A stretch of DNA of 64,000 nt from Persicimonas caeni. GTDB lineage: Bacteria > Myxococcota_A > Bradymonadia > Bradymonadales > Bradymonadaceae. The stretch covers positions 992,001 to 1,056,000 of the forward strand of contig NZ_CP041186.1 in NCBI RefSeq assembly GCF_006517175.1, given 5' to 3'. Shown piece after piece: positions 1 through 64,000 of the stretch (within the stretch, counting starts at the first letter, position 1; the number at the start of each line of letters is the position of its first letter). The position numbers and the translations under genes are program-made. A model generated the notes under the pieces. It made no database searches, was not told where the DNA came from, and was given only the letters and a program-made list of their open reading frames with translations.

Positions 1-2
1 AG

Positions 3-683
3 GCGGACGGGCCCAATATCTTGTGGCTGTCGAGCGACACGCCCCCGGCCGAAGGCCCCTTCGATCGCGCCCTGAAATATCCGGTGCCCGGGCCGGTCTT
101 CCGCAACGCGCTCGGCCAACTGGTCGACACCTCGGCGGGCGCCCAAGACCTGGAAAAGTGGCGCCTCTTCTACCGCGAGCTCAACGCGCGCCTCGAGCCT
201 ATCGAGCAGCAGAGCTACTTCCAGATTCTGGGCATCCCCAAGGACGCGCCGCACCACCGGTTGGTCAAGGCGTACGACCTGCTCAGCCAGCGCTACCACC
301 CGGACCGCTACCGCCAATATCGCCACGAGAAGTGGGGCAAGGCGATCCACGAAAAGGCGACAAAGCTTTACAAGGCGATGACCGAAGCGTATCAGGTCTT
401 GGCCGACCGCAAGCTGCGCGCGGCCTACGAGGACGCCATCAAACGCGGCGAGCTTCGCCTGAGCGCCGAGGATCAAGCCGGCAAAGACACCGGCCCCAAA
501 TCGCTGGTCGACATCGGCGAGACGGCGGCCTCCAAGAAGTTTTTGAAGCTCGCCCAGAGCGACATCGCCGGCCAAAATTTGACCAGCGCGCTCCAGAATC
601 TCAAATTTGCTAAGAGCATGGAGCCGAATAACACGGCCATTGCAGACAAGATCGCCGAAATCGAACAGAAGCTAGGCGGCTAG
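3..683 (+). CDS. J-domain (DnaJ-like) protein, 5' end outside window
   Basis: The frame is open from the first base of the window, so the N-terminus is missing. A J-domain is visible in the middle: a YFQILGI start, then the diagnostic HPD tripeptide encoded at about 297-305, then the helix leading to YQVLADRKLRAAYED. J-domains stimulate the ATPase of Hsp70 partners. The remaining C-terminal part (about 70 residues) ends in a helical, TPR-like stretch (LTSALQNLKFAKSMEPNN). There is no zinc-finger or CTD as in full DnaJ, so this is a type III J-protein of unknown client. A TTG at 21 could act as a start, but the open upstream frame makes truncation by the window edge more likely. Confidence 0.8.
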   Translation, partial: ADGPNILWLSSDTPPAEGPFDRALKYPVPGPVFRNALGQLVDTSAGAQDLEKWRLFYRELNARLEPIEQQSYFQILGIPKDAPHHRLVKAYDLLSQRYHPDRYRQYRHEKWGKAIHEKATKLYKAMTEAYQVLADRKLRAAYEDAIKRGELRLSAEDQAGKDTGPKSLVDIGETAASKKFLKLAQSDIAGQNLTSALQNLKFAKSMEPNNTAIADKIAEIEQKLGG

Positions 684-746
684 CCTCTCGACACCGGCCC
701 GACGGCGCGCCCCGAGCGCGCCCTCCTCTCCACCGACGTCGTATCC

Positions 747-1583
747 ATGGAAAAAAAGCGTTCCAATCTCGTTACGCGGGTGCTCACGGCGATCGTCGCC
801 ATCCCACTCTTGTTGGCGATCATCTTTATGGCGCCGCCATGGGGCACGTTCTTGCTGGTGGCCTTCGCCGGCATGGCCTCGGTGTGGGAGTACTGCAGCA
901 TCACCTACGGCGACGAGAATCGCCTGGCCAAGGTCGTCTCGGTGCTGGTCGCCGCGGGCATCTCCGCGGTGCTCTACTTTGTGTCCGAGTGGTTCGTCGA
1001 GGCCACCGCGGTCGCTTTCTTGCTGATTTTCATCGTCTTTTTGTTCAGCTACGACGACCAGGAACGCGTCAGCCACCAGATCGGCTCGAGTATCACCGGA
1101 ATCCTGTACGGCGGAGTGGTGTTGACCACACTGTCGCTGCTCGTGCGTGATGCGGGCATTGCGGGGCCCTACTGGATTTTGATGGCCATGGGCGTGACGT
1201 GGGGCTCGGATACGGGCGCCTACTTCGCGGGCCGCGCCTTCGGAAAGCACAAGCTGTACGAGGCGGTCAGCCCCAACAAGACCATCGAGGGCTCGCTGGG
1301 CGGCATCGCCGCGAGCATCGGCTTTGGGTTTTTGTTCAACTACCTGTTTTCCTTCGACGCGGCATGGACCAGCCTCGAGGTATGGCAGGTGCTGGTGATG
1401 GCGATTCCGGCCAATATCTTGGCGCAGCTCGGCGACCTGAGTGAGAGCCTCATCAAACGAGCTCACGGCATCAAGGACAGCGGAAATATCCTTCCGGGTC
1501 ACGGCGGCATGCTCGACCGCATCGACGGTCTGATCTTCGCCTCGCCCTGGTTCTACATCTTCTTTACTCATTTCGTGCTCTAA
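747..1583 (+). CDS. cdsA: Phosphatidate cytidylyltransferase
   Basis: CdsA makes CDP-diacylglycerol from phosphatidate and CTP in the inner membrane, the branch point for all phospholipid head groups. The 278-residue protein is a chain of hydrophobic segments and carries the family signature near the C-terminus: SLIKRAHGIKDSG, then GHGGMLDRIDG, holding the metal-binding Asp residues. The length is normal for the family. It lies 54 bp upstream of rseP, a very common pairing, although the usual uppS and dxr neighbours are absent here. The ATG at 747 follows a short 63-bp gap after the J-domain gene. Confidence 0.96.
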   Translation: MEKKRSNLVTRVLTAIVAIPLLLAIIFMAPPWGTFLLVAFAGMASVWEYCSITYGDENRLAKVVSVLVAAGISAVLYFVSEWFVEATAVAFLLIFIVFLFSYDDQERVSHQIGSSITGILYGGVVLTTLSLLVRDAGIAGPYWILMAMGVTWGSDTGAYFAGRAFGKHKLYEAVSPNKTIEGSLGGIAASIGFGFLFNYLFSFDAAWTSLEVWQVLVMAIPANILAQLGDLSESLIKRAHGIKDSGNILPGHGGMLDRIDGLIFASPWFYIFFTHFVL

Positions 1584-1637
1584 AGCGGCGCCCATGCGCG
1601 CCTCGGGCGCGACGGCCAACCCGGCACACGATCGCTC

Positions 1638-3356
1638 ATGAGTTTCGTCTATTTCATCATCCTCATCGGTGTCCTGATCTTCGTCCACGAGTTGGGACAC
1701 TTCATCTTCGCCAAGCTCTTCGACGTGAAGGTCTTGCGCTTCTCGATCGGGATGGGCCCGACTCTGGTCAGCTACACCAAAGGCGAGACCGAGTACGTGA
1801 TCTGCGCGCTGCCGCTGGGCGGCTACGTGCGCATGCTCGGCTACGAGCTGGGCGAGGTCGAAGAGATTGCCGACGAGGACCGCGATCGCGCGTTGATGAT
1901 GAAGCCCATCTGGCAGCGCTCGCTCATCGCGCTGGCCGGCCCGGTCTTCAACCTGATTCTGCCGGTGGTCATCTACTTCGTGGCCACCATGGCCCAGGGC
2001 ACCGCCCCGCCGGCGGTCATCGGCGAGGTCTTCGCCGAGACGCCCGCCGCCGAAGTCGGCCTGCAGCCCGGCGACAAGGTCGTGGCCATCGACGGCGAGG
2101 AAGTCACCTACTGGCACGAACTCTCCGAGACCATCGGCGAGTCGTACGGCCGCGAGATCGACGTCACGTTCATCCGCGACGGTGAGCGCCACGAAGTCCG
2201 CGTCGAGCCCGAGACCAAGCGCACCACCGACTTCATGGGCCTGCGCGAGCAGACCTACGGGATGCTCGGCATCCACCTGCAGCCCCACGGCACCACCGTG
2301 GGCATCTCCAACCCCGACTCGCCGGCCGCCAAAGCCGGCCTGAAGACCTTCGACAAGATCGAGGCGGTCGACGGCGAGCACGTCGAGCGCTTCGACGAGG
2401 TCGAGTCGAAGGTGCGCCAGAGCGGCGGCGAGCCCCTCGACATGGTCGTGCTGCACCGCGTGCCCGTCGACCCGGGCTACGCGCGCTTCTACGCCCAGCA
2501 GGTCGACGAAATCACCGCCTCGGCCACGAAGACCGACGACGGCTACGAGCTCGGCCTCGAGCCCGCCGAGATGTTCGTCGCCAAGGTCGAAGAGGACTCG
2601 CCGGCGGCCAAGGCCGGCCTGCAGACCGGCGACAAGCTCGTCGCTCTCGACGGGCGCGAGCACTCCAACTGGAGCCTGCTCAACCGAAAGATCACCAACG
2701 ACGTCAACGAAAAGATCGTCGAGCTCCAGGAAGAAGGCGTCGAGGATATCGAGGTCGAGCCCGAGTACGAGCTCAGCTACGAGCGCGACGGCGAGACCGT
2801 CACGACCACGCTCGCCCCCGAGGTCACCAAGTTCAAGGGCCAGGGCAACCAGGAGCGCTACCGCGTTTATATCGGCTGGGGTCACATCTCCGAGCGCGTC
2901 GCCGCCCCCGAGGTCGCCTTCCCCTTCTTCCCCCGGATGGCCTACGCCGCCGAGGTGAGCGTCGAGCAGACCTGGGAGTTCTGCGAGATGATCGTCATGG
3001 GCTTCGTGCGCATGGCTCAGGGACGCGTCAGCCTCGACAACCTGGGCGGCCCGATCATGATCGGCGAGCTCGCCGCCGAAGCGGGCAAAGCCGGCTGGCA
3101 GCCCTTCTTGCAGATGATGGCGCTCATCAGCATCAACCTGGGCATCATCAACCTTTTGCCCATTCCGGTGCTCGACGGCGGCCACTTGCTGTTGTACGCC
3201 CTCGAGGCGGTCAAGCGCGGGCCTCTTAGCTACCGCACCCGCCAAATCGCCGCCTATATCGGCATCGCCATGATTGTGTTCTTGATGGTCCTGGCGTTCA
3301 AAAACGATATCGAACGCAACTGGGAAGACATCGCGGAATGGATCAACCAAGAATGA
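1638..3356 (+). CDS. rseP: RIP metalloprotease RseP (site-2 protease) with three PDZ-like domains
   Basis: An intramembrane zinc protease that cleaves anti-sigma factors and remnant signal peptides. The N-terminal membrane helix carries HELGH (residues 17-21). The second zinc site lies in a C-terminal helix (PVLDGGHLL), followed by a final hydrophobic segment. The protein has 572 residues against about 450 for E. coli RseP. The extra length is periplasmic: three PDZ-like cores can be read, each with an AAxxGLxxxDKxxAxDGxE pattern, starting near residues 135, 225 and 315, where the family normally has two. Its stop overlaps the tsaB start as ATGA, which suggests translational coupling. Confidence 0.95.
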   Translation: MSFVYFIILIGVLIFVHELGHFIFAKLFDVKVLRFSIGMGPTLVSYTKGETEYVICALPLGGYVRMLGYELGEVEEIADEDRDRALMMKPIWQRSLIALAGPVFNLILPVVIYFVATMAQGTAPPAVIGEVFAETPAAEVGLQPGDKVVAIDGEEVTYWHELSETIGESYGREIDVTFIRDGERHEVRVEPETKRTTDFMGLREQTYGMLGIHLQPHGTTVGISNPDSPAAKAGLKTFDKIEAVDGEHVERFDEVESKVRQSGGEPLDMVVLHRVPVDPGYARFYAQQVDEITASATKTDDGYELGLEPAEMFVAKVEEDSPAAKAGLQTGDKLVALDGREHSNWSLLNRKITNDVNEKIVELQEEGVEDIEVEPEYELSYERDGETVTTTLAPEVTKFKGQGNQERYRVYIGWGHISERVAAPEVAFPFFPRMAYAAEVSVEQTWEFCEMIVMGFVRMAQGRVSLDNLGGPIMIGELAAEAGKAGWQPFLQMMALISINLGIINLLPIPVLDGGHLLLYALEAVKRGPLSYRTRQIAAYIGIAMIVFLMVLAFKNDIERNWEDIAEWINQE

Positions 3357-4102
3357 GTAGTACCGAACAGAGCTGGCGGCGCGTGCTCGCCATCGACACG
3401 GCCACGCGCACCCAATCCCTGGCCTTGATGGACGGCGAGACCGTCCTCGAGCACTCGCAGCGCAAGGTGAAGTTCAACCACGGCAGCACGCTGCTGAGCC
3501 ACCTGAACCAGACGCTCGCCGAGCACAAGCTCGAGGTGGGCGACCTCGACCTCATCGCCGTGGGCGTGGGTCCGGGAAGCTTCACCGGCCTGCGCGTGGG
3601 CCTGGCCATCGCCAAGTCCCTCGCCCGCGCCGAGGATATCCCCATCGTGGGCGTCTCCACGCTCGCCGCCCTGGCCTACCCGGTGGCCATCGGCCACCAA
3701 TTCGCCGCCGTCTGCCCGATGTACGACGCCCGCCGCCAGGAGGTCTACGCCGGGCTATACGCCTACGACGAGTCCCACCTGACCCAACTCGAGCCCGACC
3801 GCACCGCCTCACCGGCCGCCATGCGCCAGAAAATCCTCGAGCTGGCGAGCTCCTCGCGCCCCGTCATCATCGTGGGCGACGGCCCGCGCAAATACGACGA
3901 ACTGGCCGACTGGGACATGCCCGACGTCAACTGGGAGACCCCCGACGTCACCCTCATGCCCGCCTGGGCCGACGGCCCCTCGGCGGTCGGCCTCGCCCAA
4001 ATCGGCCGCCAAAAAGCCCAACACGGCCACCTCGCCGACGTTGCCTCGTTGGAGCCGAATTATATTCGGCCGACCGATGCCGAGTTGAACTACAAGGGTT
4101 GA
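3353..4102 (+). CDS. tsaB: tRNA threonylcarbamoyladenosine biosynthesis protein TsaB
   Basis: TsaB is the non-catalytic ASKHA-fold partner of TsaD in the t6A37 tRNA-modification complex. The N-terminus VLAIDTAT and the segment GVGPGSFTGLRVGLAIAKSLA are the family hallmarks. I prefer the ATG at 3353 because it overlaps the rseP stop in an ATGA arrangement; an in-frame ATG at 3338 would add five residues. The protein has 249 residues, normal for the family. It appears to be the last gene of a cdsA-rseP-tsaB run. Confidence 0.94.
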   Translation: MSSTEQSWRRVLAIDTATRTQSLALMDGETVLEHSQRKVKFNHGSTLLSHLNQTLAEHKLEVGDLDLIAVGVGPGSFTGLRVGLAIAKSLARAEDIPIVGVSTLAALAYPVAIGHQFAAVCPMYDARRQEVYAGLYAYDESHLTQLEPDRTASPAAMRQKILELASSSRPVIIVGDGPRKYDELADWDMPDVNWETPDVTLMPAWADGPSAVGLAQIGRQKAQHGHLADVASLEPNYIRPTDAELNYKG

Positions 4103-4152
4103 CTCTAAAAATTCTGCGATTTTGCTTGTATTCAACGCCCGCAACCGTTAAT

Positions 4153-4268
4153 TTCCCCTCAAAATGCCATGCTCGCCAATTGATCCCGACGGCGAAGCCA
4201 CTTCGTACGTGGCCGCGACATGTGTTTTTGCGGCCAGCATCACAATGAATCATTCAATTTGAGGGGAA
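4153..4268 (+). promoter_or_regulatory. Possible SD-sequestering 5' leader of the beta-helix lipoprotein gene
   Basis: The 11-base arm TTCCCCTCAAA (4153-4163) is the exact reverse complement of TTTGAGGGGAA (4258-4268), which contains the Shine-Dalgarno sequence GAGGGG just 5' of the ATG at 4273. Between the arms, GGCCGC (4211-4216) and GCGGCC (4230-4235) form a second stem. Pairing of the outer arms would hide the ribosome-binding site. The structure is seen in the sequence; a regulatory role is inference. Confidence 0.45.
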
Positions 4269-4272
4269 TCCC

Positions 4273-6051
4273 ATGAGAGCAGTAAAGAAGAGCCTGCTAG
4301 CGCTGAGTTGTGCCGTCATTACGGCGGGGACCGCCTGTGGTCCGGCTACCGACGATGACACTAACAATGGCCAGTTAGAGCCTTCGGCCGACTGCAGCGA
4401 GGCGCCCGAGTTGACCCCCGAGATGGTCAACGGCGGCAAGACGCTCGCCGGCGGGTCGTGCTACCGGGTCAACACCCGTATCACCGTCAACGACGGTACG
4501 CTGACCATCGAACCTGGCGTGGTCATCGAGTTCGCCGAAAATGCTTATATGCAGGTGACCGCCGACGGGCGCATCAACGCCGCCGGCACCGCCGACGCGC
4601 CCATCTTCTTCACCGGCGTCGAGCAAATCCGCGGCCACTGGCGAGGCGTCCTCGTCGAGACGAACAGCACCGACAACGCCTTCGATCACGTCGTCATGGA
4701 GTACGGCGGCGGCGACAACTGGAGCGGCGCCGGCAACTCGCTGGTCATGCTTCGCGTGGTCGGCAAGCTCAAGATCACCAACTCCACGTTCCGCGAGTCG
4801 GCCAACTGGGCGCTGCAGGCGTACAAAGAAGCCGACCTGAGCGGCTTCGCCGACAACACCTTCGAGAGCAACGAGACCCCTGCTTGGCTCTCGCCCGACC
4901 GCGTCAGCGACATGGCCGGCACCTCCGAGTTCGTCGACAACGACAACCAGTACGTGCAGGTCAGCTTCAGCAACGGCGCCTCCATCACCGCCGACGGCAC
5001 CTGGAAGGACGTCGGCGTGCCCTATCGCATCAGCGACCGCACGTTCATCAACGCCGAGTGGACGCTCGATCCGGGCGTGACCGTCGAGAACGAGGAAGAA
5101 GTTCAAATCCTCGTGAACACAGACGGCGGCGTGATTCGCGCCCTGGGCGAAGAGGGTAACCCTGTGACGTTCCGCGGCGTAGAGGCGCTTCGTGGCCATT
5201 GGCAGGGCATCGAAGTTGCCTCCAACACGGCCGACAACCTCTTCCAGCATACCGTCGTCGAGCACGGCGGCGGCTATCTGTGGAGCGGCGACCCCAGCTC
5301 CTACGGAGCCCTGCGAGTGGTTGGAAAGATGGAGATCGTCGACTCGACCTTCCGCGAGAACGCCAACTACGCGCTCAAGGCTTTCGAGCAATCCGACCTG
5401 CGCGGCTTTGCCAACAACACCTTCGAGAACAACGACGTCCCGATGTGGATCGCTCCCGACCGCGTGGGCGAGATGGCCGGCACCTCGCAGTTCACCGGCA
5501 ACGACGAGCAGATCGTGAAGGTCTCGCACACCAACGGTGCCAGCGTCAGCACCGACCAGTCCTGGAAGGATGTGGGCGTGCCCTACCGCGTCGTCGATCG
5601 CACCTTCGTCAACGCCGCGTTGACCATCGAGGCGGGCGTGACCGTCGAATTCGGCGAGGAAGACGAACTCCACGTCGAGGAAGAAGGCTCGCTCATCGTC
5701 GCCGGCACCGCCGACAACCCCGTGCTGATCACCGGCGTCAACAAGGTCGAGGGCTACTGGCACGGCATCGGCTTCAAGAGCAACTCCACGGCGAACAGCA
5801 TCTCGCACGCCACCATCGAGTACGGCGGCTCGAACGCCTGGAGCGGCAACACCAACAACCAGTCGACCATCTTCCTCGCCAAAGGCACGCTCGACCTCGA
5901 GTCGACCGCCATCAACTACAGCGAAGGCCACGGCATCTACATCGCTGACGGCGCCGCCATCAGCAGCTGCGAGGGCGTGACGTTCGACGGCAACGTCAAA
6001 GAAAACGTCTTCAACGACAGCTCTCCGGAAGCTGCCTGCAACCTGATTTGA
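4273..6051 (+). CDS. Lipoprotein with triplicated beta-helix-like repeats
   Basis: The protein has 592 residues. An N-terminal lipoprotein signal (hydrophobic stretch, then TAGTAC with the Cys as lipidation site) is followed by an acidic linker. The body is three imperfect copies of a module of about 175 residues. Each contains PGVxxEF or a similar strand, then HWRG / HWQG / YWHG, then NSTxN, then EYGG or EHGG and a WSG turn. Two copies also share WKDVGVPYR. This is the pattern of right-handed parallel beta-helix surface proteins. No catalytic residues can be assigned and the function is unknown; adhesion or glycan binding is a guess. Translation may be controlled by the leader described at 4153-4268. 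Confidence 0.85.
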   Translation: MRAVKKSLLALSCAVITAGTACGPATDDDTNNGQLEPSADCSEAPELTPEMVNGGKTLAGGSCYRVNTRITVNDGTLTIEPGVVIEFAENAYMQVTADGRINAAGTADAPIFFTGVEQIRGHWRGVLVETNSTDNAFDHVVMEYGGGDNWSGAGNSLVMLRVVGKLKITNSTFRESANWALQAYKEADLSGFADNTFESNETPAWLSPDRVSDMAGTSEFVDNDNQYVQVSFSNGASITADGTWKDVGVPYRISDRTFINAEWTLDPGVTVENEEEVQILVNTDGGVIRALGEEGNPVTFRGVEALRGHWQGIEVASNTADNLFQHTVVEHGGGYLWSGDPSSYGALRVVGKMEIVDSTFRENANYALKAFEQSDLRGFANNTFENNDVPMWIAPDRVGEMAGTSQFTGNDEQIVKVSHTNGASVSTDQSWKDVGVPYRVVDRTFVNAALTIEAGVTVEFGEEDELHVEEEGSLIVAGTADNPVLITGVNKVEGYWHGIGFKSNSTANSISHATIEYGGSNAWSGNTNNQSTIFLAKGTLDLESTAINYSEGHGIYIADGAAISSCEGVTFDGNVKENVFNDSSPEAACNLI

Positions 6052-6068
6052 CGCATCGAGAATCGCGG

Positions 6069-6108
6069 CCCCCCAGCTCCGCCTACGGCTACGCAGGGGG
6101 CTATCAAA
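6069..6108 (-). repeat. Inverted copy of the GATAGCCCCCTGCG repeat
   Basis: A single copy in opposite orientation to the tandem copies at 6259-6333. It runs from a C6 tract through AGCTCCGC to GGGGGCTATCAAA, with a 10-bp variant inside. Together with the right-hand copies it makes an imperfect inverted repeat flanking about 150 bp. Confidence 0.7.
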
Positions 6109-6258
6109 TCGCCTAACGCCCTCCGGGCTCGCAATCCGCGGGCCCGGCTCCATCCCCACCATACGCCTCTCGCACCGTACCGCCCTGACGCTCGCGTGGC
6201 GTACACCTTACTTCTACCGATCCCCTCACCACCTGGAGCCCTTGGGCGGAATCCCCAT

Positions 6259-6333
6259 TTGATAGCCCCCTGCGAAGCGTAGCTTGATAGCCCCCTGCGA
6301 AGCGTAGCTCGATAGCCCCCTGCGAAGCGTAGC
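6259..6333 (+). repeat. Three tandem 25-bp repeats (TTGATAGCCCCCTGCGAAGC...)
   Basis: Units occupy 6259-6283, 6284-6308 and 6309-6333 with one substitution among them, followed by GGAGCTGGGGGG. The core TTGATAGCCCCCT recurs at 37387-37399, so this is a dispersed family, resembling REP or BIME-type elements. Confidence 0.8.
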
Positions 6334-6458
6334 GGAGCTGGGGGGGGACGACGTGGCGCTTTTGATCGTCATAGACGCGATCCCCACACGCACAATTGAA
6401 TCCGCGCCCGAGGTAGTTTACCAAGAAGGAGGACCCATCCTCGCCTCGGGAGCCAGCG

Positions 6459-7694
6459 TTGAAGAAAACCACCTACATTTTCGGACTTCTGCTCGCGCTA
6501 GCCGCCACCACGAGCGCCTGCGACAAGCAAGAGAAACCGACCGACCAGGTCGCTACCGAGGAAGAGACGGCAAAGCCCGACGAGCACGCCGGCGCCCAAG
6601 GCGACGCGCTGCAGGGCGACTGGAAGGCCCACGACGTCCACACCCACCTGTCGCCCTACGCCTACCCGGTGGCGATCAAGGTGATGGACGACAACGGGCT
6701 GTACCGCATGGTGAATATGAGCGGGGGCGGAAGCCCGCGTTACCGCCAGGCGAACCTGGCCGAGGCCGACAAATTCGACGGGCGCATCGCCCTCTTTTTC
6801 AACGTCGACTGGGAAGACGTCGACGACGCCGACTTCGGCGAGTCGACCGCGGCGGCGCTCGAGACGGCGGTCGAGCAGGGCTTCGCGGGCTTGAAGATCA
6901 GCAAGGCGCTCGGCCTGGGCGTCAAGACTGAGGACGGCGAGTTGCTCGCCGTCGACGACCCGCGCCTGGCGCCCATCTGGGAGAAGGCGGGCAAGATCGG
7001 CATCCCGGTGGGCATCCACACGAGCGACCCGAAGGCCTTCTTCGAGAAGCCCGGCCCCGAAAACGAGCGTTGGGACGAGCTGAAGCTCGCGCCGAGCTGG
7101 AGCTTTTACGGCGAGGAGTACCCGTCGCGCAAAGCACTGCTCGACGCGCGTGACCGCATGGTGGCGAGCCACCCGTACACGACCTTCATGCTGCTCCACT
7201 TCGCCAACAACCCCGAGGACATCGACTACGTCGACCGGCTCCTCGACGAGCACCCGAACGTCATCGTCGACGTCTCCGCGCGCCTGGCCGAGATCGGCCG
7301 ACACGCCCCCGAGAAGGTGCGCAAACTGTTCATCAAGCACCAGGACCGCATCCTCTTTGCCACCGACCTCGGCCTGCGCGCTCGCCCCACCGAGCAAGGC
7401 CTGCAGTACCGGCTGACTCTGGGCAGCATCAGCAAAAAGCCGCCCACCCTCGAGGACGTCGCGGACTTTTACGACAAGCATTGGCGTTACTTCGAGACGG
7501 ACGAAGAGGCCATCGAGCACCCGGTGCCCATCCAGGGCGACTGGAAGGTCCACCCGATCGACCTCCCCCGGGAGGTCCTCGACAAACTCTACTGGAAGAA
7601 CGCCGAGCGGATTATCTTTGCGCCGTGGCTCGGCCGACGAGCTGCCACTAGCGTCGCCGACCGGGCGAGCGCGCTGATCACTCAAAGCCAATGA
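6459..7694 (+). CDS. Amidohydrolase-family (TIM-barrel) lipoprotein
   Basis: The 411-residue protein begins with a lipoprotein signal (LLALAATTSAC, Cys21). A metal-dependent hydrolase barrel follows: the HxH motif HTH at residues 61-63, a Lys-containing strand GLKISKALGLG, a His strand GIHTSDP, a MLLHFANN strand, and an Asp-bearing strand FATDLGL. This matches the amidohydrolase_2 type (decarboxylases and hydrolases of aromatic or cyclic substrates), but the substrate cannot be read. The start is a TTG with no well-placed ribosome-binding site. The stop overlaps the recG start as ATGA, so the two are probably co-translated. Confidence 0.82.
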   Translation: MKKTTYIFGLLLALAATTSACDKQEKPTDQVATEEETAKPDEHAGAQGDALQGDWKAHDVHTHLSPYAYPVAIKVMDDNGLYRMVNMSGGGSPRYRQANLAEADKFDGRIALFFNVDWEDVDDADFGESTAAALETAVEQGFAGLKISKALGLGVKTEDGELLAVDDPRLAPIWEKAGKIGIPVGIHTSDPKAFFEKPGPENERWDELKLAPSWSFYGEEYPSRKALLDARDRMVASHPYTTFMLLHFANNPEDIDYVDRLLDEHPNVIVDVSARLAEIGRHAPEKVRKLFIKHQDRILFATDLGLRARPTEQGLQYRLTLGSISKKPPTLEDVADFYDKHWRYFETDEEAIEHPVPIQGDWKVHPIDLPREVLDKLYWKNAERIIFAPWLGRRAATSVADRASALITQSQ

Positions 7695-9799
7695 AGATCG
7701 AAGCTGGTCGTTTCAACCTGACCTTCGAAGACGAACCCGTCTCGAAGCTGACTAAACTGAGCGGCATCGGCCCCAAGACCGCCGAGCGCCTCGAAGAGCG
7801 CGGCATCTTTACGCCCGCCGACCTGCTCTTGTTCATCCCGCGCAAGTACCGCCCGCACTACCGCCACATGCCCGGCGCCGAGATGGTCAAGAGCCGCGCG
7901 GCCCACGCCGAGTTCTTCGGCCAGATCGTGCGCGTCAATATCCCGCCCAAGCGAAGCCGCGCGCCCGTCGAGGTGCTCCTCGACGTGGGCGGCCACGAGT
8001 TCAAGCTCATCTGGTTCAACATGAACCGGCGCGGGTTTACGAGCATCTTCCAGAACGGCAAGTGGCTCGAGGTCGACGGCAAGATCGACTGGGACCGCGG
8101 GCTTCCCACGCTCGCCCACCCGAGCTTCGACGTCGTCGGCTCGTCGCCTCCCGCCCGCCCCGAGCCGAGCGTGCGCATGGAGCCGGTCTACAAGTCGATG
8201 GAGGGCATCAACGACTCGGCGGTGCTCGGCGCCATCGAGGACGCCGCCAAGCGGCTGTTGCCGCTGGCCGTCGACGTCGTCCCCCGCACCATTCGCGAGC
8301 GCCTGGGGCTGCCCACCGTGCGCGAGGCCCTCGAGACGATCCACCTGCTGCGCGAGTTCGACGACGCCGACAAGTTCCGCGACGCGCTCACCCGGGCGCG
8401 CCACCGGCTCGTCTACGAGGAGTTCTACACGCTGCAGCTCAAGCTCGCCGAGGACTATATCACCGAGCGTCGCGCGGCGAACGCGCCTCGGTGCACCGAG
8501 CGCGACCTGGGCCGTGAGTTCGTGCGCAACCTGCCGTTCACGCTCACCGGCGACCAGAAGGACGCCATCGCCACCATCGCCCGAGATCTGGGCGAGCGCG
8601 CGCCCATGCGTCGTCTGTTGCAGGGCGACGTCGGCAGCGGCAAGACCGTGGTCGCCTATATGGCCGCCGCCATCGTCATCGGAAGCGGCCGCCAGGTCGC
8701 CATGATGGCGCCGACCGACATCCTGGCCAAACAGCACCTGCGCGGGGCCCAGGAGATGTTCGAGGGCCTCGGGGTCAACATCGCCCTGCTCACAGGCTCG
8801 CAGAGCACCAGCGAGCGCAACGCGGTGCTCGAGCGCCTCGGGCCGGCCGACGGCCGCGCCGAGCAGAGCCTCTTCGGCGACAAAGACGGCCGCGTCGACC
8901 TGGTCATCGGCACCCACGCGCTGTTCCAGGACGACGTCGCCTTCGACGAGCTCGGCCTGGTCATCGTCGACGAGCAGCACAAATTCGGCGTCGAGCAGCG
9001 CCAGGACCTGCTCGCCAAGGGCGAAGACCCGCACCTGCTGGCGATGACGGCCACGCCCATCCCGCGCTCCCTGGCCCACGCGGTCTTCGGCGACCTCGAC
9101 CTGACGGTCATCCGCGAGAAGCCGCCGGGCCGAAAGCCCATCCGCACCTTTTTGCGCGACCGCTCCCGCGCCCCCAAGGTCTACGACTACGTGCGCCAGC
9201 GCATCGAGGAGACCGGCGAGCAGGCCTACTTCGTCTACCCGATGGTCGAGGCGAGCGAGGCGGTCGCCGGGCGCCGAAACGTCACCGACTCCGCCGAGGC
9301 GCTGGCCAACGGCCCGCTGTCCACGCTGCGCGTGGGCATCTTGCACGGACGCATGGACGCCCAGACCAAAGACCGCACGATGCAGCGCTTCGCCGACGGC
9401 GACATCCAGGTCCTGTGCGCCACGACCGTCGTCGAGGTGGGCATGGACGTCTCCAACGCCACGGTGATGGTCATCGAGAGCCCCGAGGTCTTCGGGCTGA
9501 GCCAGCTCCACCAGCTACGCGGCCGCGTCGGTCGCGGCAGCGCCGACTCGATGTGCATCCTGCTCGCCGGCTACGGGCTCACAGACGACGCCGAAGAGCG
9601 CCTGACCTCGTTCTCGTCGACCGACGACGGCTTCGAGCTCGCCGAGGTCGACCTGCAGATCCGCGGCCCCGGCGAGTTTCTGGGCGTCCGCCAGGCGGGC
9701 CTGCCCGAGTTCCGATTCGCAGACGTATTGCGCGACGCGCACTTGCTCAAAGAGGCGCGCCACGACGCGCGCCGGGAGTTGTTGGGAGATGCCGGCTGA
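7691..9799 (+). CDS. recG: ATP-dependent DNA helicase RecG
   Basis: RecG remodels stalled forks and Holliday junctions. The N-terminal wedge domain starts with a helix-hairpin-helix-like KLSGIGPKTAERL and includes an OB-fold region. Superfamily 2 motifs follow in order: Walker A GDVGSGKT near residue 315, DEQH for motif II, TATPIPRSL for motif III, and QLHQLRGRVGRG for motif VI. At 702 residues it is of normal length. Translation is likely coupled to the upstream amidohydrolase. Confidence 0.97.
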   Translation: MKIEAGRFNLTFEDEPVSKLTKLSGIGPKTAERLEERGIFTPADLLLFIPRKYRPHYRHMPGAEMVKSRAAHAEFFGQIVRVNIPPKRSRAPVEVLLDVGGHEFKLIWFNMNRRGFTSIFQNGKWLEVDGKIDWDRGLPTLAHPSFDVVGSSPPARPEPSVRMEPVYKSMEGINDSAVLGAIEDAAKRLLPLAVDVVPRTIRERLGLPTVREALETIHLLREFDDADKFRDALTRARHRLVYEEFYTLQLKLAEDYITERRAANAPRCTERDLGREFVRNLPFTLTGDQKDAIATIARDLGERAPMRRLLQGDVGSGKTVVAYMAAAIVIGSGRQVAMMAPTDILAKQHLRGAQEMFEGLGVNIALLTGSQSTSERNAVLERLGPADGRAEQSLFGDKDGRVDLVIGTHALFQDDVAFDELGLVIVDEQHKFGVEQRQDLLAKGEDPHLLAMTATPIPRSLAHAVFGDLDLTVIREKPPGRKPIRTFLRDRSRAPKVYDYVRQRIEETGEQAYFVYPMVEASEAVAGRRNVTDSAEALANGPLSTLRVGILHGRMDAQTKDRTMQRFADGDIQVLCATTVVEVGMDVSNATVMVIESPEVFGLSQLHQLRGRVGRGSADSMCILLAGYGLTDDAEERLTSFSSTDDGFELAEVDLQIRGPGEFLGVRQAGLPEFRFADVLRDAHLLKEARHDARRELLGDAG

Positions 9800-9802
9800 C
9801 TC

Positions 9803-9875
9803 GGACGCAGGCCAATTTGGAGGCAGGCCGATTTGGACGCAGGCCCAATTGGACGCAGGCCAATTTGGAGGCAGG
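9803..9875. repeat. 16-bp tandem repeats (GGACGCAGGCCAATTT)
   Basis: Four full units start at 9803, 9819, 9835 and 9851, alternating GGACGCAGG and GGAGGCAGG, with a partial fifth unit from 9867. The fifth runs into a hairpin CAGGGCT-TCT-AGCCCTG at 9872-9888. The repeat begins four bases after the recG stop codon. Confidence 0.8.
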
Positions 9876-9961
9876 GCTTCTAGCCCTGGATCAACGGACG
9901 ACGGCCTTGCAGAGGCTTCGGCGCCATCTATTAGGGGCGCCTGAACTGCGGCGCGGCCATT

Positions 9962-10054
9962 AATGAGTCGTGTCCGCGAACCACATGAGCTCAATGACGC
10001 GTGTCCGCGAACCACATGACATCAATGTTCTCGGGTCCACAAACCACATAAGCC
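9962..10054. repeat. Three 31-bp tandem repeats with core GTCCGCGAACCACATGA
   Basis: Units at 9962-9992, 9993-10023 and 10024-10054. The first two are nearly identical; the third is diverged (GTCCACAAACCACATAA). The units abut without spacers, so this is not a CRISPR array. Confidence 0.75.
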
Positions 10055-10108
10055 ACACCGAAGGAACACTCTAATTGCCGTTCCGCGAGGGCGCTTTTCA
10101 GCCCTCGC

Positions 10109-11819
10109 CCCTAATCTGGAGTTTCGCCGAATTTGTCGGCGTTTTCTTCGGTGCGAGGGCATCTTGCCCTCGTAAATTGGGCCGAAGGTAGGCCGTTTCA
10201 GGCCGCCTTGCGAGCCCCATCGGCCCCTGGCGGCGCGTGTCGGGCCAGTTGAGTTGTCTGTTTTTCGTAAACCCGGTCGTCAGACCGGGTTTGCCATAAT
10301 TGTTCTTGCTCCATCTGGCGGTGAAATGCCTGGAGCATGTCGACGAAACTGATTGTCACTTTGTGCGGATACCACGGGGCCAGATAGCGCGCCCACCATA
10401 TGTCTTTGAGCGGCTGACCATGGTCGAGATACCACAGCACCACAAAGCTGTAGCACAGCATTCCGAATGGAACCGTGCGCTCCGAGGCGATCGGCCGCCG
10501 CTCGATAGGAGCCTTGGGCCCGTGGATCGTCGAATCTGCAGGTTCGTCTCCTTGAGCGAATCCGTTTTGGACCTCCTCGATGCCCATGTACTGCTTGCAG
10601 TCACGGTAGCAGCTCTCCAGCGACCACCGCAGGCTCTGCGGAATCAGGACTTTGGGGCCCGAGCAGCCCGGCCGGCTTCGAAAGTAGTAGTTATCTTCGA
10701 GTCGTCCGCTCGGATCGCGAGTGATGACGACGGTCAGCACGCGATCCTTCCCGGCGCTCTTCCACTGAGCCTCAAATGTTTTGATCCAAAGCTGCAGTTG
10801 TTGACCATAGATGTAAAGGATTTGCTCTTTCCACGGCAGCTGGGGATCCTCAGCGAGCTCGGCCAACGATGGGAGCCGCTTGCCCCAGATGCGTCGGCGT
10901 CCCGGCCCCGGCGTTTGCTCGACCTTGGCATCAAAGAGAGCTGCATTGGCTTTGAATCGGCCGACCATCTCCATGTTATCGTCCAGGGCCGAAAAAACGG
11001 TCCTGTTGACGTAGTCGTTGTCGCCCACGACGACAAAATGGGCCTCGAGCCACCAGCTTCTCAAGACTGCGAGCATCTCGGCAAAAAGCTGGGGGCGGCT
11101 GCAATAGGCCTCAGGCGGACACAGCTTACGGGTGCGGTGCAGACGAAACAGCAACGGAACGGCGATGCCGCCGCTGTGCATGAAACCGACCGGGACCCAA
11201 ACTGCCAGCGTCACAAATTGAAGACCCCAGCAGAATGCCGACTTGCGCACCCTCTTGCCGGTGAGGGTCGAGCGCATCGGGTCTCGATGGATTCCGGCGC
11301 CCATCACAAAGGGCCCAGTGCGCCGGCAAACAGTATCATCCACAAGCACATACACCGTTTGTCCGAGTCGGGCCTTCAAAGCCAACGCCAGCAGATGGCC
11401 GAGCTCATCCAGGCTCCATTTGGCCCGCGAAAAGAACCGATAGAATATCGAGAAATGTTTGGGCTCACCGTCCGGTTTCATCCTCAGCCCCGGCATAAAA
11501 CGGCCGGCGCGCAACAGGTTACTGATGCATCGCCTAGATTCACATCGGATCCAGGCCAACATCAGGTAACTAAAGTTGTCGTAAGTCGGGGTGCTGAAGG
11601 CCGGTCGAAACATCTCGATGAGGGCTTTGATAGAGGCCATTGTCGAGCCAGGGCTTGGACGGTTGGACTGCTTGGTGTACGCAACCCTAGCAACCACCTC
11701 CAAGCCCTTCTTATTTTCATTTCGACCACTTATGCCACGTACCTACTAATCGCTGAGCATACTAGACGCGCCAACTCAAGGAGTGCCGCCTGAAAAGATG
11801 GCGAAACTCCAGATTAGGG
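10109..11819 (-). mobile_element. Insertion sequence A (IS701/DDE-type), apparently complete
   Basis: A perfect 20-bp terminal inverted repeat bounds the element: CCCTAATCTGGAGTTTCGCC at 10109-10128 and its complement at 11800-11819. Inside is one intact transposase gene on the minus strand. A subterminal hairpin CGAGGGC-ATCTT-GCCCTCG (10154-10172) lies downstream of the transposase gene. No target-site duplication is evident. Confidence 0.82.
10198..11640 (-). CDS. IS transposase A (DDE, IS701-like)
   Basis: 480 residues from the ATG at 11638-11640, chosen by alignment with transposase B (MASIKALIEMFR against MTSTILPLIAQFR). Likely DDE residues are the first Asp in VLVDDTVCRRTG, the second in FVVVGDNDY, and the Glu in RWSLESCYRDCKQYMG. 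This W-x-x-E-x4-D-x-K pattern is typical of DDE_5 / IS701-type enzymes. The frame is intact and the element may be functional. It is clearly related to the neighbouring transposase B (shared RRxIWGKRL, WKSxGKxRVLT, ITRDPSG or VTRDPTG) but diverged, so the pair is not a recent duplication. Confidence 0.88.
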   Translation of the reverse strand: MASIKALIEMFRPAFSTPTYDNFSYLMLAWIRCESRRCISNLLRAGRFMPGLRMKPDGEPKHFSIFYRFFSRAKWSLDELGHLLALALKARLGQTVYVLVDDTVCRRTGPFVMGAGIHRDPMRSTLTGKRVRKSAFCWGLQFVTLAVWVPVGFMHSGGIAVPLLFRLHRTRKLCPPEAYCSRPQLFAEMLAVLRSWWLEAHFVVVGDNDYVNRTVFSALDDNMEMVGRFKANAALFDAKVEQTPGPGRRRIWGKRLPSLAELAEDPQLPWKEQILYIYGQQLQLWIKTFEAQWKSAGKDRVLTVVITRDPSGRLEDNYYFRSRPGCSGPKVLIPQSLRWSLESCYRDCKQYMGIEEVQNGFAQGDEPADSTIHGPKAPIERRPIASERTVPFGMLCYSFVVLWYLDHGQPLKDIWWARYLAPWYPHKVTISFVDMLQAFHRQMEQEQLWQTRSDDRVYEKQTTQLARHAPPGADGARKAA

Positions 11820-11828
11820 CCTTTGGCG

Positions 11829-13575
11829 CTAATAGACTAGAGTTTCGCCATCTTCGACAGCGATTCTATAGGAGCCAGGGCATCTTGCCCTGGTAGATTA
11901 CAAAATTAATGGCCTCTTTTGAGGCTTGTTTTAGGGATTCAAGCGGCCATTGTGAAAAGCTTTTGCTGATTCGGCCGCTCGAAGCCCAGAGACTGCAGAT
12001 AATTTTCGTCGAAGCCGTGCTCAGGCGGGTTCGTCCATAATTGTTCATGCTCCATCTGACGGCGAAACGCTTGGAGCATGTCGCCAAAGCTGATGGTGGT
12101 CTTATGCCGCCACCACGGCGCTAGAAATTTCGCCCATTTCAGGTCGCGAGCCGGTTGCCCATGTGCCAGATACCACCGCACGACAAAACCATAGGCAAGC
12201 ATGACAAAAGGGCCGGTGCGTCTGGATGCTCTGGGGTCGGCGTCCACGGGAGCTTGCGGCCCAGGCCGCTTTCGGCGATGGGTTTTGGCTGGCTTGCCGC
12301 GGTGGATAAAGCCGCTTTGGATGTCCTCGAGGTGCAAGAGCTGTTTGGCATCTCGAAACGTCATCTCCAGCGTCCAGCGCCGACAGATCGTCGTGAAAAA
12401 ATCCTGGACTTCGGCGTCTGCTTCAGTGCGAAAAAAGCAGCGGTCGTCGTAGGTGCCGGTCGGATCGCGGGTGACGAGGATCGTCAAGACCCGTTCCTTG
12501 CCCATGCTCTTCCAGCGGGCCTGATACGTCTTGACCATCAGCGTAACCGTCCGGCCGTAGACGACAAGCTCCATGTGTTGCCAGGGGACCGAGGCGTCCT
12601 GAGCGAGTTCTTTGGGCGTCTCGAGGCGCTTGCCCCAGATGGGTCGCCGCCCACGGCCGGTGTGCTCGGGGCGTTTGTGTTGGTAGAGGGCGGCGTCAAA
12701 GCGCATCGGAGCCGTCAAAATGATGTTCTGGTCGAGCACGGCGCCGACTCTTTTGCAGGCATACTCGTCATCGACGCACAGCTCGAGTGGGCGCGTCGGC
12801 CACCAGCTTCTCAAGACCTCGAGCATCTCGACGGCGAGCTCGGTACGCCTCTTCCACTTGCCTTCGGGACAGGTCTTTTTGCTGCGGTAGAGCCGAAAGA
12901 GCACCGGAATCGCCACGCCCCTTGCGTGGACGAATGGACACGGCACCCAAACGGCGAGCACCACGAAATTGAGCCCGAAGCTAAAGCGTACACGATGCCG
13001 ACCTTGCTCGTAGCTGACCTGCAGCGGGTCGTAGTGGAAGCCTGCGCCGAGTACCATGGGTCCGCTTCTGCGACACAGAGTGTCGTCGATCAAGATGGTC
13101 ACCGATTCGCCAAGCCACGGCTCGAAAAGCCCAAGCATCAAGTGCCCCAGCTCATCGGTGCTCCACTTGGCACGGCTGAAAAGCCTGTAGAAGCACGAGA
13201 AGTGCTTGGCCTTGCCGCGATCAGTGGGATAGAGCTGGGGCATATGAAAGATGGCTCTGAGGCAATTGGAGATCCAGCCACGCGCCGGATTCATCAGCCA
13301 GGCCAGCATAAGAAACTGAAAGTTAGCGAAACTGGGAGCCGAAAAAGCGCTGCGAAACTGAGCGATGAGCGGAAGAATCGTCGACGTCATGATGTTTGGG
13401 AGGTGCGGGTTTTGAGACAGCTCGGTGGTTTTTGGCGAATTCACCAACCTGTCGAGAAGCCCGTTTTATTTTCCCCTTCCCGATCAACGTCTTGCGCTGC
13501 ATCTAACCGATGGCCTCTCGAACCTCCGTATCAATCGTTACCGTCTGAAAAGATGGCGAAACTCTAGCCTAATAG
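11829..13575 (-). mobile_element. Insertion sequence B (IS701/DDE-type), apparently complete
   Basis: The terminal inverted repeats are 26 bp with two mismatches: CTAATAGACTAGAGTTTCGC... at 11829-11854 and its complement at 13550-13575. Only nine bases separate it from IS A. The two share end sequences (GAGTTTCGCC and AAGATGGCGAAACTC), so the junction forms a large palindrome. A subterminal hairpin CCAGGGC-ATCTT-GCCCTGG lies at 11875-11893, the same offset as in IS A. Confidence 0.8.
11939..13390 (-). CDS. IS transposase B (DDE, IS701-like)
   Basis: 483 residues from the ATG at 13388-13390; upstream in-frame codons extend further but do not align with transposase A. Putative catalytic positions are ILIDDTLCRRSG, CVDDEYACKRV and RRWTLEMTFRDAKQLL. 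It is intact, in the same orientation as transposase A, and has similar domain order and length. Confidence 0.88.
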   Translation of the reverse strand: MTSTILPLIAQFRSAFSAPSFANFQFLMLAWLMNPARGWISNCLRAIFHMPQLYPTDRGKAKHFSCFYRLFSRAKWSTDELGHLMLGLFEPWLGESVTILIDDTLCRRSGPMVLGAGFHYDPLQVSYEQGRHRVRFSFGLNFVVLAVWVPCPFVHARGVAIPVLFRLYRSKKTCPEGKWKRRTELAVEMLEVLRSWWPTRPLELCVDDEYACKRVGAVLDQNIILTAPMRFDAALYQHKRPEHTGRGRRPIWGKRLETPKELAQDASVPWQHMELVVYGRTVTLMVKTYQARWKSMGKERVLTILVTRDPTGTYDDRCFFRTEADAEVQDFFTTICRRWTLEMTFRDAKQLLHLEDIQSGFIHRGKPAKTHRRKRPGPQAPVDADPRASRRTGPFVMLAYGFVVRWYLAHGQPARDLKWAKFLAPWWRHKTTISFGDMLQAFRRQMEHEQLWTNPPEHGFDENYLQSLGFERPNQQKLFTMAA

Positions 13576-13662
13576 CGGGCCTCACTAACCCGCAAGTCCA
13601 TCAACGAAGCAGCCCCTAATAGCGGGCCTCACTAACCCGCAAGACCATCAACGAAGCATCCC
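13569..13662. repeat. Two tandem 47-bp repeats with internal GCGGG...CCCGC hairpin
   Basis: Units at 13569-13615 and 13616-13662 differ at two positions. Each carries AGCGGGCCTCACTAACCCGC, a short stem-loop. The first unit overlaps the end of IS B. The second ends just before the start of the CAP-domain gene, so it occupies that gene's upstream region. Confidence 0.78.
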
Positions 13663-13665
13663 CCA

Positions 13666-14178
13666 ATGAAATACGCACTTCTCATCCTAGCACTCGTCCT
13701 CACCGTCACAGCCTGCCAAACCATGGGTCAGCGCACGGTGACCACCCAGGGCGACATCCCCAAAACGCGCACCTCCGGCAACCCGCTGGCCGACTGCACA
13801 AACACCACGACCCGCCGGGTCGTCGAGCTCGCCAACGACGCGCGCGATGACGAGGGTTTGAACGAGCTGTACTGCGACCGCGCCCTGGCCCGCGTCGCCC
13901 AACGCCACGCCCAGGACATGTGCGACCACAACTACCTGTCGCACACCTCCCGCGACGGGCGCACGATGGTCGACCGCGTCGACGAGGCCGGCATCGACTA
14001 CATGGCCCTGGGCGAAAACGTCGCCATGGGCCAGCGCACCCCCGAGCGCGTCCACACCGGCTGGATGGACAGCGAGTACCACCGCGCCAATATCCTCAAC
14101 GACATGTTCTCGCGCCTGGGCGTCGGCTACGTCGAATGCGGCGGCCAGCCCTACTGGGTGCAGGTATTTGCGAATTGA
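13666..14178 (+). CDS. CAP-domain (SCP/PR-1-like) lipoprotein
   Basis: The 170-residue protein has a lipoprotein signal (LILALVLTVTAC) and then a CAP domain: ARVAQRHAQDMCDHNYLSHT, GENVAMGQ, and GWMDSEYHRANILN. The conserved His and Glu residues of the CAP cavity are present. Bacterial CAP proteins are secreted or anchored; their molecular activity is mostly unknown. The ATG lies only four bases after the tandem repeat. Confidence 0.9.
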   Translation: MKYALLILALVLTVTACQTMGQRTVTTQGDIPKTRTSGNPLADCTNTTTRRVVELANDARDDEGLNELYCDRALARVAQRHAQDMCDHNYLSHTSRDGRTMVDRVDEAGIDYMALGENVAMGQRTPERVHTGWMDSEYHRANILNDMFSRLGVGYVECGGQPYWVQVFAN

Positions 14179-14203
14179 GTGCAAACACGGAAGTGAGAAT
14201 TCG

Positions 14204-14749
14204 ATGGAAGACGTAGTGACGAAGACACGCCGCTGGCTCGAAGACGCGGTCATCGGCCTGAACCTGTGCCCCTTTGCACGCGCGGTCTACGTGCGCGACG
14301 AGGTGCGCATCGCCGTCGACGAGGCCCGCGGCTTCGAGGACGCGATCCGGCGCGCCCTCGACGAAGCCGACCGGCTCCTGCAAGCCGCGCCCGACGACAT
14401 CGCCACCACGCTCGTCGTCTTCCCCCACGCGCTGAGCGACTTCGACGAGTTCCTCGACGCGGTCGACGCCGTCGACGAACTCATCGAGCGCGCCGGCGCC
14501 GCGGGCATCCTGCAGCTCGCCCACTTCCACCCCCAGTACCAATTCGAGGGGACCGAGGCCGACGACCTCGAGAATTTCACCAACCGCGCGCCCTACCCCA
14601 CCCTGCACCTGCTGCGCGAGGCCCAGATCAGCGAGGGCGTGGCGAGTCACCCGAACCCCGAGGCGATCCCCGAGCGCAATATCGAGGTGCTCGAGGAGTT
14701 GGGCGAGCTCGAGGTCCACAAAATGTGGGATCGGTGGTCGACGGATTGA
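14204..14749 (+). CDS. DUF1415 family protein
   Basis: 181 residues from the ATG at 14204, which has a plausible GGAAGTGAG upstream; an in-frame TTG at 14168 would overlap the CAP gene. The sequence is typical of the DUF1415 family: TRRWLEDAVIGLNLCPFA at the N-terminus, then FHPQYQFEG and RAPYPTLHLLRE. The family is widespread and uncharacterised. Confidence 0.86.
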   Translation: MEDVVTKTRRWLEDAVIGLNLCPFARAVYVRDEVRIAVDEARGFEDAIRRALDEADRLLQAAPDDIATTLVVFPHALSDFDEFLDAVDAVDELIERAGAAGILQLAHFHPQYQFEGTEADDLENFTNRAPYPTLHLLREAQISEGVASHPNPEAIPERNIEVLEELGELEVHKMWDRWSTD

Positions 14750-14888
14750 CCCGAAGGCTCGGCCGAGAGGGGGTCGACGGCACTCGAACGTCGCTGCGCG
14801 CCGTCTGACTGCCCATCGATGGCACTTTTTTGGACCTTTTGGCTCAGCTAAGACCCATGCGACGGCATTTTTTCGGCCCTCTGGCTCG

Positions 14889-14915
14889 AAAAAGTGCCGT
14901 GCCGGGGCACTTTTT
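14889..14915. terminator. Bidirectional terminator-like hairpin
   Basis: AAAAAGTGCC (14889-14898), a 7-base loop, and GGCACTTTTT (14906-14915) form a perfect 10-bp stem flanked by A and T tracts on both strands. It could end transcripts from either side, but it is also part of the local repeat cluster. Confidence 0.5.
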
Positions 14916-15046
14916 TGTGCCTCGACCTCCAAAAAATGCCCTTCGAGGGGTGTCTGTTGGACCTTCCGTGCCAAAAAAATGCCTCCGACAGGGGGTTCGG
15001 AGGCGCGTCATCGCGTTCGAGTGCCATGCGAGGGGGGTTCGCTGAA

Positions 15047-15120
15047 CCTCGAGGTCCGCCAGACACCCATCGAGGGGGGCGAGCGAGCCTCGAGGTCCAC
15101 CAGACACCCATCGAGGGGGC
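15047..15120. repeat. Two 33-34 bp direct repeats (CCTCGAGGTCC[G/A]CCAGACACC)
   Basis: Units at 15047-15080 and 15088-15120, both ending in ACCCATCGAGGGGG. A related inverted version (CGAGGGGTGTCTGTTGGACC) occurs at about 14945-14964. Confidence 0.7.
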
Positions 15121-15715
15121 TAACGATTGCTCATAAGTCCGAATGCCGGATGAGGTCGACTCGAATCCGTGAACATGAACCTGCACGTGCACGTGAACGG
15201 TCTTTTCGACTGCATTCAACCTCAAAACAGCAACTGCGCTCGAATCAAGCGCATGCGGTCACTCGAATTTTCGAGCAGTTCTCTGTCTCACTGCTGGTTT
15301 AACTACCGTTCACGTTCAGGTCTGATCATCCCACACATCTCATTTGCCGATGCGGAGCCGGGGCTTGCCCACTTGTTTTGCTAAGCAGGGGTTGGTCGGC
15401 GTTGAGGAATCGCACGCCCGACCCCAAGGCGAGCCTTGGGGCTGCACCGGCGAGGGCTCCGCGGGCAGCAAGCAGCCGCTCCGCATGCCGCAACACGGTG
15501 CCTGACACCTCGTCGACGCCACCTTGCACACCTTTGTTGATGCGCTGCGTTGACGGTCGGGGCGCGGTCGTCCCCGGCCGCCGGGGTCCGTCTCGGGCCC
15601 CGCACGTGTTCGAGCAAGGCGTGTGCCTTGCTTAAGACACGCAAGCTGGGGCGGGGACGCCCCAGGGCGGGCGGGGACGCCGCGCGCCCCGACCGGCAAT
15701 CGGGTTTCACGTGAT

Positions 15716-16717
15716 TCACTGCACGGTCAGGTCGCCCGCGTTCGCCGGCTGGTAGCCGTCGCTCGAGCCGCCGGTATCCACAAAATCGCAGTAGGTCCAG
15801 GTCTGCCCCCCGTCGCCCGAGAAACGGAATGCATAGTCATAGCTTCCCGCCGTCGACGGCGCGGTGACGTCGCCCTGGTACTCGTCGTTGTTGTTGTTGG
15901 CGTAGTCGAAGCCGGGGTTGGGCTGCACTTCGTTCCAGGTCCAGCTTGTGGCCGTGGTCGGATCGGAGCCGTCGGGGCCCACGCCGAGCTCGGCGATCAG
16001 CGTGGGCGCCGTAAAGGCGCTCGTTTGGCCGGGGGCGTCGGTCTGCCCGGCGATATACAGCTGACTGTAGGCTATGTCGGTCGCGCCCGGGGCGAGCGTC
16101 ATCGTCGACGGCCACTGCAGCCCGCACCAGCCGAGGGTGTAGGTCGGGCAGTCGCTGCCGCCCACGCAGTCGCTGTCGCGACAGTCGGCGGCGCCGTCGC
16201 CGTCGTTGTCGGTTGTGTCGTCGCAGCACAGCTCGGTGGCCGGCACGCAGGCGCCCGCGCTGCACATGTCGCCGCCGGTGCAGGCGTCGCCGTCGTCGCA
16301 GCTCAGCGAGTCGTCGTTCGTGTAGACGCACGTGCCGTCGTCGCAGGTGTTGACGGTGCAGGCGTTTCCGTCGTCGCAGTCGGTGTCTTCGGTGCACTCG
16401 GGCGGCGCGGCGTCGACTTCGGCGTCCTCACCGACGTCTTCAGACGTATCGACGGCGTCGGTCGCGTCCTCGCCGGTGTCTTCGGGAACCGCCGTGTCGG
16501 AGGTGTCGGAGGCGTCGGGCGTCTCGTCTGCGTCGGAAGTGTCGGCCTGCGAGGTGTCGGTCGGCCCGGTATCGGCCGGTCCGGTATCGACTTGCGAGGT
16601 GTCGGCCTGTCCAGTGTCGGCGGGAACCTGGTTATTGGCCCCGTCATCGTCGTCGGAACACGCGGCGAGGGTCGAGCTGACGAAGAGAACAACAAGAATT
16701 CGCGTGAGTGTCTTCAC
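15716..16717 (-). CDS. Lipoprotein with Asp/Thr-rich linker and Cys-rich segment
   Basis: 333 residues from a GTG start. A lipoprotein signal (VSSTLAAC) is followed by about 80 residues of low-complexity DTGPADTSQ-type linker. Next is a Cys-rich segment of repeats (CTEDTDCDDGNACT, CDDGTCVYT, CDDGDACTGGDMC) similar to those of myxobacterial surface lipoproteins, then a globular domain with a beta-sandwich look (GSYDYAFRFSGDGGQTWTYC). The architecture indicates an exported, calcium-friendly surface protein; the function is unknown. Confidence 0.85.
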   Translation of the reverse strand: MKTLTRILVVLFVSSTLAACSDDDDGANNQVPADTGQADTSQVDTGPADTGPTDTSQADTSDADETPDASDTSDTAVPEDTGEDATDAVDTSEDVGEDAEVDAAPPECTEDTDCDDGNACTVNTCDDGTCVYTNDDSLSCDDGDACTGGDMCSAGACVPATELCCDDTTDNDGDGAADCRDSDCVGGSDCPTYTLGWCGLQWPSTMTLAPGATDIAYSQLYIAGQTDAPGQTSAFTAPTLIAELGVGPDGSDPTTATSWTWNEVQPNPGFDYANNNNDEYQGDVTAPSTAGSYDYAFRFSGDGGQTWTYCDFVDTGGSSDGYQPANAGDLTVQ

Positions 16718-16862
16718 TGGCTTCCCACTCCTGACGGAAATTAAAAACGTCCTTGCCCGTCAGTATCATACCACAACCAAGTGCAGACACGGAACTTTTG
16801 TACTTTAAGACTCGCATTCCGGCTGTTGAATCGCCTGGAAAGGATGCACCCGTTCTTGGTGG

Positions 16863-16918
16863 TTGGTTCTTGGTTCTTGGTCGATGCTTCGACGTCCTTA
16901 CCAAGAACCAAGAACCAA
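16863..16918. repeat. 19-bp perfect inverted repeat (TTGGTTCTTGG...)
   Basis: Arms at 16863-16881 and 16900-16918, with an 18-base loop, built from the simple unit GGTTCTT. It lies between two minus-strand genes and could end transcription or simply be a repeat. A looser CCACGACCCA-type relative lies upstream of glnD (about 48665-48700). Confidence 0.65.
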
Positions 16919-16998
16919 GAACGGCTGCAACTGTCACGGAGGCTCACCGGAGCAGGCGCTTCTCGTAAGTCACAGAAGTGGTGTGCTTGCACTTAGAC

Positions 16999-17874
16999 TC
17001 ACAGCGAAGATGTCATCTCCTGGTATCGTTGCCGGTGCACGTCGCGCTCGACCACCGCCTGGTCGAGCCTCTCGATGGCCTGGCGCGCGTTTTGGGCGCG
17101 CTCTTCGGGGTTCGGGTGCGACGACAGAATGGCCGGCGGCTGGGGCTGCTTGGCGAGACGCTCGAAGAAGGCGACGTAGCCGCTGGGCGAGTAGCCGGCG
17201 TCGACCACGAACTCCATGCCCACCTCGTCGGCCTCGCGCTCGTCGTCGCGGCTGTGCTTGAGCAAGTAGCCCTGGGCGAGCAGGTCGATGGCCATCTGCT
17301 CGAGCATGCCGGCCTCTTCGCCCAACGCCAGGCTGGTGAGCGTGGAGATGCCGTAGACCGCCACCATGCGCTCGGCGATGTGGCGCTGGGTGACGTGGGC
17401 GACCTCGTGGCCGAGCACGGCGATGAGTTCGGCCTCGGTCTCGGCGGATTGGAGCAAGCCGGTGGTCACGAAGATATGCCCGCCGGGGATGGCAAAGGCG
17501 TTGATCTCGGGGCTGCGGATGACGTGAAAGTCGTAGTCGATGCCCTCGGGGCGTCCCTCGGCCGCGGCGACCACCTTCTGGCCGAGCTGCGAAACATAGC
17601 GAGACACCGGAGAGCCGGTCACCGGCTGTGACTCGGCGAGCACCTGGCGAGCCATGCGGTCGCCGAGTTGCTCCTCTTGGCGGGGCGGCAGAACCACGTT
17701 GGTCGCCGTCTCCTTGACCGACTTGCCCGCCCGTTTGAGCGCCTCACCGGCCTTCTCGAGCGACTCGCGCCCCTGCTCGACGCGCTCCTGGTCCACCTCG
17801 TCACAGCCGACCAGCCCAAGCCCAACAAGCCCCGACGCTACCAATACGACCAAAACTGCACGCAATAACCGCAT
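16999..17874 (-). CDS. M48-family zinc metalloprotease lipoprotein
   Basis: 291 residues from the ATG at 17872-17874, where a lipoprotein signal starts (LVGLGLVGC). The catalytic motif is HEVAH in AVLGHEVAHVTQRH, and the downstream Glu ligand is in HSRDDEREADEVG. Both are standard for the BepA/LoiP type of periplasmic M48 proteases that handle misfolded outer-membrane proteins. It starts four bases after the stop of the topoisomerase gene, so the two are probably one transcript. Confidence 0.92.
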   Translation of the reverse strand: MRLLRAVLVVLVASGLVGLGLVGCDEVDQERVEQGRESLEKAGEALKRAGKSVKETATNVVLPPRQEEQLGDRMARQVLAESQPVTGSPVSRYVSQLGQKVVAAAEGRPEGIDYDFHVIRSPEINAFAIPGGHIFVTTGLLQSAETEAELIAVLGHEVAHVTQRHIAERMVAVYGISTLTSLALGEEAGMLEQMAIDLLAQGYLLKHSRDDEREADEVGMEFVVDAGYSPSGYVAFFERLAKQPQPPAILSSHPNPEERAQNARQAIERLDQAVVERDVHRQRYQEMTSSL

Positions 17875-17878
17875 AACC

Positions 17879-18949
17879 TCAATCCCCTTCACCACGCTCG
17901 TTCTCCGCGAGCCACACAACAAACCGTTCGACCTGCGACAACCCTTCGTCGGCCACCGCGCCCTGTTGCGAGGCGGCCTCGAAGGCCTCCCAATGTGGCC
18001 AGAACCGCCCACCATCGTAGGCGTCGACCACATCGGGGTGTAAGTAGTAATCACGACATACCGTCTCTGTATTGCCCAGCGCCTGGGCCGTCTGGCGCAC
18101 CGCTTCGCGCAGCATCTCGTCGCGCTCGTCGGCGTCTTCGGGCGGTCCGTACTCCAGCAAGAACTCGGTGAACCTGCGCGTCGCGCCCCACGTGCGGAAG
18201 TCCTTGGTCGAGCACTCCATGCCGCAAATCTCTTCGAGATAAGCGTTGACCTCGTCGGCGGTCACCCGGCGCGTCTTGCCGTCTTCGAGGTAGGTGAAGA
18301 CGCGCTCGCCGGGCGTCTCGTGCAGCCGGCGCACCTGGCGCGACAGGCGCCGGTCGCGCACCACGATCTCGTGCTCGACCTCGGACTTTCCGACGAACTC
18401 GAAGCGCACGCTGGTGGTGTTGACCTCGACGTGCTCGGCAAAGAGCGTGGCCAGCCCGTGCGAGCCGTGCTCGCGCAGGTACTGCTCGTTGCCTATGCGC
18501 AGCAGCGTGCGATCGAGCAGCGTGATCACCACGGCCAGCGCCCGCTCGCGGCCCACCTCATTGGCGCGCATGGCCCGGTCGCACGCCTCGCGGATGGCCG
18601 GGAGCTTGCGCGCGAACTGGACCAGGTGGTCGAATTTGACCCGCCGGCGCACCTCCTCCCAGCGCGGGTGGTAGATATACTGCTTGCGCCCGGCGGCGTC
18701 TCGCCCTGTCGCCTGCACATGCGCGTCGGGGTTGGCGGCGATCCACACGTCGGTCCAATCGGGCGGGATCGTCAGCGCCTTGATGCGCGCCTTCTCGGCC
18801 TCGTCGTGCAGGTGGCTGCCGTCCTCGGTCATGTAGGTAAACCCGCGCCCCCACCGCTTGCGCTCGTAGCCGGGCGTGGTCTCGGTCACGTAGTGCAGCC
18901 CCGCCTCTTGGGCGCAGGCCGCGTACTCGGAGATGCGATCTTCTTGCAC
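17879..18949 (-). CDS. DNA topoisomerase IB (eukaryotic/poxvirus type)
   Basis: This enzyme relaxes supercoils through a 3'-phosphotyrosyl link without ATP. The 356-residue protein has the bacterial TopIB layout: N-terminal domain to about residue 100 with GRDAAGRKQYIYH, then catalytic elements LLRIGNEQYL, KDFRTWGATRRFTEFLL, and the tyrosine region CRDYYLHPDVVDAY. The start is a GTG with GAGGGG upstream. Bacterial TopIB occurs patchily and is not essential. Confidence 0.93.
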   Translation of the reverse strand: MQEDRISEYAACAQEAGLHYVTETTPGYERKRWGRGFTYMTEDGSHLHDEAEKARIKALTIPPDWTDVWIAANPDAHVQATGRDAAGRKQYIYHPRWEEVRRRVKFDHLVQFARKLPAIREACDRAMRANEVGRERALAVVITLLDRTLLRIGNEQYLREHGSHGLATLFAEHVEVNTTSVRFEFVGKSEVEHEIVVRDRRLSRQVRRLHETPGERVFTYLEDGKTRRVTADEVNAYLEEICGMECSTKDFRTWGATRRFTEFLLEYGPPEDADERDEMLREAVRQTAQALGNTETVCRDYYLHPDVVDAYDGGRFWPHWEAFEAASQQGAVADEGLSQVERFVVWLAENERGEGD

Positions 18950-19128
18950 CGCTAAACCCCTCGAATCGGGAAGGAAAGCCGCTTGTCGACGGGCGGCCTT
19001 CGCGTTCGACGCCGCCCTCTTGAATTATGGACGCGACGGCGCAGAAATCCCGCCGCGGCGATTGCGTCCCGGGCGCGGGTCAACTAGTCTCGGGGGGCGC
19101 TCATCTCCCCCGATTTTCCCGCTGACAC

Positions 19129-21579
19129 GTGTACGCCCAAGTCGCCGTAGACATCCCCCTATTCACCGCGCTGACCTACGCGATCCCGGACGAACTCGAC
19201 GGTTTGATCGAGCCCGGCCACCTCGTGCAGGTGCCGTTTCGAAACCGCTCGAAGACCGGTCTGGTGGTCTCGGTCGACGAGACGCTCGAGGACGAGTCGA
19301 TCGCCTCGAAGGTGCGCGACATCGTCGATCTGGTCGACACCGAGCCCCTGCTCGACGAGCGCGGCGTGCAGTTCTTGAAGTTCATCGCCGACTACTACCT
19401 CGCCCCTATCGGGCAGGTCGCGCGCCTGGCCCTGCCGTCGTTTGTGCGCCTCGAGGGCATGAAGCACTACCGGCTCGTCGACGGGGCGAGCTCGGCGACC
19501 GTCCACGACGACGACCTGAAGGCCGCGGCGGCCATCCTCGAGGAGAGCGACGAGCCGGTCGCGGTCAAAGACATCAAAGAGCGGATCAAGGGGATGACCT
19601 TCCGGCGACTGTCCGACCTGGAGACGGCCGGGTTCGTCGAGGTCTCCTACGAGGAGAAGGACGCGCGCGTCAAAGTGCGCACCGAGAAGTTCTATCAGGT
19701 GGTCGACCCGCCCGGCGAAGACGACCGCATCGGCAGCAAGCAGGCGCGCATCCTCGAGATGCTCGAGGGCGAAGAGAGCGTGTCGCTCACTGATATCCGC
19801 GAGTCAATTTCGAGCCCGTACAGCAGCCTGAGCGGCCTGGAGGAGCGTGGGTTCATTCGCGTCTGGGAGGAGGAGGTCTACCGCGACCCCTTCGAGCAGG
19901 AGCCGGTCAGAAAGCCCGAAGAGCACGTGCTGACCCTCGACCAGCAACAAGCCCTGCAGGCGATCGGCACGGCGCGACAGGCCAACTCGTTCCAAGGCTT
20001 CGTGCTCCACGGGGTCACCGGAAGCGGCAAGACCGAGGTGTACGTGCGCGCCATCCGCGCCGAGATCGAGCAGGGAAACCGCGCGCTGGTCCTGCTGCCC
20101 GAAATCGCGCTGACCCCGCAATTCGTGGCCGTCTTTCGCGGCCACTTTGGCGAGAAGATCGCCGTGTTGCACTCGGGGCTGACCCCGGCGGAGAAATTCG
20201 ACCAGTGGCGGCGCATCAAGCGCGACGAGGTCGAGATCGTCATCGGCGCGCGCTCGGCACTGTTCGCCCCGCTGACCAACCTGGGCATCATCGTCGTCGA
20301 CGAGGAGCACGACACGAGCTTCAAGCAGGGCGAGGGCCCGCGCTACCACGCCCGCGACATGGCGCTGGTGCGCGGCAAGCTCGAGAACGCGCGGGTGGTC
20401 CTGGGCAGCGCCACGCCGTCGCTGGAGTCGTACCACAACGCCAAGAGCGGCCGGCTCAAGTACCTGCCGATGCCCGACCGCGTGGCCGACCGGCCGATGC
20501 CCGAGGTCGACATCGTCGACCTGCGCGACAACGACGGTGCCCCGCCCGGCCCCTCCGACGTGCTCTCCTACCAGCTCGTCGGCGCCGTCCAGGACACGCT
20601 CGCCGAAGAGATGCAGGCGATCTTGTTCCTCAACCGGCGAGGCTTCTCGCCGTGCGTCATCTGCCACGCGTGCGGCCACGTCTTCGAGTGCGTCAACTGC
20701 GACGTCTCGCTGACCTACCACCGCCGCCAAGAGTCGCTTCGCTGCCACCACTGCGACTACTCGATTCGCATGCCCGAGTCGTGCCCGGAGTGTGGCGACC
20801 AGAAGATCAACCGGCGGGGCACCGGCACCGAGAAACTCGAGGGCCACCTCAACGAGCTCTTCCCGCGCGCCAATATCGCCCGGCTCGACCGCGACACCAG
20901 CGGCGGAAAGAACCTGCGACGCACCATCAAGGCGTTCCGCCACGGCGAGATCGACCTGCTGGTGGGCACCCAGATGGTCACCAAGGGCCACGACTTTCCC
21001 GGCGTGATCACCGTCGGGGTGATCATGGCCGATATGAGCCTGAACTTTCCCGACTTTCGCGCCGCCGAGCGCACCTTCCAGCTGCTCACGCAGGTGGCCG
21101 GACGCGCCGGGCGCGGCGAAGATCCGGGGCGGGTCTATATCCAGACGTACAACCCCGAGCACTACAGCCTGCAGGCCGCGCGCGAGCACGACTTCGCCTC
21201 GTTCTCCGAGCGCGAGCTCGCCCTTCGCCGCGAGCTCGCCTACCCGCCCTTCGGCCACCTCATCGCCATCAAGTTCGAGGCGGCCAGCGAGGGGCGCTGC
21301 ATCCAGGCCGCCCGCGACTACGCCACCGCCGCCAGGCGCGTGCTGCGCCAAGACGAGAAGCTCGGCCAGAGCGTCTTTATGCTGGGCCCGGCCATGGCGC
21401 CCCTGAGCCGCCTCAAGGGCAAGTCGCGCTGGCAAATCCTGCTCAAGAGCCGCTCACGCGCCGACGTGCGCAAGCTGGCCATCGCCATGCTCAACGGCGT
21501 GGCCCACTTCGAGCCCAACAAGTCGCAGCACCGCGACGTGCGTATCGTGGTCGACGTCGACCCGGTCAATATGCTGTGA
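19129..21579 (+). CDS. priA: Primosomal protein N' (PriA helicase)
   Basis: PriA restarts collapsed replication forks. The 816-residue protein has the N-terminal 3'-DNA binding domain (YAQVAVDIPLFTALTYAIP), Walker A GVTGSGKTEVY near residue 295, and DEEHD for motif II. A zinc-binding insertion has four CxxC-type pairs (CVICHAC, CVNC, CHHC, CPEC), and AGRAGRGE forms motif VI. The start is a GTG at 19129. The gene ends at a strong terminator, facing a convergent lipoprotein gene. Confidence 0.97.
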   Translation: MYAQVAVDIPLFTALTYAIPDELDGLIEPGHLVQVPFRNRSKTGLVVSVDETLEDESIASKVRDIVDLVDTEPLLDERGVQFLKFIADYYLAPIGQVARLALPSFVRLEGMKHYRLVDGASSATVHDDDLKAAAAILEESDEPVAVKDIKERIKGMTFRRLSDLETAGFVEVSYEEKDARVKVRTEKFYQVVDPPGEDDRIGSKQARILEMLEGEESVSLTDIRESISSPYSSLSGLEERGFIRVWEEEVYRDPFEQEPVRKPEEHVLTLDQQQALQAIGTARQANSFQGFVLHGVTGSGKTEVYVRAIRAEIEQGNRALVLLPEIALTPQFVAVFRGHFGEKIAVLHSGLTPAEKFDQWRRIKRDEVEIVIGARSALFAPLTNLGIIVVDEEHDTSFKQGEGPRYHARDMALVRGKLENARVVLGSATPSLESYHNAKSGRLKYLPMPDRVADRPMPEVDIVDLRDNDGAPPGPSDVLSYQLVGAVQDTLAEEMQAILFLNRRGFSPCVICHACGHVFECVNCDVSLTYHRRQESLRCHHCDYSIRMPESCPECGDQKINRRGTGTEKLEGHLNELFPRANIARLDRDTSGGKNLRRTIKAFRHGEIDLLVGTQMVTKGHDFPGVITVGVIMADMSLNFPDFRAAERTFQLLTQVAGRAGRGEDPGRVYIQTYNPEHYSLQAAREHDFASFSERELALRRELAYPPFGHLIAIKFEAASEGRCIQAARDYATAARRVLRQDEKLGQSVFMLGPAMAPLSRLKGKSRWQILLKSRSRADVRKLAIAMLNGVAHFEPNKSQHRDVRIVVDVDPVNML

Positions 21580-21602
21580 GAATCCCGACGATGTAGAACG
21601 CC

Positions 21603-21642
21603 AAAAGCCCCCGCCGGATGCGATATCCGGCGGGGGCTTTTT
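21603..21642. terminator. Rho-independent terminator after priA (bidirectional)
   Basis: A 17-bp perfect stem AAAAGCCCCCGCCGGAT / ATCCGGCGGGGGCTTTT with a 5-base loop, T tract on both strands. It serves priA and the convergent lipoprotein gene. Confidence 0.93.
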
Positions 21643-21678
21643 GGGGTCTAGCGGGTTGGTCTAGCGGAACACGTTGGC

Positions 21679-22791
21679 TTACATGCCGGCGTCTGCTTCG
21701 CTGGAACCGGCGTCGGCGTCACTGCCGCCGTCTGCGGGGATCTCGCAGGTCTCGCCGCCCGTCTCTGCGACGCACGTCGCCGACTCGGCGCTGTACGAGC
21801 AGCTCAGGCCGTCGGCACACTCGGCGCCGCCCTCACACGACTCGCCCTCGGCGCGCGGCTGTTCGCAGTTGCCGCTGCCCTCGGCGTCGCACCACAGCCC
21901 CGGCTTGCACTGCATCGACTGCTGACAAGCCTCGCCCGCGGCCAAGTGGGGCGCACAGGTGCCGTCCACGCAGGTCGAACCGGGCCCACACATCTCGCCG
22001 GCGCTGCACGAAGCGCCCGCCGCCGCGTAGCTGACCGATGCCACACAGGTCGACTCGATTCCACACACCAGCCCCTGCTGGCACAGGTTGTACTGGAAGT
22101 CGCAGGCTTCGCCTTCAGCGCGCGATTGCTCGGCCACACAGGTGCCTTCGTAGGTCTGCTGGTCGTACACGCACGCCAGGCCATCGGCACAGTCGAGTTC
22201 GTCACACGACTCGCCTTCCTGAGCCATCGTCGGCTGGGGCGCGCACTGACCGTAGCAGGCGTCGGTGGCGCTGTAGTCGCAATAGCCCGTCTGGCACGCC
22301 TCGTCAGTCAGGCACGGATCTCCTTCGGCCTGCTGGGCGATAAACATGGCTTCGCAGGCCCCGCCGGCCTCGACCGCCGACTGAACGTCGGTGATCGCCG
22401 GGCAACTCGAGGCGAACGAGCGAATCGAGTTCAGACACTCGGTGGCCTTGGCAGAGTCAAACTCGATGCGGCCGGCATCGATGGCCACGGCGGTGCTATC
22501 TTCACCAGCATCGGCCATGAACAAGTCAGCCAGGTTTGCTTGGCACTCCTGCTTGTCGGCGTAGCGCCCGAGGTAGGCGATGTAGAAGGGAGCCTGCTTT
22601 TCGGGGCAGTCGTAGATCGCCGTGCAGAGCAGGTCCACATACTCATCTTGAGCGGACTGGGTGAATTCGGCGTAGGTCTGCGTTTCTCCGCCACCACCTC
22701 CGCCACCGCCTCCGCCACCACCATCATCACCACAACCGGTGATCGCGAGGCTCAACGCACAACCAACTGCAAATGCATACTTCCAGTTCAT
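21679..22791 (-). CDS. Cys-rich lipoprotein with poly-Gly linker
   Basis: 370 residues from the ATG at 22789-22791, preceded by AAAGGAG. A lipoprotein signal (LSLAITGC) is followed by a run of twelve Gly. After an N-terminal helical domain (residues about 45-150) come at least seven Cys-rich repeats of the type EGExCDxxxCxxGLxC, as in many surface lipoproteins of myxobacteria and relatives. The Gly run is encoded by trinucleotide repeats, so slippage would change linker length but not frame. Function unknown. Confidence 0.86.
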   Translation of the reverse strand: MNWKYAFAVGCALSLAITGCGDDGGGGGGGGGGGGETQTYAEFTQSAQDEYVDLLCTAIYDCPEKQAPFYIAYLGRYADKQECQANLADLFMADAGEDSTAVAIDAGRIEFDSAKATECLNSIRSFASSCPAITDVQSAVEAGGACEAMFIAQQAEGDPCLTDEACQTGYCDYSATDACYGQCAPQPTMAQEGESCDELDCADGLACVYDQQTYEGTCVAEQSRAEGEACDFQYNLCQQGLVCGIESTCVASVSYAAAGASCSAGEMCGPGSTCVDGTCAPHLAAGEACQQSMQCKPGLWCDAEGSGNCEQPRAEGESCEGGAECADGLSCSYSAESATCVAETGGETCEIPADGGSDADAGSSEADAGM

Positions 22792-22892
22792 CTCAAATCT
22801 CCTTTCATTGTCGAAACAGCAACTCCAAGGGGTAACAGGATGCCCGGGGGATAACAAATTTTTGGGCAGCTCGAGGCGCTCGATGGATCGAC

Positions 22893-24281
22893 TCAGAGCA
22901 AGTCGAGCGCGCGCGCCAGAAAGGACGCCATCTGGTCACGGGTCACGGGTGAATCGCCACAGTAACGGCCACCACCACACCCGAGCGTCACCCCCGCCTG
23001 GGCGATGTTGTTGGCGTTTTGCTCCCAGAACTCACCGTCGTCGTCGGAGAAATAGTCTCGGCTCGACTCGGGAAAGCCGAACGCGCGGTCCAAAAACGCC
23101 GCCATCTGGCCGCGCGTGATGGGATCGTTGCCGCAAAAGCCGTCGTTGCCGCATCCGTGGGAGATGCCGGCTTCGGCGAGGCGGTTTGCGTCGGCTTCGA
23201 ACCAGGCGCCATCGTCGTCAGAGAAGTAGTCTCGGCCGGCAGCCGGAAGGGAGAGCGCGCGGCTCAAGAAGACCGCCATTTGGCCGCGCGTGACCTCCGC
23301 GCTGGGGCAGTACAGCGGGCGAAGCCCTCCCTCGCACCCCTGGGTGATGCCCTCGCGGTAGATGGCCTCGATCGCCGGTTCGTGGGGATTGCCGTCGTCG
23401 TCGGCGAACGTGCCGTCGAAGCTTCCGTACATCTTCTCGATGCCGGCGATGTCTCCGGCGCTCAGTCCCGAGCGATTGCTGCTGAACGTCGAGCCATCCG
23501 AGCGGCGCACGATCGTCGGCTCGCCGTTTTCGGAGAAGGCGTACGAGTCGTAGTGCATGATCGAGCCGAGATCGTACGCACCGATGTCGAGTCCGCCGTA
23601 GCCCTTATCGGCGTAGGTCTCGAAGGCGTAATGCTTGTCGTCGGGGATATTCTCCCAGAGGATGCGCACGTGGTCATCGCGGTCGGCGCGCGATTGCTCG
23701 TGCCACAACCCCACCGTGTGCCCAATCTCGTGGATCACCGAGCCGGTCGTGCAGTTCTCGTCGAGCCACACATGCTGCTGAGAGCCCGTGCGCCCGACGG
23801 TCGCCAGGCAGACGCCGTCGCGCGGTGCGAAGGTCACGTAGGCAGCTTCGTCGGTGCGCTCGACGAAGTCGACCGGGGTATGCTGCTCCCAGTGCGCGAT
23901 GGCGTCGTGCACTCGCGCCTGATCAGTCAGGTTGGGGTCGATGGTGTACGGAACGCGAGCGTCGGGCCAAAAGGCCGCGCTCTCGCGAGAGGCGAGTTCC
24001 TGGACCCGAATACGGTACGGCCCCACTTCGTCGGGATCGATTTCTTGGAGGAGAGACGGCTGGAGGAGCATGTCGCCTTCGGCGACGAGAAGCCCGTCGA
24101 CCTCTCGATAGGCAACCATCCGCCACGGCACCGCCGGCTCTCCGGCGGCGTTGGGCTTCATGACCACGCCGTAGCGAATGTCCTGGCCCGCCGCGTCCGT
24201 TTGGTCGGACTGCGGCGGACCACATGCGACGACAGCAAGGCTGAAAAGGGCGAGCGCAATTGTAGTCTTCGAGCAACACAT
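22893..24281 (-). CDS. Astacin-like (M12A) metalloprotease lipoprotein with SLH-like repeats
   Basis: 462 residues. Lipoprotein signal LFSLAVVAC, a propeptide-like region to about residue 105, then an astacin catalytic domain: HEIGHTVGLWHEQSR contains the full HExxHxxGxxHE zinc site, and SIMHYDSYAF gives the Met-turn and Tyr. The C-terminal part has three repeats of about 55 residues with VTRGQMAxFLxRAL, DYFSDDDG and a GCxxxxxYC pair, resembling S-layer homology (SLH) modules. A lipid-anchored protease with SLH-like modules suggests a surface or extracellular role such as digestion of foreign protein; that role is inference. Confidence 0.88.
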   Translation of the reverse strand: MCCSKTTIALALFSLAVVACGPPQSDQTDAAGQDIRYGVVMKPNAAGEPAVPWRMVAYREVDGLLVAEGDMLLQPSLLQEIDPDEVGPYRIRVQELASRESAAFWPDARVPYTIDPNLTDQARVHDAIAHWEQHTPVDFVERTDEAAYVTFAPRDGVCLATVGRTGSQQHVWLDENCTTGSVIHEIGHTVGLWHEQSRADRDDHVRILWENIPDDKHYAFETYADKGYGGLDIGAYDLGSIMHYDSYAFSENGEPTIVRRSDGSTFSSNRSGLSAGDIAGIEKMYGSFDGTFADDDGNPHEPAIEAIYREGITQGCEGGLRPLYCPSAEVTRGQMAVFLSRALSLPAAGRDYFSDDDGAWFEADANRLAEAGISHGCGNDGFCGNDPITRGQMAAFLDRAFGFPESSRDYFSDDDGEFWEQNANNIAQAGVTLGCGGGRYCGDSPVTRDQMASFLARALDLL

Positions 24282-24290
24282 GCGCTCTGT

Positions 24291-25436
24291 TTACAAGAGA
24301 CCGCGCTGCTTGACCAGTCGCTCGAGGCGCTCGCGATTGTCGTCGAGGTCTTCGCGGCGTTTGACCGGCTGGAAACGCGACTCGTCGCCCGAGGCGGGCA
24401 CCTCGACGAACGTCGTCTTCAGAAACGCGGACAGCTCTCCGGCGAGCCGCTCGAACTGGATGACGGTGTCGCCGTCGACATTCTTGTCGACCACAAACCA
24501 CGTCAAATCGAAGTCATCGTCGAGCGCGTCGGCGTTGAACATGAACGTGTTGGTGTTCAACAGCTGCAGGTCCTCTTTGAGCGAAGCATCCGGCAGACGG
24601 AAGTGCTCGACGACCTGCGGCTCTCCGTCGACGCGCGCCACGAAGCCGCCGACCTGGCCGGGCTTCTTCTGGACGGCCTCGACGGTCATCTGCGCGCCAT
24701 TGTTGGCCGCGTCGACGTGCATGCCCACCACCAGCGGATCGATCGTGGCCAGGACGTTGTCGACGTTGGACATCAGCAGGTATTTGCCTCCGTCCTCGCG
24801 GAACTTCTGCAGCGCGCTGCGCCCCACGGCCGACGGCAGGTCGCCGTGTCCGGGTGCATAGAACGAGACGTCGTCGCCCTCGCGGAAGAGCTCACCTTCC
24901 GGCGTGAGGCGAATGCTGACGTTCTGGTTGAACTGAATGAGCTGATTGTCGTCGAGCCCGAAATAATCGTGCTCGGCGAGGTGCTCGTCGGTCTTGTCGT
25001 CGGTCGCGAAGCTGTTCATCAACAGCATCTTGGTGCCGCCGCCGTGCCGGCGAACGTCGAGCGCCTTGAGCCCTAAGAACGACAGGTCGTCGAAGACGTT
25101 GACGCAGCCTTTGACCACACCACCAAAGCGCGTCGCCATGCCGCCGTTGAGCACGACGATTCCAACCTCGCCGTTGTCGATCGCCTCTTGGCCCAGCGCG
25201 ATAAACTCCCGAGCTTGTTCGGAGTCACGGTCCGGAAGCACGCGGACGTCGTCGTCCGCAGGCACTTCCACCGTCTTGTCGAGACGGTTGCCTTCGCCGC
25301 TCAACTCACCGGCCAAATAGGCGCGACGCAACTCGAGAAACTCGTCCGCGTCGAAATGATTGCGCTCCAAGACCTGACGCTGTTCGTCCGAGATCTGCTC
25401 CCACAGCTCCTCTGCCGACATTTGTTGCTCAGTCAT
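24291..25436 (-). CDS. UTP--sugar-1-phosphate uridylyltransferase (UGPase-like)
   Basis: 381 residues from the ATG at 25434-25436, which has GGAAGAGA upstream (an ATG 11 codons further up lacks one). The nucleotide-binding loop reads VVLNGGMATRFGG, and later parts include MLLMNSFAT, FYAPGHGDLP, YLLMSNVDNVLA and NTNTFMFN. This is the order found in eukaryotic-type UDP-glucose or UDP-N-acetylhexosamine pyrophosphorylases. The product would be an activated sugar for glycan synthesis. The exact sugar cannot be told from sequence. Confidence 0.85.
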   Translation of the reverse strand: MTEQQMSAEELWEQISDEQRQVLERNHFDADEFLELRRAYLAGELSGEGNRLDKTVEVPADDDVRVLPDRDSEQAREFIALGQEAIDNGEVGIVVLNGGMATRFGGVVKGCVNVFDDLSFLGLKALDVRRHGGGTKMLLMNSFATDDKTDEHLAEHDYFGLDDNQLIQFNQNVSIRLTPEGELFREGDDVSFYAPGHGDLPSAVGRSALQKFREDGGKYLLMSNVDNVLATIDPLVVGMHVDAANNGAQMTVEAVQKKPGQVGGFVARVDGEPQVVEHFRLPDASLKEDLQLLNTNTFMFNADALDDDFDLTWFVVDKNVDGDTVIQFERLAGELSAFLKTTFVEVPASGDESRFQPVKRREDLDDNRERLERLVKQRGLL

Positions 25437-25635
25437 ATTCTCTTCCAAGTGTTCAAAATTGTGTGACATCCAGTCGTAGTCGAACGACGTGAAGATGCCG
25501 TGATGCTCTTGTGAAAGTCGCGCAGCAAACTATTCACGAGTCGCCCCGTGTCACGCCGCGCGCCCTGATCGTCTCGGATGGTTTGGGATAGAACGACGGA
25601 AGGAACAGTGCAAGCTGCTTCCCGTTTGCTCGGAG

Positions 25636-26070
25636 CTACTCACGCACCGATAGCGTGTAGGAAGCCGCCTTGGAAGCGCTCACGCTCACGTAGTAGATCC
25701 CCGGGGCCAGCGATGCGCTCAAACTCGCCTTCGAACCTGATTGCGAGGACGCGGCGAGTTCGCGGCCGGTCGCGCTGGTCAGCACCACACGACCGCCCAC
25801 CTCGGCCTTGGAGAATTCGACCGTGAGGCTGACTCGCGCCTTCTCTGTGAGCTTGAAATAGGACCAGTCGACCCGATCGGCCGGGGGCTTTAGGGAATCG
25901 GACTGATTCGAGGGGAAGCCAATCTTTCGGGCTTGCATGCGACTGGCATCGGAGTCGCGACTCTTGGCGTCGAGGTCTGCCGGGAGCATGCCCAGAGTAC
26001 CAATGAGAGCGACCAGCGCGAGGACACATATCTCGTGCGAGTAGAATGCTCGTCGAAAAAATGCCCGCAT
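25636..26070 (-). CDS. Small exported protein with a PPC-like beta domain
   Basis: 144 residues from the ATG at 26068-26070. A basic start (MRAFFRRAFYS) and a hydrophobic segment (VLALVALIGTLGML) look like a signal peptide or anchor. The C-terminal half (WSYFKLTEKARVSLTVEFS to GIYYVSVSASKAASYTLSV) resembles a bacterial pre-peptidase C-terminal type sandwich, in which LAPGIYYVxV is typical. Function unknown. Confidence 0.7.
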   Translation of the reverse strand: MRAFFRRAFYSHEICVLALVALIGTLGMLPADLDAKSRDSDASRMQARKIGFPSNQSDSLKPPADRVDWSYFKLTEKARVSLTVEFSKAEVGGRVVLTSATGRELAASSQSGSKASLSASLAPGIYYVSVSASKAASYTLSVRE

Positions 26071-26194
26071 CGTTGGCCTCGTCGCTGATTGTCCGTACCG
26101 ACTCACTACAGATGAGACGTCCCGCGGGACGCCATCATTCAATGGCAGTATAGCGAGAGTCGAGACGTGATACGAGCGAAAGACCTATTTATTC

Positions 26195-27319
26195 CTACTG
26201 AGCAACCTCGGGGATGGCCTTGGGATGAGCATCGACGCCGACGGCCTCCCGAATATTCGCCCAACCGTTCTCTTTGCACGCACGCTCGAGGCCGCGGTTG
26301 ATGCGTCGAATCGCGCTGGGACCTTCGTAGATAAAGCCGGTCCAAACCTGGACCAGGCTCGCCCCTGCACGAATCGTCTCGAGGGCGTCCTCGGCGGTAA
26401 AGATGCCGCCAACTCCGATGATCGGCAGTCGACCTTCGGTCAGCGTGTAGATGCGGCGGATCAGCTCGACCGAGCGCTGCCGAACGGGTCGACCGGACAC
26501 ACCGCCGGGGCCGAGTTCGTCTTGACCCGGCGTGTGCAAATCGTCGCGCTCGATGGTCGTATTCGTCGCGATGATGCCGTCGATATCACACGCGTCGATC
26601 ACCTCGAGGATGTCGTCGAGTTGTCCGTCGGTGATGTCGGGCGCAATCTTGAGCAAGATCGGGCGGCGCGCCACGCTCTTTTGGGCGGCCATCTCGGCGT
26701 TGATTCGCTGCAGGTGGGCCAACAATTCGGTCAGCGGCTCTTTGTTCTGTAGCTCGCGCAGCCCCGGGGTGTTGGGGGAGCTGACGTTGACGACGAAGTA
26801 CCGCGCGAAGTCGAAGAGCCTGCGAAAGCTCTTTTCGTAATCGGCAGGAGCTTCATCGAGCGGCACCACCTTGGTCTTGCCGATATTGACGCCCAGGAGC
26901 GGCTCGATGCGCTTTTTGGCGAGCCTAGCAGCCACCACCGAGCTTCCGTGGTTGTTGAAGCCCATGCGATTGAGCAACCCGCGGTCCTCGGGGAGTCGAA
27001 ACATGCGAGGGCGCTCGTTGCCGACCTGCCCTTCCCCGGTGACCGTGCCGATTTCGACATAGCCAAAGCCCAATGAGGCCAGCTCGTTGAAGTGCTCGGC
27101 GTTTTTGTCGAAGCCGGCGGCCAAGCCCACGGGATTGTCGAACTCGAGCCCCCACATCGTCTGCTCGAGTGAAGAGGTGTGCACACAACACCACCGCTTG
27201 ACGATAGCGCGCACAAACGACAACCCCAGCGCCACGCGCAACCACTTCATCACAAAATGGTGCACCGACTCGGGGTCGAATCGAAAGAGAATGGGACGAA
27301 CGACTTTTTTATAGAGCAC
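26195..27319 (-). CDS. pyrD: Dihydroorotate dehydrogenase (quinone), class 2
   Basis: It oxidises dihydroorotate to orotate with quinone as acceptor (pyrimidine synthesis, inner membrane). The 374-residue protein has the N-terminal membrane-associated helices of class 2 enzymes. FMN-site segments are NPVGLAAGFDKN, VEIGTVT, NRMGFNNHG, VVNVSSPNTPGLR with the catalytic Ser, and IATNTT and IGVGGIFTAEDA. The start is a GTG. It appears to stand alone, with the fur-like gene 23 bp upstream on the same strand. Confidence 0.96.
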   Translation of the reverse strand: MLYKKVVRPILFRFDPESVHHFVMKWLRVALGLSFVRAIVKRWCCVHTSSLEQTMWGLEFDNPVGLAAGFDKNAEHFNELASLGFGYVEIGTVTGEGQVGNERPRMFRLPEDRGLLNRMGFNNHGSSVVAARLAKKRIEPLLGVNIGKTKVVPLDEAPADYEKSFRRLFDFARYFVVNVSSPNTPGLRELQNKEPLTELLAHLQRINAEMAAQKSVARRPILLKIAPDITDGQLDDILEVIDACDIDGIIATNTTIERDDLHTPGQDELGPGGVSGRPVRQRSVELIRRIYTLTEGRLPIIGVGGIFTAEDALETIRAGASLVQVWTGFIYEGPSAIRRINRGLERACKENGWANIREAVGVDAHPKAIPEVAQ

Positions 27320-27342
27320 GGCAGTTCAGATCATCGACCGCG

Positions 27343-27837
27343 CTAACGCCGACACGGTGAGCAGACACCTCGAAGCCAGACCGTGGCGGTCTCGACGACA
27401 AATTCGGTGTCATCCGCGTGTAGCGTGCGCGAGGTCGTGATCAGCTGTTGGAGGGAGTCCGACTCGAGCTGCACGTCGAAAATCTCGCCGCAGTGGTCAC
27501 ACACGGCGTGGTGGTGGGGCTCGACGGTCGGATCGAAATAGGTCTGCCCGTCGTGGGCATTGATGCGTGCGACGATGCCGACATCCTCGAAGAGCTCGAG
27601 CGTGTTGTAGACGGTCGCCAGCGACAGGCTGGGCACCGTGTCTTCCAGACGCCCAAAAATCTGCTGGGGCGTCATATGCTCGGGCTCCCCGTCAAACAGT
27701 TCCAGGATCGCTTTGCGCTGCGGCGTGAGCCGATAACCAGCGCTCTTCAGCCGCGAGAGGCCCGCGTCGAGCGCGCCGCCACTCATCTGCTCGGCGGTGC
27801 TCGACGCGGTCGCTACGGTTGTATCGGTATCACCCAT
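27343..27837 (-). CDS. Fur-family transcriptional regulator (PerR/Fur-like)
   Basis: 164 residues from the ATG at 27835-27837, ten bases below the spoVR stop. The winged-helix part is seen in YRLTPQRKAILELF and PSLSLATVYNTLELF; the metal site in EPHHHAVCDHCGEIFD and a second Cys pair GVCSPC, so a structural zinc site is present. The order of genes (prkA, yeaH, spoVR, then this regulator) suggests a stress or metal link. PerR and Fur cannot be separated with confidence by eye. Confidence 0.9.
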   Translation of the reverse strand: MGDTDTTVATASSTAEQMSGGALDAGLSRLKSAGYRLTPQRKAILELFDGEPEHMTPQQIFGRLEDTVPSLSLATVYNTLELFEDVGIVARINAHDGQTYFDPTVEPHHHAVCDHCGEIFDVQLESDSLQQLITTSRTLHADDTEFVVETATVWLRGVCSPCRR

Positions 27838-27847
27838 GACTCTGCCC

Positions 27848-29356
27848 TCAGATGGGCTCGTAATCGAACGCGGACTGCTTGTGGTCGGTGCCGTCGTAGG
27901 ACAGCAACACGCCCTTGTCGTCGGAGATCGTCTCGATGTTGACCGGCCGCTTCCAGACTCGCTGCAACGCCTCGAGCACCCCTTGGGCGTAGTCGAGACG
28001 AAGCGGCGTGCCGTCGAACTTGTGGTGGAGCAGAAGCTCACCGCGGTTCTTGAAGTTGCCGTCCTTCACGTAAATGAAGGGTTGGCCAAAGTTTGTCAAC
28101 TGAGTCAACAACTTCTCTTTGATCTTCTTGAACTCGCGGCTCTCGATCTCCCAGTTGCCCGTCTTTCGGTTGTAGCCGAAGGTGAACATCTTGTTCTCGC
28201 GGGCGAACTCCTCGGTCATGAACTCGTCGATGAAGGTCACATCGTTGTAGAGCTTGCGAACCTCGAAGATCTTTTTGCGCCCGAGGCCGAGCTGCTTGTC
28301 CCAGTTGGACTTGCGCTCCAAATCGTCGACCTCGTCCCACTCTTTGCCGAACTTGCCTTTGTTCCAGCGCTCCTCGATGTCGCGGTACAGCGCCACGCCC
28401 AGCTTGTAGGGGTTGAGCTGGCCCTGGCCGCTGAACATGACCTTGGAGTTGATGTCGGCAAAGTCGATGATCTCGGCGTCGGTCAACACCCGCTCGGTCA
28501 AGATCTTGGAGTGCCAGTAACTTGCCCAGCCCTCGTTCATGATCTTGGTCTGGCCCTGCGGGGCGAAGTAGTACGCCTCTTCGCGGATGATCGACAAGAT
28601 GTCGGCCTCCCAACCCTCCAGCGGCGCGTGCTCGAGCAAAAAGAGCATCACGTCCTTTTCGGGATCGGGCGGGAACTTCTTGAGCCGCTCGGCCTCCTCT
28701 TGGAGCTTGCGCTTCTGCTCTTCGATGTAGTCCTGCGGGTTGATGTACTCATCCATGTAGTCCTTGGCCTTGAACTTGGGGATCTCCCGCGCTCTCGGCT
28801 CGTCATCATGGTCGCGCTCCTTTTTGCGGCGACGCTCGATGAACGGACTGTAGTAATCGATGAGGTTATCCAGCGACAGGCAGGTGTCGATGAAGTCCTC
28901 GACCTTCTCGATGCCGCGCCGGTCGACGTAGCGGCGAATCCGCGCGCCGTGGTTGGCCATCTCGTCGACCATCTTTCGATTGGTCTTCGAGAAGTAGTAG
29001 TTGTTCTTGAAGAAGTCGACGTGGGCGTACACGTGGGCGATGACCGTCTTCTGGTCGACTAGGTTGTTGCCCTCGAGCAGATAGGCGTACGAGGGGTCGT
29101 TGTTGATGACCATCTCGTAGATCTTCGACAGGCCGTACTCCGAGCTCTTGGAGAGCTGCTCGTACTCCATGCCGAAGCGCCAGTGCGGATAGCGCGTGGG
29201 GAAACCGCCGTAGGCGGCGATTTCGTTCATCTGCTTGTAGTCGACCATCTCGAAGATCGTCTCGAAGAAATCGAGCCCGTACTCCTCTTTGGCGACCTCG
29301 CGGATCTCCTGGATGATGTCACGCAGGTGCAGCGGGATTGTCTTGACGGTACGCAT
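27848..29356 (-). CDS. spoVR: SpoVR family protein
   Basis: 502 residues from the ATG at 29354-29356. The sequence has the family's conserved pieces: [31 protein letters not shown] near the start, [29 protein letters not shown], and [12 protein letters not shown]. SpoVR proteins are widely linked to PrkA and YeaH in non-sporulating bacteria; their biochemical role is unsettled. It starts four bases after the yeaH stop, so translation is probably coupled. Confidence 0.95.
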
Positions 29357-29360
29357 ATGC

Positions 29361-30476
<1,116 letters not shown>

Positions 30477-30561
30477 ACGCCTTTCAGGCCTCAAACCAGA
30501 TATGACACGGCGCAGCGCGCAATGAGAGTCGCGCTGCGCCGGCGTCGGAAACTACCTCACC

Positions 30562-32625
<2,064 letters not shown>

Positions 32626-33101
32626 AAAACGTCTCTCCTAACACCTTCCGCTGGCGGAACGTTCACCGATATGTATCAGTCTCGTCCGTTGACGAAGCTT
32701 ATTTGATCGATCGCGATATCAATTCGTACTTGTCTCGGTTTTGTAGCAGCGACATGTAGCATCTGGTGGTATCCTAAGAAAGCACTTGGGGTCCGTCCAG
32801 CGTGCACGTCGCGTCCTCTTCATCTTAGGGCAGGACGCGGCCACAAGGAAATTTTCCCACGGCCACGACCCGACCGCCTCCTCGTCAGGTCTAACGCCCA
32901 CGATAGAGGCATTCATTCCGGAGATATGATAGGGCGGCTTGAACGTGTGCACTCCCCGAACAGAGTCAACTGGCGCCGGGTCGGGCTGTCGGTCACTGAT
33001 ACTGCCGCCTGCCCCGATCATGTTACGTAAAGACTGCACAGAAGTGAACCAGTCTTACGTCAAATAAGAGCCCGTCCACCGACGCGATTATTCCGCCTGC
33101 C
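32626..33101. other. Divergent intergenic region upstream of prkA and the nth-like gene
   Basis: 476 bp without a supported gene. Near prkA are a small palindrome TTCCGC-TG-GCGGAA (32646-32659) and the near-palindrome at 32703-32722. The promoter of the prkA operon should lie here, but no clear -35/-10 pair can be chosen. Confidence 0.5.
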
Positions 33102-33758
33102 ATGGCCACAGAAATCCCCTTTATTCTCGACACGTTATACGCACACCACGGTCGCATGGAGTACGAGGGCCCCGACGACCTTCTCGGGGTGTTGGTGCGC
33201 ACCATCTTGAGCCAGCAGACCACGCGCCACAACTGCACGCGTGCCTTCGACAACCTCATCGACACCTATTATGGCGACTGGGCGCGCATTCAGAGAGCCC
33301 CTCTCGAGGACATCGAGGAGGTTATCGCCGTGGCCGGACTCGCCGGCCAAAAGGCGCGGCGCATTCAAGCCGCGCTGCAGCGGCTCGACGAAGAGCGCGG
33401 CGAGCATTCGCTCGAGTTTCTGCGCCAGATGCCGGTCGACGAGGCTCGGGACTACCTCACCTCATTCAAGGGAGTGGGGCCCAAAACCGCCGCCTTTACG
33501 CTGATGTACGCAGCCGGAATGTCTGCGTTTCCGATGGACACTCATATCCTGCGCATCGCCAAGCGGCTGGGATGGATCGACGAGTCGACCTCGAGCGGCC
33601 AAGCGCACCGACTCATGGAAGAGCGTATCCCCGCTGAAGAGCACTACTCGGCGCACATGGTCTTGGTGCGCCACGGACGCGCCATTTGCCACGCCCGCAA
33701 CCCCGACTGCCACGCTTGTCCAATCCGAGCGCAGTGCCCCAGCGCGCAGTCGGCGTAA
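33102..33758 (+). CDS. Endonuclease III-like DNA glycosylase (HhH-GPD, 4Fe-4S)
   Basis: 218 residues. The helix-hairpin-helix LTSFKGVGPKTAAF includes the position of the catalytic Lys, and FPMDTHILRIAKRLG the catalytic Asp. The iron-sulfur loop C-x6-C-x2-C-x5-C is seen in CHARNPDCHACPIRAQC. This fits oxidised-pyrimidine base-excision repair. It diverges from Nth in detail, so an Nth-related subfamily is also possible. Its 3' end faces the epimerase gene four bases away. Confidence 0.92.
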   Translation: MATEIPFILDTLYAHHGRMEYEGPDDLLGVLVRTILSQQTTRHNCTRAFDNLIDTYYGDWARIQRAPLEDIEEVIAVAGLAGQKARRIQAALQRLDEERGEHSLEFLRQMPVDEARDYLTSFKGVGPKTAAFTLMYAAGMSAFPMDTHILRIAKRLGWIDESTSSGQAHRLMEERIPAEEHYSAHMVLVRHGRAICHARNPDCHACPIRAQCPSAQSA

Positions 33759-33762
33759 GCGA

Positions 33763-34176
33763 TCACTCGTGGTCTTCCTTGCGCTGGGTCAACTCGAAGA
33801 GCACGCCGCCGGTATCTTTGGGGTGCATGAAGGTGATGAGCTTTCCGTGGGCCCCGTCGAGCGGTTCATCGCTGAGCAGCCGAATCTGGTGCTCGGTCAT
33901 GCGCGCCCGTGCCCCTTCGATGTCGTCGGTGCCGGCGGCGATGTGGTGAATACCTTCGCCGTACTTGTCCAAAAAGCGCGCCACCGGACCGGTGTCGTCC
34001 AGCGGCTCCAAGAGTTCGAGCATCGACTCGCCGAGCCGAAAGAACGCCACTTTGACGCCCTGCTCTTCGACGACATCGGTACCTTCGAACTCGAGGCCGA
34101 GCGCGTCACGGTAAAGCCCCATCTTCTCGTCGATAGAGCGAACGGCGATACCAATATGGTCGATTTTGTTGAGCAT
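33763..34176 (-). CDS. mce: Methylmalonyl-CoA epimerase
   Basis: 137 residues in the VOC superfamily. Metal-ligand segments are KIDHIGIAVRSI (His), SMLELLEP (Glu), GIHHIAAGTDDI (His) and GGVLFELTQRKE (Glu). The enzyme interconverts methylmalonyl-CoA epimers in propionate metabolism. The mutase genes are not in this window. Confidence 0.93.
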   Translation of the reverse strand: MLNKIDHIGIAVRSIDEKMGLYRDALGLEFEGTDVVEEQGVKVAFFRLGESMLELLEPLDDTGPVARFLDKYGEGIHHIAAGTDDIEGARARMTEHQIRLLSDEPLDGAHGKLITFMHPKDTGGVLFELTQRKEDHE

Positions 34177-34389
34177 GGTCCGTGAGGGTTTAGAGGTCTA
34201 GGGTTGACAGTCTGGATACGAGGTTTTGAGGTAATTACCGCAGGGTGGGCCCGGCTGGCCAGCTTGACACTGAAAAAATCACCATGCTACTCCACCCAAT
34301 CCAAACTAGTGCACGGATCTCGCACGAATTACGCGGTGAATCAATTCTTGGACGGGCGCAAATCTTGGACGCCTTCGAACGGATTTTGA

Positions 34390-36576
34390 ATGGATAGCTC
34401 ACTGATATTCCGCTCGCTACTCACTGCGCTTCTGGTGTGCGCCGGTACCTCCTCCGCTCTGGCCCAACAGGCGCCTGGCGACGAGCCTGCCGCCGAGGAG
34501 CAGCCTGAAGAGGAGGCTGACGCTCCCAGCGACGAGCAGGCCCAGCCGGCCGAGGCAGATGAGCCGGAGCAAGAAGAGGCCGACCAGGCTGCCGAGCAAC
34601 AGGAGCAAGAGCAGCCTGCTGCTCCCGACACAGGCGAGCAGGCCCAGCCCGCGGGCGAAGGCGAAGCTGACGAAGACGAAACCGGCGAGCAGGAGGACGC
34701 TGCGCCCGAGGCAGCCGAGCCGCCGCCGGCTCAGCCCGTTCAGCCCGCCGAACAGCCGCAGCAGATCGAGGCTCCCGAGCCCTCCGAGGACGCTCAAGAG
34801 AGCCCCATCTCCGATCTGGCCAATGGCGATGCTGACGAAGAGTTCGTCCCCCTCGAGGATATCGAGGAAGGCGTGCTCGAGAGCATCACCCCGGCCGAAG
34901 TCTACCCCTACGTCGACTGGAACGGATATTTCCGGCTGCGCAGCGAGGTCAATGTCGGCTTCGATCTCGACACAGGCGGGACCTCGGCGGTGCCGCCCCC
35001 CGTCGACGAATTCGTCAGCCCGAATCCGGAGACCACCGACCCGGTCGAAGAGGAAGCAGACACCCTCTGGACGACCGATATGCGGCTTCGCCTCGAGCCG
35101 ACCATCAACATCACAGAAGCGCTTCGGCTGCATATCGAAGCCGACATCTTCGACAATGTCGTGCTGGGCACTCAGTACGACAACCCCGACTTTTTCGGCG
35201 TGGCCAACGGTGTCGAGGACAGACCGCCGGTCATCCGCGTCAACGAGGCGTGGGGTGAGGTCGATGCTTTCTTCGGCACGCTCCGAGCCGGCCGCATGGA
35301 CGACCCGTGGGGCCTGGGCATCTTCAGCGACAGCGGCGACTGCCTCGACTGTAGCGTCGAAAACCCGATCGACCGTGTCGCCTTCACCACCCAGATTTGG
35401 GAAGTCTACACCCGCCTGACGGTGGATTTCCCGAGCGAGGGCCTGACCACCGAGCCGCTGCTCTTCGCTGGTCAAGCCTACGACATCGGCCAAGCCGACG
35501 ATGTCGACCAGTATACGATTTCGATTTTCCGAAAGCCGGTGACCCGCGAGGACCGTGAGCTGCAAGCTCACCGCCTCGAAGTCGAGAAGAAGCCGGTGTT
35601 CAACGGCGGCGTCTACTTCACCTACCGCAACCAGTCGGGCTTTTTCAGCCCGAGCACCGCGGCCGGTCAAGACGTCGGCGAGACCGAAGCCCTCGACCAG
35701 GGCTTGCTGGTCTACCGGGGCATGGAATTGTACGTGCCCGACGTATGGTTCGAGATGCTCTACAACCCCGAGCCGGATATGCTCGTGCGCCTGGCGCTCG
35801 AGGGCGTGGGCGTCTTCGGCAGCGTCGACAACTCGACCCGTGAGGCAGTTGGCGTGACGGACAACGACCAGTCGGTCAACTGCTTCGACGACGACGAACG
35901 CTCCAACAACGAGCAGGTCTGCTCCAGCCAGGGCACCGGCGCCGAGCGAGAGTCCGTCTCCAAGGACATCACCGAGTTCGGCCTCGCCCTCGAAAGTGAA
36001 CTCTACTTTGGCGGCCCGGTGCGCTTTGGCCTCAACGGCGGCTTTGCCACCGGCGGTCCCGAGGCCAATTGGGGCTTTACGGTCGACAACAACGGCAACA
36101 TCGTGCCCGCCAATGGCGCCGGGCTCGACTTCTACCGGTTCAACCCCAACTACCACGTCGACCTGATCTTGTTCCGCGAGGTCATCGGCACGGTCACCAA
36201 CGCCTACTACGGCAACCCGTGGGCGCAGATTCGCTTTCTGGAGACGCCCAGCAGCCGCATGGAGCTGCAGTTCGACGCCATCGTCTCGGCGGCCATGGAT
36301 TCGGCCGGAACGCCCAGCGCCATCATCGAAGATGGAGAGTCGGTGGAGGGCAACAGCATGCTCGGCCTCGAGCTCGACGCGGCCACCCGCTACATCGAGA
36401 CCGACCACTTCCGCGCCGAAATTGAAGGCGGCATCCTCTTTCCGTTCTCGGGTCTCGGTGCCCGCACCGGCGGACGCCGTCTCGTTCCCGTGGGAGACGA
36501 TCCTGTCGACATTGGCGCCAATGTCGATCCGAGCATCGCTTGGACGGTCCAAGGGAACCTCTTCTGGACGTTTTGA
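34390..36576 (+). CDS. Outer-membrane beta-barrel protein with acidic Pro/Gln-rich N-terminal region
   Basis: 728 residues. A cleavable signal peptide (SLLTALLVCAGTSSALAQQ) is followed by about 115 residues of E/Q/P/A-rich low complexity. The rest is a series of amphipathic strands (WNGYFRLRSEVNVGFDL, MRLRLEPTINITEALRLHIEADIFDN) ending in NLFWTF; a C-terminal Phe is the usual outer-membrane barrel signal. It resembles porin-like proteins known from myxobacterial genomes, but I cannot name a family with certainty. It is followed three bases later by a lipoprotein gene. Confidence 0.85.
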   Translation: MDSSLIFRSLLTALLVCAGTSSALAQQAPGDEPAAEEQPEEEADAPSDEQAQPAEADEPEQEEADQAAEQQEQEQPAAPDTGEQAQPAGEGEADEDETGEQEDAAPEAAEPPPAQPVQPAEQPQQIEAPEPSEDAQESPISDLANGDADEEFVPLEDIEEGVLESITPAEVYPYVDWNGYFRLRSEVNVGFDLDTGGTSAVPPPVDEFVSPNPETTDPVEEEADTLWTTDMRLRLEPTINITEALRLHIEADIFDNVVLGTQYDNPDFFGVANGVEDRPPVIRVNEAWGEVDAFFGTLRAGRMDDPWGLGIFSDSGDCLDCSVENPIDRVAFTTQIWEVYTRLTVDFPSEGLTTEPLLFAGQAYDIGQADDVDQYTISIFRKPVTREDRELQAHRLEVEKKPVFNGGVYFTYRNQSGFFSPSTAAGQDVGETEALDQGLLVYRGMELYVPDVWFEMLYNPEPDMLVRLALEGVGVFGSVDNSTREAVGVTDNDQSVNCFDDDERSNNEQVCSSQGTGAERESVSKDITEFGLALESELYFGGPVRFGLNGGFATGGPEANWGFTVDNNGNIVPANGAGLDFYRFNPNYHVDLILFREVIGTVTNAYYGNPWAQIRFLETPSSRMELQFDAIVSAAMDSAGTPSAIIEDGESVEGNSMLGLELDAATRYIETDHFRAEIEGGILFPFSGLGARTGGRRLVPVGDDPVDIGANVDPSIAWTVQGNLFWTF

Positions 36577-36579
36577 GCC

Positions 36580-37377
36580 GTGAATGACAATTCTGCCGTC
36601 GCCATCGCACGCGCGCTCAGCTTGGCCGGACTGCTCTTCGGCCTGGCCGGCTGCGCGGCGCTGCGAGCGCCGGCAGAATTCACCCCCGCCAAGGCCCCCT
36701 CCGCGGCCGCCCTCCCCTTGCACATCGAGCCCGTCGAAGGTCGTCCGAATGGCCTGGTGTTGCGGTTCACCTGCGCTTGCGAACTCCCCGATGATGGCTG
36801 GCTCCAACTGCTCCGCGCCCGGGGCGACGAGACTCCGCAACTCTTCCGAAATATTCGATTCAATGCTCGCCTTCGCGACCGACTGACCGGCGCTGGGCTC
36901 GAGCTTTTGGACCGCTCGATCGACACCCAACCGACGCACTATCAACTGCGGGTGCGCGCCGCGCACGACGACGCGCCCGGGCAGACACTCCAAGTCTCTG
37001 CTCCGCTGGTCGTTCGATGGCGCACGCCCCCTGCTCGACCTGCAGAGCTGCAGGCCCATAGTCATATCGCCGGGACCGTCGAGCTGCGCTGGCTGGCGCC
37101 GGCAGACACCGGTGCGCTGATTTTTCGGCGCAATGTCCTCGACTCCAGCGCGCGCTGGGAGCGTCTGGCGCGTGTCGGCCCCTCGGCGCAGGGTGTCTTC
37201 GTCGACCGTCAGGTCGAGCCCGCCGGCGTTTATGCCTATCGAGTCGCTCTGGCCATCGACACCACTAGCACTGTACAGTTTGGTCGTCCGTCGGAGGAAC
37301 TCTACGTGACCGTCCACACGGCCCCCGTGGTGGATGCCCCCTCCGATGAGGCTCGACAAACGCCGTCTGGTAGCTAG
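36580..37377 (+). CDS. Lipoprotein with fibronectin III-like domain
   Basis: 265 residues from a GTG three bases after the barrel gene's stop, so probably co-transcribed. Lipoprotein signal LLFGLAGC. The C-terminal half has a FnIII look (ARPAELQAHSHIAGTVELRWLAP to GVYAYRVALAIDTTSTVQ). Function unknown; given its neighbour it may be an outer-membrane partner of the barrel. Confidence 0.8.
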   Translation: MNDNSAVAIARALSLAGLLFGLAGCAALRAPAEFTPAKAPSAAALPLHIEPVEGRPNGLVLRFTCACELPDDGWLQLLRARGDETPQLFRNIRFNARLRDRLTGAGLELLDRSIDTQPTHYQLRVRAAHDDAPGQTLQVSAPLVVRWRTPPARPAELQAHSHIAGTVELRWLAPADTGALIFRRNVLDSSARWERLARVGPSAQGVFVDRQVEPAGVYAYRVALAIDTTSTVQFGRPSEELYVTVHTAPVVDAPSDEARQTPSGS

Positions 37378-37386
37378 CTTGGGGCG

Positions 37387-37399
37387 TTGATAGCCCCCT
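37387..37399 (+). repeat. Solo copy of TTGATAGCCCCCT repeat core
   Basis: This matches the core of the 25-bp repeats at 6259-6333 exactly over 13 bases, located in the gap between two genes. Confidence 0.5.
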
Positions 37400-37433
37400 A
37401 GCGCGGATATTCTCTTTCGACAGGCAACCGACC

Positions 37434-38417
37434 GTGCCAAGAAATCTTACGAGCGTCGCGAGCAAGTCGATGGCAAAGCTTCGCAAGAACTACGAGGAGA
37501 TCTACCAGTCTCTGAGCCGGGTGGAATTGCAAAAGGGGATGCGCAGCCTCGACCAGCTCGATCTCGGTGATCTATTCGACTACGATACCGACTTGTGGCT
37601 GGGCTTTTACACTGAAGAGGGCATCGAGATCGCTCTGGAGCGCTACGGCGTGCTCGACGACATTCGCAAGCGTGGCTTCAAGAAGCTCGAGCTGGAGGTG
37701 CGCATGGACGACCCCGACGAGCATATGTTGCGCATTTGGAGCGCCCTTCCCAAATGTAGCGAGCCGCTGCTGGAGTTGGTCGTCTCTCGAAACGCCATGC
37801 ATTTCGAGTCCGAGTTGGGCGATCAGATTGGCCAACCCTACACCCCTGTGCTGACCGTGCAGTGGTTGCTAATGCAAAACCCAACCGAAACCTTTGCCGC
37901 CGACCGCCTGCCTCTTCCCGGGCAAAACTACCCTGGCCTGGGGGTCGGCGAGCAGGTGATGGAGATTTTGCGCAACGCCTGTCGGCGCCTGAACCTCGGC
38001 GGCCTGGTCACCATCCCCGCGCACTTTCACAACGCGGCGATGTACGGGGTGACGTTTCACTATATCAATCCCGACGCCGAAGCCACACTGCGTGCCCTCG
38101 AGCGGGACGTGCTCCGACGACTCGACGGCTCGCTTGCCAAGGCGAGCTGGGCGGTCGAGTGGAAGATGCTCGTCGATCGCAACAGCGAGCACGCCGAGCC
38201 CTTCGAGTGGTTTCACGAAGCGATGCTCTTTCCGATCAGCGAACCGCTCACTGACTACTTCAAAGGCGGCGCCTATCGAAACGAGGTCAAGCAGCGTCTC
38301 AAGGCTCAACAATTCGAGCTCTTTGAAGATGCGCTGCGACGTAATATGGCAGCCCGCGGTATGGAGCCGTTCGATCGGGCCCGCGTCGATGCGTGGCTCG
38401 AAGAGATCTTTCAGTAG
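37434..38417 (+). CDS. Unrecognised conserved-looking protein
   Basis: 327 residues from a GTG at 37434; an ATG at 37470 (MAKLRKNYEEIYQ) is an alternative. It is soluble, with no signal or membrane segment, and regular alpha/beta composition. Noticeable pieces are LFDYDTDLWLGFYTEEG, PGQNYPGLGVGEQVMEILRNACRRLNLGG and FHNAAMYGVTFHYINPDAE. The GLGVGEQV...A..LNLGG stretch faintly recalls acetyl-CoA loops, but I do not assign a family. It precedes ggt by 18 bp on the same strand. Confidence 0.78.
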   Translation: MPRNLTSVASKSMAKLRKNYEEIYQSLSRVELQKGMRSLDQLDLGDLFDYDTDLWLGFYTEEGIEIALERYGVLDDIRKRGFKKLELEVRMDDPDEHMLRIWSALPKCSEPLLELVVSRNAMHFESELGDQIGQPYTPVLTVQWLLMQNPTETFAADRLPLPGQNYPGLGVGEQVMEILRNACRRLNLGGLVTIPAHFHNAAMYGVTFHYINPDAEATLRALERDVLRRLDGSLAKASWAVEWKMLVDRNSEHAEPFEWFHEAMLFPISEPLTDYFKGGAYRNEVKQRLKAQQFELFEDALRRNMAARGMEPFDRARVDAWLEEIFQ

Positions 38418-38435
38418 TCCTCAGGAGAATTGTCG

Positions 38436-40244
38436 ATGCAGTCCCTTACGACCGCATGCACCGTTCTACGCGTTCTGCTCATCAGCGCGCTGCTGGCCAC
38501 GCCCGTCGCCGGCATCGCACAAGAGCAGCCAAATACACAAACCGCCCAAGGCGGACAAAAGACCGAGCGCGCCCGAGCACCGGCGGTGCACTCGGCGCGT
38601 GGGATCGTGGCCACCGACCACCCTCAGGCTTCGGCGGTGGGCGCGCGCATCTTGGCCAACGGTGGAAACGCCGCCGATGCGGGCGCTGCTGCGCTCTTGG
38701 CCAACGGCGTGCTCAATCCGTTCGCCTCCGGCCTCGGTGGCGGAGGGTTCTGTCTGTACCGCCCTGAAGACACGGGCAAAGTTCACGTGATCGACTTTCG
38801 GGAGAAAGCCCCCAAGAAGGCCACGCGCGACATGTTCGTGGTCGACGGGGAACCGGTGCGCGAAATGCAACTTCGCGGCGGCAAGGCGTCGGGGATTCCC
38901 GGCGAACCTGCAGGCCTCTGGGCGCTGCAAAACCGCTTTGGCTCTCTCGAGTGGAGTCAGGTGGTCGATCCCGCCTACAAGCTCGCCAACGACGGATTTT
39001 CCGTCGGCGGACTGCTCGAAAAACGCCTGGACTCGAAAGCTGACGACCTCGAAAAACATCCCAAACTCGCCGCGCTCTTCAAACAAGACGGCGAGTGGGT
39101 CGACGAGGGCGACACACTCACCCGCCCGGGTTTGGCTAAGACCCTGAAATTATATCGAGATGAAGGACCGATCGTCTTCTACCACGGCAAGATCGGCGAG
39201 GCGATTGTCGAAGACGTCAATGAGGCGGGCGGCATCTTCAGCAGCGCCGACCTGACCAGCTACAGTGTCGTCAACCGCGAGCCGATCACCGGCACGTACC
39301 GCGGCTATCAAGTCTTCAGCATGCCGCCGCCCTCCTCGGGCGGAACTACGCTGGTTGAAACCCTCAACATCTTAGAGGGTTTCGAACTCTCCGAAGACGA
39401 GCGCGACGCCAAATCGCTGCACTTGGTCATCGAGTCGCTCAAGCACGCGTTCGCCGACCGTGCGCGCTGGTTGGGCGACACCGACTTCGTCGACGTGCCC
39501 GTGGCGCGCCTGACCTCCAAGGAGTACGCCAAGGAGCTTCGCCAAAAGATCAAACTCGATGGCGTGCTCCCCTTAGAGGAGTACGGCAGCCACCGGCAAG
39601 TTCCCGACGACAGTGGCACCACGCACGTCAGCGTGATCGACGAGGCGGGCAACATGCTCGCGTGCACCTCGACGATTAACACCAGCTTCGGCTCCATGGT
39701 CTTGGTCGACGAGTACGGCCTGATTATGAACAACGAGATGGGTGACTTCACCGCCATGCCTGGCAAGCCGAACAACTACGGGCTGATCGGCACGGGGCAG
39801 AATGCCGTGGCGCCCGAGAAGCGCCCGTTGAGCTCGATGAGCCCGACGCTGGTGCTGCGCGATGGCAAGCCTTACCTTGCCGCCGGAGCGAGTGGCGGCC
39901 CCACGATCATCACCGGCACCCTGCTCGGTCTGATCAACATGGTCGACTTTGGCATGACACCCGCCGAGGCGATCGCCGCCCCCAGAATTCATCATCAATG
40001 GCGCCCCGAAATGCTCTTCACCGAGCCCAGCGTCGAAGATCAGGACAGGCTCCAGGAGTTCGGTCACAAGCTCAGGCTCGGGCCGGCGTTTAACAGCGTA
40101 CAGATTGTGGTACGCCATCCTGACGAGACCCTGACCGGCGTGAGTGACCCGCGCAAAATGGGCCGTCCGGCCGCCGAGCCGGCACCGACGGAGGCGCCCA
40201 ACAAAGAGCCCGCCGAACCACAGGCTGAGACAACCGAGCAGTAA
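38436..40244 (+). CDS. ggt: Gamma-glutamyltranspeptidase
   Basis: 602 residues from the ATG at 38436, with CAGGAG upstream. The signal peptide (LRVLLISALLATPVAGIAQ) indicates periplasmic location. Family motifs: GGNAADAGAAAL, GGGGFCLYR, PPPSSGGTTLVETLN. The autoprocessing site precedes the catalytic Thr in DDSGTTHVSVIDEAGN, followed by TINTSFGSM and ASGGPTIITGTLLGLIN. It hydrolyses or transfers the gamma-glutamyl group of glutathione. The C-terminus has an extra A/P/E-rich tail of about 25 residues. Confidence 0.95.
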   Translation: MQSLTTACTVLRVLLISALLATPVAGIAQEQPNTQTAQGGQKTERARAPAVHSARGIVATDHPQASAVGARILANGGNAADAGAAALLANGVLNPFASGLGGGGFCLYRPEDTGKVHVIDFREKAPKKATRDMFVVDGEPVREMQLRGGKASGIPGEPAGLWALQNRFGSLEWSQVVDPAYKLANDGFSVGGLLEKRLDSKADDLEKHPKLAALFKQDGEWVDEGDTLTRPGLAKTLKLYRDEGPIVFYHGKIGEAIVEDVNEAGGIFSSADLTSYSVVNREPITGTYRGYQVFSMPPPSSGGTTLVETLNILEGFELSEDERDAKSLHLVIESLKHAFADRARWLGDTDFVDVPVARLTSKEYAKELRQKIKLDGVLPLEEYGSHRQVPDDSGTTHVSVIDEAGNMLACTSTINTSFGSMVLVDEYGLIMNNEMGDFTAMPGKPNNYGLIGTGQNAVAPEKRPLSSMSPTLVLRDGKPYLAAGASGGPTIITGTLLGLINMVDFGMTPAEAIAAPRIHHQWRPEMLFTEPSVEDQDRLQEFGHKLRLGPAFNSVQIVVRHPDETLTGVSDPRKMGRPAAEPAPTEAPNKEPAEPQAETTEQ

Positions 40245-40260
40245 CCCCAGGGAATCAGCG

Positions 40261-41436
40261 ATGACCAACCTGCAAGGAGGCACCCTCGCCCTCGAGCACC
40301 GCTACGACGTGCTCGAACGCGCCGACCGTCACGGCTTTATTACGCTGTACCGAGGCCGCCAAGACCCCTTCGACAAACAGGTCTGGGTGAAAGCTTACGA
40401 CGGTCTGGTCGACGTCGGCGCCGGCCTCGAGCTCTTCGATCGTCTCAAGCAAGCGTCCCAAATCTCCAGCGCGCTCGACGCTGACGGAGTGTTGCGCATC
40501 ATCGACTACGGCGAGCTCGAAGGAGGCATTCCCTTCGTGATCTCCGAGCGCACCGACGCCCAGCCCCTCGCAAACCACCTGGTCGAAGAGGGAACGCTGA
40601 GCGCGGAGGCGACCTCGACCTTGTTGACTCGTCTGGCGCAGATTCTGGAGCAGGCGCACCAAAAGGGAGTCGCTCACGGGTCGATCTCACCGCGTTGGAT
40701 CTTCGTCGATGGCGACCGCTACGACGAGGCAGCGTTGGGTCATTTTCAACTCGCGCTCACCGTGCGCGAGATCCTGGACACCGAAAGCGCAGTGATGACC
40801 GCCGAGGCGGTCTCCGCCTTCCCTCCCGAGATGTTCGCGCAGTCTGATACGGACGACGAGCCGCCGAGCTTCGAGCCCGTGGGTGACGTGTGGGCGATGG
40901 GAGTACTCGCCTACGTGGCGCTAGTGGGTGTGCATCCGTTTTTTGAAGACGAGGTCGATGCCAGCGAGGGGATCTTGCGTCTGAGAAATGACGCCCCTCG
41001 ACCGCTTTCCGAGCTCGGAGTCGATCCGGCGATCAGCGACGTGATCGACCGAGCGCTCCAAAAGGATCCGAGCGCTCGGTTTTCGAGCGTCACCGAACTC
41101 GCCGACACCTTCGCGCATGCGGTGGGTATTGACCGGGCCCTCGAGTCGTCGGAGAAGGCAGCCCCCGAGGCTGTCGAGGAGACCTCGCAAGAGGCGCTCT
41201 CGTCACCCGTGAACGAGAACCCCGCCTCCCCGTCGCCGATTGCACGACGCTCGCTCGACGAGCCGGCTGAGCGCCCCCCAGGACCATCTGATCGCCTCAT
41301 GACCCTGGTGATCGTGCTCCTCGTTTTGACCAACCTGGCTTGGCTCTTCTACGTCACTGGCTTTATGTCCGATGACACCGCGTCTCAGACTTCTCCGAAT
41401 AAACCAGCGAGCACCTCTGTTGTAACGGATGGATAG
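40261..41436 (+). CDS. Membrane-anchored serine/threonine pseudokinase-like protein
   Basis: 391 residues from the ATG at 40261, 16 bases after ggt. The fold is Hanks-type: a VWVKAY strand at the VAIK position, a hinge at FVISERTDAQPL, a PPEMFAQSD segment at the APE position, VGDVWAMGVLAYVALVG for the D-x-W-x-x-G helix, and ALQKDPSARFSS. The catalytic loop reads AHGSISPRWIFVDG instead of HRDxKPxN, and no DFG can be found (ALGHFQLAL in its place). Catalysis is therefore unlikely. One membrane helix (LMTLVIVLLVLTNLAWLFYV) near residue 355 leaves a short outer tail. A scaffolding or sensing role is inference. Confidence 0.85.
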   Translation: MTNLQGGTLALEHRYDVLERADRHGFITLYRGRQDPFDKQVWVKAYDGLVDVGAGLELFDRLKQASQISSALDADGVLRIIDYGELEGGIPFVISERTDAQPLANHLVEEGTLSAEATSTLLTRLAQILEQAHQKGVAHGSISPRWIFVDGDRYDEAALGHFQLALTVREILDTESAVMTAEAVSAFPPEMFAQSDTDDEPPSFEPVGDVWAMGVLAYVALVGVHPFFEDEVDASEGILRLRNDAPRPLSELGVDPAISDVIDRALQKDPSARFSSVTELADTFAHAVGIDRALESSEKAAPEAVEETSQEALSSPVNENPASPSPIARRSLDEPAERPPGPSDRLMTLVIVLLVLTNLAWLFYVTGFMSDDTASQTSPNKPASTSVVTDG

Positions 41437-41451
41437 AGGTTTCATACGTGC

Positions 41452-41572
41452 CCCGGCTTGCCGGCGGGGGGCGTCGCCGCAGGGCGCAGTGAGCCAAACG
41501 GGAAAAAGTGATTCCGTTTGCTGCCCACGGCTTGAATCCGGTCGCAGTGGAATTAGGATTCCGCAAGCCGGG
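41452..41572. repeat. Nested inverted repeats after the pseudokinase gene
   Basis: Outer arms CCCGGCTTGC (41452-41461) and GCAAGCCGGG (41563-41572); inner stem CAAACGG (41495-41501) with CCGTTTG (41514-41520). It could be a folded 3' UTR or a separate RNA; orientation is not determined. Confidence 0.45.
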
Positions 41573-41830
41573 TTATAAACACGGCGAGTGACCCACGGCT
41601 CGAATGACACCGGTTGAATTACACCCGGGCGCCCAAGCGCTCCTCCCGCTTGCGTGGACCCTTTTGCAGTCCTTCAAATGAGCGGTTCCTGAAAGTTTTT
41701 CGCTGCAAATCATATTTTAAATAGCTCGCGCCGATTGGAATAGCACTCGGTTTCGGAGTCGTTGAACGGGTAGCCGAATCAGGCCGATCAAATTTCTCGA
41801 CAGTGCGACGAAGAAAAAGTTACAGTCTTA

Positions 41831-41859
41831 TTGACAAATTACAGTAAAACTGAAATAAC
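41831..41859 (+). promoter_or_regulatory. Candidate sigma-70-type promoter of the putative ncRNA
   Basis: TTGACA at 41831-41836, 17-base spacer, AATAAC at 41854-41859 (four of six matches). It is flanked on the left by TTACAGT (41820-41826), and the spacer contains a second TTACAGT (41839-41845). A second, weaker option is TTGACG at 41861 with TAAGAA at 41885. Confidence 0.45.
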
Positions 41860-41865
41860 ATTGAC

Positions 41866-42065
41866 GTACTCGCTGTTTACAGGTTAAGAATGAGGACAAG
41901 TTCTGCGGCTTTTCGTGTGCGAGGTAGGTTGCATCATTTCAAGACACATTCCCTGACTCTTTCCTGAATTCCTTCCAGGAATCTCTCCAAGGATCCTTCC
42001 AGCTTACCTTGCACACGAAAGGCCACAGGATCCCCGCCGGCGCCACTCAGGCGCCGGTTTTTTTT
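41866..42065 (+). ncRNA. Candidate structured small RNA with 25-bp closing stem and terminator
   Basis: 41907-41931 pairs with 42000-42024 over 25 consecutive positions: 21 Watson-Crick pairs and four G-U pairs when read as + strand RNA. Read as minus strand the same four would be A-C mismatches, so the + strand is favoured. The 68-base apical region holds TTCCTG/CAGGAA (41961-41966, 41976-41981) and C/U-rich CCUUCC segments. A terminator follows within 13 bases and a promoter-like element precedes it. It does not match tmRNA, RNase P RNA, SRP RNA or a classic 6S outline as far as I can tell. The 5' end is estimated. Confidence 0.62.
42037..42065 (+). terminator. Rho-independent terminator of the candidate ncRNA
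   Basis: CCGGCGCC (42037-42044), ACTCA loop, GGCGCCGG (42050-42057), then eight T residues to 42065. Confidence 0.93.
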
Positions 42066-42235
42066 GTGCTCAGACACTATGCGCACACAGCGAGACGAGA
42101 AATGCTCATACCAGCGGAGCAAGCCCGGCGCGCAATATCCAAGCAATCGACGCGCATGGAGGCAGCGGTGAGCCGATCGTCTACAGGAGCACGATCGCGC
42201 GCCGATTACAGTATTTATAAAAATGGAATCAATTT

Positions 42236-42256
42236 AATTACAGTCGTACTGTAATT
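42236..42256. promoter_or_regulatory. 21-bp palindrome AATTACAGT-CGT-ACTGTAATT (operator candidate)
   Basis: Perfect dyad with a 3-base centre. The half-site TTACAGT also occurs at 41820, 41839 and 42206. A regulator-binding site is plausible; alternatively it is a hairpin in the lysC 3' region on the minus strand. Confidence 0.5.
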
Positions 42257-42400
42257 GCGCGCCAGCGCGATGTCTCATTGGGAAAAATCATGCGCTGGCA
42301 ATTCTCTGATCTCGCCCCAGCAGCGATCGCTTGGTCGAGCAAGGTGAAGGCGCGATATTCTGAGCAGAAGGAAACAAGCAGCCAAGTGTGGCTGTAGGGC

Positions 42401-43633
42401 TCAGGAATCTGCTTCGAGGGAGGGAGCGTGATGGGCGGGTTTAACATCCATCGAGATAAACAAGTCATGAAGCGCCCCTAATGCACGCTTCACATCAGCC
42501 GTCTGGATAATCCACGAGAGCCGAGACAAGCTAATGGCGAGGCTCAAAGGTTTAATCCCCGCCTCTTTGACGACCTTGTGGCCCTGACGCACCCACCGGG
42601 TTTGTCCACCGATGCCTTGACCGACCACACTGACAAGTCCGGCTCGCTCGACCGTGACATCGTCACCGAGGGCTCTCAATTTGGCCGAGATGTCCTCGAG
42701 GTCATGAACATTTTCGGTGTCGAGAAAGAGCTCACACCGTTGCTCGGGCGTCCATTCGCAGACCACGCAGTCGCGCTCACCGAGCAAGGCGATAACCTCA
42801 TCGGCCGACTCACCGGCCTGAATATGTACTCCGCGTTCGATGTGGCTGACTGCGACGGCAGGTTGGCCCATCTCGGCACGCTCGACGCGCTCATGAAACC
42901 CGTCGGGGCGCACGACTGTGCCGCGCGTTGACGGCGAGTGCGTCTTTCGGGCATAGAGCGCGATCTTGGCTCGGCGAGCAAACTCGACGGCCTGTTCGTT
43001 GAGTACACGGGCTCCCGAGCGCGCCATTTCGAGCATTTCCTCGTGGCTGAGCTCGAGCAATTGCTTCGCCGACAACACCGCCCGGGGATCGGCGCTGAAG
43101 ACGCCTTCGACGTCGCTATAGATTTCGCAGGCGTCTGCGCCTAGCGCTGCCGCGAGGGCGACGGCCGTCGTATCGCTTCCGCCACGACCCAACGTGGTCA
43201 CTTCGCGCCGATAACTCGTGCCCTGGTAGCCGGCCACGATCACGATGCGCCCCAGCTCGAGCTCATCTTGAACGCGAAACGGTCGCACATCCATGATGCG
43301 CGCGTTCGAATGGTTGTGGGTGGTGATGATACCGCATTGCGATCCGGTCAGGCTGACCGCTTCGTAGCCTCGCTCCTGGATGGCGATCGACAGTAGCGCC
43401 ATCGAAATGCGCTCGCCGACCGACAGGAGCATGTCGAGCTCGCGTCGCGAGGGGCTGCCGGCCAGTTCGCGAGCCATCTCGAGCAGCTCATCGGTCGAAT
43501 CGCCCATGGCAGAGACGACCACGACGACGTCGTGGCCGGCCTCGCGCGTGGCGACGACCTTGTCGGCTACCGCACTGAGGCGCTCGAGATCACTGAGTGA
43601 CGATCCACCGTATTTTTGAACCAGAATGCTCAC
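42401..43633 (-). CDS. lysC: Aspartate kinase
   Basis: 410 residues from a GTG (43631-43633) that overlaps the stop of the upstream gene as GTGA. N-terminal [15 protein letters not shown] is the aspartokinase signature; [36 protein letters not shown] forms the Asp-binding region; two ACT domains follow (about residues 265-405), the site of lysine or threonine feedback in the family. It catalyses the first step from aspartate to lysine, threonine and methionine. Confidence 0.96.
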
Positions 43634-45675
43634 TGAACCACTTTGAGAACGAGCGGGAACGCGCCAGCACACAACACCAAAAGCAATCCGCCGAGGACCA
43701 GTAGCATGACGGCCATCGGCGCCGCAAATACCACGCCTGCGGCCAATGCGCCGCCGGCGAGCGCGCTCATCACAAAGAAGCTACCACTCTTGAGTCCACC
43801 GGACAGCGGCAAGAAGGCGGCGATCAGGGTGAGCAATCCGACACCTGCCGGTGCGCCCATCGCGATCTGCTCGACGAGTTGTTCGCTGGGACCGGCGACA
43901 TAGCCGTAGCCTCCAGCGCCCAACAAGAAGAGCGCGCCGAGCACACCGAAGATGACCTGGACTGTCCCGACGAGCTTCTGCGTCGGATCGTCTTGCTGCG
44001 CGACCGGCTGCTGTGGACCCGTCGTCTGTTGGGGATTGGCCGCCTGAGCCATCTGCTGGCCTGCGACAGGCTGCTGCTGGCCAAAGCCTTGCTGCATCTG
44101 CTGCTGCCCCGTGTGAGGCTGGAAATGCTGTTGTCGACCAGCTTGGGGCCCAGCTTGCTGCGGCTCGAAGTGCTGTTGTTGCTGTCGGGCCGGTTGCCCG
44201 GGCGGCACTTGTGTCCCCGACGCCGGTGTCTCTCCGAAGCTGTCGATGGACGGCTGGGAAGGTTCAGACGCGCCACCTTGCGCCATCGGATCGACCGGCT
44301 CGACGTCGTTGCTCAGGTCGAACTGCTGGCCGGCAGAGCCCTGCTGATCGATCGGAAAGATCGGCTCGTCGTCGGCTTCGCTGGACTCGACAAACGCTTG
44401 GATGCCGCTGTCTTGTACGTCATCCTCGACAAACTCTTGGATCGAACCGCCCGCGCCACCCGACATACTTTGAGCGGCTGCTTCACCAGAAACGACGCCG
44501 GTATCGCCCAATGCCAGTTCGAGTTCATCGTCGCTGAGGTCGCGCTTTGGCAGCTGTGATGGCTCGTCCTTGTCGGCCGAAGACGAAGGGATCGGAAAAC
44601 TGGTCTTTCCGCCGCCAAAGCTAGGCTTTCGCTCCCGCTGCGGCTCTTCTAGCGGCTCGACCTGGAGCTCCTGCGGCTCGGGATCGAGTTGCTGTTGCCT
44701 CTTGCCCGGCGAAGGGATCGAGAACCGCGGGCTCGAGGGCTGCTGGGAGCGTTGCTGCTGTGACTGTGGTTGCGGCTGTGACGGCGCCGACGGAGCGCCC
44801 TTGTCAGTGTCACCGGCGGCCGGCTTGCTCTTCGAGCGCAGCTTGCTGAGCAGTTGTTTGCGTCGATCCGACTGAATGCGCTCCTCGAACTGGGCGAGTT
44901 CGTCGGGCCCGAGCGCCTGGGTAGCATCGTCGTCCTGTTCGAAGGGCGGCTCCGGCTCTTGCTCGGCGGCCTCAGCTTGCTGCCGCTTCATTTTGGCCTC
45001 TTCGGCCGCCGCGTGCATCGCCCTGACTTGCTCGAGTTGGCTTCGATCGACCTCGCGGGTCGAGTCTTCGTCGATCTCGTCACGGCTCATTCCCATGAGC
45101 GTGCCGTGAATGGGCCCGGAATCGTCGGTGGTGGTCTTCGAAAAACCGCCGGCCCCATGTTTGCTCTCGAAGATGGCGTCGGCCAACGCTGCGCCCGCGA
45201 TTTGCGTGGCGCTGTCGTTGCCCTCGCTGCTCTCTTCGTCCAATCCCCAGGCGGATGCGAAGTCTTGCTCGCCGCCCTCGCTGTTGGGTGACGGCAGACC
45301 GAACGCGGTGGCGTGTGTGCCACGCCCGCTCGAGGAGTCCTCTTGCTGAGAGTCGCCGCCCAAGGCGGCCCCGAGATCGAGATCGGAGACCACCCGCGTC
45401 GAAGCGTCGGTCTCCGCCGCGGTCTCCTCGGTGACCATCGACGGTGCGGTGCTCTCAGACAGCCCTTCTTCTTTGCCTGCAGCCGGGATGCCGAACAGAG
45501 TGCTGCGGTTTCGCTCTTTGGTGGGTTCGTTCGAGCCAGACGCCCCCATATCGCGGTCGATCGACGGAAGCCCCATCATCGTGCGCTTGGGTGAACCCTC
45601 GGAGAGATTCTGGCCGCAGTTGTGACACACGCTTGCCGTGGGTTCGACCTGTGCGTTGCAAGATGGACACTTCAT
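43630..45675 (-). CDS. Zinc-ribbon membrane protein with long disordered linker and repeated T-x-x-G-L-P motifs
   Basis: 681 residues. An N-terminal zinc ribbon (CPSC at 3-6, CHNC at 17-20) is followed by about 540 residues rich in Q, P, E and S, then about four membrane helices at the C-terminus. The linker has four copies of a short motif: TMMGLP (Thr32), TLFGIP (Thr59), TAFGLP (Thr123) and TLMGMS (Thr192). Such isolated threonine motifs in a disordered region could be phospho-acceptor or FHA-binding sites; that is inference. The stop overlaps the lysC start, an odd pairing. Function unknown. Confidence 0.85.
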
Positions 45676-45841
45676 CTAGACATCTCCGTGGGTGGGCAAC
45701 TCATGGACGACCACCGTCTCCAGCGCGCGAACCTAGTCGGTACGCCTTTAAAATTACTAGGAAAGCTAGGACTCTTCCCGACAGTGTGTCAACGACCGCG
45801 AAACATAAACCCAACTATTGGCACAACAACCGAAGTCCCTG

Positions 45842-47470
45842 TCAGTCGACCGCTGAGGCCGCACCGACCATGTTTTCAACCCGAGCGAGCTCCGAGCGCA
45901 ATGACGTCGGAGCATCCTTGCCAAGTCGGGCGACTTTGGTTTCGTATAGTTCCAAGAGTCTGGCCATGCGCCCGGCGTCTTCGTACAGCTGAGCGAGGCT
46001 GTGAAACGCCACTTCGTGTTCGGGCAGCCGATCGAGGACACGCTCGTAATACTCCATCGCCAATCCTACTTCGCCCAAATCAGCGTGGTGACGCGCGGCG
46101 CGAACCGCCATCGGCTCGAAGATTTCGTCGGGCAACTGGCCCAGCTCGCCGCCGGCAAGCTGCTCCTCGAGAAACTCGACATAGCGCTGTTCGATCGCCG
46201 GCTGGCGACCAAGACGCTGTAATCCTTCGAACGCTTTCTCTTTGCCAGCCTGTGTTCCCTCTTCGAGATACGCAGCCACGAACCTATCGAAGGCGGGCGA
46301 CAACCGCTTGAGTTTGAGTTCGTAGACCATCGCCAGCGTCAAGAAGACCTGCTGGCGCTCGACCGGATCGACAAAAAGCTCGATGCCCTCCTCGTACAAA
46401 TCGGCCAGGTCTTCCCAGCGCTGCTCGGCCAAGTACTGCTCGCGAAGCCTGTTGAGCTCACCGATGCGAGAGTGCAGGTCGTCAGCCGAATCATCGGACA
46501 CCTCGGCCTCATCAGCGCCGACGGAATCGACCGGCTCGTCCGGCGTCTGGCCGCGCTTTCGCGCAACCTCTTTGTCGTGGCTTCGTAGCCGGTCGAGCCG
46601 ACTCTGCAGATCCTTGGTGCGCGTCGTGACCTCGGAGCTCTCACGGGTAAACGGGTTTCGCCCCGCGTTTTCATCCTCGGCGCCCGGCTCGGGCTCCTCG
46701 ATCGGCTCGGGTTCGAAAGCTGGCTCAGACTCCTCGATCGGCTCGGGCTCGAAAGCCTCGGACTCCTCGATAAGCTCGGGTTCGAAAGCCTCGGACTCCT
46801 CGATCGGCTCGGGTTCGAAAGCCTCGGACTCCTCCTCGAGCACCATCTGCTGGGTCACCGCAGGATCGTCTGCCAATTCGACGGCCTCCGCCACGTCGAC
46901 AGCTTCCTCGGGCGCGTCGTCGGCGTCAGAGTCGTCTGACACATCGACCGACTCATCGGTATCTTCCGGAACGGAGGCGTCGCTAAGATGCTCGACAAGC
47001 TCGATGAGTTGCACATAAAGCGCCCCGTCACCTCGAAGCGAAGTGAGGGCTTCGGCCCGCAGTTGACCAACCACCGAGGCGAGCGGCCCGAACGGATCGA
47101 GGCTCTGGGCGTAGTCGCGGATTTCGTCGACGAGCGCGTCGCAATGCACAGGCTCTTCGGCCACGAGCTTGCTGACCACGTCCCGATACTGACGGGCGCG
47201 CTCGGCGATATCTTGGAGCGTCAGCTCCGGAGCCACGGTCGTCCACGGATGACGTACGGGACGCACGGCTTCGAAATAACGGACCAGTAGATAGAGGTGC
47301 AGCGGGTGGAAGAGCTTTTCGCGCGTCTCGCTCACCTCGTGCGCACGCACCAGGTTCCGGCGAGTCAGCTGTGCGAGATCGGCCTCGGACAGCGTCAGCC
47401 CGGCTCGATTCGCCAGGGCGAGAAATTTGTCGGACGACAATAGTTGGTTTTGTTGGTCAGCCACGGCCAT
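45842..47470 (-). CDS. TPR-like protein with MerR-like N-terminus and acidic repeat linker
   Basis: 542 residues. Residues 10-75 (KFLALANRAGLTLSEADLAQL, RNLVRAHEV) look like a winged-helix of MerR type. An acidic linker with an 11-residue repeat (EESEAFEPEPI, about four copies) follows, then a helical C-terminal half with TPR-style helices (EQRWEDLADLYEEGIELF, AMEYYERVLDRLPEHEVAFHSLAQLYEDAG). No membrane segment. Probably a scaffold or regulator; function unknown. Confidence 0.8.
   Translation of the reverse strand: MAVADQQNQLLSSDKFLALANRAGLTLSEADLAQLTRRNLVRAHEVSETREKLFHPLHLYLLVRYFEAVRPVRHPWTTVAPELTLQDIAERARQYRDVVSKLVAEEPVHCDALVDEIRDYAQSLDPFGPLASVVGQLRAEALTSLRGDGALYVQLIELVEHLSDASVPEDTDESVDVSDDSDADDAPEEAVDVAEAVELADDPAVTQQMVLEEESEAFEPEPIEESEAFEPELIEESEAFEPEPIEESEPAFEPEPIEEPEPGAEDENAGRNPFTRESSEVTTRTKDLQSRLDRLRSHDKEVARKRGQTPDEPVDSVGADEAEVSDDSADDLHSRIGELNRLREQYLAEQRWEDLADLYEEGIELFVDPVERQQVFLTLAMVYELKLKRLSPAFDRFVAAYLEEGTQAGKEKAFEGLQRLGRQPAIEQRYVEFLEEQLAGGELGQLPDEIFEPMAVRAARHHADLGEVGLAMEYYERVLDRLPEHEVAFHSLAQLYEDAGRMARLLELYETKVARLGKDAPTSLRSELARVENMVGAASAVD
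46694..46829. repeat. 33-bp coding minisatellite
   Basis: About four units (one of 36 bp) with core CTCGATCGGCTCGGGTTCGA, in the reading frame of the gene at 45842-47470. Unit length is a multiple of three, so copy-number change keeps the frame. Confidence 0.75.
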
Positions 47471-47483
47471 TCACTGATGCAAT

Positions 47484-48578
47484 TCATGCTTCGACGAGAT
47501 CGGCATGCTTGGTGATCTCCCGCAATAATACAGTGGCATAGGTGCCTGATGGAAGAAAAAAGCCAACCACCAGCACTTCTTGGCCATCGCGGGTCTCGAT
47601 GCGCACGCTCGGCTCCCCCACGTCGACCAGCAGCGGACGGCGCGCGCCCGGGGCGAGCTTCTTGTGTCGCGCGAAGTCGCGGTCGTCGACCTCCGCACTG
47701 CTCAGCACTTCGTCTTCGAAGACCTTGCCGTCACGCTCGGGCGCGATCATACGCGGCCCTGGAAGCGGCCCGGTGGTCACAAGCTCGCCGCGGTCGAGGC
47801 GAGCCTGCGTCTCTTCGAACTCGTCGGTGGGCACCACAAAAACACCGCCAGTGTCCGTCTTCTTGACCACGTCGCCGTCGAAGAGTGTCCACAGCAACTC
47901 ACGGTCGATGCGCGCGGCCAGCACGCGATTGAACAGCTCACTTTGAACGGCACTCACGGACAGGCGGCGCAGAAAGTGGTTGCGCTTGAGGCGACGTTTG
48001 GCGTCGGCGTCGCCTTTGAGGTAGCCGACTCCGAGTTCGAGGGTCGAGCCGCCGTTGCCAAAACGCTGCAGGCCGAAATAATTGGGCATTCCCTTGGCAC
48101 CGAGCACCTCGAGCACTGCCTGCGCTCGTTCGAGCGCCTCGTCTGCGGGCACGTCGAAATTGCGCACGACGACCTGAAAGCGGTTCCCCTCCAAGTGTCC
48201 CGTTCGAAGCTTGTTGCGATGCAGACGGGCCTCGAGCACCTCGACGCCGTCGACCACCGGCCCCACGAGGTCGCTCGGCTCGTCCTGTTCGAGTTCGTGA
48301 AACGGCAGCGAAACCCACTGACGCGTGACTGCATGCTTGTCTTTGATACCGGCGGTGCCAATATCTCGTTTCTTGACGCCAAAGTGTGCGGCGAGCATCG
48401 AGACGAGCTTGCCCCCGGGCACGCCTCGTTTTTCGAGCCACACATAGGCGTGCTGCCCATCGCCGCCCGGCTCATATAGCGGAACCTCCTCGACTTCGAA
48501 GTCGTCGATCTCGCATTTGATTTCGCCGCCGATGCCAGGCAGTCCGGCCGTCAGATAAGGTCTGTCAGTGACTTTCAT
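47484..48578 (-). CDS. truD: tRNA pseudouridine synthase D
   Basis: 364 residues from the ATG at 48576-48578. The catalytic Asp lies in GIKDKHAVTRQW; other TruD motifs are EVPLYEPGGDGQHAYVWLEKRG, HLEGNRFQVVVRNF, PNYFGLQRFGNGG and FLRRLSVSAVQSELFN. It modifies U13 in tRNA-Glu. Divergent from glnD across a 126-bp gap containing simple repeats of CACGACCCA. Confidence 0.96.
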   Translation of the reverse strand: MKVTDRPYLTAGLPGIGGEIKCEIDDFEVEEVPLYEPGGDGQHAYVWLEKRGVPGGKLVSMLAAHFGVKKRDIGTAGIKDKHAVTRQWVSLPFHELEQDEPSDLVGPVVDGVEVLEARLHRNKLRTGHLEGNRFQVVVRNFDVPADEALERAQAVLEVLGAKGMPNYFGLQRFGNGGSTLELGVGYLKGDADAKRRLKRNHFLRRLSVSAVQSELFNRVLAARIDRELLWTLFDGDVVKKTDTGGVFVVPTDEFEETQARLDRGELVTTGPLPGPRMIAPERDGKVFEDEVLSSAEVDDRDFARHKKLAPGARRPLLVDVGEPSVRIETRDGQEVLVVGFFLPSGTYATVLLREITKHADLVEA

Positions 48579-48704
48579 ATTTGCTATGTTGGGTCGTGGT
48601 CTGTGAGTCGCAGCACGAGGATGCTTTAATAGAAGGAGTCGCGCTCCCGCAAGCTTGCACACCAAGACCCACGACCCAAGCCCCCACGACCCACGCCCGA
48701 GCCC

Positions 48705-51416
48705 ATGACTCAAACGCCCCCAGCCGTAAGCGAAGCCATCGAGCGCCACCGCTCCGAGCGAGCCCGCCTCGCCCAAAAGGCCCTCGTCGGCGCCGACAGC
48801 CTGCAAATTGCCGCCGAACTGACCGAGCTGACCGACCGCTTCGTGCTCGAGGTGTGGCGAGAAGCTGCCGAGCCGCGCGTCCTCGAAAAGACGGCGGTGC
48901 TCGCGCTGGGCGGATATGGGCGGCGCGAGTTGGCATTCGGCAGTGACATCGACGTGATGTTCGAGCTGGGAGACTCCGCCCTGTTCGACAGCGAAGAACT
49001 GCACCATTCGGTCGAGCGCTTCCTGACGTGGTGCAGAGACGCTCGGCTCAAGCTCGGTCACGCGGTGCGCACGCCGGCACAGACCCGCGAGGAGTTCGAA
49101 TCCGACCCGCGCACGCCGATCTCGGTACTCGACACGCGTGCGTTGGCCGGTCAACCCGAAGCGAGTTGGGAGACGGTGCGCGCCCCCGAAGCGGCCGACT
49201 TTCTGCGAGGTGACGACGACGGCGTGGGCTTTGTCGAGCTGCTCATGCGCGGCTACGAGGCGCGTTTGGAGCGCAACGGCAAAACGGTCTACCTTCTCGA
49301 ACCCGACATCAAATCGGGTGAAGGGGGGCTCCGCGACCTCAACTGCATCCACTGGGCCGGCCGCGTACGCTGGCGCTTTGTGCCCGCCGAGCGTGCCTAT
49401 CCCGACATCGGGTGGACCGCCGAGTTTCGACAAAAATACATCTCCGGCCTGCGCTGGCTGATGGGCCTTCGCCACCTGCTGCATATCAACCACGAACGCG
49501 AGCACGATCGACTGACGTTTCCCGACCAGGAGAAGATCGCGGCCATTTTGCTCGAGATGGGCGGCGACGAGACGAGCGACCCGAACTCGATGGCCGAAGA
49601 GTTGATGCGTCGCCACTACAAGGAGGCGCGCGATATCAGCATGCTCACCCAGCGCCTGCTTCGCCGCTGGCAGATCGTCGAGGGAGGCAAAGAGGTCGAG
49701 GTGGGCTCCATTTTCAGCCTGTCGAATGGTCAGCTCGCCCTGTCGGAGGATGCGCATCGAGAGAGGCTTGCCCCCGAGCATGTCATGGAGGCACTCGAGC
49801 AAGCCTCGGCGCACGACGCGCTGCTAGACCCGGTCCTCGAGATGGCGATCGCCGACAGCGTTGAGGCGTGGGGAGAAGCTGAGCGCGAAGACAAACAGCT
49901 CAATCGCAGGTTTCGCCAGTTGTTGACCGACGCGGACGCCTCGCCCAAGACCTCGGAGCGACTGCTCGAAAACGGAATTCTGACCAAGCTGCTGCCGGAG
50001 TTCGAGCCCATCGTGTGCCACGTGCAGCACGACGTCTACCACGTCTACACCACCGACGTGCACTCGCTGAAGTGTTTGGAGCGCGCGCGTTCTTTGGTGA
50101 GCGGCTCCCCCGATCCCGAGGCTCAGCGCTGGCGCTTGTTCACTGCGGTGGCCGACGAGGTCGAGCGAACCGAGATTCTTCTGCTGGCCGCACTCTTTCA
50201 CGACATCGGCAAGAACCGCGGCGGCGACCACAGCCGACGCGGCGCCGAGATGATGAATGATATTGGACGTCGGCTCGACATGGAGACCTCCGACATCGAC
50301 CAGCTCGCGTTCTTGGTGCGCGAGCACCTGACGGTGTCGGACACCGCGCGCCGCCGCGACCTTTCTGACCCGCGAGTGGTGCGCGAAATCGCCTCGCGTC
50401 TTCGCACCGTCGAGACGCTCAACGAGCTGACCGCGCTGACCTTCTGCGACATGTCGACCGTCGGCCCGAACGTGATGACCGACTGGAACGCCACGCTCAT
50501 CGGCGAGCTGTATCGGCGCGCGCGCCAAGCGATCGAAGGTGGCCTGGAGAGTGTATGGCGAGGCCAACAGGCGCTCGTCGAGCAGAATCGTGACGCCCTG
50601 TGGAAGTTGTCGCAGGCCAAGATCGACGCGCAGCTCTCCTCGGGTGAACTGCGCAGCCAACTCGACGCGTTTATCCGCGACGTGCCCACCGACCACTTCG
50701 CCAAGACCGAGCCTTCTAGCCTGTTGCGCCAGTTCGACACGTACCGTCAGGCGCGCCAGGCCGAGCAGACCCGAGTGCGCTTTACGCCGATGCGCGAGCG
50801 CGGCGTCACCGAGCTCATCGTGTGCGCTCAAGACGTGCCCGGAACTCTGGCCAAGATCGCCGGGGTCATCTCGGCGTCGGGCCTCAACATCATGACGGCC
50901 GAAATCGTAACCACCGCCGGCGGACGCACCCTCGACATCTTCCAGGTCAGCCAGTCGCCGCCGCGTGCCTCGCTCGTCGCCCAACGCAGCACCCGCCCGC
51001 CCGACGACCCGCGCCGACTCGAGCGTCTCGAAGAAAAGCTGGTGGCAGTGTTGGACGGCGAGGTGTCGGTCGAGTCCCTGCTCAAGCAGCGCATCTCCGA
51101 GACTCGTCTGGCCCCTCGCCCCACCCCGTCGGTCAAAACGTCGGTCGAGGCGCGCCAAGATATCAGCGACGCGTTTACCGTCCTCGAAGTGCGCGCGCCC
51201 GACCGTCTGGGCTTGCTCTACGAGATCACGCGCACCCTCTGGGAGCACGACGTGAGCACCTATATCTCGAAAATCGACTCGCTCGGCACCCAGATCATCG
51301 ACACCTTCTACGTTGAAGGCGTCGGAGGTGGTAAGCTGTCCGACGACAAGACCGGCGAAGTGCTCAATGCGTTGTACGAGACGCTGGAGAGTTCGCCGTA
51401 CCTCGACGAGACTTGA
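48705..51416 (+). CDS. glnD: [Protein-PII] uridylyltransferase / uridylyl-removing enzyme
   Basis: The sensor of glutamine that modifies PII proteins. The 903-residue protein has all four domains in order: nucleotidyltransferase (LGGYGRRELAFGSDIDVMFEL, about residues 65-90), linker helices, an HD phosphohydrolase (LFHDIGKNRGGDHSRRG, about residue 500), and two ACT domains (GVTELIVCAQDVPGTLAKIAG and LEVRAPDRLGLLYEITRTLW). No missing key residues are visible. Confidence 0.96.
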   Translation: MTQTPPAVSEAIERHRSERARLAQKALVGADSLQIAAELTELTDRFVLEVWREAAEPRVLEKTAVLALGGYGRRELAFGSDIDVMFELGDSALFDSEELHHSVERFLTWCRDARLKLGHAVRTPAQTREEFESDPRTPISVLDTRALAGQPEASWETVRAPEAADFLRGDDDGVGFVELLMRGYEARLERNGKTVYLLEPDIKSGEGGLRDLNCIHWAGRVRWRFVPAERAYPDIGWTAEFRQKYISGLRWLMGLRHLLHINHEREHDRLTFPDQEKIAAILLEMGGDETSDPNSMAEELMRRHYKEARDISMLTQRLLRRWQIVEGGKEVEVGSIFSLSNGQLALSEDAHRERLAPEHVMEALEQASAHDALLDPVLEMAIADSVEAWGEAEREDKQLNRRFRQLLTDADASPKTSERLLENGILTKLLPEFEPIVCHVQHDVYHVYTTDVHSLKCLERARSLVSGSPDPEAQRWRLFTAVADEVERTEILLLAALFHDIGKNRGGDHSRRGAEMMNDIGRRLDMETSDIDQLAFLVREHLTVSDTARRRDLSDPRVVREIASRLRTVETLNELTALTFCDMSTVGPNVMTDWNATLIGELYRRARQAIEGGLESVWRGQQALVEQNRDALWKLSQAKIDAQLSSGELRSQLDAFIRDVPTDHFAKTEPSSLLRQFDTYRQARQAEQTRVRFTPMRERGVTELIVCAQDVPGTLAKIAGVISASGLNIMTAEIVTTAGGRTLDIFQVSQSPPRASLVAQRSTRPPDDPRRLERLEEKLVAVLDGEVSVESLLKQRISETRLAPRPTPSVKTSVEARQDISDAFTVLEVRAPDRLGLLYEITRTLWEHDVSTYISKIDSLGTQIIDTFYVEGVGGGKLSDDKTGEVLNALYETLESSPYLDET

Positions 51417-51446
51417 ACCACCACAGACTCGAGCCCCAAGGAAGGG

Positions 51447-52355
51447 ATGGATCTCGATCAAGCTATCGACGCATTCGCGTTTCATTTGAAGGTAGAGCGC
51501 AACCTGTCCGAGAACACGATCGATGCGTACACCCGCGATCTGCGCCAGTTCGCCGAGCACTGCGCGGAGGATGACAAGATCACCGACGTGCGCCAGATCG
51601 ACGCCATGCAGATCAGCGGTTTTATGGGCGCACTGCTCGACGAGGGCTTGAAGACACGCACCGTGGCGCGAAAGCTCTCGTCGGTGCGCGGGCTGTTCAA
51701 ATTCCTGCGCATCGACGAGGTCATCGACAAGGATCCGTCGGCCAAGGTCGACATGCCCAAGTACGGCCGGCGCGTGCCCCGGGTGCTCTCGTTCGATGAG
51801 GTCGAGACGCTCCTGGCCACGCCCGACCGCACCGTGCCCGAGGGCCACCGCGACTGGGCCATGCTGCACGTGCTTTACGCCACGGGGCTTCGCGTGACCG
51901 AGCTGTGCGAGCTATTGCAGCGCGAGGTCGACCTTCGCGCCGGCTACGTGCGCGTGATCGGCAAGGGGAATAAGCAGCGCATCGTTCCCCTTGGTGAAGT
52001 GGCGCTCGATGCGGTAAGTGACTACCTGGAGCAGACGCGCGGACGACTCTTGGCGAATTGCGGCGGTCCCGGGTCGACGCCGTATCTTTTCGTGACCCGT
52101 CGAGGCAGCTCGATGACGCGTCAGGCGTTCTGGAAGAACATCAAAAAGTACGCGCGCCGCGCCGATATCGACAAGCCGATCAGCCCACACAAACTGCGCC
52201 ATAGCTTCGCAACACACTTGCTAGAACGCGGCGCAGACCTCAGAATCGTGCAGACGCTCTTGGGCCACGCCAACATCGACACGACCCAGATTTACACGCA
52301 CGTGGCCCAGGCGCGTCTCAAGAAGATGTACGACGAGCATCACCCCAGGGCGTAA
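51447..52355 (+). CDS. xerD: Site-specific tyrosine recombinase XerC/XerD
   Basis: 302 residues, normal for Xer. An N-terminal SAM-like domain is followed by the catalytic domain with Arg in YATGLRVTELCELL, Lys in GKGNKQRIVPL, HxxR in HKLRHSFATHLLERG, and His/Tyr in LLGHANIDTTQIYTHV. XerD is preferred because the xerD-scpA-scpB-rluB order is common. It resolves chromosome dimers at dif, which I do not see in this window. Confidence 0.93.
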   Translation: MDLDQAIDAFAFHLKVERNLSENTIDAYTRDLRQFAEHCAEDDKITDVRQIDAMQISGFMGALLDEGLKTRTVARKLSSVRGLFKFLRIDEVIDKDPSAKVDMPKYGRRVPRVLSFDEVETLLATPDRTVPEGHRDWAMLHVLYATGLRVTELCELLQREVDLRAGYVRVIGKGNKQRIVPLGEVALDAVSDYLEQTRGRLLANCGGPGSTPYLFVTRRGSSMTRQAFWKNIKKYARRADIDKPISPHKLRHSFATHLLERGADLRIVQTLLGHANIDTTQIYTHVAQARLKKMYDEHHPRA

Positions 52356-52407
52356 GCCAATCAGAGTTCGAGCCAACCAGAGTTCGAGCCAACCAGAGTT
52401 CGAGCCA
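52356..52407. repeat. 16-bp tandem repeats (GAGCCAACCAGAGTTC)
   Basis: About three units between xerD and scpA, ending in AGCCAGAAAGAG. The start of scpA follows at 52426. Confidence 0.75.
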
Positions 52408-52425
52408 GAAAGAGAAGTAGGCAGT

Positions 52426-53262
52426 ATGGCAACCCATCCGGCAGTCAAAGAGCCTCGAAAAAATGAGGTACCCGAGAACGTCCCGCGCGAACTCGCGGTG
52501 CGCTTGGACGCTTTCGAGGGGCCGATGGACCTGCTCCTCGAGCTCATCAAGAAGCACGAAGTCGACATCTTCGACATCCCCATTGCGATGCTCACCGAGG
52601 AGTACCTGCGCTACGTCGAGCATATGGAGGCGCTCGACCTGCACGTGGGCGGCGAGTGGCTCGAGATGGCAGCCAACCTCATCTACATCAAATCGAAGAT
52701 GTTGCTGCCGGTCGAAGAGGACGACGACGAAGACGACGGCCCGGACCCGCGCGCCGAGCTGGTGCGCCGGCTCATCGAGCATCAAAAGTACCAGCTTATC
52801 GCCGCCAAGCTCGACGAGCGCCCCAAGCTCGACCACGACGTGTTCACCCACCGCCCGCAGGCACGCGAGTTCCGAAAAGAGGTCGGCCCGCCCAAGCTCA
52901 AAGAGGCGGGGCTCAACGACCTGGTCAGCGCCGTCAAGCGGCTGGTGGAGCAGAACAAAGACAACGCCGACTGGGTCGTCGAGCTCAGCCGCGAGACGCT
53001 GACCCTGCGAAGTGTGATGCTCGACGTGGCCACCCTGCTCCAAGACCAGCCGCGGGTGACCTTCGAGGAGCTATTCGCCCACCACGACTTTACCCGCTAC
53101 CGCGTCGTCACCACCTTCTTGGCGCTTTTGGAGATGACCAAGCGCAAGATCGTCAAATTGATGCAATCGCGTATTGGTGAAGAGCAACTCTACATCGAGC
53201 GCTCGGTGATCAATATCCTCGAGGTCAGCCAGACACTCGATCTCCCCGAGGCGATCAGCTAA
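52426..53262 (+). CDS. scpA: Segregation and condensation protein A
   Basis: 278 residues; the kleisin of the SMC-ScpAB condensin. The N-terminal FEGPMDLLLELIKKHEVDIFDIPIA and YIKSKMLLP are the family signature. The C-terminal winged helix is seen in VVTTFLALLEMTKRKIVKL. Eighteen bases upstream of scpB. Confidence 0.95.
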   Translation: MATHPAVKEPRKNEVPENVPRELAVRLDAFEGPMDLLLELIKKHEVDIFDIPIAMLTEEYLRYVEHMEALDLHVGGEWLEMAANLIYIKSKMLLPVEEDDDEDDGPDPRAELVRRLIEHQKYQLIAAKLDERPKLDHDVFTHRPQAREFRKEVGPPKLKEAGLNDLVSAVKRLVEQNKDNADWVVELSRETLTLRSVMLDVATLLQDQPRVTFEELFAHHDFTRYRVVTTFLALLEMTKRKIVKLMQSRIGEEQLYIERSVINILEVSQTLDLPEAIS

Positions 53263-53280
53263 GCCTGCGAGACTCTGCCG

Positions 53281-54081
53281 ATGTCCGACAAGAACGACAC
53301 CACTAAGAACTCGACGCCGCCCACCCCGGAAGCCCATGGGCACCGTGAGGAGAAAGGTTCGGGCGAGCCCTCCCCCACGGCGGCCGACAAGCAGCAGCAA
53401 CTTACGCTCGACGAGCAGCCCGACGAGCAACGACCGGAGGATGGCGACCCAGCCGAGCAACGTGGCCCGGCCGAGCAAGGCGACTTGCACGAGGTGCGCG
53501 CCATCATCGAGGCGATCCTGTTCGCCTCCGACGAACCGCTGACGCGAGAGACCATCGAGGCGAGTCTGCCCGACTACCCCGAGACCGTCATCAAGAGCGC
53601 CCTCGAGAACCTGCGTTTCGAGTATAGCGGGCAACACCGCGGCATCCACCTGGCCGAGGTCGCCGGAGGCTACCAGCTCCGGACGAACCCCGACTTCAAA
53701 GACCATATTCTGAAGATGTACGAGGCCCGGCCGCGAAAGCTGTCGCGCGCGGCCATGGAGACCCTGGCGATCATCGCCTACCAGCAGCCGCTGACGCGCG
53801 CCGACGTCGAGGAGATCCGCGGCGTCGACTCCTCGGGGGTCATCCGCACCCTCGAAGAACACGATCTGGTGCAGACCATCGGCCGGCTCGACGACCTGGG
53901 CCGCCCGCATATCTACGGCACCACCGAGCGCTTTCTGGAGTTCTTCAGCCTCGACAGCCTCGCCGACCTGCCTACCCTGGACGACACCGAGCTCGAGGCA
54001 ATCGAGGAGATGTACGCCGAGGAACTCGCCGAAGCCGAGGCCGCCGACAAGGCCCAGCAGGCCGACGACGACGCGGAATAG
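53281..54081 (+). CDS. scpB: Segregation and condensation protein B
   Basis: 266 residues; dimeric partner of ScpA. The first about 75 residues are a hydrophilic E/P/D/Q-rich extension not found in short ScpB proteins. The core has EVRAIIEAILFASDEPLT, SRAAMETLAIIAYQQPLTRADVEEIRGVDSSGVIRTLEE and GRPHIYGTTERFLEFF, two winged-helix domains. An acidic tail follows. Confidence 0.95.
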   Translation: MSDKNDTTKNSTPPTPEAHGHREEKGSGEPSPTAADKQQQLTLDEQPDEQRPEDGDPAEQRGPAEQGDLHEVRAIIEAILFASDEPLTRETIEASLPDYPETVIKSALENLRFEYSGQHRGIHLAEVAGGYQLRTNPDFKDHILKMYEARPRKLSRAAMETLAIIAYQQPLTRADVEEIRGVDSSGVIRTLEEHDLVQTIGRLDDLGRPHIYGTTERFLEFFSLDSLADLPTLDDTELEAIEEMYAEELAEAEAADKAQQADDDAE

Positions 54082-54215
54082 CACGCTCTATCGGGCGGTT
54101 CGTCCGACACGAGGCTTGACACAACGTCATTCAGCCACGATGAATCATCGCCACGACGGCAATCCTGCCGTCGAGCGCCGAGAGGCGCCCTGACTCTCAG
54201 ACGAGGAGAACCGAG

Positions 54216-55064
54216 ATGGCCAACGAAATGCGCGTTCAAAAATTCTTATCCAAAGCCGGCGTGTGCAGCCGACGCAAGGGCGAAAAGCTCATGCAGGCAG
54301 GCCGTGTGCAGGTCAACGGCGACGTGTGCACCGAGCTAGGCTCGAAGGTCGTGCCGGGCAAGGACGAGGTGCGCGTCGACGGCGAAGTCGTCACGCTGCC
54401 TGACCAGTACATTTACGTGCTGCTCAACAAGCCAGAGAACTACATCACCACGCTCGACGACCCCAAAGATCGTCCGATCGTGACCGACCTACTGCCCGAC
54501 AATATGCCGCGCATCTGGCCGGTAGGCCGCCTCGACTGGGATTCGTCGGGCGCGCTGCTTTTGACCAACGACGGCAAGCTGACCAACCTGCTGACCCACC
54601 CGAGCCACGACGTCACCAAGCAGTACGCCGTCAAGGTGCGCGGCCTGCTCAAAAACGACTCGCCGAAGCTGCAGAAGCTTCGCGACGGCATCCGCCTCGA
54701 CGGCGTGATGACCAAACCGGCCCACATCGAGGTGGTCAAGGACAACGGCAACAACACCTGGCTCGAGTTCATCATCAGCGAGGGTAAGAACCGTCAGATC
54801 CGCCGGATGTGCGAGGCGATCGGGGCGCCGGTCATGAAGCTTCGCCGCTACGCCATCGGGCCGTTGACGCTCGACGGCGTCCCCTCGGGCGCCTATCGAC
54901 CGCTGCTGCACGAAGAGGTCGAAAAGCTGTACGCCGAGGTCGAGGCCAATATGCCCGATCGCGCTCAGCCGAGTCGCAGCGCCGAGAAGCGCGAGCGCCA
55001 GCGCAGAAAGCGCCACGGCAAGTACGACGTGCGCACCCACGGACCGGGCAAAAAGCACCACTGA
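54216..55064 (+). CDS. rluB: 23S rRNA pseudouridine synthase (RluB/RsuA type)
   Basis: 282 residues with GAGGAGA upstream of the ATG. An N-terminal S4 domain (MRVQKFLSKAGVCSRRKGEKLM) is followed by the RsuA-type catalytic core with Asp in VGRLDWDSSGALLLTNDG and later GKNRQIRRMCEAIG. A basic C-terminal tail follows. Functionally linked to the tRNA array only by position. Confidence 0.94.
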   Translation: MANEMRVQKFLSKAGVCSRRKGEKLMQAGRVQVNGDVCTELGSKVVPGKDEVRVDGEVVTLPDQYIYVLLNKPENYITTLDDPKDRPIVTDLLPDNMPRIWPVGRLDWDSSGALLLTNDGKLTNLLTHPSHDVTKQYAVKVRGLLKNDSPKLQKLRDGIRLDGVMTKPAHIEVVKDNGNNTWLEFIISEGKNRQIRRMCEAIGAPVMKLRRYAIGPLTLDGVPSGAYRPLLHEEVEKLYAEVEANMPDRAQPSRSAEKRERQRRKRHGKYDVRTHGPGKKHH

Positions 55065-55076
55065 GCCCGCAAAATT

Positions 55077-55106
55077 GGGCCTTCCCAAAAACTTTCGGGA
55101 AGGCCC
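55077..55106 (+). terminator. Terminator-like hairpin after rluB
   Basis: GGGCCTTCCC / GGGAAGGCCC, perfect 10-bp stem, 10-base loop. Only two T residues follow before the -35 of the tRNA promoter. Confidence 0.7.
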
Positions 55107-55135
55107 TTGACAGGGAAGCCCGCCCCCCTTAGTTT
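55107..55135 (+). promoter_or_regulatory. Promoter of the initiator tRNA array
   Basis: TTGACA (55107-55112), 17-base spacer, TAGTTT (55130-55135), then a GC-rich discriminator (CCCCG), the type linked to stringent control. The -35 abuts the rluB terminator stem. Confidence 0.6.
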
Positions 55136-55144
55136 CCCCGTCCC

Positions 55145-55174
55145 GGTCGGAGAGAGCCTCGAGCCAATCCGACC
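55145..55174 (+). promoter_or_regulatory. Leader hairpin before tRNA 1 (also before tRNAs 2 and 3)
   Basis: GGTCGG (55145-55150) pairs with CCGACC (55169-55174), four bases (TTGA) before the tRNA. Equivalent hairpins GGTCTG/CAGACC lie at 55316-55333 and 55475-55492. The fifth pair of the stem differs between copy 1 and copies 2-3 with compensation (G-C to T-A), supporting an RNA structure, perhaps a processing signal. Confidence 0.6.
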
Positions 55175-55178
55175 TTGA

Positions 55179-55252
55179 TGCGGGGTGGAGCAGCCAGGTA
55201 GCTCGTCGGGCTCATAACCCGAAGGCCGCAGGTTCGAATCCTGCCCCCGCTA
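55179..55252 (+). tRNA. tRNA-fMet (CAT), copy 1 of 3
   Basis: 74 nt cloverleaf. Initiator hallmarks: mismatched first acceptor pair (T1 with T72), three G-C pairs in the anticodon stem (TCGGG-CTCATAA-CCCGA), anticodon CAT. T-loop TTCGAAT. CCA is not encoded. Confidence 0.97.
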
Positions 55253-55337
55253 CTCCCGAGACCCTCTGATTTAACGGTCTCACCTTTGAAAACTCGTCAT
55301 CTCGATGACGCATTCGGTCTGGTCGTTCAGACCTTGA
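55253..55337 (+). repeat. Spacer 1 of the tRNA array, three conserved hairpins
   Basis: 85 bp. Stems GAGACC/GGTCTC, CGTCAT/ATGACG and GGTCTG/CAGACC. The same stems occur unchanged in spacer 2 (55412-55496), while loops and linkers differ. Confidence 0.75.
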
Positions 55338-55411
55338 TGCGGGGTGGAGCAGCCAGGTAGCTCGTCGGGCTCATAACCCGAAGGCCGCAGGTTCGAATCC
55401 TGCCCCCGCTA
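55338..55411 (+). tRNA. tRNA-fMet (CAT), copy 2 of 3
   Basis: Identical in sequence to copy 1, placed exactly 159 bp downstream. Same initiator features. Confidence 0.97.
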
Positions 55412-55496
55412 CTCCCGAGACCCTCTGATTGAGCGGTCTCATCTTTGAAAATTCGTCATACTCATGACGCATACGGTCTGGACTTTCAGACCTTGA
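55412..55496 (+). repeat. Spacer 2 of the tRNA array
   Basis: 85 bp. It differs from spacer 1 at about ten positions, all in loops or linkers (for example loop CTCG becomes ACTC within CGTCAT...ATGACG), none in the three stems. Confidence 0.75.
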
Positions 55497-55570
55497 TGCG
55501 GGGTGGAGCAGCCAGGTAGCTCGTCGGGCTCATAACCCGAAGGCCGCAGGTTCGAATCCTGCCCCCGCTA
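55497..55570 (+). tRNA. tRNA-fMet (CAT), copy 3 of 3
   Basis: Identical to copies 1 and 2, again 159 bp on. Followed by a terminator. Confidence 0.97.
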
Positions 55571-55585
55571 CTTCGAAGAACAAAG

Positions 55586-55623
55586 AATCCCTCTCGGACC
55601 ACCCTTCCGAGAGGGATTTTTTT
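55586..55623 (+). terminator. Rho-independent terminator of the tRNA array
   Basis: AATCCCTCTCGG / CCGAGAGGGATT, 12-bp perfect stem followed by a T tract. Confidence 0.92.
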
Positions 55624-55678
55624 GTGCAAGGATGTGGTCTCCGTATCTCAAGCACTGTTTCTTCGGAGGGAGACCTCG

Positions 55679-56263
55679 ATGTCGGACCATAATCCATACG
55701 CGCCGCCATCCTCGACCATCTCGGACGCCTCTCAACACTCCGCAGATCTCGACTTCGACATCATCGAAGACCAGATCCAGTCGACGAGCCCGCTGTGGCT
55801 TCCGACTGACTTGTGCGTCGGCTGTGGCGCCACCGGCACCGCCGGCAAGACCTACGACAAAAAGCTCTACTACGTGCCCTGGCCGGCTTACCTGACGATC
55901 TTTTTGAACATACTCATCATGCTCATCGTGATCTTGGTGGTGCGCAAAAAGCTCGAGGTCACCTACCACCTGTGTGAGCATTGCGTGGCGAAACGCAAAA
56001 AGCGCATGCTGATCGGTGTGGGTGTGTGCGTGGCGTTGCTCCTCGGCGCCGTCCTGAGCGTTTTCCTGAAGAGTGGTGCGCTCGCCCTCCTCTGCGGCTT
56101 TGGCCTGTTCATTGCGCTGTTGGCGCTCGCCGTCATCGGCAGTCCGCCGCTCAAGGCACGCGAACATCAGGGAGGCTTGTTCAAGGTCAAGGGGGCGTCA
56201 CCCGAGTTCTACGACCAGGTCGCTCTTCGCCGCCCCAACGGCTCGCTCGGCCAGTACTGGTAG
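55679..56263 (+). CDS. Small membrane protein with N-terminal NPYAPP motif
   Basis: 194 residues from the ATG at 55679 with GGAGGGA upstream. Starts MSDHNPYAPPSS, a motif common to small uncharacterised bacterial membrane proteins. A Cys pair (CVGCGATG, later CEHC) suggests a metal site in the cytoplasmic part. Three or four hydrophobic segments follow (AYLTIFLNILIMLIVILVV; MLIGVGVCVALLLGAVL; ALALLCGFGLFIALLAL). Function unknown. Confidence 0.82.
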   Translation: MSDHNPYAPPSSTISDASQHSADLDFDIIEDQIQSTSPLWLPTDLCVGCGATGTAGKTYDKKLYYVPWPAYLTIFLNILIMLIVILVVRKKLEVTYHLCEHCVAKRKKRMLIGVGVCVALLLGAVLSVFLKSGALALLCGFGLFIALLALAVIGSPPLKAREHQGGLFKVKGASPEFYDQVALRRPNGSLGQYW

Positions 56264-56271
56264 GTCACGGC

Positions 56272-56643
56272 TCACTTCTTCGGCTCGGCCACGCACACGT
56301 CGTCGGCGCTGCACTGCAGCCGGAAGCTGACCATGTCCAGAATATTCTCGTCGCACGCCTGCGAGACCGCGCGCTGCTTGCACTGGTCGAACTTGGCCTT
56401 GTCGATGCGCCCGTTGCTGCACTCGTCGGCCGGCCACAGATCGTTGTAGGTGCTCTCGAGCTCGGTGACGCAGTCGTCGTAGTCGGCAAACTCGGCGTCC
56501 TTGCCGAACGCGTCGCACTCGCGCATCTGCTGGCAGACCGACTGGGCGATATCGTCGCGGTAGTCGGCGCGGGTGGTCTCGCACGCTGAAAGGCTCACGA
56601 CCAGCAGCGTCGCGCCGAGGGTGATCAGAAGAGAACGTTTCAT
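56272..56643 (-). CDS. Small Cys-rich lipoprotein
   Basis: 123 residues from the ATG at 56641-56643. Signal LLVVSLSAC, then a helical domain with six Cys (SVCQQMREC, DDCVTEL, DECSNG, FDQCKQ, QACDENI) and a seventh and eighth near the end (LQCSADDVC). Resembles the helical Cys domain of the lipoprotein at 21679-22791. Function unknown. Confidence 0.78.
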   Translation of the reverse strand: MKRSLLITLGATLLVVSLSACETTRADYRDDIAQSVCQQMRECDAFGKDAEFADYDDCVTELESTYNDLWPADECSNGRIDKAKFDQCKQRAVSQACDENILDMVSFRLQCSADDVCVAEPKK

Positions 56644-56684
56644 GATGACTCCGTAAGTCGAAAAAGCGTCGCGCATGCCCCAAT

Positions 56685-57581
56685 CTACTCCCGAATCTTC
56701 TTACCTGTAGACAGAAGCCACCACGCGATCGCCCCGAAGACGACGTTGAGAGTGATGACCACTGCGTATCCTTGCCAGAGGGGCACATCCGAAACCCCAG
56801 TCATCCCGTAGCGAATTCCGTTGACCATGTAGAGGATGGGGTTGAACCGCGAGACGAGGTCCCACGGCTCCGGAAGCATCTCGATGGAGTAAAAGACCCC
56901 GCCCAAAAAGGTGAGCGGGGTGATCAGGAAATTAGGCAACAGGTTAATGTGGTCGAAGTCCTCGGCCACAATGGCGATGTCGAGCCCGATAAAAGCGAAC
57001 GACAGCGAGGTCAGCACCATGAACGACAGCGTGATGGCCAGGTGCAGCAAGCCATCGGGCCCGGTGATGGTGGTGATGATCTGGTCAGCCCCCATCGCCA
57101 TAGCCACCGCCCAGATAATGGAGCCGATGAGTACCGCGCGCACGATCGAAGCGGCGGTGTAGCCGAACATCAACTGCGCGTGGGTGAGCGGGGTGACCAG
57201 AATGTCGACCAGGGTGCCGTGAATCTTGTTGATGAAAAACGAAAATGCCGAGTTGATAAAAGCGTTGTTGATCAGCGAGAGCATCACCAGGCCGGGCACC
57301 AGAAAATCAACGTACGGGATGCCGCGCACCTCTTGGAGTCGATCACCCAGCGAGTAGCCGAACACCAGAAAGTAGAGCATCGTGGTGACCACCGGGCTGA
57401 CCACCGTCTGGCTGGCGATGCTCCAAAAGCGCTTGATCTCCTTTCGGAAGAGCATCCACGCGCCAAACCAGCCCTGTTTCTCGGCCTCTGCGGCGAGTTT
57501 CGGAATGCGCTCACGCGCGGCCTGCTCGGCTCGCGAAGGTGGAGCTCCGAGCGGGCGATTGTCCTGTGGCGGTGCGCTCAC
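56685..57581 (-). CDS. ABC-2 type transporter permease
   Basis: 298 residues from a GTG overlapping the ATPase stop (GTGA). Six membrane segments; ABC-2 signature region LLPNFLITPLTFLGGVFYSIEMLPEPWDLVSRFNPILYMVNGIRYGMTG. With the ATPase it forms a likely exporter of the YadGH/NodIJ type. Substrate unknown. Confidence 0.93.
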   Translation of the reverse strand: MSAPPQDNRPLGAPPSRAEQAARERIPKLAAEAEKQGWFGAWMLFRKEIKRFWSIASQTVVSPVVTTMLYFLVFGYSLGDRLQEVRGIPYVDFLVPGLVMLSLINNAFINSAFSFFINKIHGTLVDILVTPLTHAQLMFGYTAASIVRAVLIGSIIWAVAMAMGADQIITTITGPDGLLHLAITLSFMVLTSLSFAFIGLDIAIVAEDFDHINLLPNFLITPLTFLGGVFYSIEMLPEPWDLVSRFNPILYMVNGIRYGMTGVSDVPLWQGYAVVITLNVVFGAIAWWLLSTGKKIRE

Positions 57582-58573
57582 GCTCCCTCCTTGTCTGCAC
57601 CCTTCGCATTGGCGCCGTTGGCCTTGTCGGCGTTGACCAGCTCGCGAAAGATCTGCTCGAGCGAGGTGCGACCGCCTTCGACGTAATCGATGGCCAAGCC
57701 GGCATCGAGCACCGCCCGAAGCAGCTCTTCGACCGGCGAAGCCCCCTCGCGGTGGACCTCGCGCTCCTCGACGATCATCGACAGGCAATTAGCGTCGCTC
57801 TGTTCGACGTCGAGCCCGTCGAGCGAAGCGACAAAGCCGCTGGGCACGTCGTCGGTCAGATAGACCTCGACTTTACGCGTGCCGAACTCGGCCATGAGTT
57901 CGTCGCGCGGAGCCACGCGCACCAGACGACCGTGGTTGATGATGCCGACGCGGTCGGCGAGCTCCTCGGCCTCTTCGATGTAGTGGGTGGTCAGTACAAT
58001 CGTGGTGCCCCGGTCGCGCAGGTCACGCACGTAATCCCACAACTCTTCGCGCAGCTCGACGTCGACCCCGGCGGTCGGCTCGTCGAGGAACAAGAGCACC
58101 GGATCGTGCATCAGCGCCTTGCAGATCATCAGCCGGCGCTTCATGCCTCCCGACAGCCAGCGGGTGTTCTGGTCGACCTTGTCGGCCAGCGAGAACTGCT
58201 CGAGCAGCTCGTCGACGCGCTCCTTGTTGGGATAGTTGCCGAAATAGCCGCCTTGGAACTCGAGCACCTCGCGCACGTTGAAGAACGCGTCGTAGTTGAG
58301 CTCTTGGGGCACCAGGCCCACCAGCCGGCGGGTCACCCGGTAGTCGTCGCGCACGTCATAGCCGGCGACCGACACCGAACCCTCGAAGCGGGTGATCATG
58401 CCGGTGATGCACCCGATGAGCGTCGTCTTGCCCGCCCCGTTCGGGCCCAACAGCGCGAAAATCTCGCCGGGCACGATGTCGAGTGAGACGTCGTCGACGG
58501 CGACCAGATCCCCGTAGCGTTTCGTGACATGGCGGATGGACAACAGACTGTCTGCTTCAAAACGCCGGCTCAC
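57578..58573 (-). CDS. ABC transporter ATP-binding protein
   Basis: 331 residues from a GTG overlapping the marR-like stop (GTGA). Walker A GPNGAGKTT, signature LSGGMKRR, Walker B LLFLDEPTAGVD, switch His in LTTHYIEEAEELADR. The C-terminal extension of about 100 residues is normal for this subfamily. Confidence 0.95.
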   Translation of the reverse strand: MSRRFEADSLLSIRHVTKRYGDLVAVDDVSLDIVPGEIFALLGPNGAGKTTLIGCITGMITRFEGSVSVAGYDVRDDYRVTRRLVGLVPQELNYDAFFNVREVLEFQGGYFGNYPNKERVDELLEQFSLADKVDQNTRWLSGGMKRRLMICKALMHDPVLLFLDEPTAGVDVELREELWDYVRDLRDRGTTIVLTTHYIEEAEELADRVGIINHGRLVRVAPRDELMAEFGTRKVEVYLTDDVPSGFVASLDGLDVEQSDANCLSMIVEEREVHREGASPVEELLRAVLDAGLAIDYVEGGRTSLEQIFRELVNADKANGANAKGADKEGA

Positions 58574-59034
58574 GACTCTTCCTCCGAGGCCGCCGCCAAG
58601 CCAATGCGCTTGCAGAACTCGCCCATCCGTTGCTGCTCGTCGTCCGACAGCACCCCGAACATCTCGACGATGAGCTCGACGTGATGCGGGAGCACCTCCT
58701 CGATGAGCGCAGTCCCCTCTTCGGTCAACGCCACCGAGACGAAGCGGCGATCGCTCTCGCGGCGCTTGCGACTCACCAGGCCCCGGTCCTCCAAGTTGTT
58801 GACGACCATGGTGATATTGCCGCCGCTCTTGAGCAGCTTCTCGCCGATCGCCTTCTGACACATCGGCCCCAGGTGGTAGAGCACCTCGAGCGTGCCGAAC
58901 TGGCTCATGGTCAGGTTGTAGTCGGCGAGTCCATGCGCCAGCTTCGAGGTCACCGACTCCGACGCCCGCATGAATTTGATGAACGAATCGAGCGCGATGC
59001 GCTCTTTCTTACTGCCTTCATAATGAGTTGGCAT
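58570..59034 (-). CDS. MarR-family transcriptional regulator
   Basis: 154 residues; winged helix with LTMSQFGTLEVLYHLGPM, LLKSGGNITMVVNNLEDRGLV and the wing RRESDRRFVSVALTEEG. First gene of the operon, probably controls the ABC exporter and perhaps the divergent radical SAM gene. Confidence 0.93.
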   Translation of the reverse strand: MPTHYEGSKKERIALDSFIKFMRASESVTSKLAHGLADYNLTMSQFGTLEVLYHLGPMCQKAIGEKLLKSGGNITMVVNNLEDRGLVSRKRRESDRRFVSVALTEEGTALIEEVLPHHVELIVEMFGVLSDDEQQRMGEFCKRIGLAAASEEES

Positions 59035-59246
59035 GCGGTTGCGTCGTCTGCAGGGTTACGTTGGGCCAGTGATGCGTTGCCGACCAAACTAGCTTGCACG
59101 TCGCTGGCGTCAAGCGGGTCAGCTGCTCGCCGCCCGAGGCGTTCTCTAAGGGCCGACTCACCTGGCAGGTGCATTTGGGCCCAAACCCGACTCACTTCTC
59201 GGTCGAGCTTGCCAAGAGCCGCGCCGACGCGGACAATGTCGACGTT

Positions 59247-60647
59247 ATGTTACGACTCGTACGCGAAATCCTGCCTCGCCTCGCCCAAAGCCGCGCCAGC
59301 CGCGCGGGCATCGCCCGGCCGCCGGCGCCAATCAACCTGACCTACTCGGTGACCAACAAGTGCAATTCGCGCTGCCGGTCGTGTGATATCTGGAAGATCT
59401 ATCCGGCCGAGCGTGAACGTCTGGCCGACGAGCTGAGCCTCGACGAGGTCGAGCGCGTCTTTCGCACCGTTGGCCCGGTCTACTTCTTCAACATCTCGGG
59501 CGGCGAACCGTTTTTGCGAAAGGATCTGGTCGAGATCATCCTGCTTGCCTGCGAGCACCTCGACCCGAACGTGGTCCACATCCCCACCAACGCCCTGATG
59601 CCCCGCCGGGTGGTGCGCACCACCGAAGAGCTCTTGCGGCGCATGCGCGACGCCGGGTTCGGCCATATCAAGGTCACCCTCAAGCCGAGCATGGACGGCG
59701 TAGGCAACGACCACGACTGGGTGCGGGGGGTCAAGGGCAACTGGGAGAAGCTCATCGAGACGGTCTCCAAGTTGCAAGAGCTGCAGCAGGAGTGGCCGGT
59801 GCTGGGCGTGGGCGTCGGGACGGTGATCTCGACGATGAATATCCACAAGTTGCCCGAGACCATTCGGGCCGCCGAGTCGCTCGACGTCGACACCTACATC
59901 TCGGAGGTCGCCGAAGAGCGCCTCGAGATGCGCAACACCTCCACGGGTATCACCCCCGACCACAAGCGCTACCGCAAGGCGATCGCCCCGTTCCAGCGCT
60001 CGACGCGCAAGCGCATGCAGGGCCTGGGCGGCCTCGAGCTTCTGACCCAGGCGATGCGCCACGTCTACTACGACCTGACCGCCGATTGGCTCGAGCGCCG
60101 CGAACAGGTCATCCCCTGCTATGCCGGCATCACCAACGTGCACATCAACCCGTACGGGGAGGTCTGGCCGTGCGCAGTGCTCGCCGATAGCAACTCGATG
60201 GGCAACCTCAAGGACCACGACTACGACTTCTGGTCAGTCTGGCACTCCCCGCAAGCCAAAGAGGTGCGCGCGAGCATCAAGCGCGGCGAGTGCGACTGCC
60301 CGCTGGCTAACCAGGCGTACGCGAATATGCTGTTGTCGCCCGAAAAGATGCTGCAAACCTTCGGGCTGATGGTGCGCGCCAAGGTGTCCGCGCTGCTCGG
60401 CATCGGTGACGACGAGGCCGACATGGAGCGCGCCGAGCCCGCCGAGGTGACTCGCAACGAGCCGCACCCTTTCGACCGCGACCACCCCGACCTGGTGCGC
60501 ATGGCCCGCGGCGAGGTCATCAACCTCTTCGGCATGCCCCTGCCCGGCCCCGAGCAGCCCGAGCGCCCCGTGGGCGAGTTGTGCGCGCCCACCGGTCCGC
60601 GCGCAGGGCAACCTGCCGAGCAGCCCGCCGAATCCCCCGCCGAATAA
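59247..60647 (+). CDS. Radical SAM protein with SPASM-like C-terminus
   Basis: 466 residues from the ATG at 59247; an in-frame TTG at 59094 would extend it. The 4Fe-4S motif CxxxCxxC is CNSRCRSC, followed by FFNISGGEPFLRKDL (GGE). The C-terminal part holds CYAGITNVHINPYGEVWPCAV and GECDCPL, extra Cys as in SPASM or Twitch domains. The tail is P/E/A-rich. It precedes glycosyltransferase and epimerase genes on the same strand, so a role in surface glycan or lipid modification is possible but unproven. Confidence 0.85.
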   Translation: MLRLVREILPRLAQSRASRAGIARPPAPINLTYSVTNKCNSRCRSCDIWKIYPAERERLADELSLDEVERVFRTVGPVYFFNISGGEPFLRKDLVEIILLACEHLDPNVVHIPTNALMPRRVVRTTEELLRRMRDAGFGHIKVTLKPSMDGVGNDHDWVRGVKGNWEKLIETVSKLQELQQEWPVLGVGVGTVISTMNIHKLPETIRAAESLDVDTYISEVAEERLEMRNTSTGITPDHKRYRKAIAPFQRSTRKRMQGLGGLELLTQAMRHVYYDLTADWLERREQVIPCYAGITNVHINPYGEVWPCAVLADSNSMGNLKDHDYDFWSVWHSPQAKEVRASIKRGECDCPLANQAYANMLLSPEKMLQTFGLMVRAKVSALLGIGDDEADMERAEPAEVTRNEPHPFDRDHPDLVRMARGEVINLFGMPLPGPEQPERPVGELCAPTGPRAGQPAEQPAESPAE

Positions 60648-60665
60648 GTTATCCGTGGAGGAGTC

Positions 60666-61772
60666 TTGGACGTCGCCATTTTAGGCCCGAGCCATCCCTG
60701 GCGCGGGGGCATCGCCCACCACACCGCAAGTCTGTACCGTGCGCTGCAACGCGAGGGACACCGCCCGCAGGTGTTCAACTTCGCCCAGCTCTACCCGGAG
60801 CTCTTCTTTCCCGGAAAGACCCAGCGCGACGAGAGTGAGAGCGCGTTCGCTGTGCCGGCGCCCCAGATCTACCGTCCCCTCGACCCACTGAGTTGGGCAC
60901 GCGTGGGCAAGCAGCTCGTCGAGACACGCCCCGACCGACTCGTCCTGCAGTGGTGGCACCCGTTTTTCGCCCCCGGCTACACCGCGGTGAGCGCGGCGGC
61001 GAAGCTCGCCGGCGCCGAAGTCGTGATGCTGTGCCACAATGTCGAGCCCCACGAGCAGACGCCGCTCGACCGCGCGCTCCTCCAAATCGCGTACGCCCTG
61101 CCTGACCGCTTCGTCGTCCAGTCCGAAGCCGAGCGCGACAAGCTCGCCGCTCGAATTGGGGAGCGGCGGCCGATCACGGTCGCGGCGCATCCACGCTACG
61201 AGGCGTTCTCGGAGCTCGACGCCGACCAGACGCCCGCGGAAGCCAAGCGCAGTTACGGCGTGAGCGCCGAGCACCTGATCCTATTTTTCGGACTCGTGCG
61301 TCCCTACAAAGGGCTCGACCTGCTCATCGACGCGGCCGCCAAACTCGACCCCGCGCTCGACTGGGAGGTGCTCATCGCCGGGGAGATCTACGGCTCGGAA
61401 GACGACTATCGCCGACAGATCGCCGCGCGTGGACTCGAAGAGCGCGTCCATCTGCAGAATCGGTATGTGGCCAACGAGGAGGTCCCGCGGTTGTTTCGGG
61501 CCGCCGACGTGTGCGTGCTCCCTTATCGGCACGCGACCGGCAGCGGCGTGGCCAACGTCGCGCTCGCCTGTGGGACCCCGGTGGTCATGAGCCGATTGCC
61601 CACGCTCGAGCAGGCCTTCAGTGACGCGCCCGTCGAGTGGTTCGAGCCGGGGGACGTCGAGGACCTTCGCCGAGCGATCGAGCAGGCGCTCGAACAGGAC
61701 CCGTCAAATGAGAGCACGGAGTCGGGCAGCGGCTGGAAAGAGTTGGTCGACGCCCTGCTCTTTTCTCCGTAA
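60666..61772 (+). CDS. Glycosyltransferase family 4-like protein
   Basis: 368 residues from a TTG with GGAGGAG upstream. GT-B fold: N-terminal LGPSHPWRGGIAHHTASLYRALQREGH, C-terminal FFGLVRPYKGLDLLIDAAAKL and the nucleotide-binding region CVLPYRHATGSGVANVALACGTPVV. Transfers a sugar from an NDP donor; acceptor unknown. Confidence 0.92.
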   Translation: MDVAILGPSHPWRGGIAHHTASLYRALQREGHRPQVFNFAQLYPELFFPGKTQRDESESAFAVPAPQIYRPLDPLSWARVGKQLVETRPDRLVLQWWHPFFAPGYTAVSAAAKLAGAEVVMLCHNVEPHEQTPLDRALLQIAYALPDRFVVQSEAERDKLAARIGERRPITVAAHPRYEAFSELDADQTPAEAKRSYGVSAEHLILFFGLVRPYKGLDLLIDAAAKLDPALDWEVLIAGEIYGSEDDYRRQIAARGLEERVHLQNRYVANEEVPRLFRAADVCVLPYRHATGSGVANVALACGTPVVMSRLPTLEQAFSDAPVEWFEPGDVEDLRRAIEQALEQDPSNESTESGSGWKELVDALLFSP

Positions 61773-61861
61773 GATGGCGCCGATCGCCGTAAGATGGCGT
61801 CTGACCACCCAAAGTCGAATTTCTGCGAACAAATCATCCCATGCAAAAGGACCACGCCTCG

Positions 61862-62902
61862 ATGTCGCGAATCTTGGTAACCGGAGCGACTGGATTTGTG
61901 GGCGGCCACGTCGCCGCCACACTGCATGACGACGGCGTGCCGCTGCGTCTGTTGGTGCGCCCGTCGAGCGATCGGAGCAGGCTGCCCCGGACCATCCGGC
62001 GCGCGCTCGACGCCAGGTCGGACGCAGTCGAGCTATTCGAGGGCGACTTGACGAAGGCTGATAGCCTGGAAGATGTCTGCGAGGGCGTCGACGCGCTGAT
62101 TCACTGCGCGTGCGCCGTCAAAGGCACTTTCGACGAATCGCAGGAATCGAGCCATATTTTCATGGAGGTCAACGTCGAGGGCACGCGCAACCTCGCCGAG
62201 CGCGCGGCCGACGCGGGCATCCGCATGGTCCACCTGTCGTCGACCGCCGCCATGGGTCCGGTCACCGACACTCGGGTCGACGAGACGACCGAATGCGTTC
62301 CGCAGGCGCCCTACCAGATCTCGAAGCGCCAGGCCGAGTTGGCCCTGCTCGAGCTGCACGAGCAACGCGACCTCGACGTGGTCATCCTACGCCCCTGCTT
62401 GATCTTGGGTCCCGGCAAAGACGGCGGTGAGCCCCTCAAGCTGTTCAATCTGGCGCGATTCGGGCTGTTTCCGAAGATCGGCGGCAAGATGACACAGACC
62501 AAGCCCCTGGTGGACGTGCGCGATGTGGTCGCCGCGTGTGCCGCGGCGCTCGAGCGGGGGCGCACCGGCGAAGTTTATCTGATTCACTCCGACGGCGGGC
62601 ACACCCTCGAAGAAATTCTGGAAGTGACGCGGCGGTTGGTCGGGTCGCGCCGAAGCGGCATCCCGATTCCCACACTGCCGGTACGAGTCGCCTCGCACGG
62701 CTTCGAGGCGATGGCGGCAGCCATTCCGACCTTCAACCCGCCCATCACGCCGGGAAGGCTCGACTTGCTGCTCGCCGACCGCAACATCTCGGTCGCCAAA
62801 GCGCGCCGCGAGCTCGGGTTCGACCCCAAAGAACAAGATCTGTACGAGATGCTCGGACGCACTTACGTGGGGTATGTGCGCGACGGCCAGCTCAATCCTT
62901 GA
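61862..62902 (+). CDS. NAD-dependent epimerase/dehydratase (extended SDR)
   Basis: 346 residues from the ATG at 61862 (AAAAGGA lies about ten bases before it; an ATG at 61841 is in frame). Rossmann motif TGATGFVG, active-site YQISK (YxxxK), and STAAMG for the Ser. It resembles NAD-dependent sugar or sterol-type dehydratases of the 3-beta-HSD / DFR branch. Substrate cannot be told. Confidence 0.9.
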   Translation: MSRILVTGATGFVGGHVAATLHDDGVPLRLLVRPSSDRSRLPRTIRRALDARSDAVELFEGDLTKADSLEDVCEGVDALIHCACAVKGTFDESQESSHIFMEVNVEGTRNLAERAADAGIRMVHLSSTAAMGPVTDTRVDETTECVPQAPYQISKRQAELALLELHEQRDLDVVILRPCLILGPGKDGGEPLKLFNLARFGLFPKIGGKMTQTKPLVDVRDVVAACAAALERGRTGEVYLIHSDGGHTLEEILEVTRRLVGSRRSGIPIPTLPVRVASHGFEAMAAAIPTFNPPITPGRLDLLLADRNISVAKARRELGFDPKEQDLYEMLGRTYVGYVRDGQLNP

Positions 62903-62982
62903 GTCGACAAAGGGCCGCCAAAGTAGACACCGTCCCGCCCCTGTTCTAGTATCGAAGCGACCTCAAGCCGTACGTGTCCTCG

Positions 62983-64000
62983 ATGAACGATAGCTCTACA
63001 GCCACCGACAGACTGGTGTCGGTCGTGGTCCCCTGTCTCAACGAAGTGGACAACGTGCCGATCATGGCCGCCAAGCTCGATGAAGTTTTGGTGGGGCTGT
63101 GCGGCTCGCGCGAGCATTTCGAGATCATCTTTGTCGACGACGGCTCGACCGACGGCACCAGCCAGGTGCTCGACGAGTTGGAGGACAACCACCCGGCGGT
63201 CGCGGTCGTGTCGTTCCGCCGAAACTTCGGCAAGGCCGCCGCGCTGCACGCCGGATTCGAACGCGCCCAAGGCGACCTGGTGGTCACGATCGACGGCGAT
63301 CTGCAAGACGATCCGAAAGAAATCCCCAGCCTGCTGGCCAAGCTCGATGAGGGCTACGACGTCGTCAGCGGCTGGAAGCGTGACCGCAAAGATCCGTGGA
63401 CGAAGAAACTTCCCTCGAAGGTCTTCAACCTTACTCTGCGCTCGTTCTCGGGCATCCCGTTGCACGACTACAACTGCGGGCTCAAAGCCTACCGACGTGA
63501 GGCGGTCGACGAGCTCAACCTCTACGGCGAATTGCACCGCTATATCCCGGTGCTCCTTCACTACGAGGGCTTTCGCGTCGCCGAGGTGCCCGTCAAGCAC
63601 CACCCCCGGCGGTTCGGCCAGTCAAAATACGGGCTCGAGCGGTTCACCCGCGGTTTTCTAGACATGCTCACGGTCATCCTGCTGACCCGCTACGCCACAC
63701 GGCCGCTGCACGCCTTTGGAGGCGTGGGGCTGATCGTGTCGGCCGCCGGCACGGGAGTCTTGATCTATTTAACGGTGCTCAAGCTCGCATACGGCATTGC
63801 ACTGGGCGACCGACCATTGCTGTTGCTGGGCATCTTGATGGTGCTCGTGGGCATCCAACTCGTGAGCACTGGCCTTCTGGGCGAGATGCTCGCCCGCTCT
63901 CAGCATGCGCGCCGCGGCGCCTATCAAGTCGTCGAGCGCCGCCAAAGCCCCTCGGAGCGCGCCCTTCAAACTCTGCGCCTCGAGACGCCCGTCGCGCTCG
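62983..64000 (+). CDS. Glycosyltransferase family 2 with C-terminal membrane helices (GtrB/ArnC-like), 3' end outside window
   Basis: Open from the ATG at 62983 to the last base (339 residues visible). GT2 motifs: VSVVVPCLNEVDNV, IFVDDGSTDGTSQV, RRNFGKAAALHAGF, TIDGDLQDDP (DxD-like), and GLKAYRREAVDEL. Two membrane helices follow (HAFGGVGLIVSAAGTGVLIYL; LLLLGILMVLVGIQLVSTGLLGEM). Such enzymes load a sugar or phosphosugar onto polyprenyl phosphate. The fourth same-strand gene of the glycan-like cluster. Confidence 0.93.
   Translation, partial: MNDSSTATDRLVSVVVPCLNEVDNVPIMAAKLDEVLVGLCGSREHFEIIFVDDGSTDGTSQVLDELEDNHPAVAVVSFRRNFGKAAALHAGFERAQGDLVVTIDGDLQDDPKEIPSLLAKLDEGYDVVSGWKRDRKDPWTKKLPSKVFNLTLRSFSGIPLHDYNCGLKAYRREAVDELNLYGELHRYIPVLLHYEGFRVAEVPVKHHPRRFGQSKYGLERFTRGFLDMLTVILLTRYATRPLHAFGGVGLIVSAAGTGVLIYLTVLKLAYGIALGDRPLLLLGILMVLVGIQLVSTGLLGEMLARSQHARRGAYQVVERRQSPSERALQTLRLETPVAL

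Follow-up and report, generated by a model that had tools for sequence, protein, structure and literature searches.

A conserved candidate TTACAG operator, nearly dedicated to one locus, at the promoter of a new small RNA family in the Bradymonadaceae

The window, that is, the whole 64-kb stretch of Persicimonas caeni DNA analysed here, corresponds to bases 992001–1056000 of a single-contig genome of 8,047,206 bp (G000). Its TTACAGT sites are found between a kinase-like gene (Pkinase) and lysC, which encodes an amino acid kinase, and these two genes are convergent. The kinase-like gene (40144–41436) matches only positions 51–255 of the 263 in the kinase profile, and it reads HGSISPRW at the expected position of HRD, the catalytic motif of kinases. 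Because of the partial match and this replacement, its product may be a pseudokinase. The neighbourhood also includes a gamma-glutamyltransferase gene. Elsewhere in the window, three consecutive tRNA-Met genes, 159 bp apart and with identical scores, occupy 55179–55571.

A previous inspection of the letters alone (the sequence-only reading) had placed TTACAGT at 41820, 41839, 42206 and 42238, and all four are exact on the plus strand. A fifth copy, on the minus strand (42248–42254), forms the right arm of the downstream dyad AATTACAGT-CGT-ACTGTAATT (42236–42256), whose 9-nt arms are perfect around 3 nt, as reported. The first two sites have starts separated by 19 bp, and the hexamer TTGACA (41831–41836) does lie between them. 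A further dyad had been missed, TTACAGT-AAA-ACTGAAA (41839–41855), of 17 bp and with one mismatch, whose left arm is the site at 41839.

The predicted transcript of this intergenic region is a small RNA on the plus strand (41866–42066; −82.9 kcal/mol), with ends inferred from a promoter and from an intrinsic terminator at 42036–42066 (stem 42036–42058, then a T run). It includes a long hairpin of 30 pairs (41902–42029) topped by an apical loop at 41934–42000, and the fold of 41888–42070 has an energy of −81.7 kcal/mol (z −7.81). At the Rfam gathering threshold only three tRNAs were found in the window and the RNA fits no known family; the best weak match near it was a ylbH leader on the minus strand (30.4 bits vs 50). 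Our covariance model, which hits 41898–42031, also scores the minus strand of the hairpin (38.5 vs 126.1 bits in the window), as expected of any hairpin, and the plus strand was chosen because of the promoter and terminator. This choice of strand was also the sole reason for setting aside a CsrA-type sponge on the GGA-rich minus strand.

Searches by DNA similarity recovered a whole or partial copy of the RNA from 11 relatives within the family, or 12 if G019, where the copy is cut by a contig end, is counted (G002, G003, G006, G008, G011, G013, G014 and G016–G020). Searching with the promoter motif alone revealed four further homologues that the DNA search had missed (G004, G005, G007 and G010). 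The covariance model matches 19 of the 21 family genomes, this one included, the two without a match being G009 and G019. In an alignment of 16 hairpins (A2; the near copy L024 was omitted), 18 of the 30 pairs are changed on both sides while 94.2% of cells are paired, and covariation is 0.484 as against 0.177 in shuffles, none of 500 of which was as high. In most loci examined the RNA comes after the kinase-like gene, with lysC facing it from the other side; lysC was not recognised adjoining it in G001 and G012. Both genomes of genus g4 that were examined (G003 and G015; L026, L090) carry a tandem double hairpin.

Within larger samples the model matches 21 of 282 phylum genomes and 14 of 38 class genomes, all of them in the family except G027 and G028. 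These two and G023 may hold distant members, in which the stem is long and the loop periodic (at most 16 of 1000 shuffles as high in loop periodicity); an alignment that included the distant members (A3) was poor and was not used for the model. A weak match in G014 (C154) was rejected, as it resembles a stretch coding for a lipoprotein signal peptide. Our literature search listed no paper on a small RNA of the Bradymonadales. Judged by covariation, fold and distribution, the RNA is real and its predicted structure is conserved.

The sequence-only reading held that so many exact copies of a 7-mer are unlikely by chance in GC-rich DNA. The clustering is indeed beyond chance, but GC-rich DNA is the wrong null, because the sites lie in AT-rich patches (GC 0.356 at 41800–41900 and 0.328 at 42200–42260, vs 0.626 for the window). 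Chance in such a patch draws some support from the whole-window shuffles, 3 of 100 of which reach the five copies observed (mean 1.40). It fails locally: the 471 bp of 41800–42270 contain TTACAGT five times, while 3000 dinucleotide shuffles of this interval, which allow only partly for the AT-richness of the patches, had no copy in 2889 cases, one in 108 and two in 3, and any 7-mer at all reached five or more copies in 15. With the conservation across genera described below, these local shuffles lead us to reject chance clustering, to which we leave a very small probability. The word is present 80 times in the 8.05-Mb genome, compared with 203 for its reversed form.

The inferred promoter of the RNA consists of TTGACA as the −35 element and AATAAC (41854–41859) as the −10 element, separated by 17 bp. 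Three candidate half-sites are arranged on it: H1 (TTACAGT, 41820–41826) upstream of the −35, H2 (TTACAGT, 41839–41845) within the spacer, and H3 on the minus strand (41849–41855, ACTGAAA on the plus strand), the right arm of the one-mismatch dyad. We aligned one proximal promoter per genus from 11 genera, using hand-picked anchors, and obtained the consensus TT(A/C)CA-N6-TTGAC-N3-TTACAG-N6-TGNAATA. The TGA of the −35 is kept in all 11 and the AATA of the −10 in 10. H2 is exactly TTACAG in nine genera, while H1 reads TTACAG in five and TTCCA in five. H3 is the weakest of the three (TGNAA in 10 of 11, TGGAA in 7 of 11, within one mismatch in G000, G010, G004 and G005 only), and since it overlaps the −10, its conservation may be the promoter's own. 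G003 fits poorly (four, two and three mismatches in H1, H2 and H3) and was aligned by position.

In 10 of 12 genera the 220 bp preceding the RNA contain TTACAG, and no other 6-mer is found there in as many; in 1000 mononucleotide shuffles, which disregard resemblance by descent among homologous promoters, any 6-mer reached eight genera once. In G012 and G001 (genus g2) the RNA is present and TTACAG was not seen upstream. A consensus promoter scanner did not call TTGACA-17-AATAAC and called TCGACA-18-TACAGT (41797–41826) instead, in which TTACAGT becomes part of the −10. Four genera (g3, g12, g13 and g7) have a second, distal promoter (P1) of the same three-site plan. In seven such promoters H1 is exact in six, H3 reads CTGTAA in six and the weak site is H2, which reverses the pattern of the proximal promoter. 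That the plan recurs with different sites strong suggests a protein rather than a single polymerase contact.

A composite pattern of the promoter, allowed up to three mismatches, matched 22 times in 25 genomes, and its reversed control twice. All 14 matches with up to two mismatches lie at this RNA; of the eight with three, three are at the RNA and five elsewhere. This recovery of the loci is partly circular, as the pattern was derived from them. G010 contains a possible second RNA with a loop array and a shorter stem (E 0.007), about 160 bp downstream of a one-mismatch dyad.

The genome-wide search for the dyad that the sequence-only reading had proposed did not reveal a broad regulon. With up to two mismatches, TTACAGTN3ACTGTAA occurs at four places in the genome, two of them at the RNA locus, and the reversed control pattern also occurs at four; the counts being equal, what is remarkable is the clustering rather than how many dyads there are. 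The two best matches in the genome have centres 399 bp apart, one of them (42236–42256) being the sole exact occurrence and the other, with one mismatch, being equalled by a dyad at 1908430. The 75 other TTACAGT sites include no perfect dyad, one with one mismatch (1908430), one with two (4868134) and three with three. Thus a wide regulon was rejected, and in clustered or dyad form the motif is not common at random genomic sites. The dyad at 1908430 (L003:1501–1517, G000:C1) is upstream of a dndC-like gene that is divergent from a dndA/sspA-like gene, with dndD close by, all phosphorothioation (dnd-like) genes; as real and control counts are equal, it is treated as a lead only. Relatives have dyads with at most one mismatch at 10 places in 19 genomes. 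Four lie at, or close to, this RNA or the possible second copy of it in G010 (C12), and the others (dnd; G001 C175; G010 C14, C237 and C255; G026) have no theme in common. The G001 C175 dyad is upstream of a gene that was judged cold-shock-like by eye.

We consider it likely that a sequence-specific DNA-binding protein controls this one small RNA, and that the TTACAGT words on the promoter of the RNA, with the family consensus TTNCAG, are the half-sites which this protein recognises. The words stand beyond chance, and their position relative to the promoter elements is kept in 11 genera, if weakly in G003. The three half-sites would be read as right, 12 bp, right, 3 bp, left, surrounding the −35 and filling the spacer to the −10. 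With the sites so placed, the simplest effect of a bound protein would be to obstruct RNA polymerase, and the putative regulator, nearly dedicated to this locus, is probably a repressor that some signal would lift. None of the neighbouring genes inspected was recognised as a regulator, and its gene would be unlinked to the RNA. The words, the RNA and the conserved spacing are features of the DNA itself; binding is what we infer from them. A conserved and nearly dedicated operator on the promoter of this new RNA family is, at the level of sequence, well supported. The regulation of the promoter put forward in the sequence-only reading is thereby partly supported, the RNA being real and the placement of the sites round TTGACA being kept across genera; the support does not extend to four sites acting jointly, as those at 42206 and 42238 have no exact counterpart beyond the RNA in 12 relatives' loci.

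The words on the promoter could instead be an unusual core promoter, contacted by RNA polymerase or an alternative sigma factor and retained through common ancestry because cells need the RNA, with no regulator involved. Such an explanation agrees with the location of H2 and H3 within the spacer and the −10, with the near confinement of the composite to one locus, with the ability of the scanner to take TTACAGT for a −10, and with GGAATA and TTGA being as constant across genera as TTACAG. H1 speaks against it, as it is outside the −35/−10 span and repeats the word in the same direction, and so do the near-perfect dyad of the word in the spacers of G000 and G010 and the perfect dyad 42236–42256, away from evident promoters; we hold a core promoter without a regulator to be improbable. 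Downstream, the site at 42206–42212 and the dyad arms at 42238–42254 are both past the terminator of the RNA. In this genome the same protein may use the pair as an auxiliary operator, a single case; the dyad centres, 399 bp or 38.0 turns apart (at 10.5 bp per turn), would suit looping between the dyads. That the pair is instead unrelated to the promoter sites, whether as a degenerate promoter copy or as a hairpin beyond lysC, is a serious possibility, if somewhat short of an even chance. A scan of 12 relatives' loci revealed no exact TTACAGT downstream of the RNA, so that the pair is seen in this genome only; local duplication does happen, to judge by the tandem RNA copies of G003 and G015; and the dyad can fold into a 9-bp hairpin (−6.4 kcal/mol). 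Against an unrelated origin, it is the only perfect dyad in the genome and contains the word in exact form, a search of the genome revealed no duplicate of the locus, and at the dyad the terminator scan made no call and no U run follows. The hairpin at the 3' end of lysC that had been named as a possible refutation is likewise not favoured, since the dyad lies 145 bp beyond the lysC stop.

The apical loop of the RNA, at the top of a stable hairpin, is C-rich and poor in G (37.5% and 5.9% in 17 loops), 68–80 nt long, and composed of about six YC-rich units 11–13 nt apart; in several members the loop is predicted to form a small hairpin of its own. In this genome the units are spaced by 13, 12, 12, 12 and 12 nt and score above all 1000 shuffles. 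Six units were counted in 16 of 17 loops and seven in G017, a number that follows partly from loop length because the count imposed the 11–13-nt spacing. The period itself was tested by counts of CC pairs at each lag (17 of 20 loops, without the near copies G016, G003b and G015b) and by chain scores (one loop from each of 12 genera, plus four distant ones). CC pairs number 55 at lag 12 (23.1 expected, sd 4.6; 0 of 500 shuffles as high) and 33 at lag 24 (17.9; 1 of 500), with lags 4 and 13 raised too. The chain of units 11–13 nt apart exceeds shuffles in all 12 genera, 0–5 of 1000 shuffles being as high in 11 of them and 41 of 1000 in G008. Over the genera the excess peaks at 11–14 nt (z 15.0 for 11–13 and 16.3 for 12–14), compared with 10.0 for 10–12 and at most 5.5 for the remaining ranges tested. 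As the loops are homologous, these tests are not independent.

The primary site of Rho reads YC. Each subunit of the Rho hexamer has one primary site (PMC12133298), and the rut site searched for by RhoTermPredict is described as about 78 nt with C over G and cytosines every 11–13 nt (PMC6407284). In its letters the loop agrees with this description, and it would appear able to accommodate a hexameric RNA-binding ring such as Rho. The RNA would act in trans through this YC-rich loop. We tentatively suggest, while holding it unlikely, that the RNA is a natural trap for Rho, its hairpin displaying about six loop units, one per subunit, at the spacing of Rho, and that this trap would be switched by the TTACAGT-binding regulator and would set the level of Rho-dependent termination. 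A Rho-family match is present in all 24 genomes searched, above the cut-off in 21. A second, shortened Rho paralog without the N-terminal RNA-binding part was observed in 13 of 15 family genomes and in none of nine outside, and matches the profile only from positions about 120–134 on; here it is at G000:C1:4741220–4742059 on the minus strand (L202:4715–5638), in a 307-aa frame with a basic N-terminus or tail. A trap would spare this shortened Rho. The co-occurrence of the RNA and the short Rho amounts to one event each in one shared clade, and so is no evidence of a link. No mention of Rho being sequestered or titrated was found among the papers listed on Rho traps, which does not establish their absence from print. 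The RNA might otherwise regulate several targets as an antisense sRNA, using CCUNCC motifs of its loop to pair with Shine-Dalgarno sequences in the manner of the alpha-r14/cuckoo RNAs, a function that we find rather doubtful. Its CCUUCC, CCUACC and CCCUCC motifs do complement purine-rich ribosome-binding sites, and the alpha-r14 RNAs repeat CCUCCUCCC in their loops (PMC10746234). Yet the unit varies at positions 3–4 (U 0.69/0.60), with only Y and C well kept, and antisense pairing does not require the marked 11–14-nt periodicity.

These data join a conserved, putatively near-dedicated operator to an undescribed RNA family in little-studied predatory bacteria. CsrB tunes CsrA and 6S RNA tunes RNA polymerase; if the present RNA holds Rho, termination genome-wide would be tuned by an RNA decoy under its own regulator. 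Some bacterial repressor operators overlap sigma-70 promoters, and the arrangement resembles theirs in its inverted half-sites between −35 and −10 and the extra half-site upstream of the −35. It differs from them in being a triple half-site almost dedicated to one locus, with an RNA gene as the target. GacA/UvrY boxes (TGTAAG-N6-CTTACA) are located upstream of the csrB/rsmZ RNAs, and here too a dyad of similar letters precedes an sRNA gene whose product has a repeat array of a protein-binding type. The half-sites here are reversed (TTACAG...CTGTAA) and on the core promoter, however, and the RNA, in contrast to csrB/rsmZ, has no GGA array on its coding strand. TTACAGT itself occurs in none of the papers listed by a literature search. 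The alpha-r14/cuckoo sRNAs (NfeR1) are similar in their repeated, unpaired C-rich motifs and in stems whose sequence is free to vary, but have three hairpins and one invariant motif (PMC10746234), whereas the present RNA has one long hairpin and about six variable, regularly spaced units. Rut sites share with the loop a C-rich, G-poor stretch of 70–80 nt with cytosines every 11–13 nt (PMC6407284); unlike them, the stretch described here caps a hairpin of 30 pairs as its apical loop, and the RNA that carries it is free-standing and has an intrinsic terminator at its end.

Follow-up and report, generated by a model that had tools for sequence, protein, structure and literature searches.

We identified a predicted structured RNA gene of approximately 200 nt in the genome of Persicimonas caeni, within a window of 64,000 nucleotides (the whole stretch of DNA analysed; contig NZ_CP041186.1, positions 992,001 to 1,056,000), in which a 31-bp stem closes a loop of six regular 12-nt units. 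An earlier note, made from the sequence alone, had marked this locus as a candidate small RNA; it missed the division of the apical region into six units, of which the CCUUCC words it recorded are the cores, and the fact that the RNA is common to two families, the window genome's own (family 1) and a second one (f5). Judging from the sequence comparisons presented here, the gene for this RNA and the six-fold arrangement of its loop are almost certainly real, and we lean towards a trans-acting decoy RNA for Rho as the best explanation of the whole.

Architecture and promoter of the RNA gene

The predicted RNA occupies positions 41866..42065 of the + strand, with its start placed from the promoter spacing and its end from the T-run of the terminator. 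The closing stem pairs a 5′ arm (41900..41931, +; inner part UGUGCGAGGUAGGU) with a 3′ arm (42000..42031, +; inner part CUUACYUYGCACA). As the earlier note described, 25 unbroken pairs (41907-41931 with 42000-42024) can be read from the sequence, and the identical helix is present in both the MFE and the centroid fold; a further 6 bp (41900-41905/42026-42031) beyond one 1x1 mismatch bring the helix to 31 bp. Its four non-Watson-Crick pairs are each G-U when read on the + strand. The 68-nt apical region and its small hairpin were found where they had been placed, as was the intrinsic terminator (42036..42065, +), a 9-bp hairpin (42036-42058) followed by eight U (T-run 42058-42065). The fold of the window RNA is unusually stable (energy z = -7.2; 0 of 200 shuffles equally good), and downstream hairpins with T-runs are found in most family 1 relatives. 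The surroundings of the gene look AT-rich, as judged by eye.

The reported lack of a protein frame also holds, given that the apical lengths (65-80 nt) differ by non-multiples of three and frames shift and close. Specifically, a short conserved protein was considered and rejected: the frame FRVRGRLHHFKT runs through the 5′ arm in two genomes (G000 and G008) and closes or shifts in the others.

The promoter-like TTGACA-N17-AATAAC noticed upstream is present (41831..41859, +; TTGACA at 41831-41836, a 17-nt spacer and AATAAC at 41854-41859), and its position and sequence are kept in relatives, where it reads TTGAYA-N17-(GG)AATA and lies 61-74 nt 5′ of the RNA (14 relatives). Five genomes match the exact pattern TTGAYA..TTACAGY..GGAATA, each of them once and at this locus only. 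A likely operator (41820..41855, +) combines TTACAGT at 41820 with TTACAGTAAAACTGAAA at 41839-41855, within the promoter spacer, and takes the form of an imperfect palindrome, TTACAGT-N3-ACTGTAA; the TTACAG in the spacer is kept by most relatives. We infer that a regulator binds this palindrome, whose position inside the promoter spacer suggests regulated expression of the RNA. As a marker the palindrome yielded no regulon, since only four sites with at most two mismatches exist in the 8-Mb genome, two of them at the RNA locus and one between dnd-like genes.

The dnd-like site lies between dndC-like and dndA-like genes (DNA phosphorothioation; named by reading the sequence) at L033 1500-1517 (G000:C1:1908430), suggesting that these genes and the RNA locus may share a regulator. 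A second operator-like cluster was observed 150-190 nt 3′ of the RNA (window 42207-42254), with TTACAGT at 42207 and a perfect palindrome, TTACAGTCGTACTGTAA, at 42238-42254.

The six-unit loop

The apical region is composed of units CAUCAUUUCAAG (41932..41943), ACACAUUCCCUG (41944..41955), ACUCUUUCCUGA (41956..41967), AUUCCUUCCAGG (41968..41979), AAUCUCUCCAAG (41980..41991) and GAUCCUUCCAGC (41992..42003), all on the + strand and spaced by exactly 12 nt throughout. The fourth unit forms the small hairpin (UUCC..GGAA) with the start of the fifth, and the last 4 nt of the sixth are also drawn as the innermost pairs of the stem. The consensus learned from the units is WWUCYUWCCAAR (12 nt), and exactly six units are present in 16 of 21 non-redundant RNAs. 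Among 96 unit spacings, 50 are 12 nt, 23 are 13 nt and 13 are 11 nt. The total unit score is 773, compared with 239 +/- 15 for dinucleotide shuffles, on each of which the model was retrained, and the autocorrelation of UCC peaks at lag 12 (z = 15.2) and again at lag 24 (z = 8.5). Near-perfect repeats are found in G010 and G005 (UUCCUUCCUAAA; CCUACC).

The period is 12 in family 1, with loops of 65-77 nt (~72), and 13-13.5 (~13) in f5, with loops of 76-80 nt (~77). Between the families, pitch and loop length thus change together, leaving six units in both. Most of the f5 copies behind these values came from models with no built-in 13-nt period, which limits selection bias. The loops contain 1-17% G (1-4% in f5), and the unit variants (CUUCC, UUUCC, CUACC, CCACC, CCUCC, CUGCC) retain the final YC while the other letters vary. 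In model folds, the apical region is unpaired with a mean probability of 0.57 in the window copy, 0.55-0.76 in family 1 and 0.86-0.96 in f5; part of units 4-5 is taken up by the small hairpin in some family 1 copies, including that of the window.

Distribution, novelty and stem covariation

A plain blastn-type search recovered relatives in 13 of 58 genomes, the window genome included; all 13 belong to the window genome's own family (13 of 21 genomes) and none to the other families searched. A covariance model built from these relatives (R1) has matches in 19 of the 21 family genomes; in G019 the copy is broken by a contig end, and G009 (completeness 86%) has no R1 match. With a second model (R2), a search of 379 genomes of the phylum added five genomes of f5, a second family of the same class, and a further f5 copy (G042) was found by a generic model (R3, described below). 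The named records that carry the RNA are Bradymonadales, for example Lujinxingia vulgaris TMQ2. The RNA is present at a single locus per genome, except in genus g4, which has two tandem copies; no copy was detected in the viral contigs searched. The tandem six-unit RNAs of g4 are ~150 nt apart (L025 7925-8215 in G003; L107 in G015), and the promoter in G003 has lost the spacer TTACAG and kept the TGGAATA element.

The locus falls outside known RNA families, as had been proposed: no Rfam 15 family reaches its gathering cut-off there, and the whole window gives three tRNAs only at this threshold. At a lax threshold, nothing on the + strand exceeds 21.8 bits, and the best match on the - strand is ylbH (30.4 bits, cut-off 50). 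We also rejected 6S RNA (RF00013), whose sole match in the genome is elsewhere (C1:3295452-3295646, 34.8 bits, below cut-off); the locus lacks the large central bubble of 6S and has instead a 31-bp near-unbroken stem with one apical loop. The claim of a new structured RNA gene is thus borne out by its own promoter and terminator, its absence from Rfam and strong covariation, with transcription itself predicted. Whether or not Rho is involved, an RNA family that is backed by covariation and whose loop repeats six-fold is new. The three tRNAs of the window are tandem tRNA-Met(CAT) genes (55179-55571) with 159-nt intervals and equal model scores.

The comparison through a covariance model that the earlier note had suggested found the stem kept and covarying in related genomes. 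In 22 sequences, 19 of 27 pairs have changed on both sides, and 94.4% of the alignment cells pair, compared with 34-46% after shifting the partner by 1-3 columns. All five measures of stem covariation exceed those of all 500 shuffles, indicating that selection acts on the stem as a stem and not merely on its sequence. The outer stem varies freely via compensated changes, and the inner stem (UGUGCGAGGUAGGU/ACUUACUUCGCACA) is near-invariant in family 1 and different in f5. G-U pairs are conserved at alignment columns 28-118 and 32-114. A role as a clamp does not by itself explain the near-invariant inner stem UGUGCGAGGUAGGU of family 1.

The generic probe R3, for use in searches only, was made of 30 synthetic sequences in which shuffled natural units were set on random stems. 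It recovers the known family 1 and f5 loci and finds, in G023 of the sister family f2, an unrelated stem of ~25 bp (CUCGGCGGACGGCUCCAUG/CAUGGAGCCGCCCGCCAGG) that closes a 68-nt loop with six units and has a hairpin downstream; this copy was found by a 12-nt model, so its periodicity is not independent evidence, nor is it significant alone. A 17-bp stem with small mismatches, six units and a terminator is present in G027 (f4, C179), which we assign to the class only tentatively because it is a single genome at E = 1.8e-4, picked by a model with a 12-nt period; its periodicity, like that of G023, is therefore not independent evidence. Outside the class, R3 gave no convincing match in ~380 genomes of the phylum, the other hits being coding or tandem repeats. 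R3 matches in G326, G022, G025, G042, G037, G043 and G049 were rejected as coding or tandem repeats without a stem, and a second weak match in G014 (C154) as the coding region of a lipoprotein signal peptide.

Two further arrangements were observed during these searches. In G014, the signal-peptide coding region has a 12-nt pyrimidine rhythm (G014:C154:10560-10677; L108 ~2990-3110), and on either side of it lie the halves of a near-perfect 15-bp inverted repeat (GGCUGUCAUCGCAGG/CCUGCGAUGACGGCC), which is probably due to chance or a leader hairpin. In G027:C38 (L154 1460-1572), two identical 40-nt repeats surround a 33-nt segment that is 97% identical to part of the G027 candidate loop, an arrangement that resembles a minimal CRISPR array or may be a local duplication.

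Rho and other candidate partners

Rho is a hexameric transcription terminator. The genome encodes a single, canonical Rho that retains the RNA-binding segments of E. coli Rho (GFGFLR, DDIYVSPSQIR and ERYF). Rho sites span 70-80 nt rich in C and poor in G, in which cytosines recur every 11-13 nt (PMC6407284); the cleft of each primary site has a preference for YC, with one YC-rich motif per cleft and six contacts (PMC12350095), and in the Rho-rut structure each site takes six nt, the two 3′-most of which lie in the core pocket (PMC11018626). The loops described here agree with rut sites in size (65-80 nt), composition (1-17% G) and spacing (period 12-13), and the units share a conserved hexamer core, C-Y-U-W-C-C, with a YC end, matching the six-nt, 3′-core geometry of the Rho site. 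Given this correspondence, Rho would be the best-fitting partner of the RNA, and we consider it a reasonably probable one. Not all six Rho contacts are required and linker lengths may vary (PMC12350095), so the regularity of the loop goes beyond the known needs of Rho. A Rho ligand is also expected to carry little secondary structure, and the small hairpin that pairs parts of units 4 and 5 in the model fold counts against Rho in this respect. The rho leaders of the RNA-bearing genomes, where autoregulation is expected, are C-rich with no significant 12-nt period (z 1.4-1.8); this gives the Rho idea no support, and does not refute it, because natural rut sites tolerate irregular spacing.

The loop might instead be a scaffold for another RNA-binding protein, such as a cold-shock-domain protein, ribosomal protein S1 (with six OB domains) or an unknown ring protein of the Bradymonadia. 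The same periodicity data apply to such a partner, and cold-shock-domain and S1-type proteins also favour unpaired pyrimidines. We consider this unlikely: independent monomers need neither a fixed number of six nor a period that adapts to loop length, features that together point to a closed six-fold partner, and the hexamer with its YC end and 12-13 nt spacing matches Rho specifically.

The earlier note had speculated about pairing between the CCUUCC loops and Shine-Dalgarno sequences, in which case the RNA would be a base-pairing sRNA acting on many mRNAs. CUUCC, which occurs in 26 of 111 units, can pair with GGAGG through one G-U, and the units are mostly unpaired in model folds. The speculation fits poorly, however, as CUCC, the perfect partner of GGAG, is found in only 9 of 111 units, and CUACC, CCACC and CUGCC, which pair poorly with GGAGG, are common. 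Six units at fixed spacing and a 31-bp clamp of changeable sequence would also be left unexplained, making base pairing of this kind improbable.

Slightly less probable still is a cis-acting Rho loading site that guards against read-through or, in f5, controls a downstream Hsp33-like gene. Consistent with such a site, the RNA is convergent with lysC in most family 1 genomes, and in f5 it precedes the Hsp33-like gene and lysC. In family 1, however, its own promoter and intrinsic terminator isolate the RNA, its downstream neighbour is not constant (lysC is convergent, some genomes have a NUDIX gene in between, and G001 and G012 have neither), and the tandem copies of g4 precede no common target. 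In several f5 genomes (L096 5001-5170 and others) the RNA lies ~30 nt 5′ of the Hsp33-like start codon, with lysC next and no obvious terminator, and for this reason it may be a leader element of the Hsp33-like gene there. Finally, an RNA of the opposite strand, a CsrB/RsmZ-like sponge with repeated GGA motifs, is extremely improbable and was rejected: the - strand does carry GGAAGG every ~12 nt and folds too (z -5.5), but the conserved promoter and T-run terminators lie on the + strand, the conserved G-U pairs, which fix the polarity, would turn into C-A mismatches, and the covariance model scores 37 bits there versus 127 on the + strand.

We propose that the RNA acts in trans on hexameric Rho through its G-poor loop of six 12-nt units closed by the 31-bp stem. 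The Rho crown has six primary sites, and the pyrimidine hexamer of each unit (C-Y-U-W-C-C, YC end) would fill one of them, with A-rich linkers of ~6 nt reaching to the next subunit; Rho would stay bound to the RNA and not translocate. Because the stem clamps the loop and the terminator hairpin ends the RNA, no free downstream single strand would be available to the central channel of Rho; with nothing to thread, we infer a decoy or inhibitor and not a termination site. Expression from a regulated promoter of its own would let the RNA lower free Rho and reduce Rho-dependent termination under some condition. We hold this direction of effect less firmly than Rho as the partner, and regard it as close to evenly balanced. 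In its furthest form the proposal, to which we give a little less than an even chance, is that such RNAs of the Bradymonadia make up a class that offers closed rings of six Rho primary-site ligands, dedicated, transcriptionally regulated Rho inhibitors or a '6S RNA for Rho', in which the six-fold geometry is selected and the stem sequence drifts.

If the proposal is correct, the RNA would be, to our knowledge, the first one to antagonize Rho; a limited literature search gave only Rho-binding proteins and rut-masking sRNAs. It would fulfil the prediction in the Rho-Rof structure paper that Rho-inhibiting factors 'could comprise proteins and sRNAs' (PMC11018626), and would make the tuning of global termination testable in a little-studied bacterial class. 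The natural design, a hexamer with a YC end repeated six times at a 12-13 nt pitch, would also show what an optimal Rho ligand looks like, a point long unsettled because rut sites have loose consensus rules only.

CsrB/RsmZ sequester CsrA, and 6S RNA sequesters RNA polymerase. The RNA described here is proposed to share the logic of CsrB (many site copies) and 6S (mimicry), namely titration of a global RNA-binding or transcription protein, but with another protein, motif and architecture and with no sequence or Rfam relation; the GGA repeats of the CsrB/RsmZ type are not on the strand predicted to be transcribed. Small RNAs with C/U-rich loops that target Shine-Dalgarno sequences exist, and like the present RNA have single-stranded CUUCC/CCUCC words in loops; here, by contrast, there are six units at fixed spacing, and YC, not CUCC, is conserved. 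With rut sites (PMC6407284; PMC12350095) the loop shares a length of 70-80 nt, an excess of C over G, YC every 11-13 nt and, as proposed, six contacts. A rut site is an unstructured part of a nascent mRNA with a pause after it, whereas the window RNA would be a highly regular site shut by a 31-bp stem, in a separate small RNA with an intrinsic terminator. The proposed effect, a drop in Rho activity in a given condition, is that of the protein Rho inhibitors Rof/YaeO, Psu and YihE (PMC11018626), but the inhibitor would be an RNA and would fill the Rho sites as a ligand mimic.
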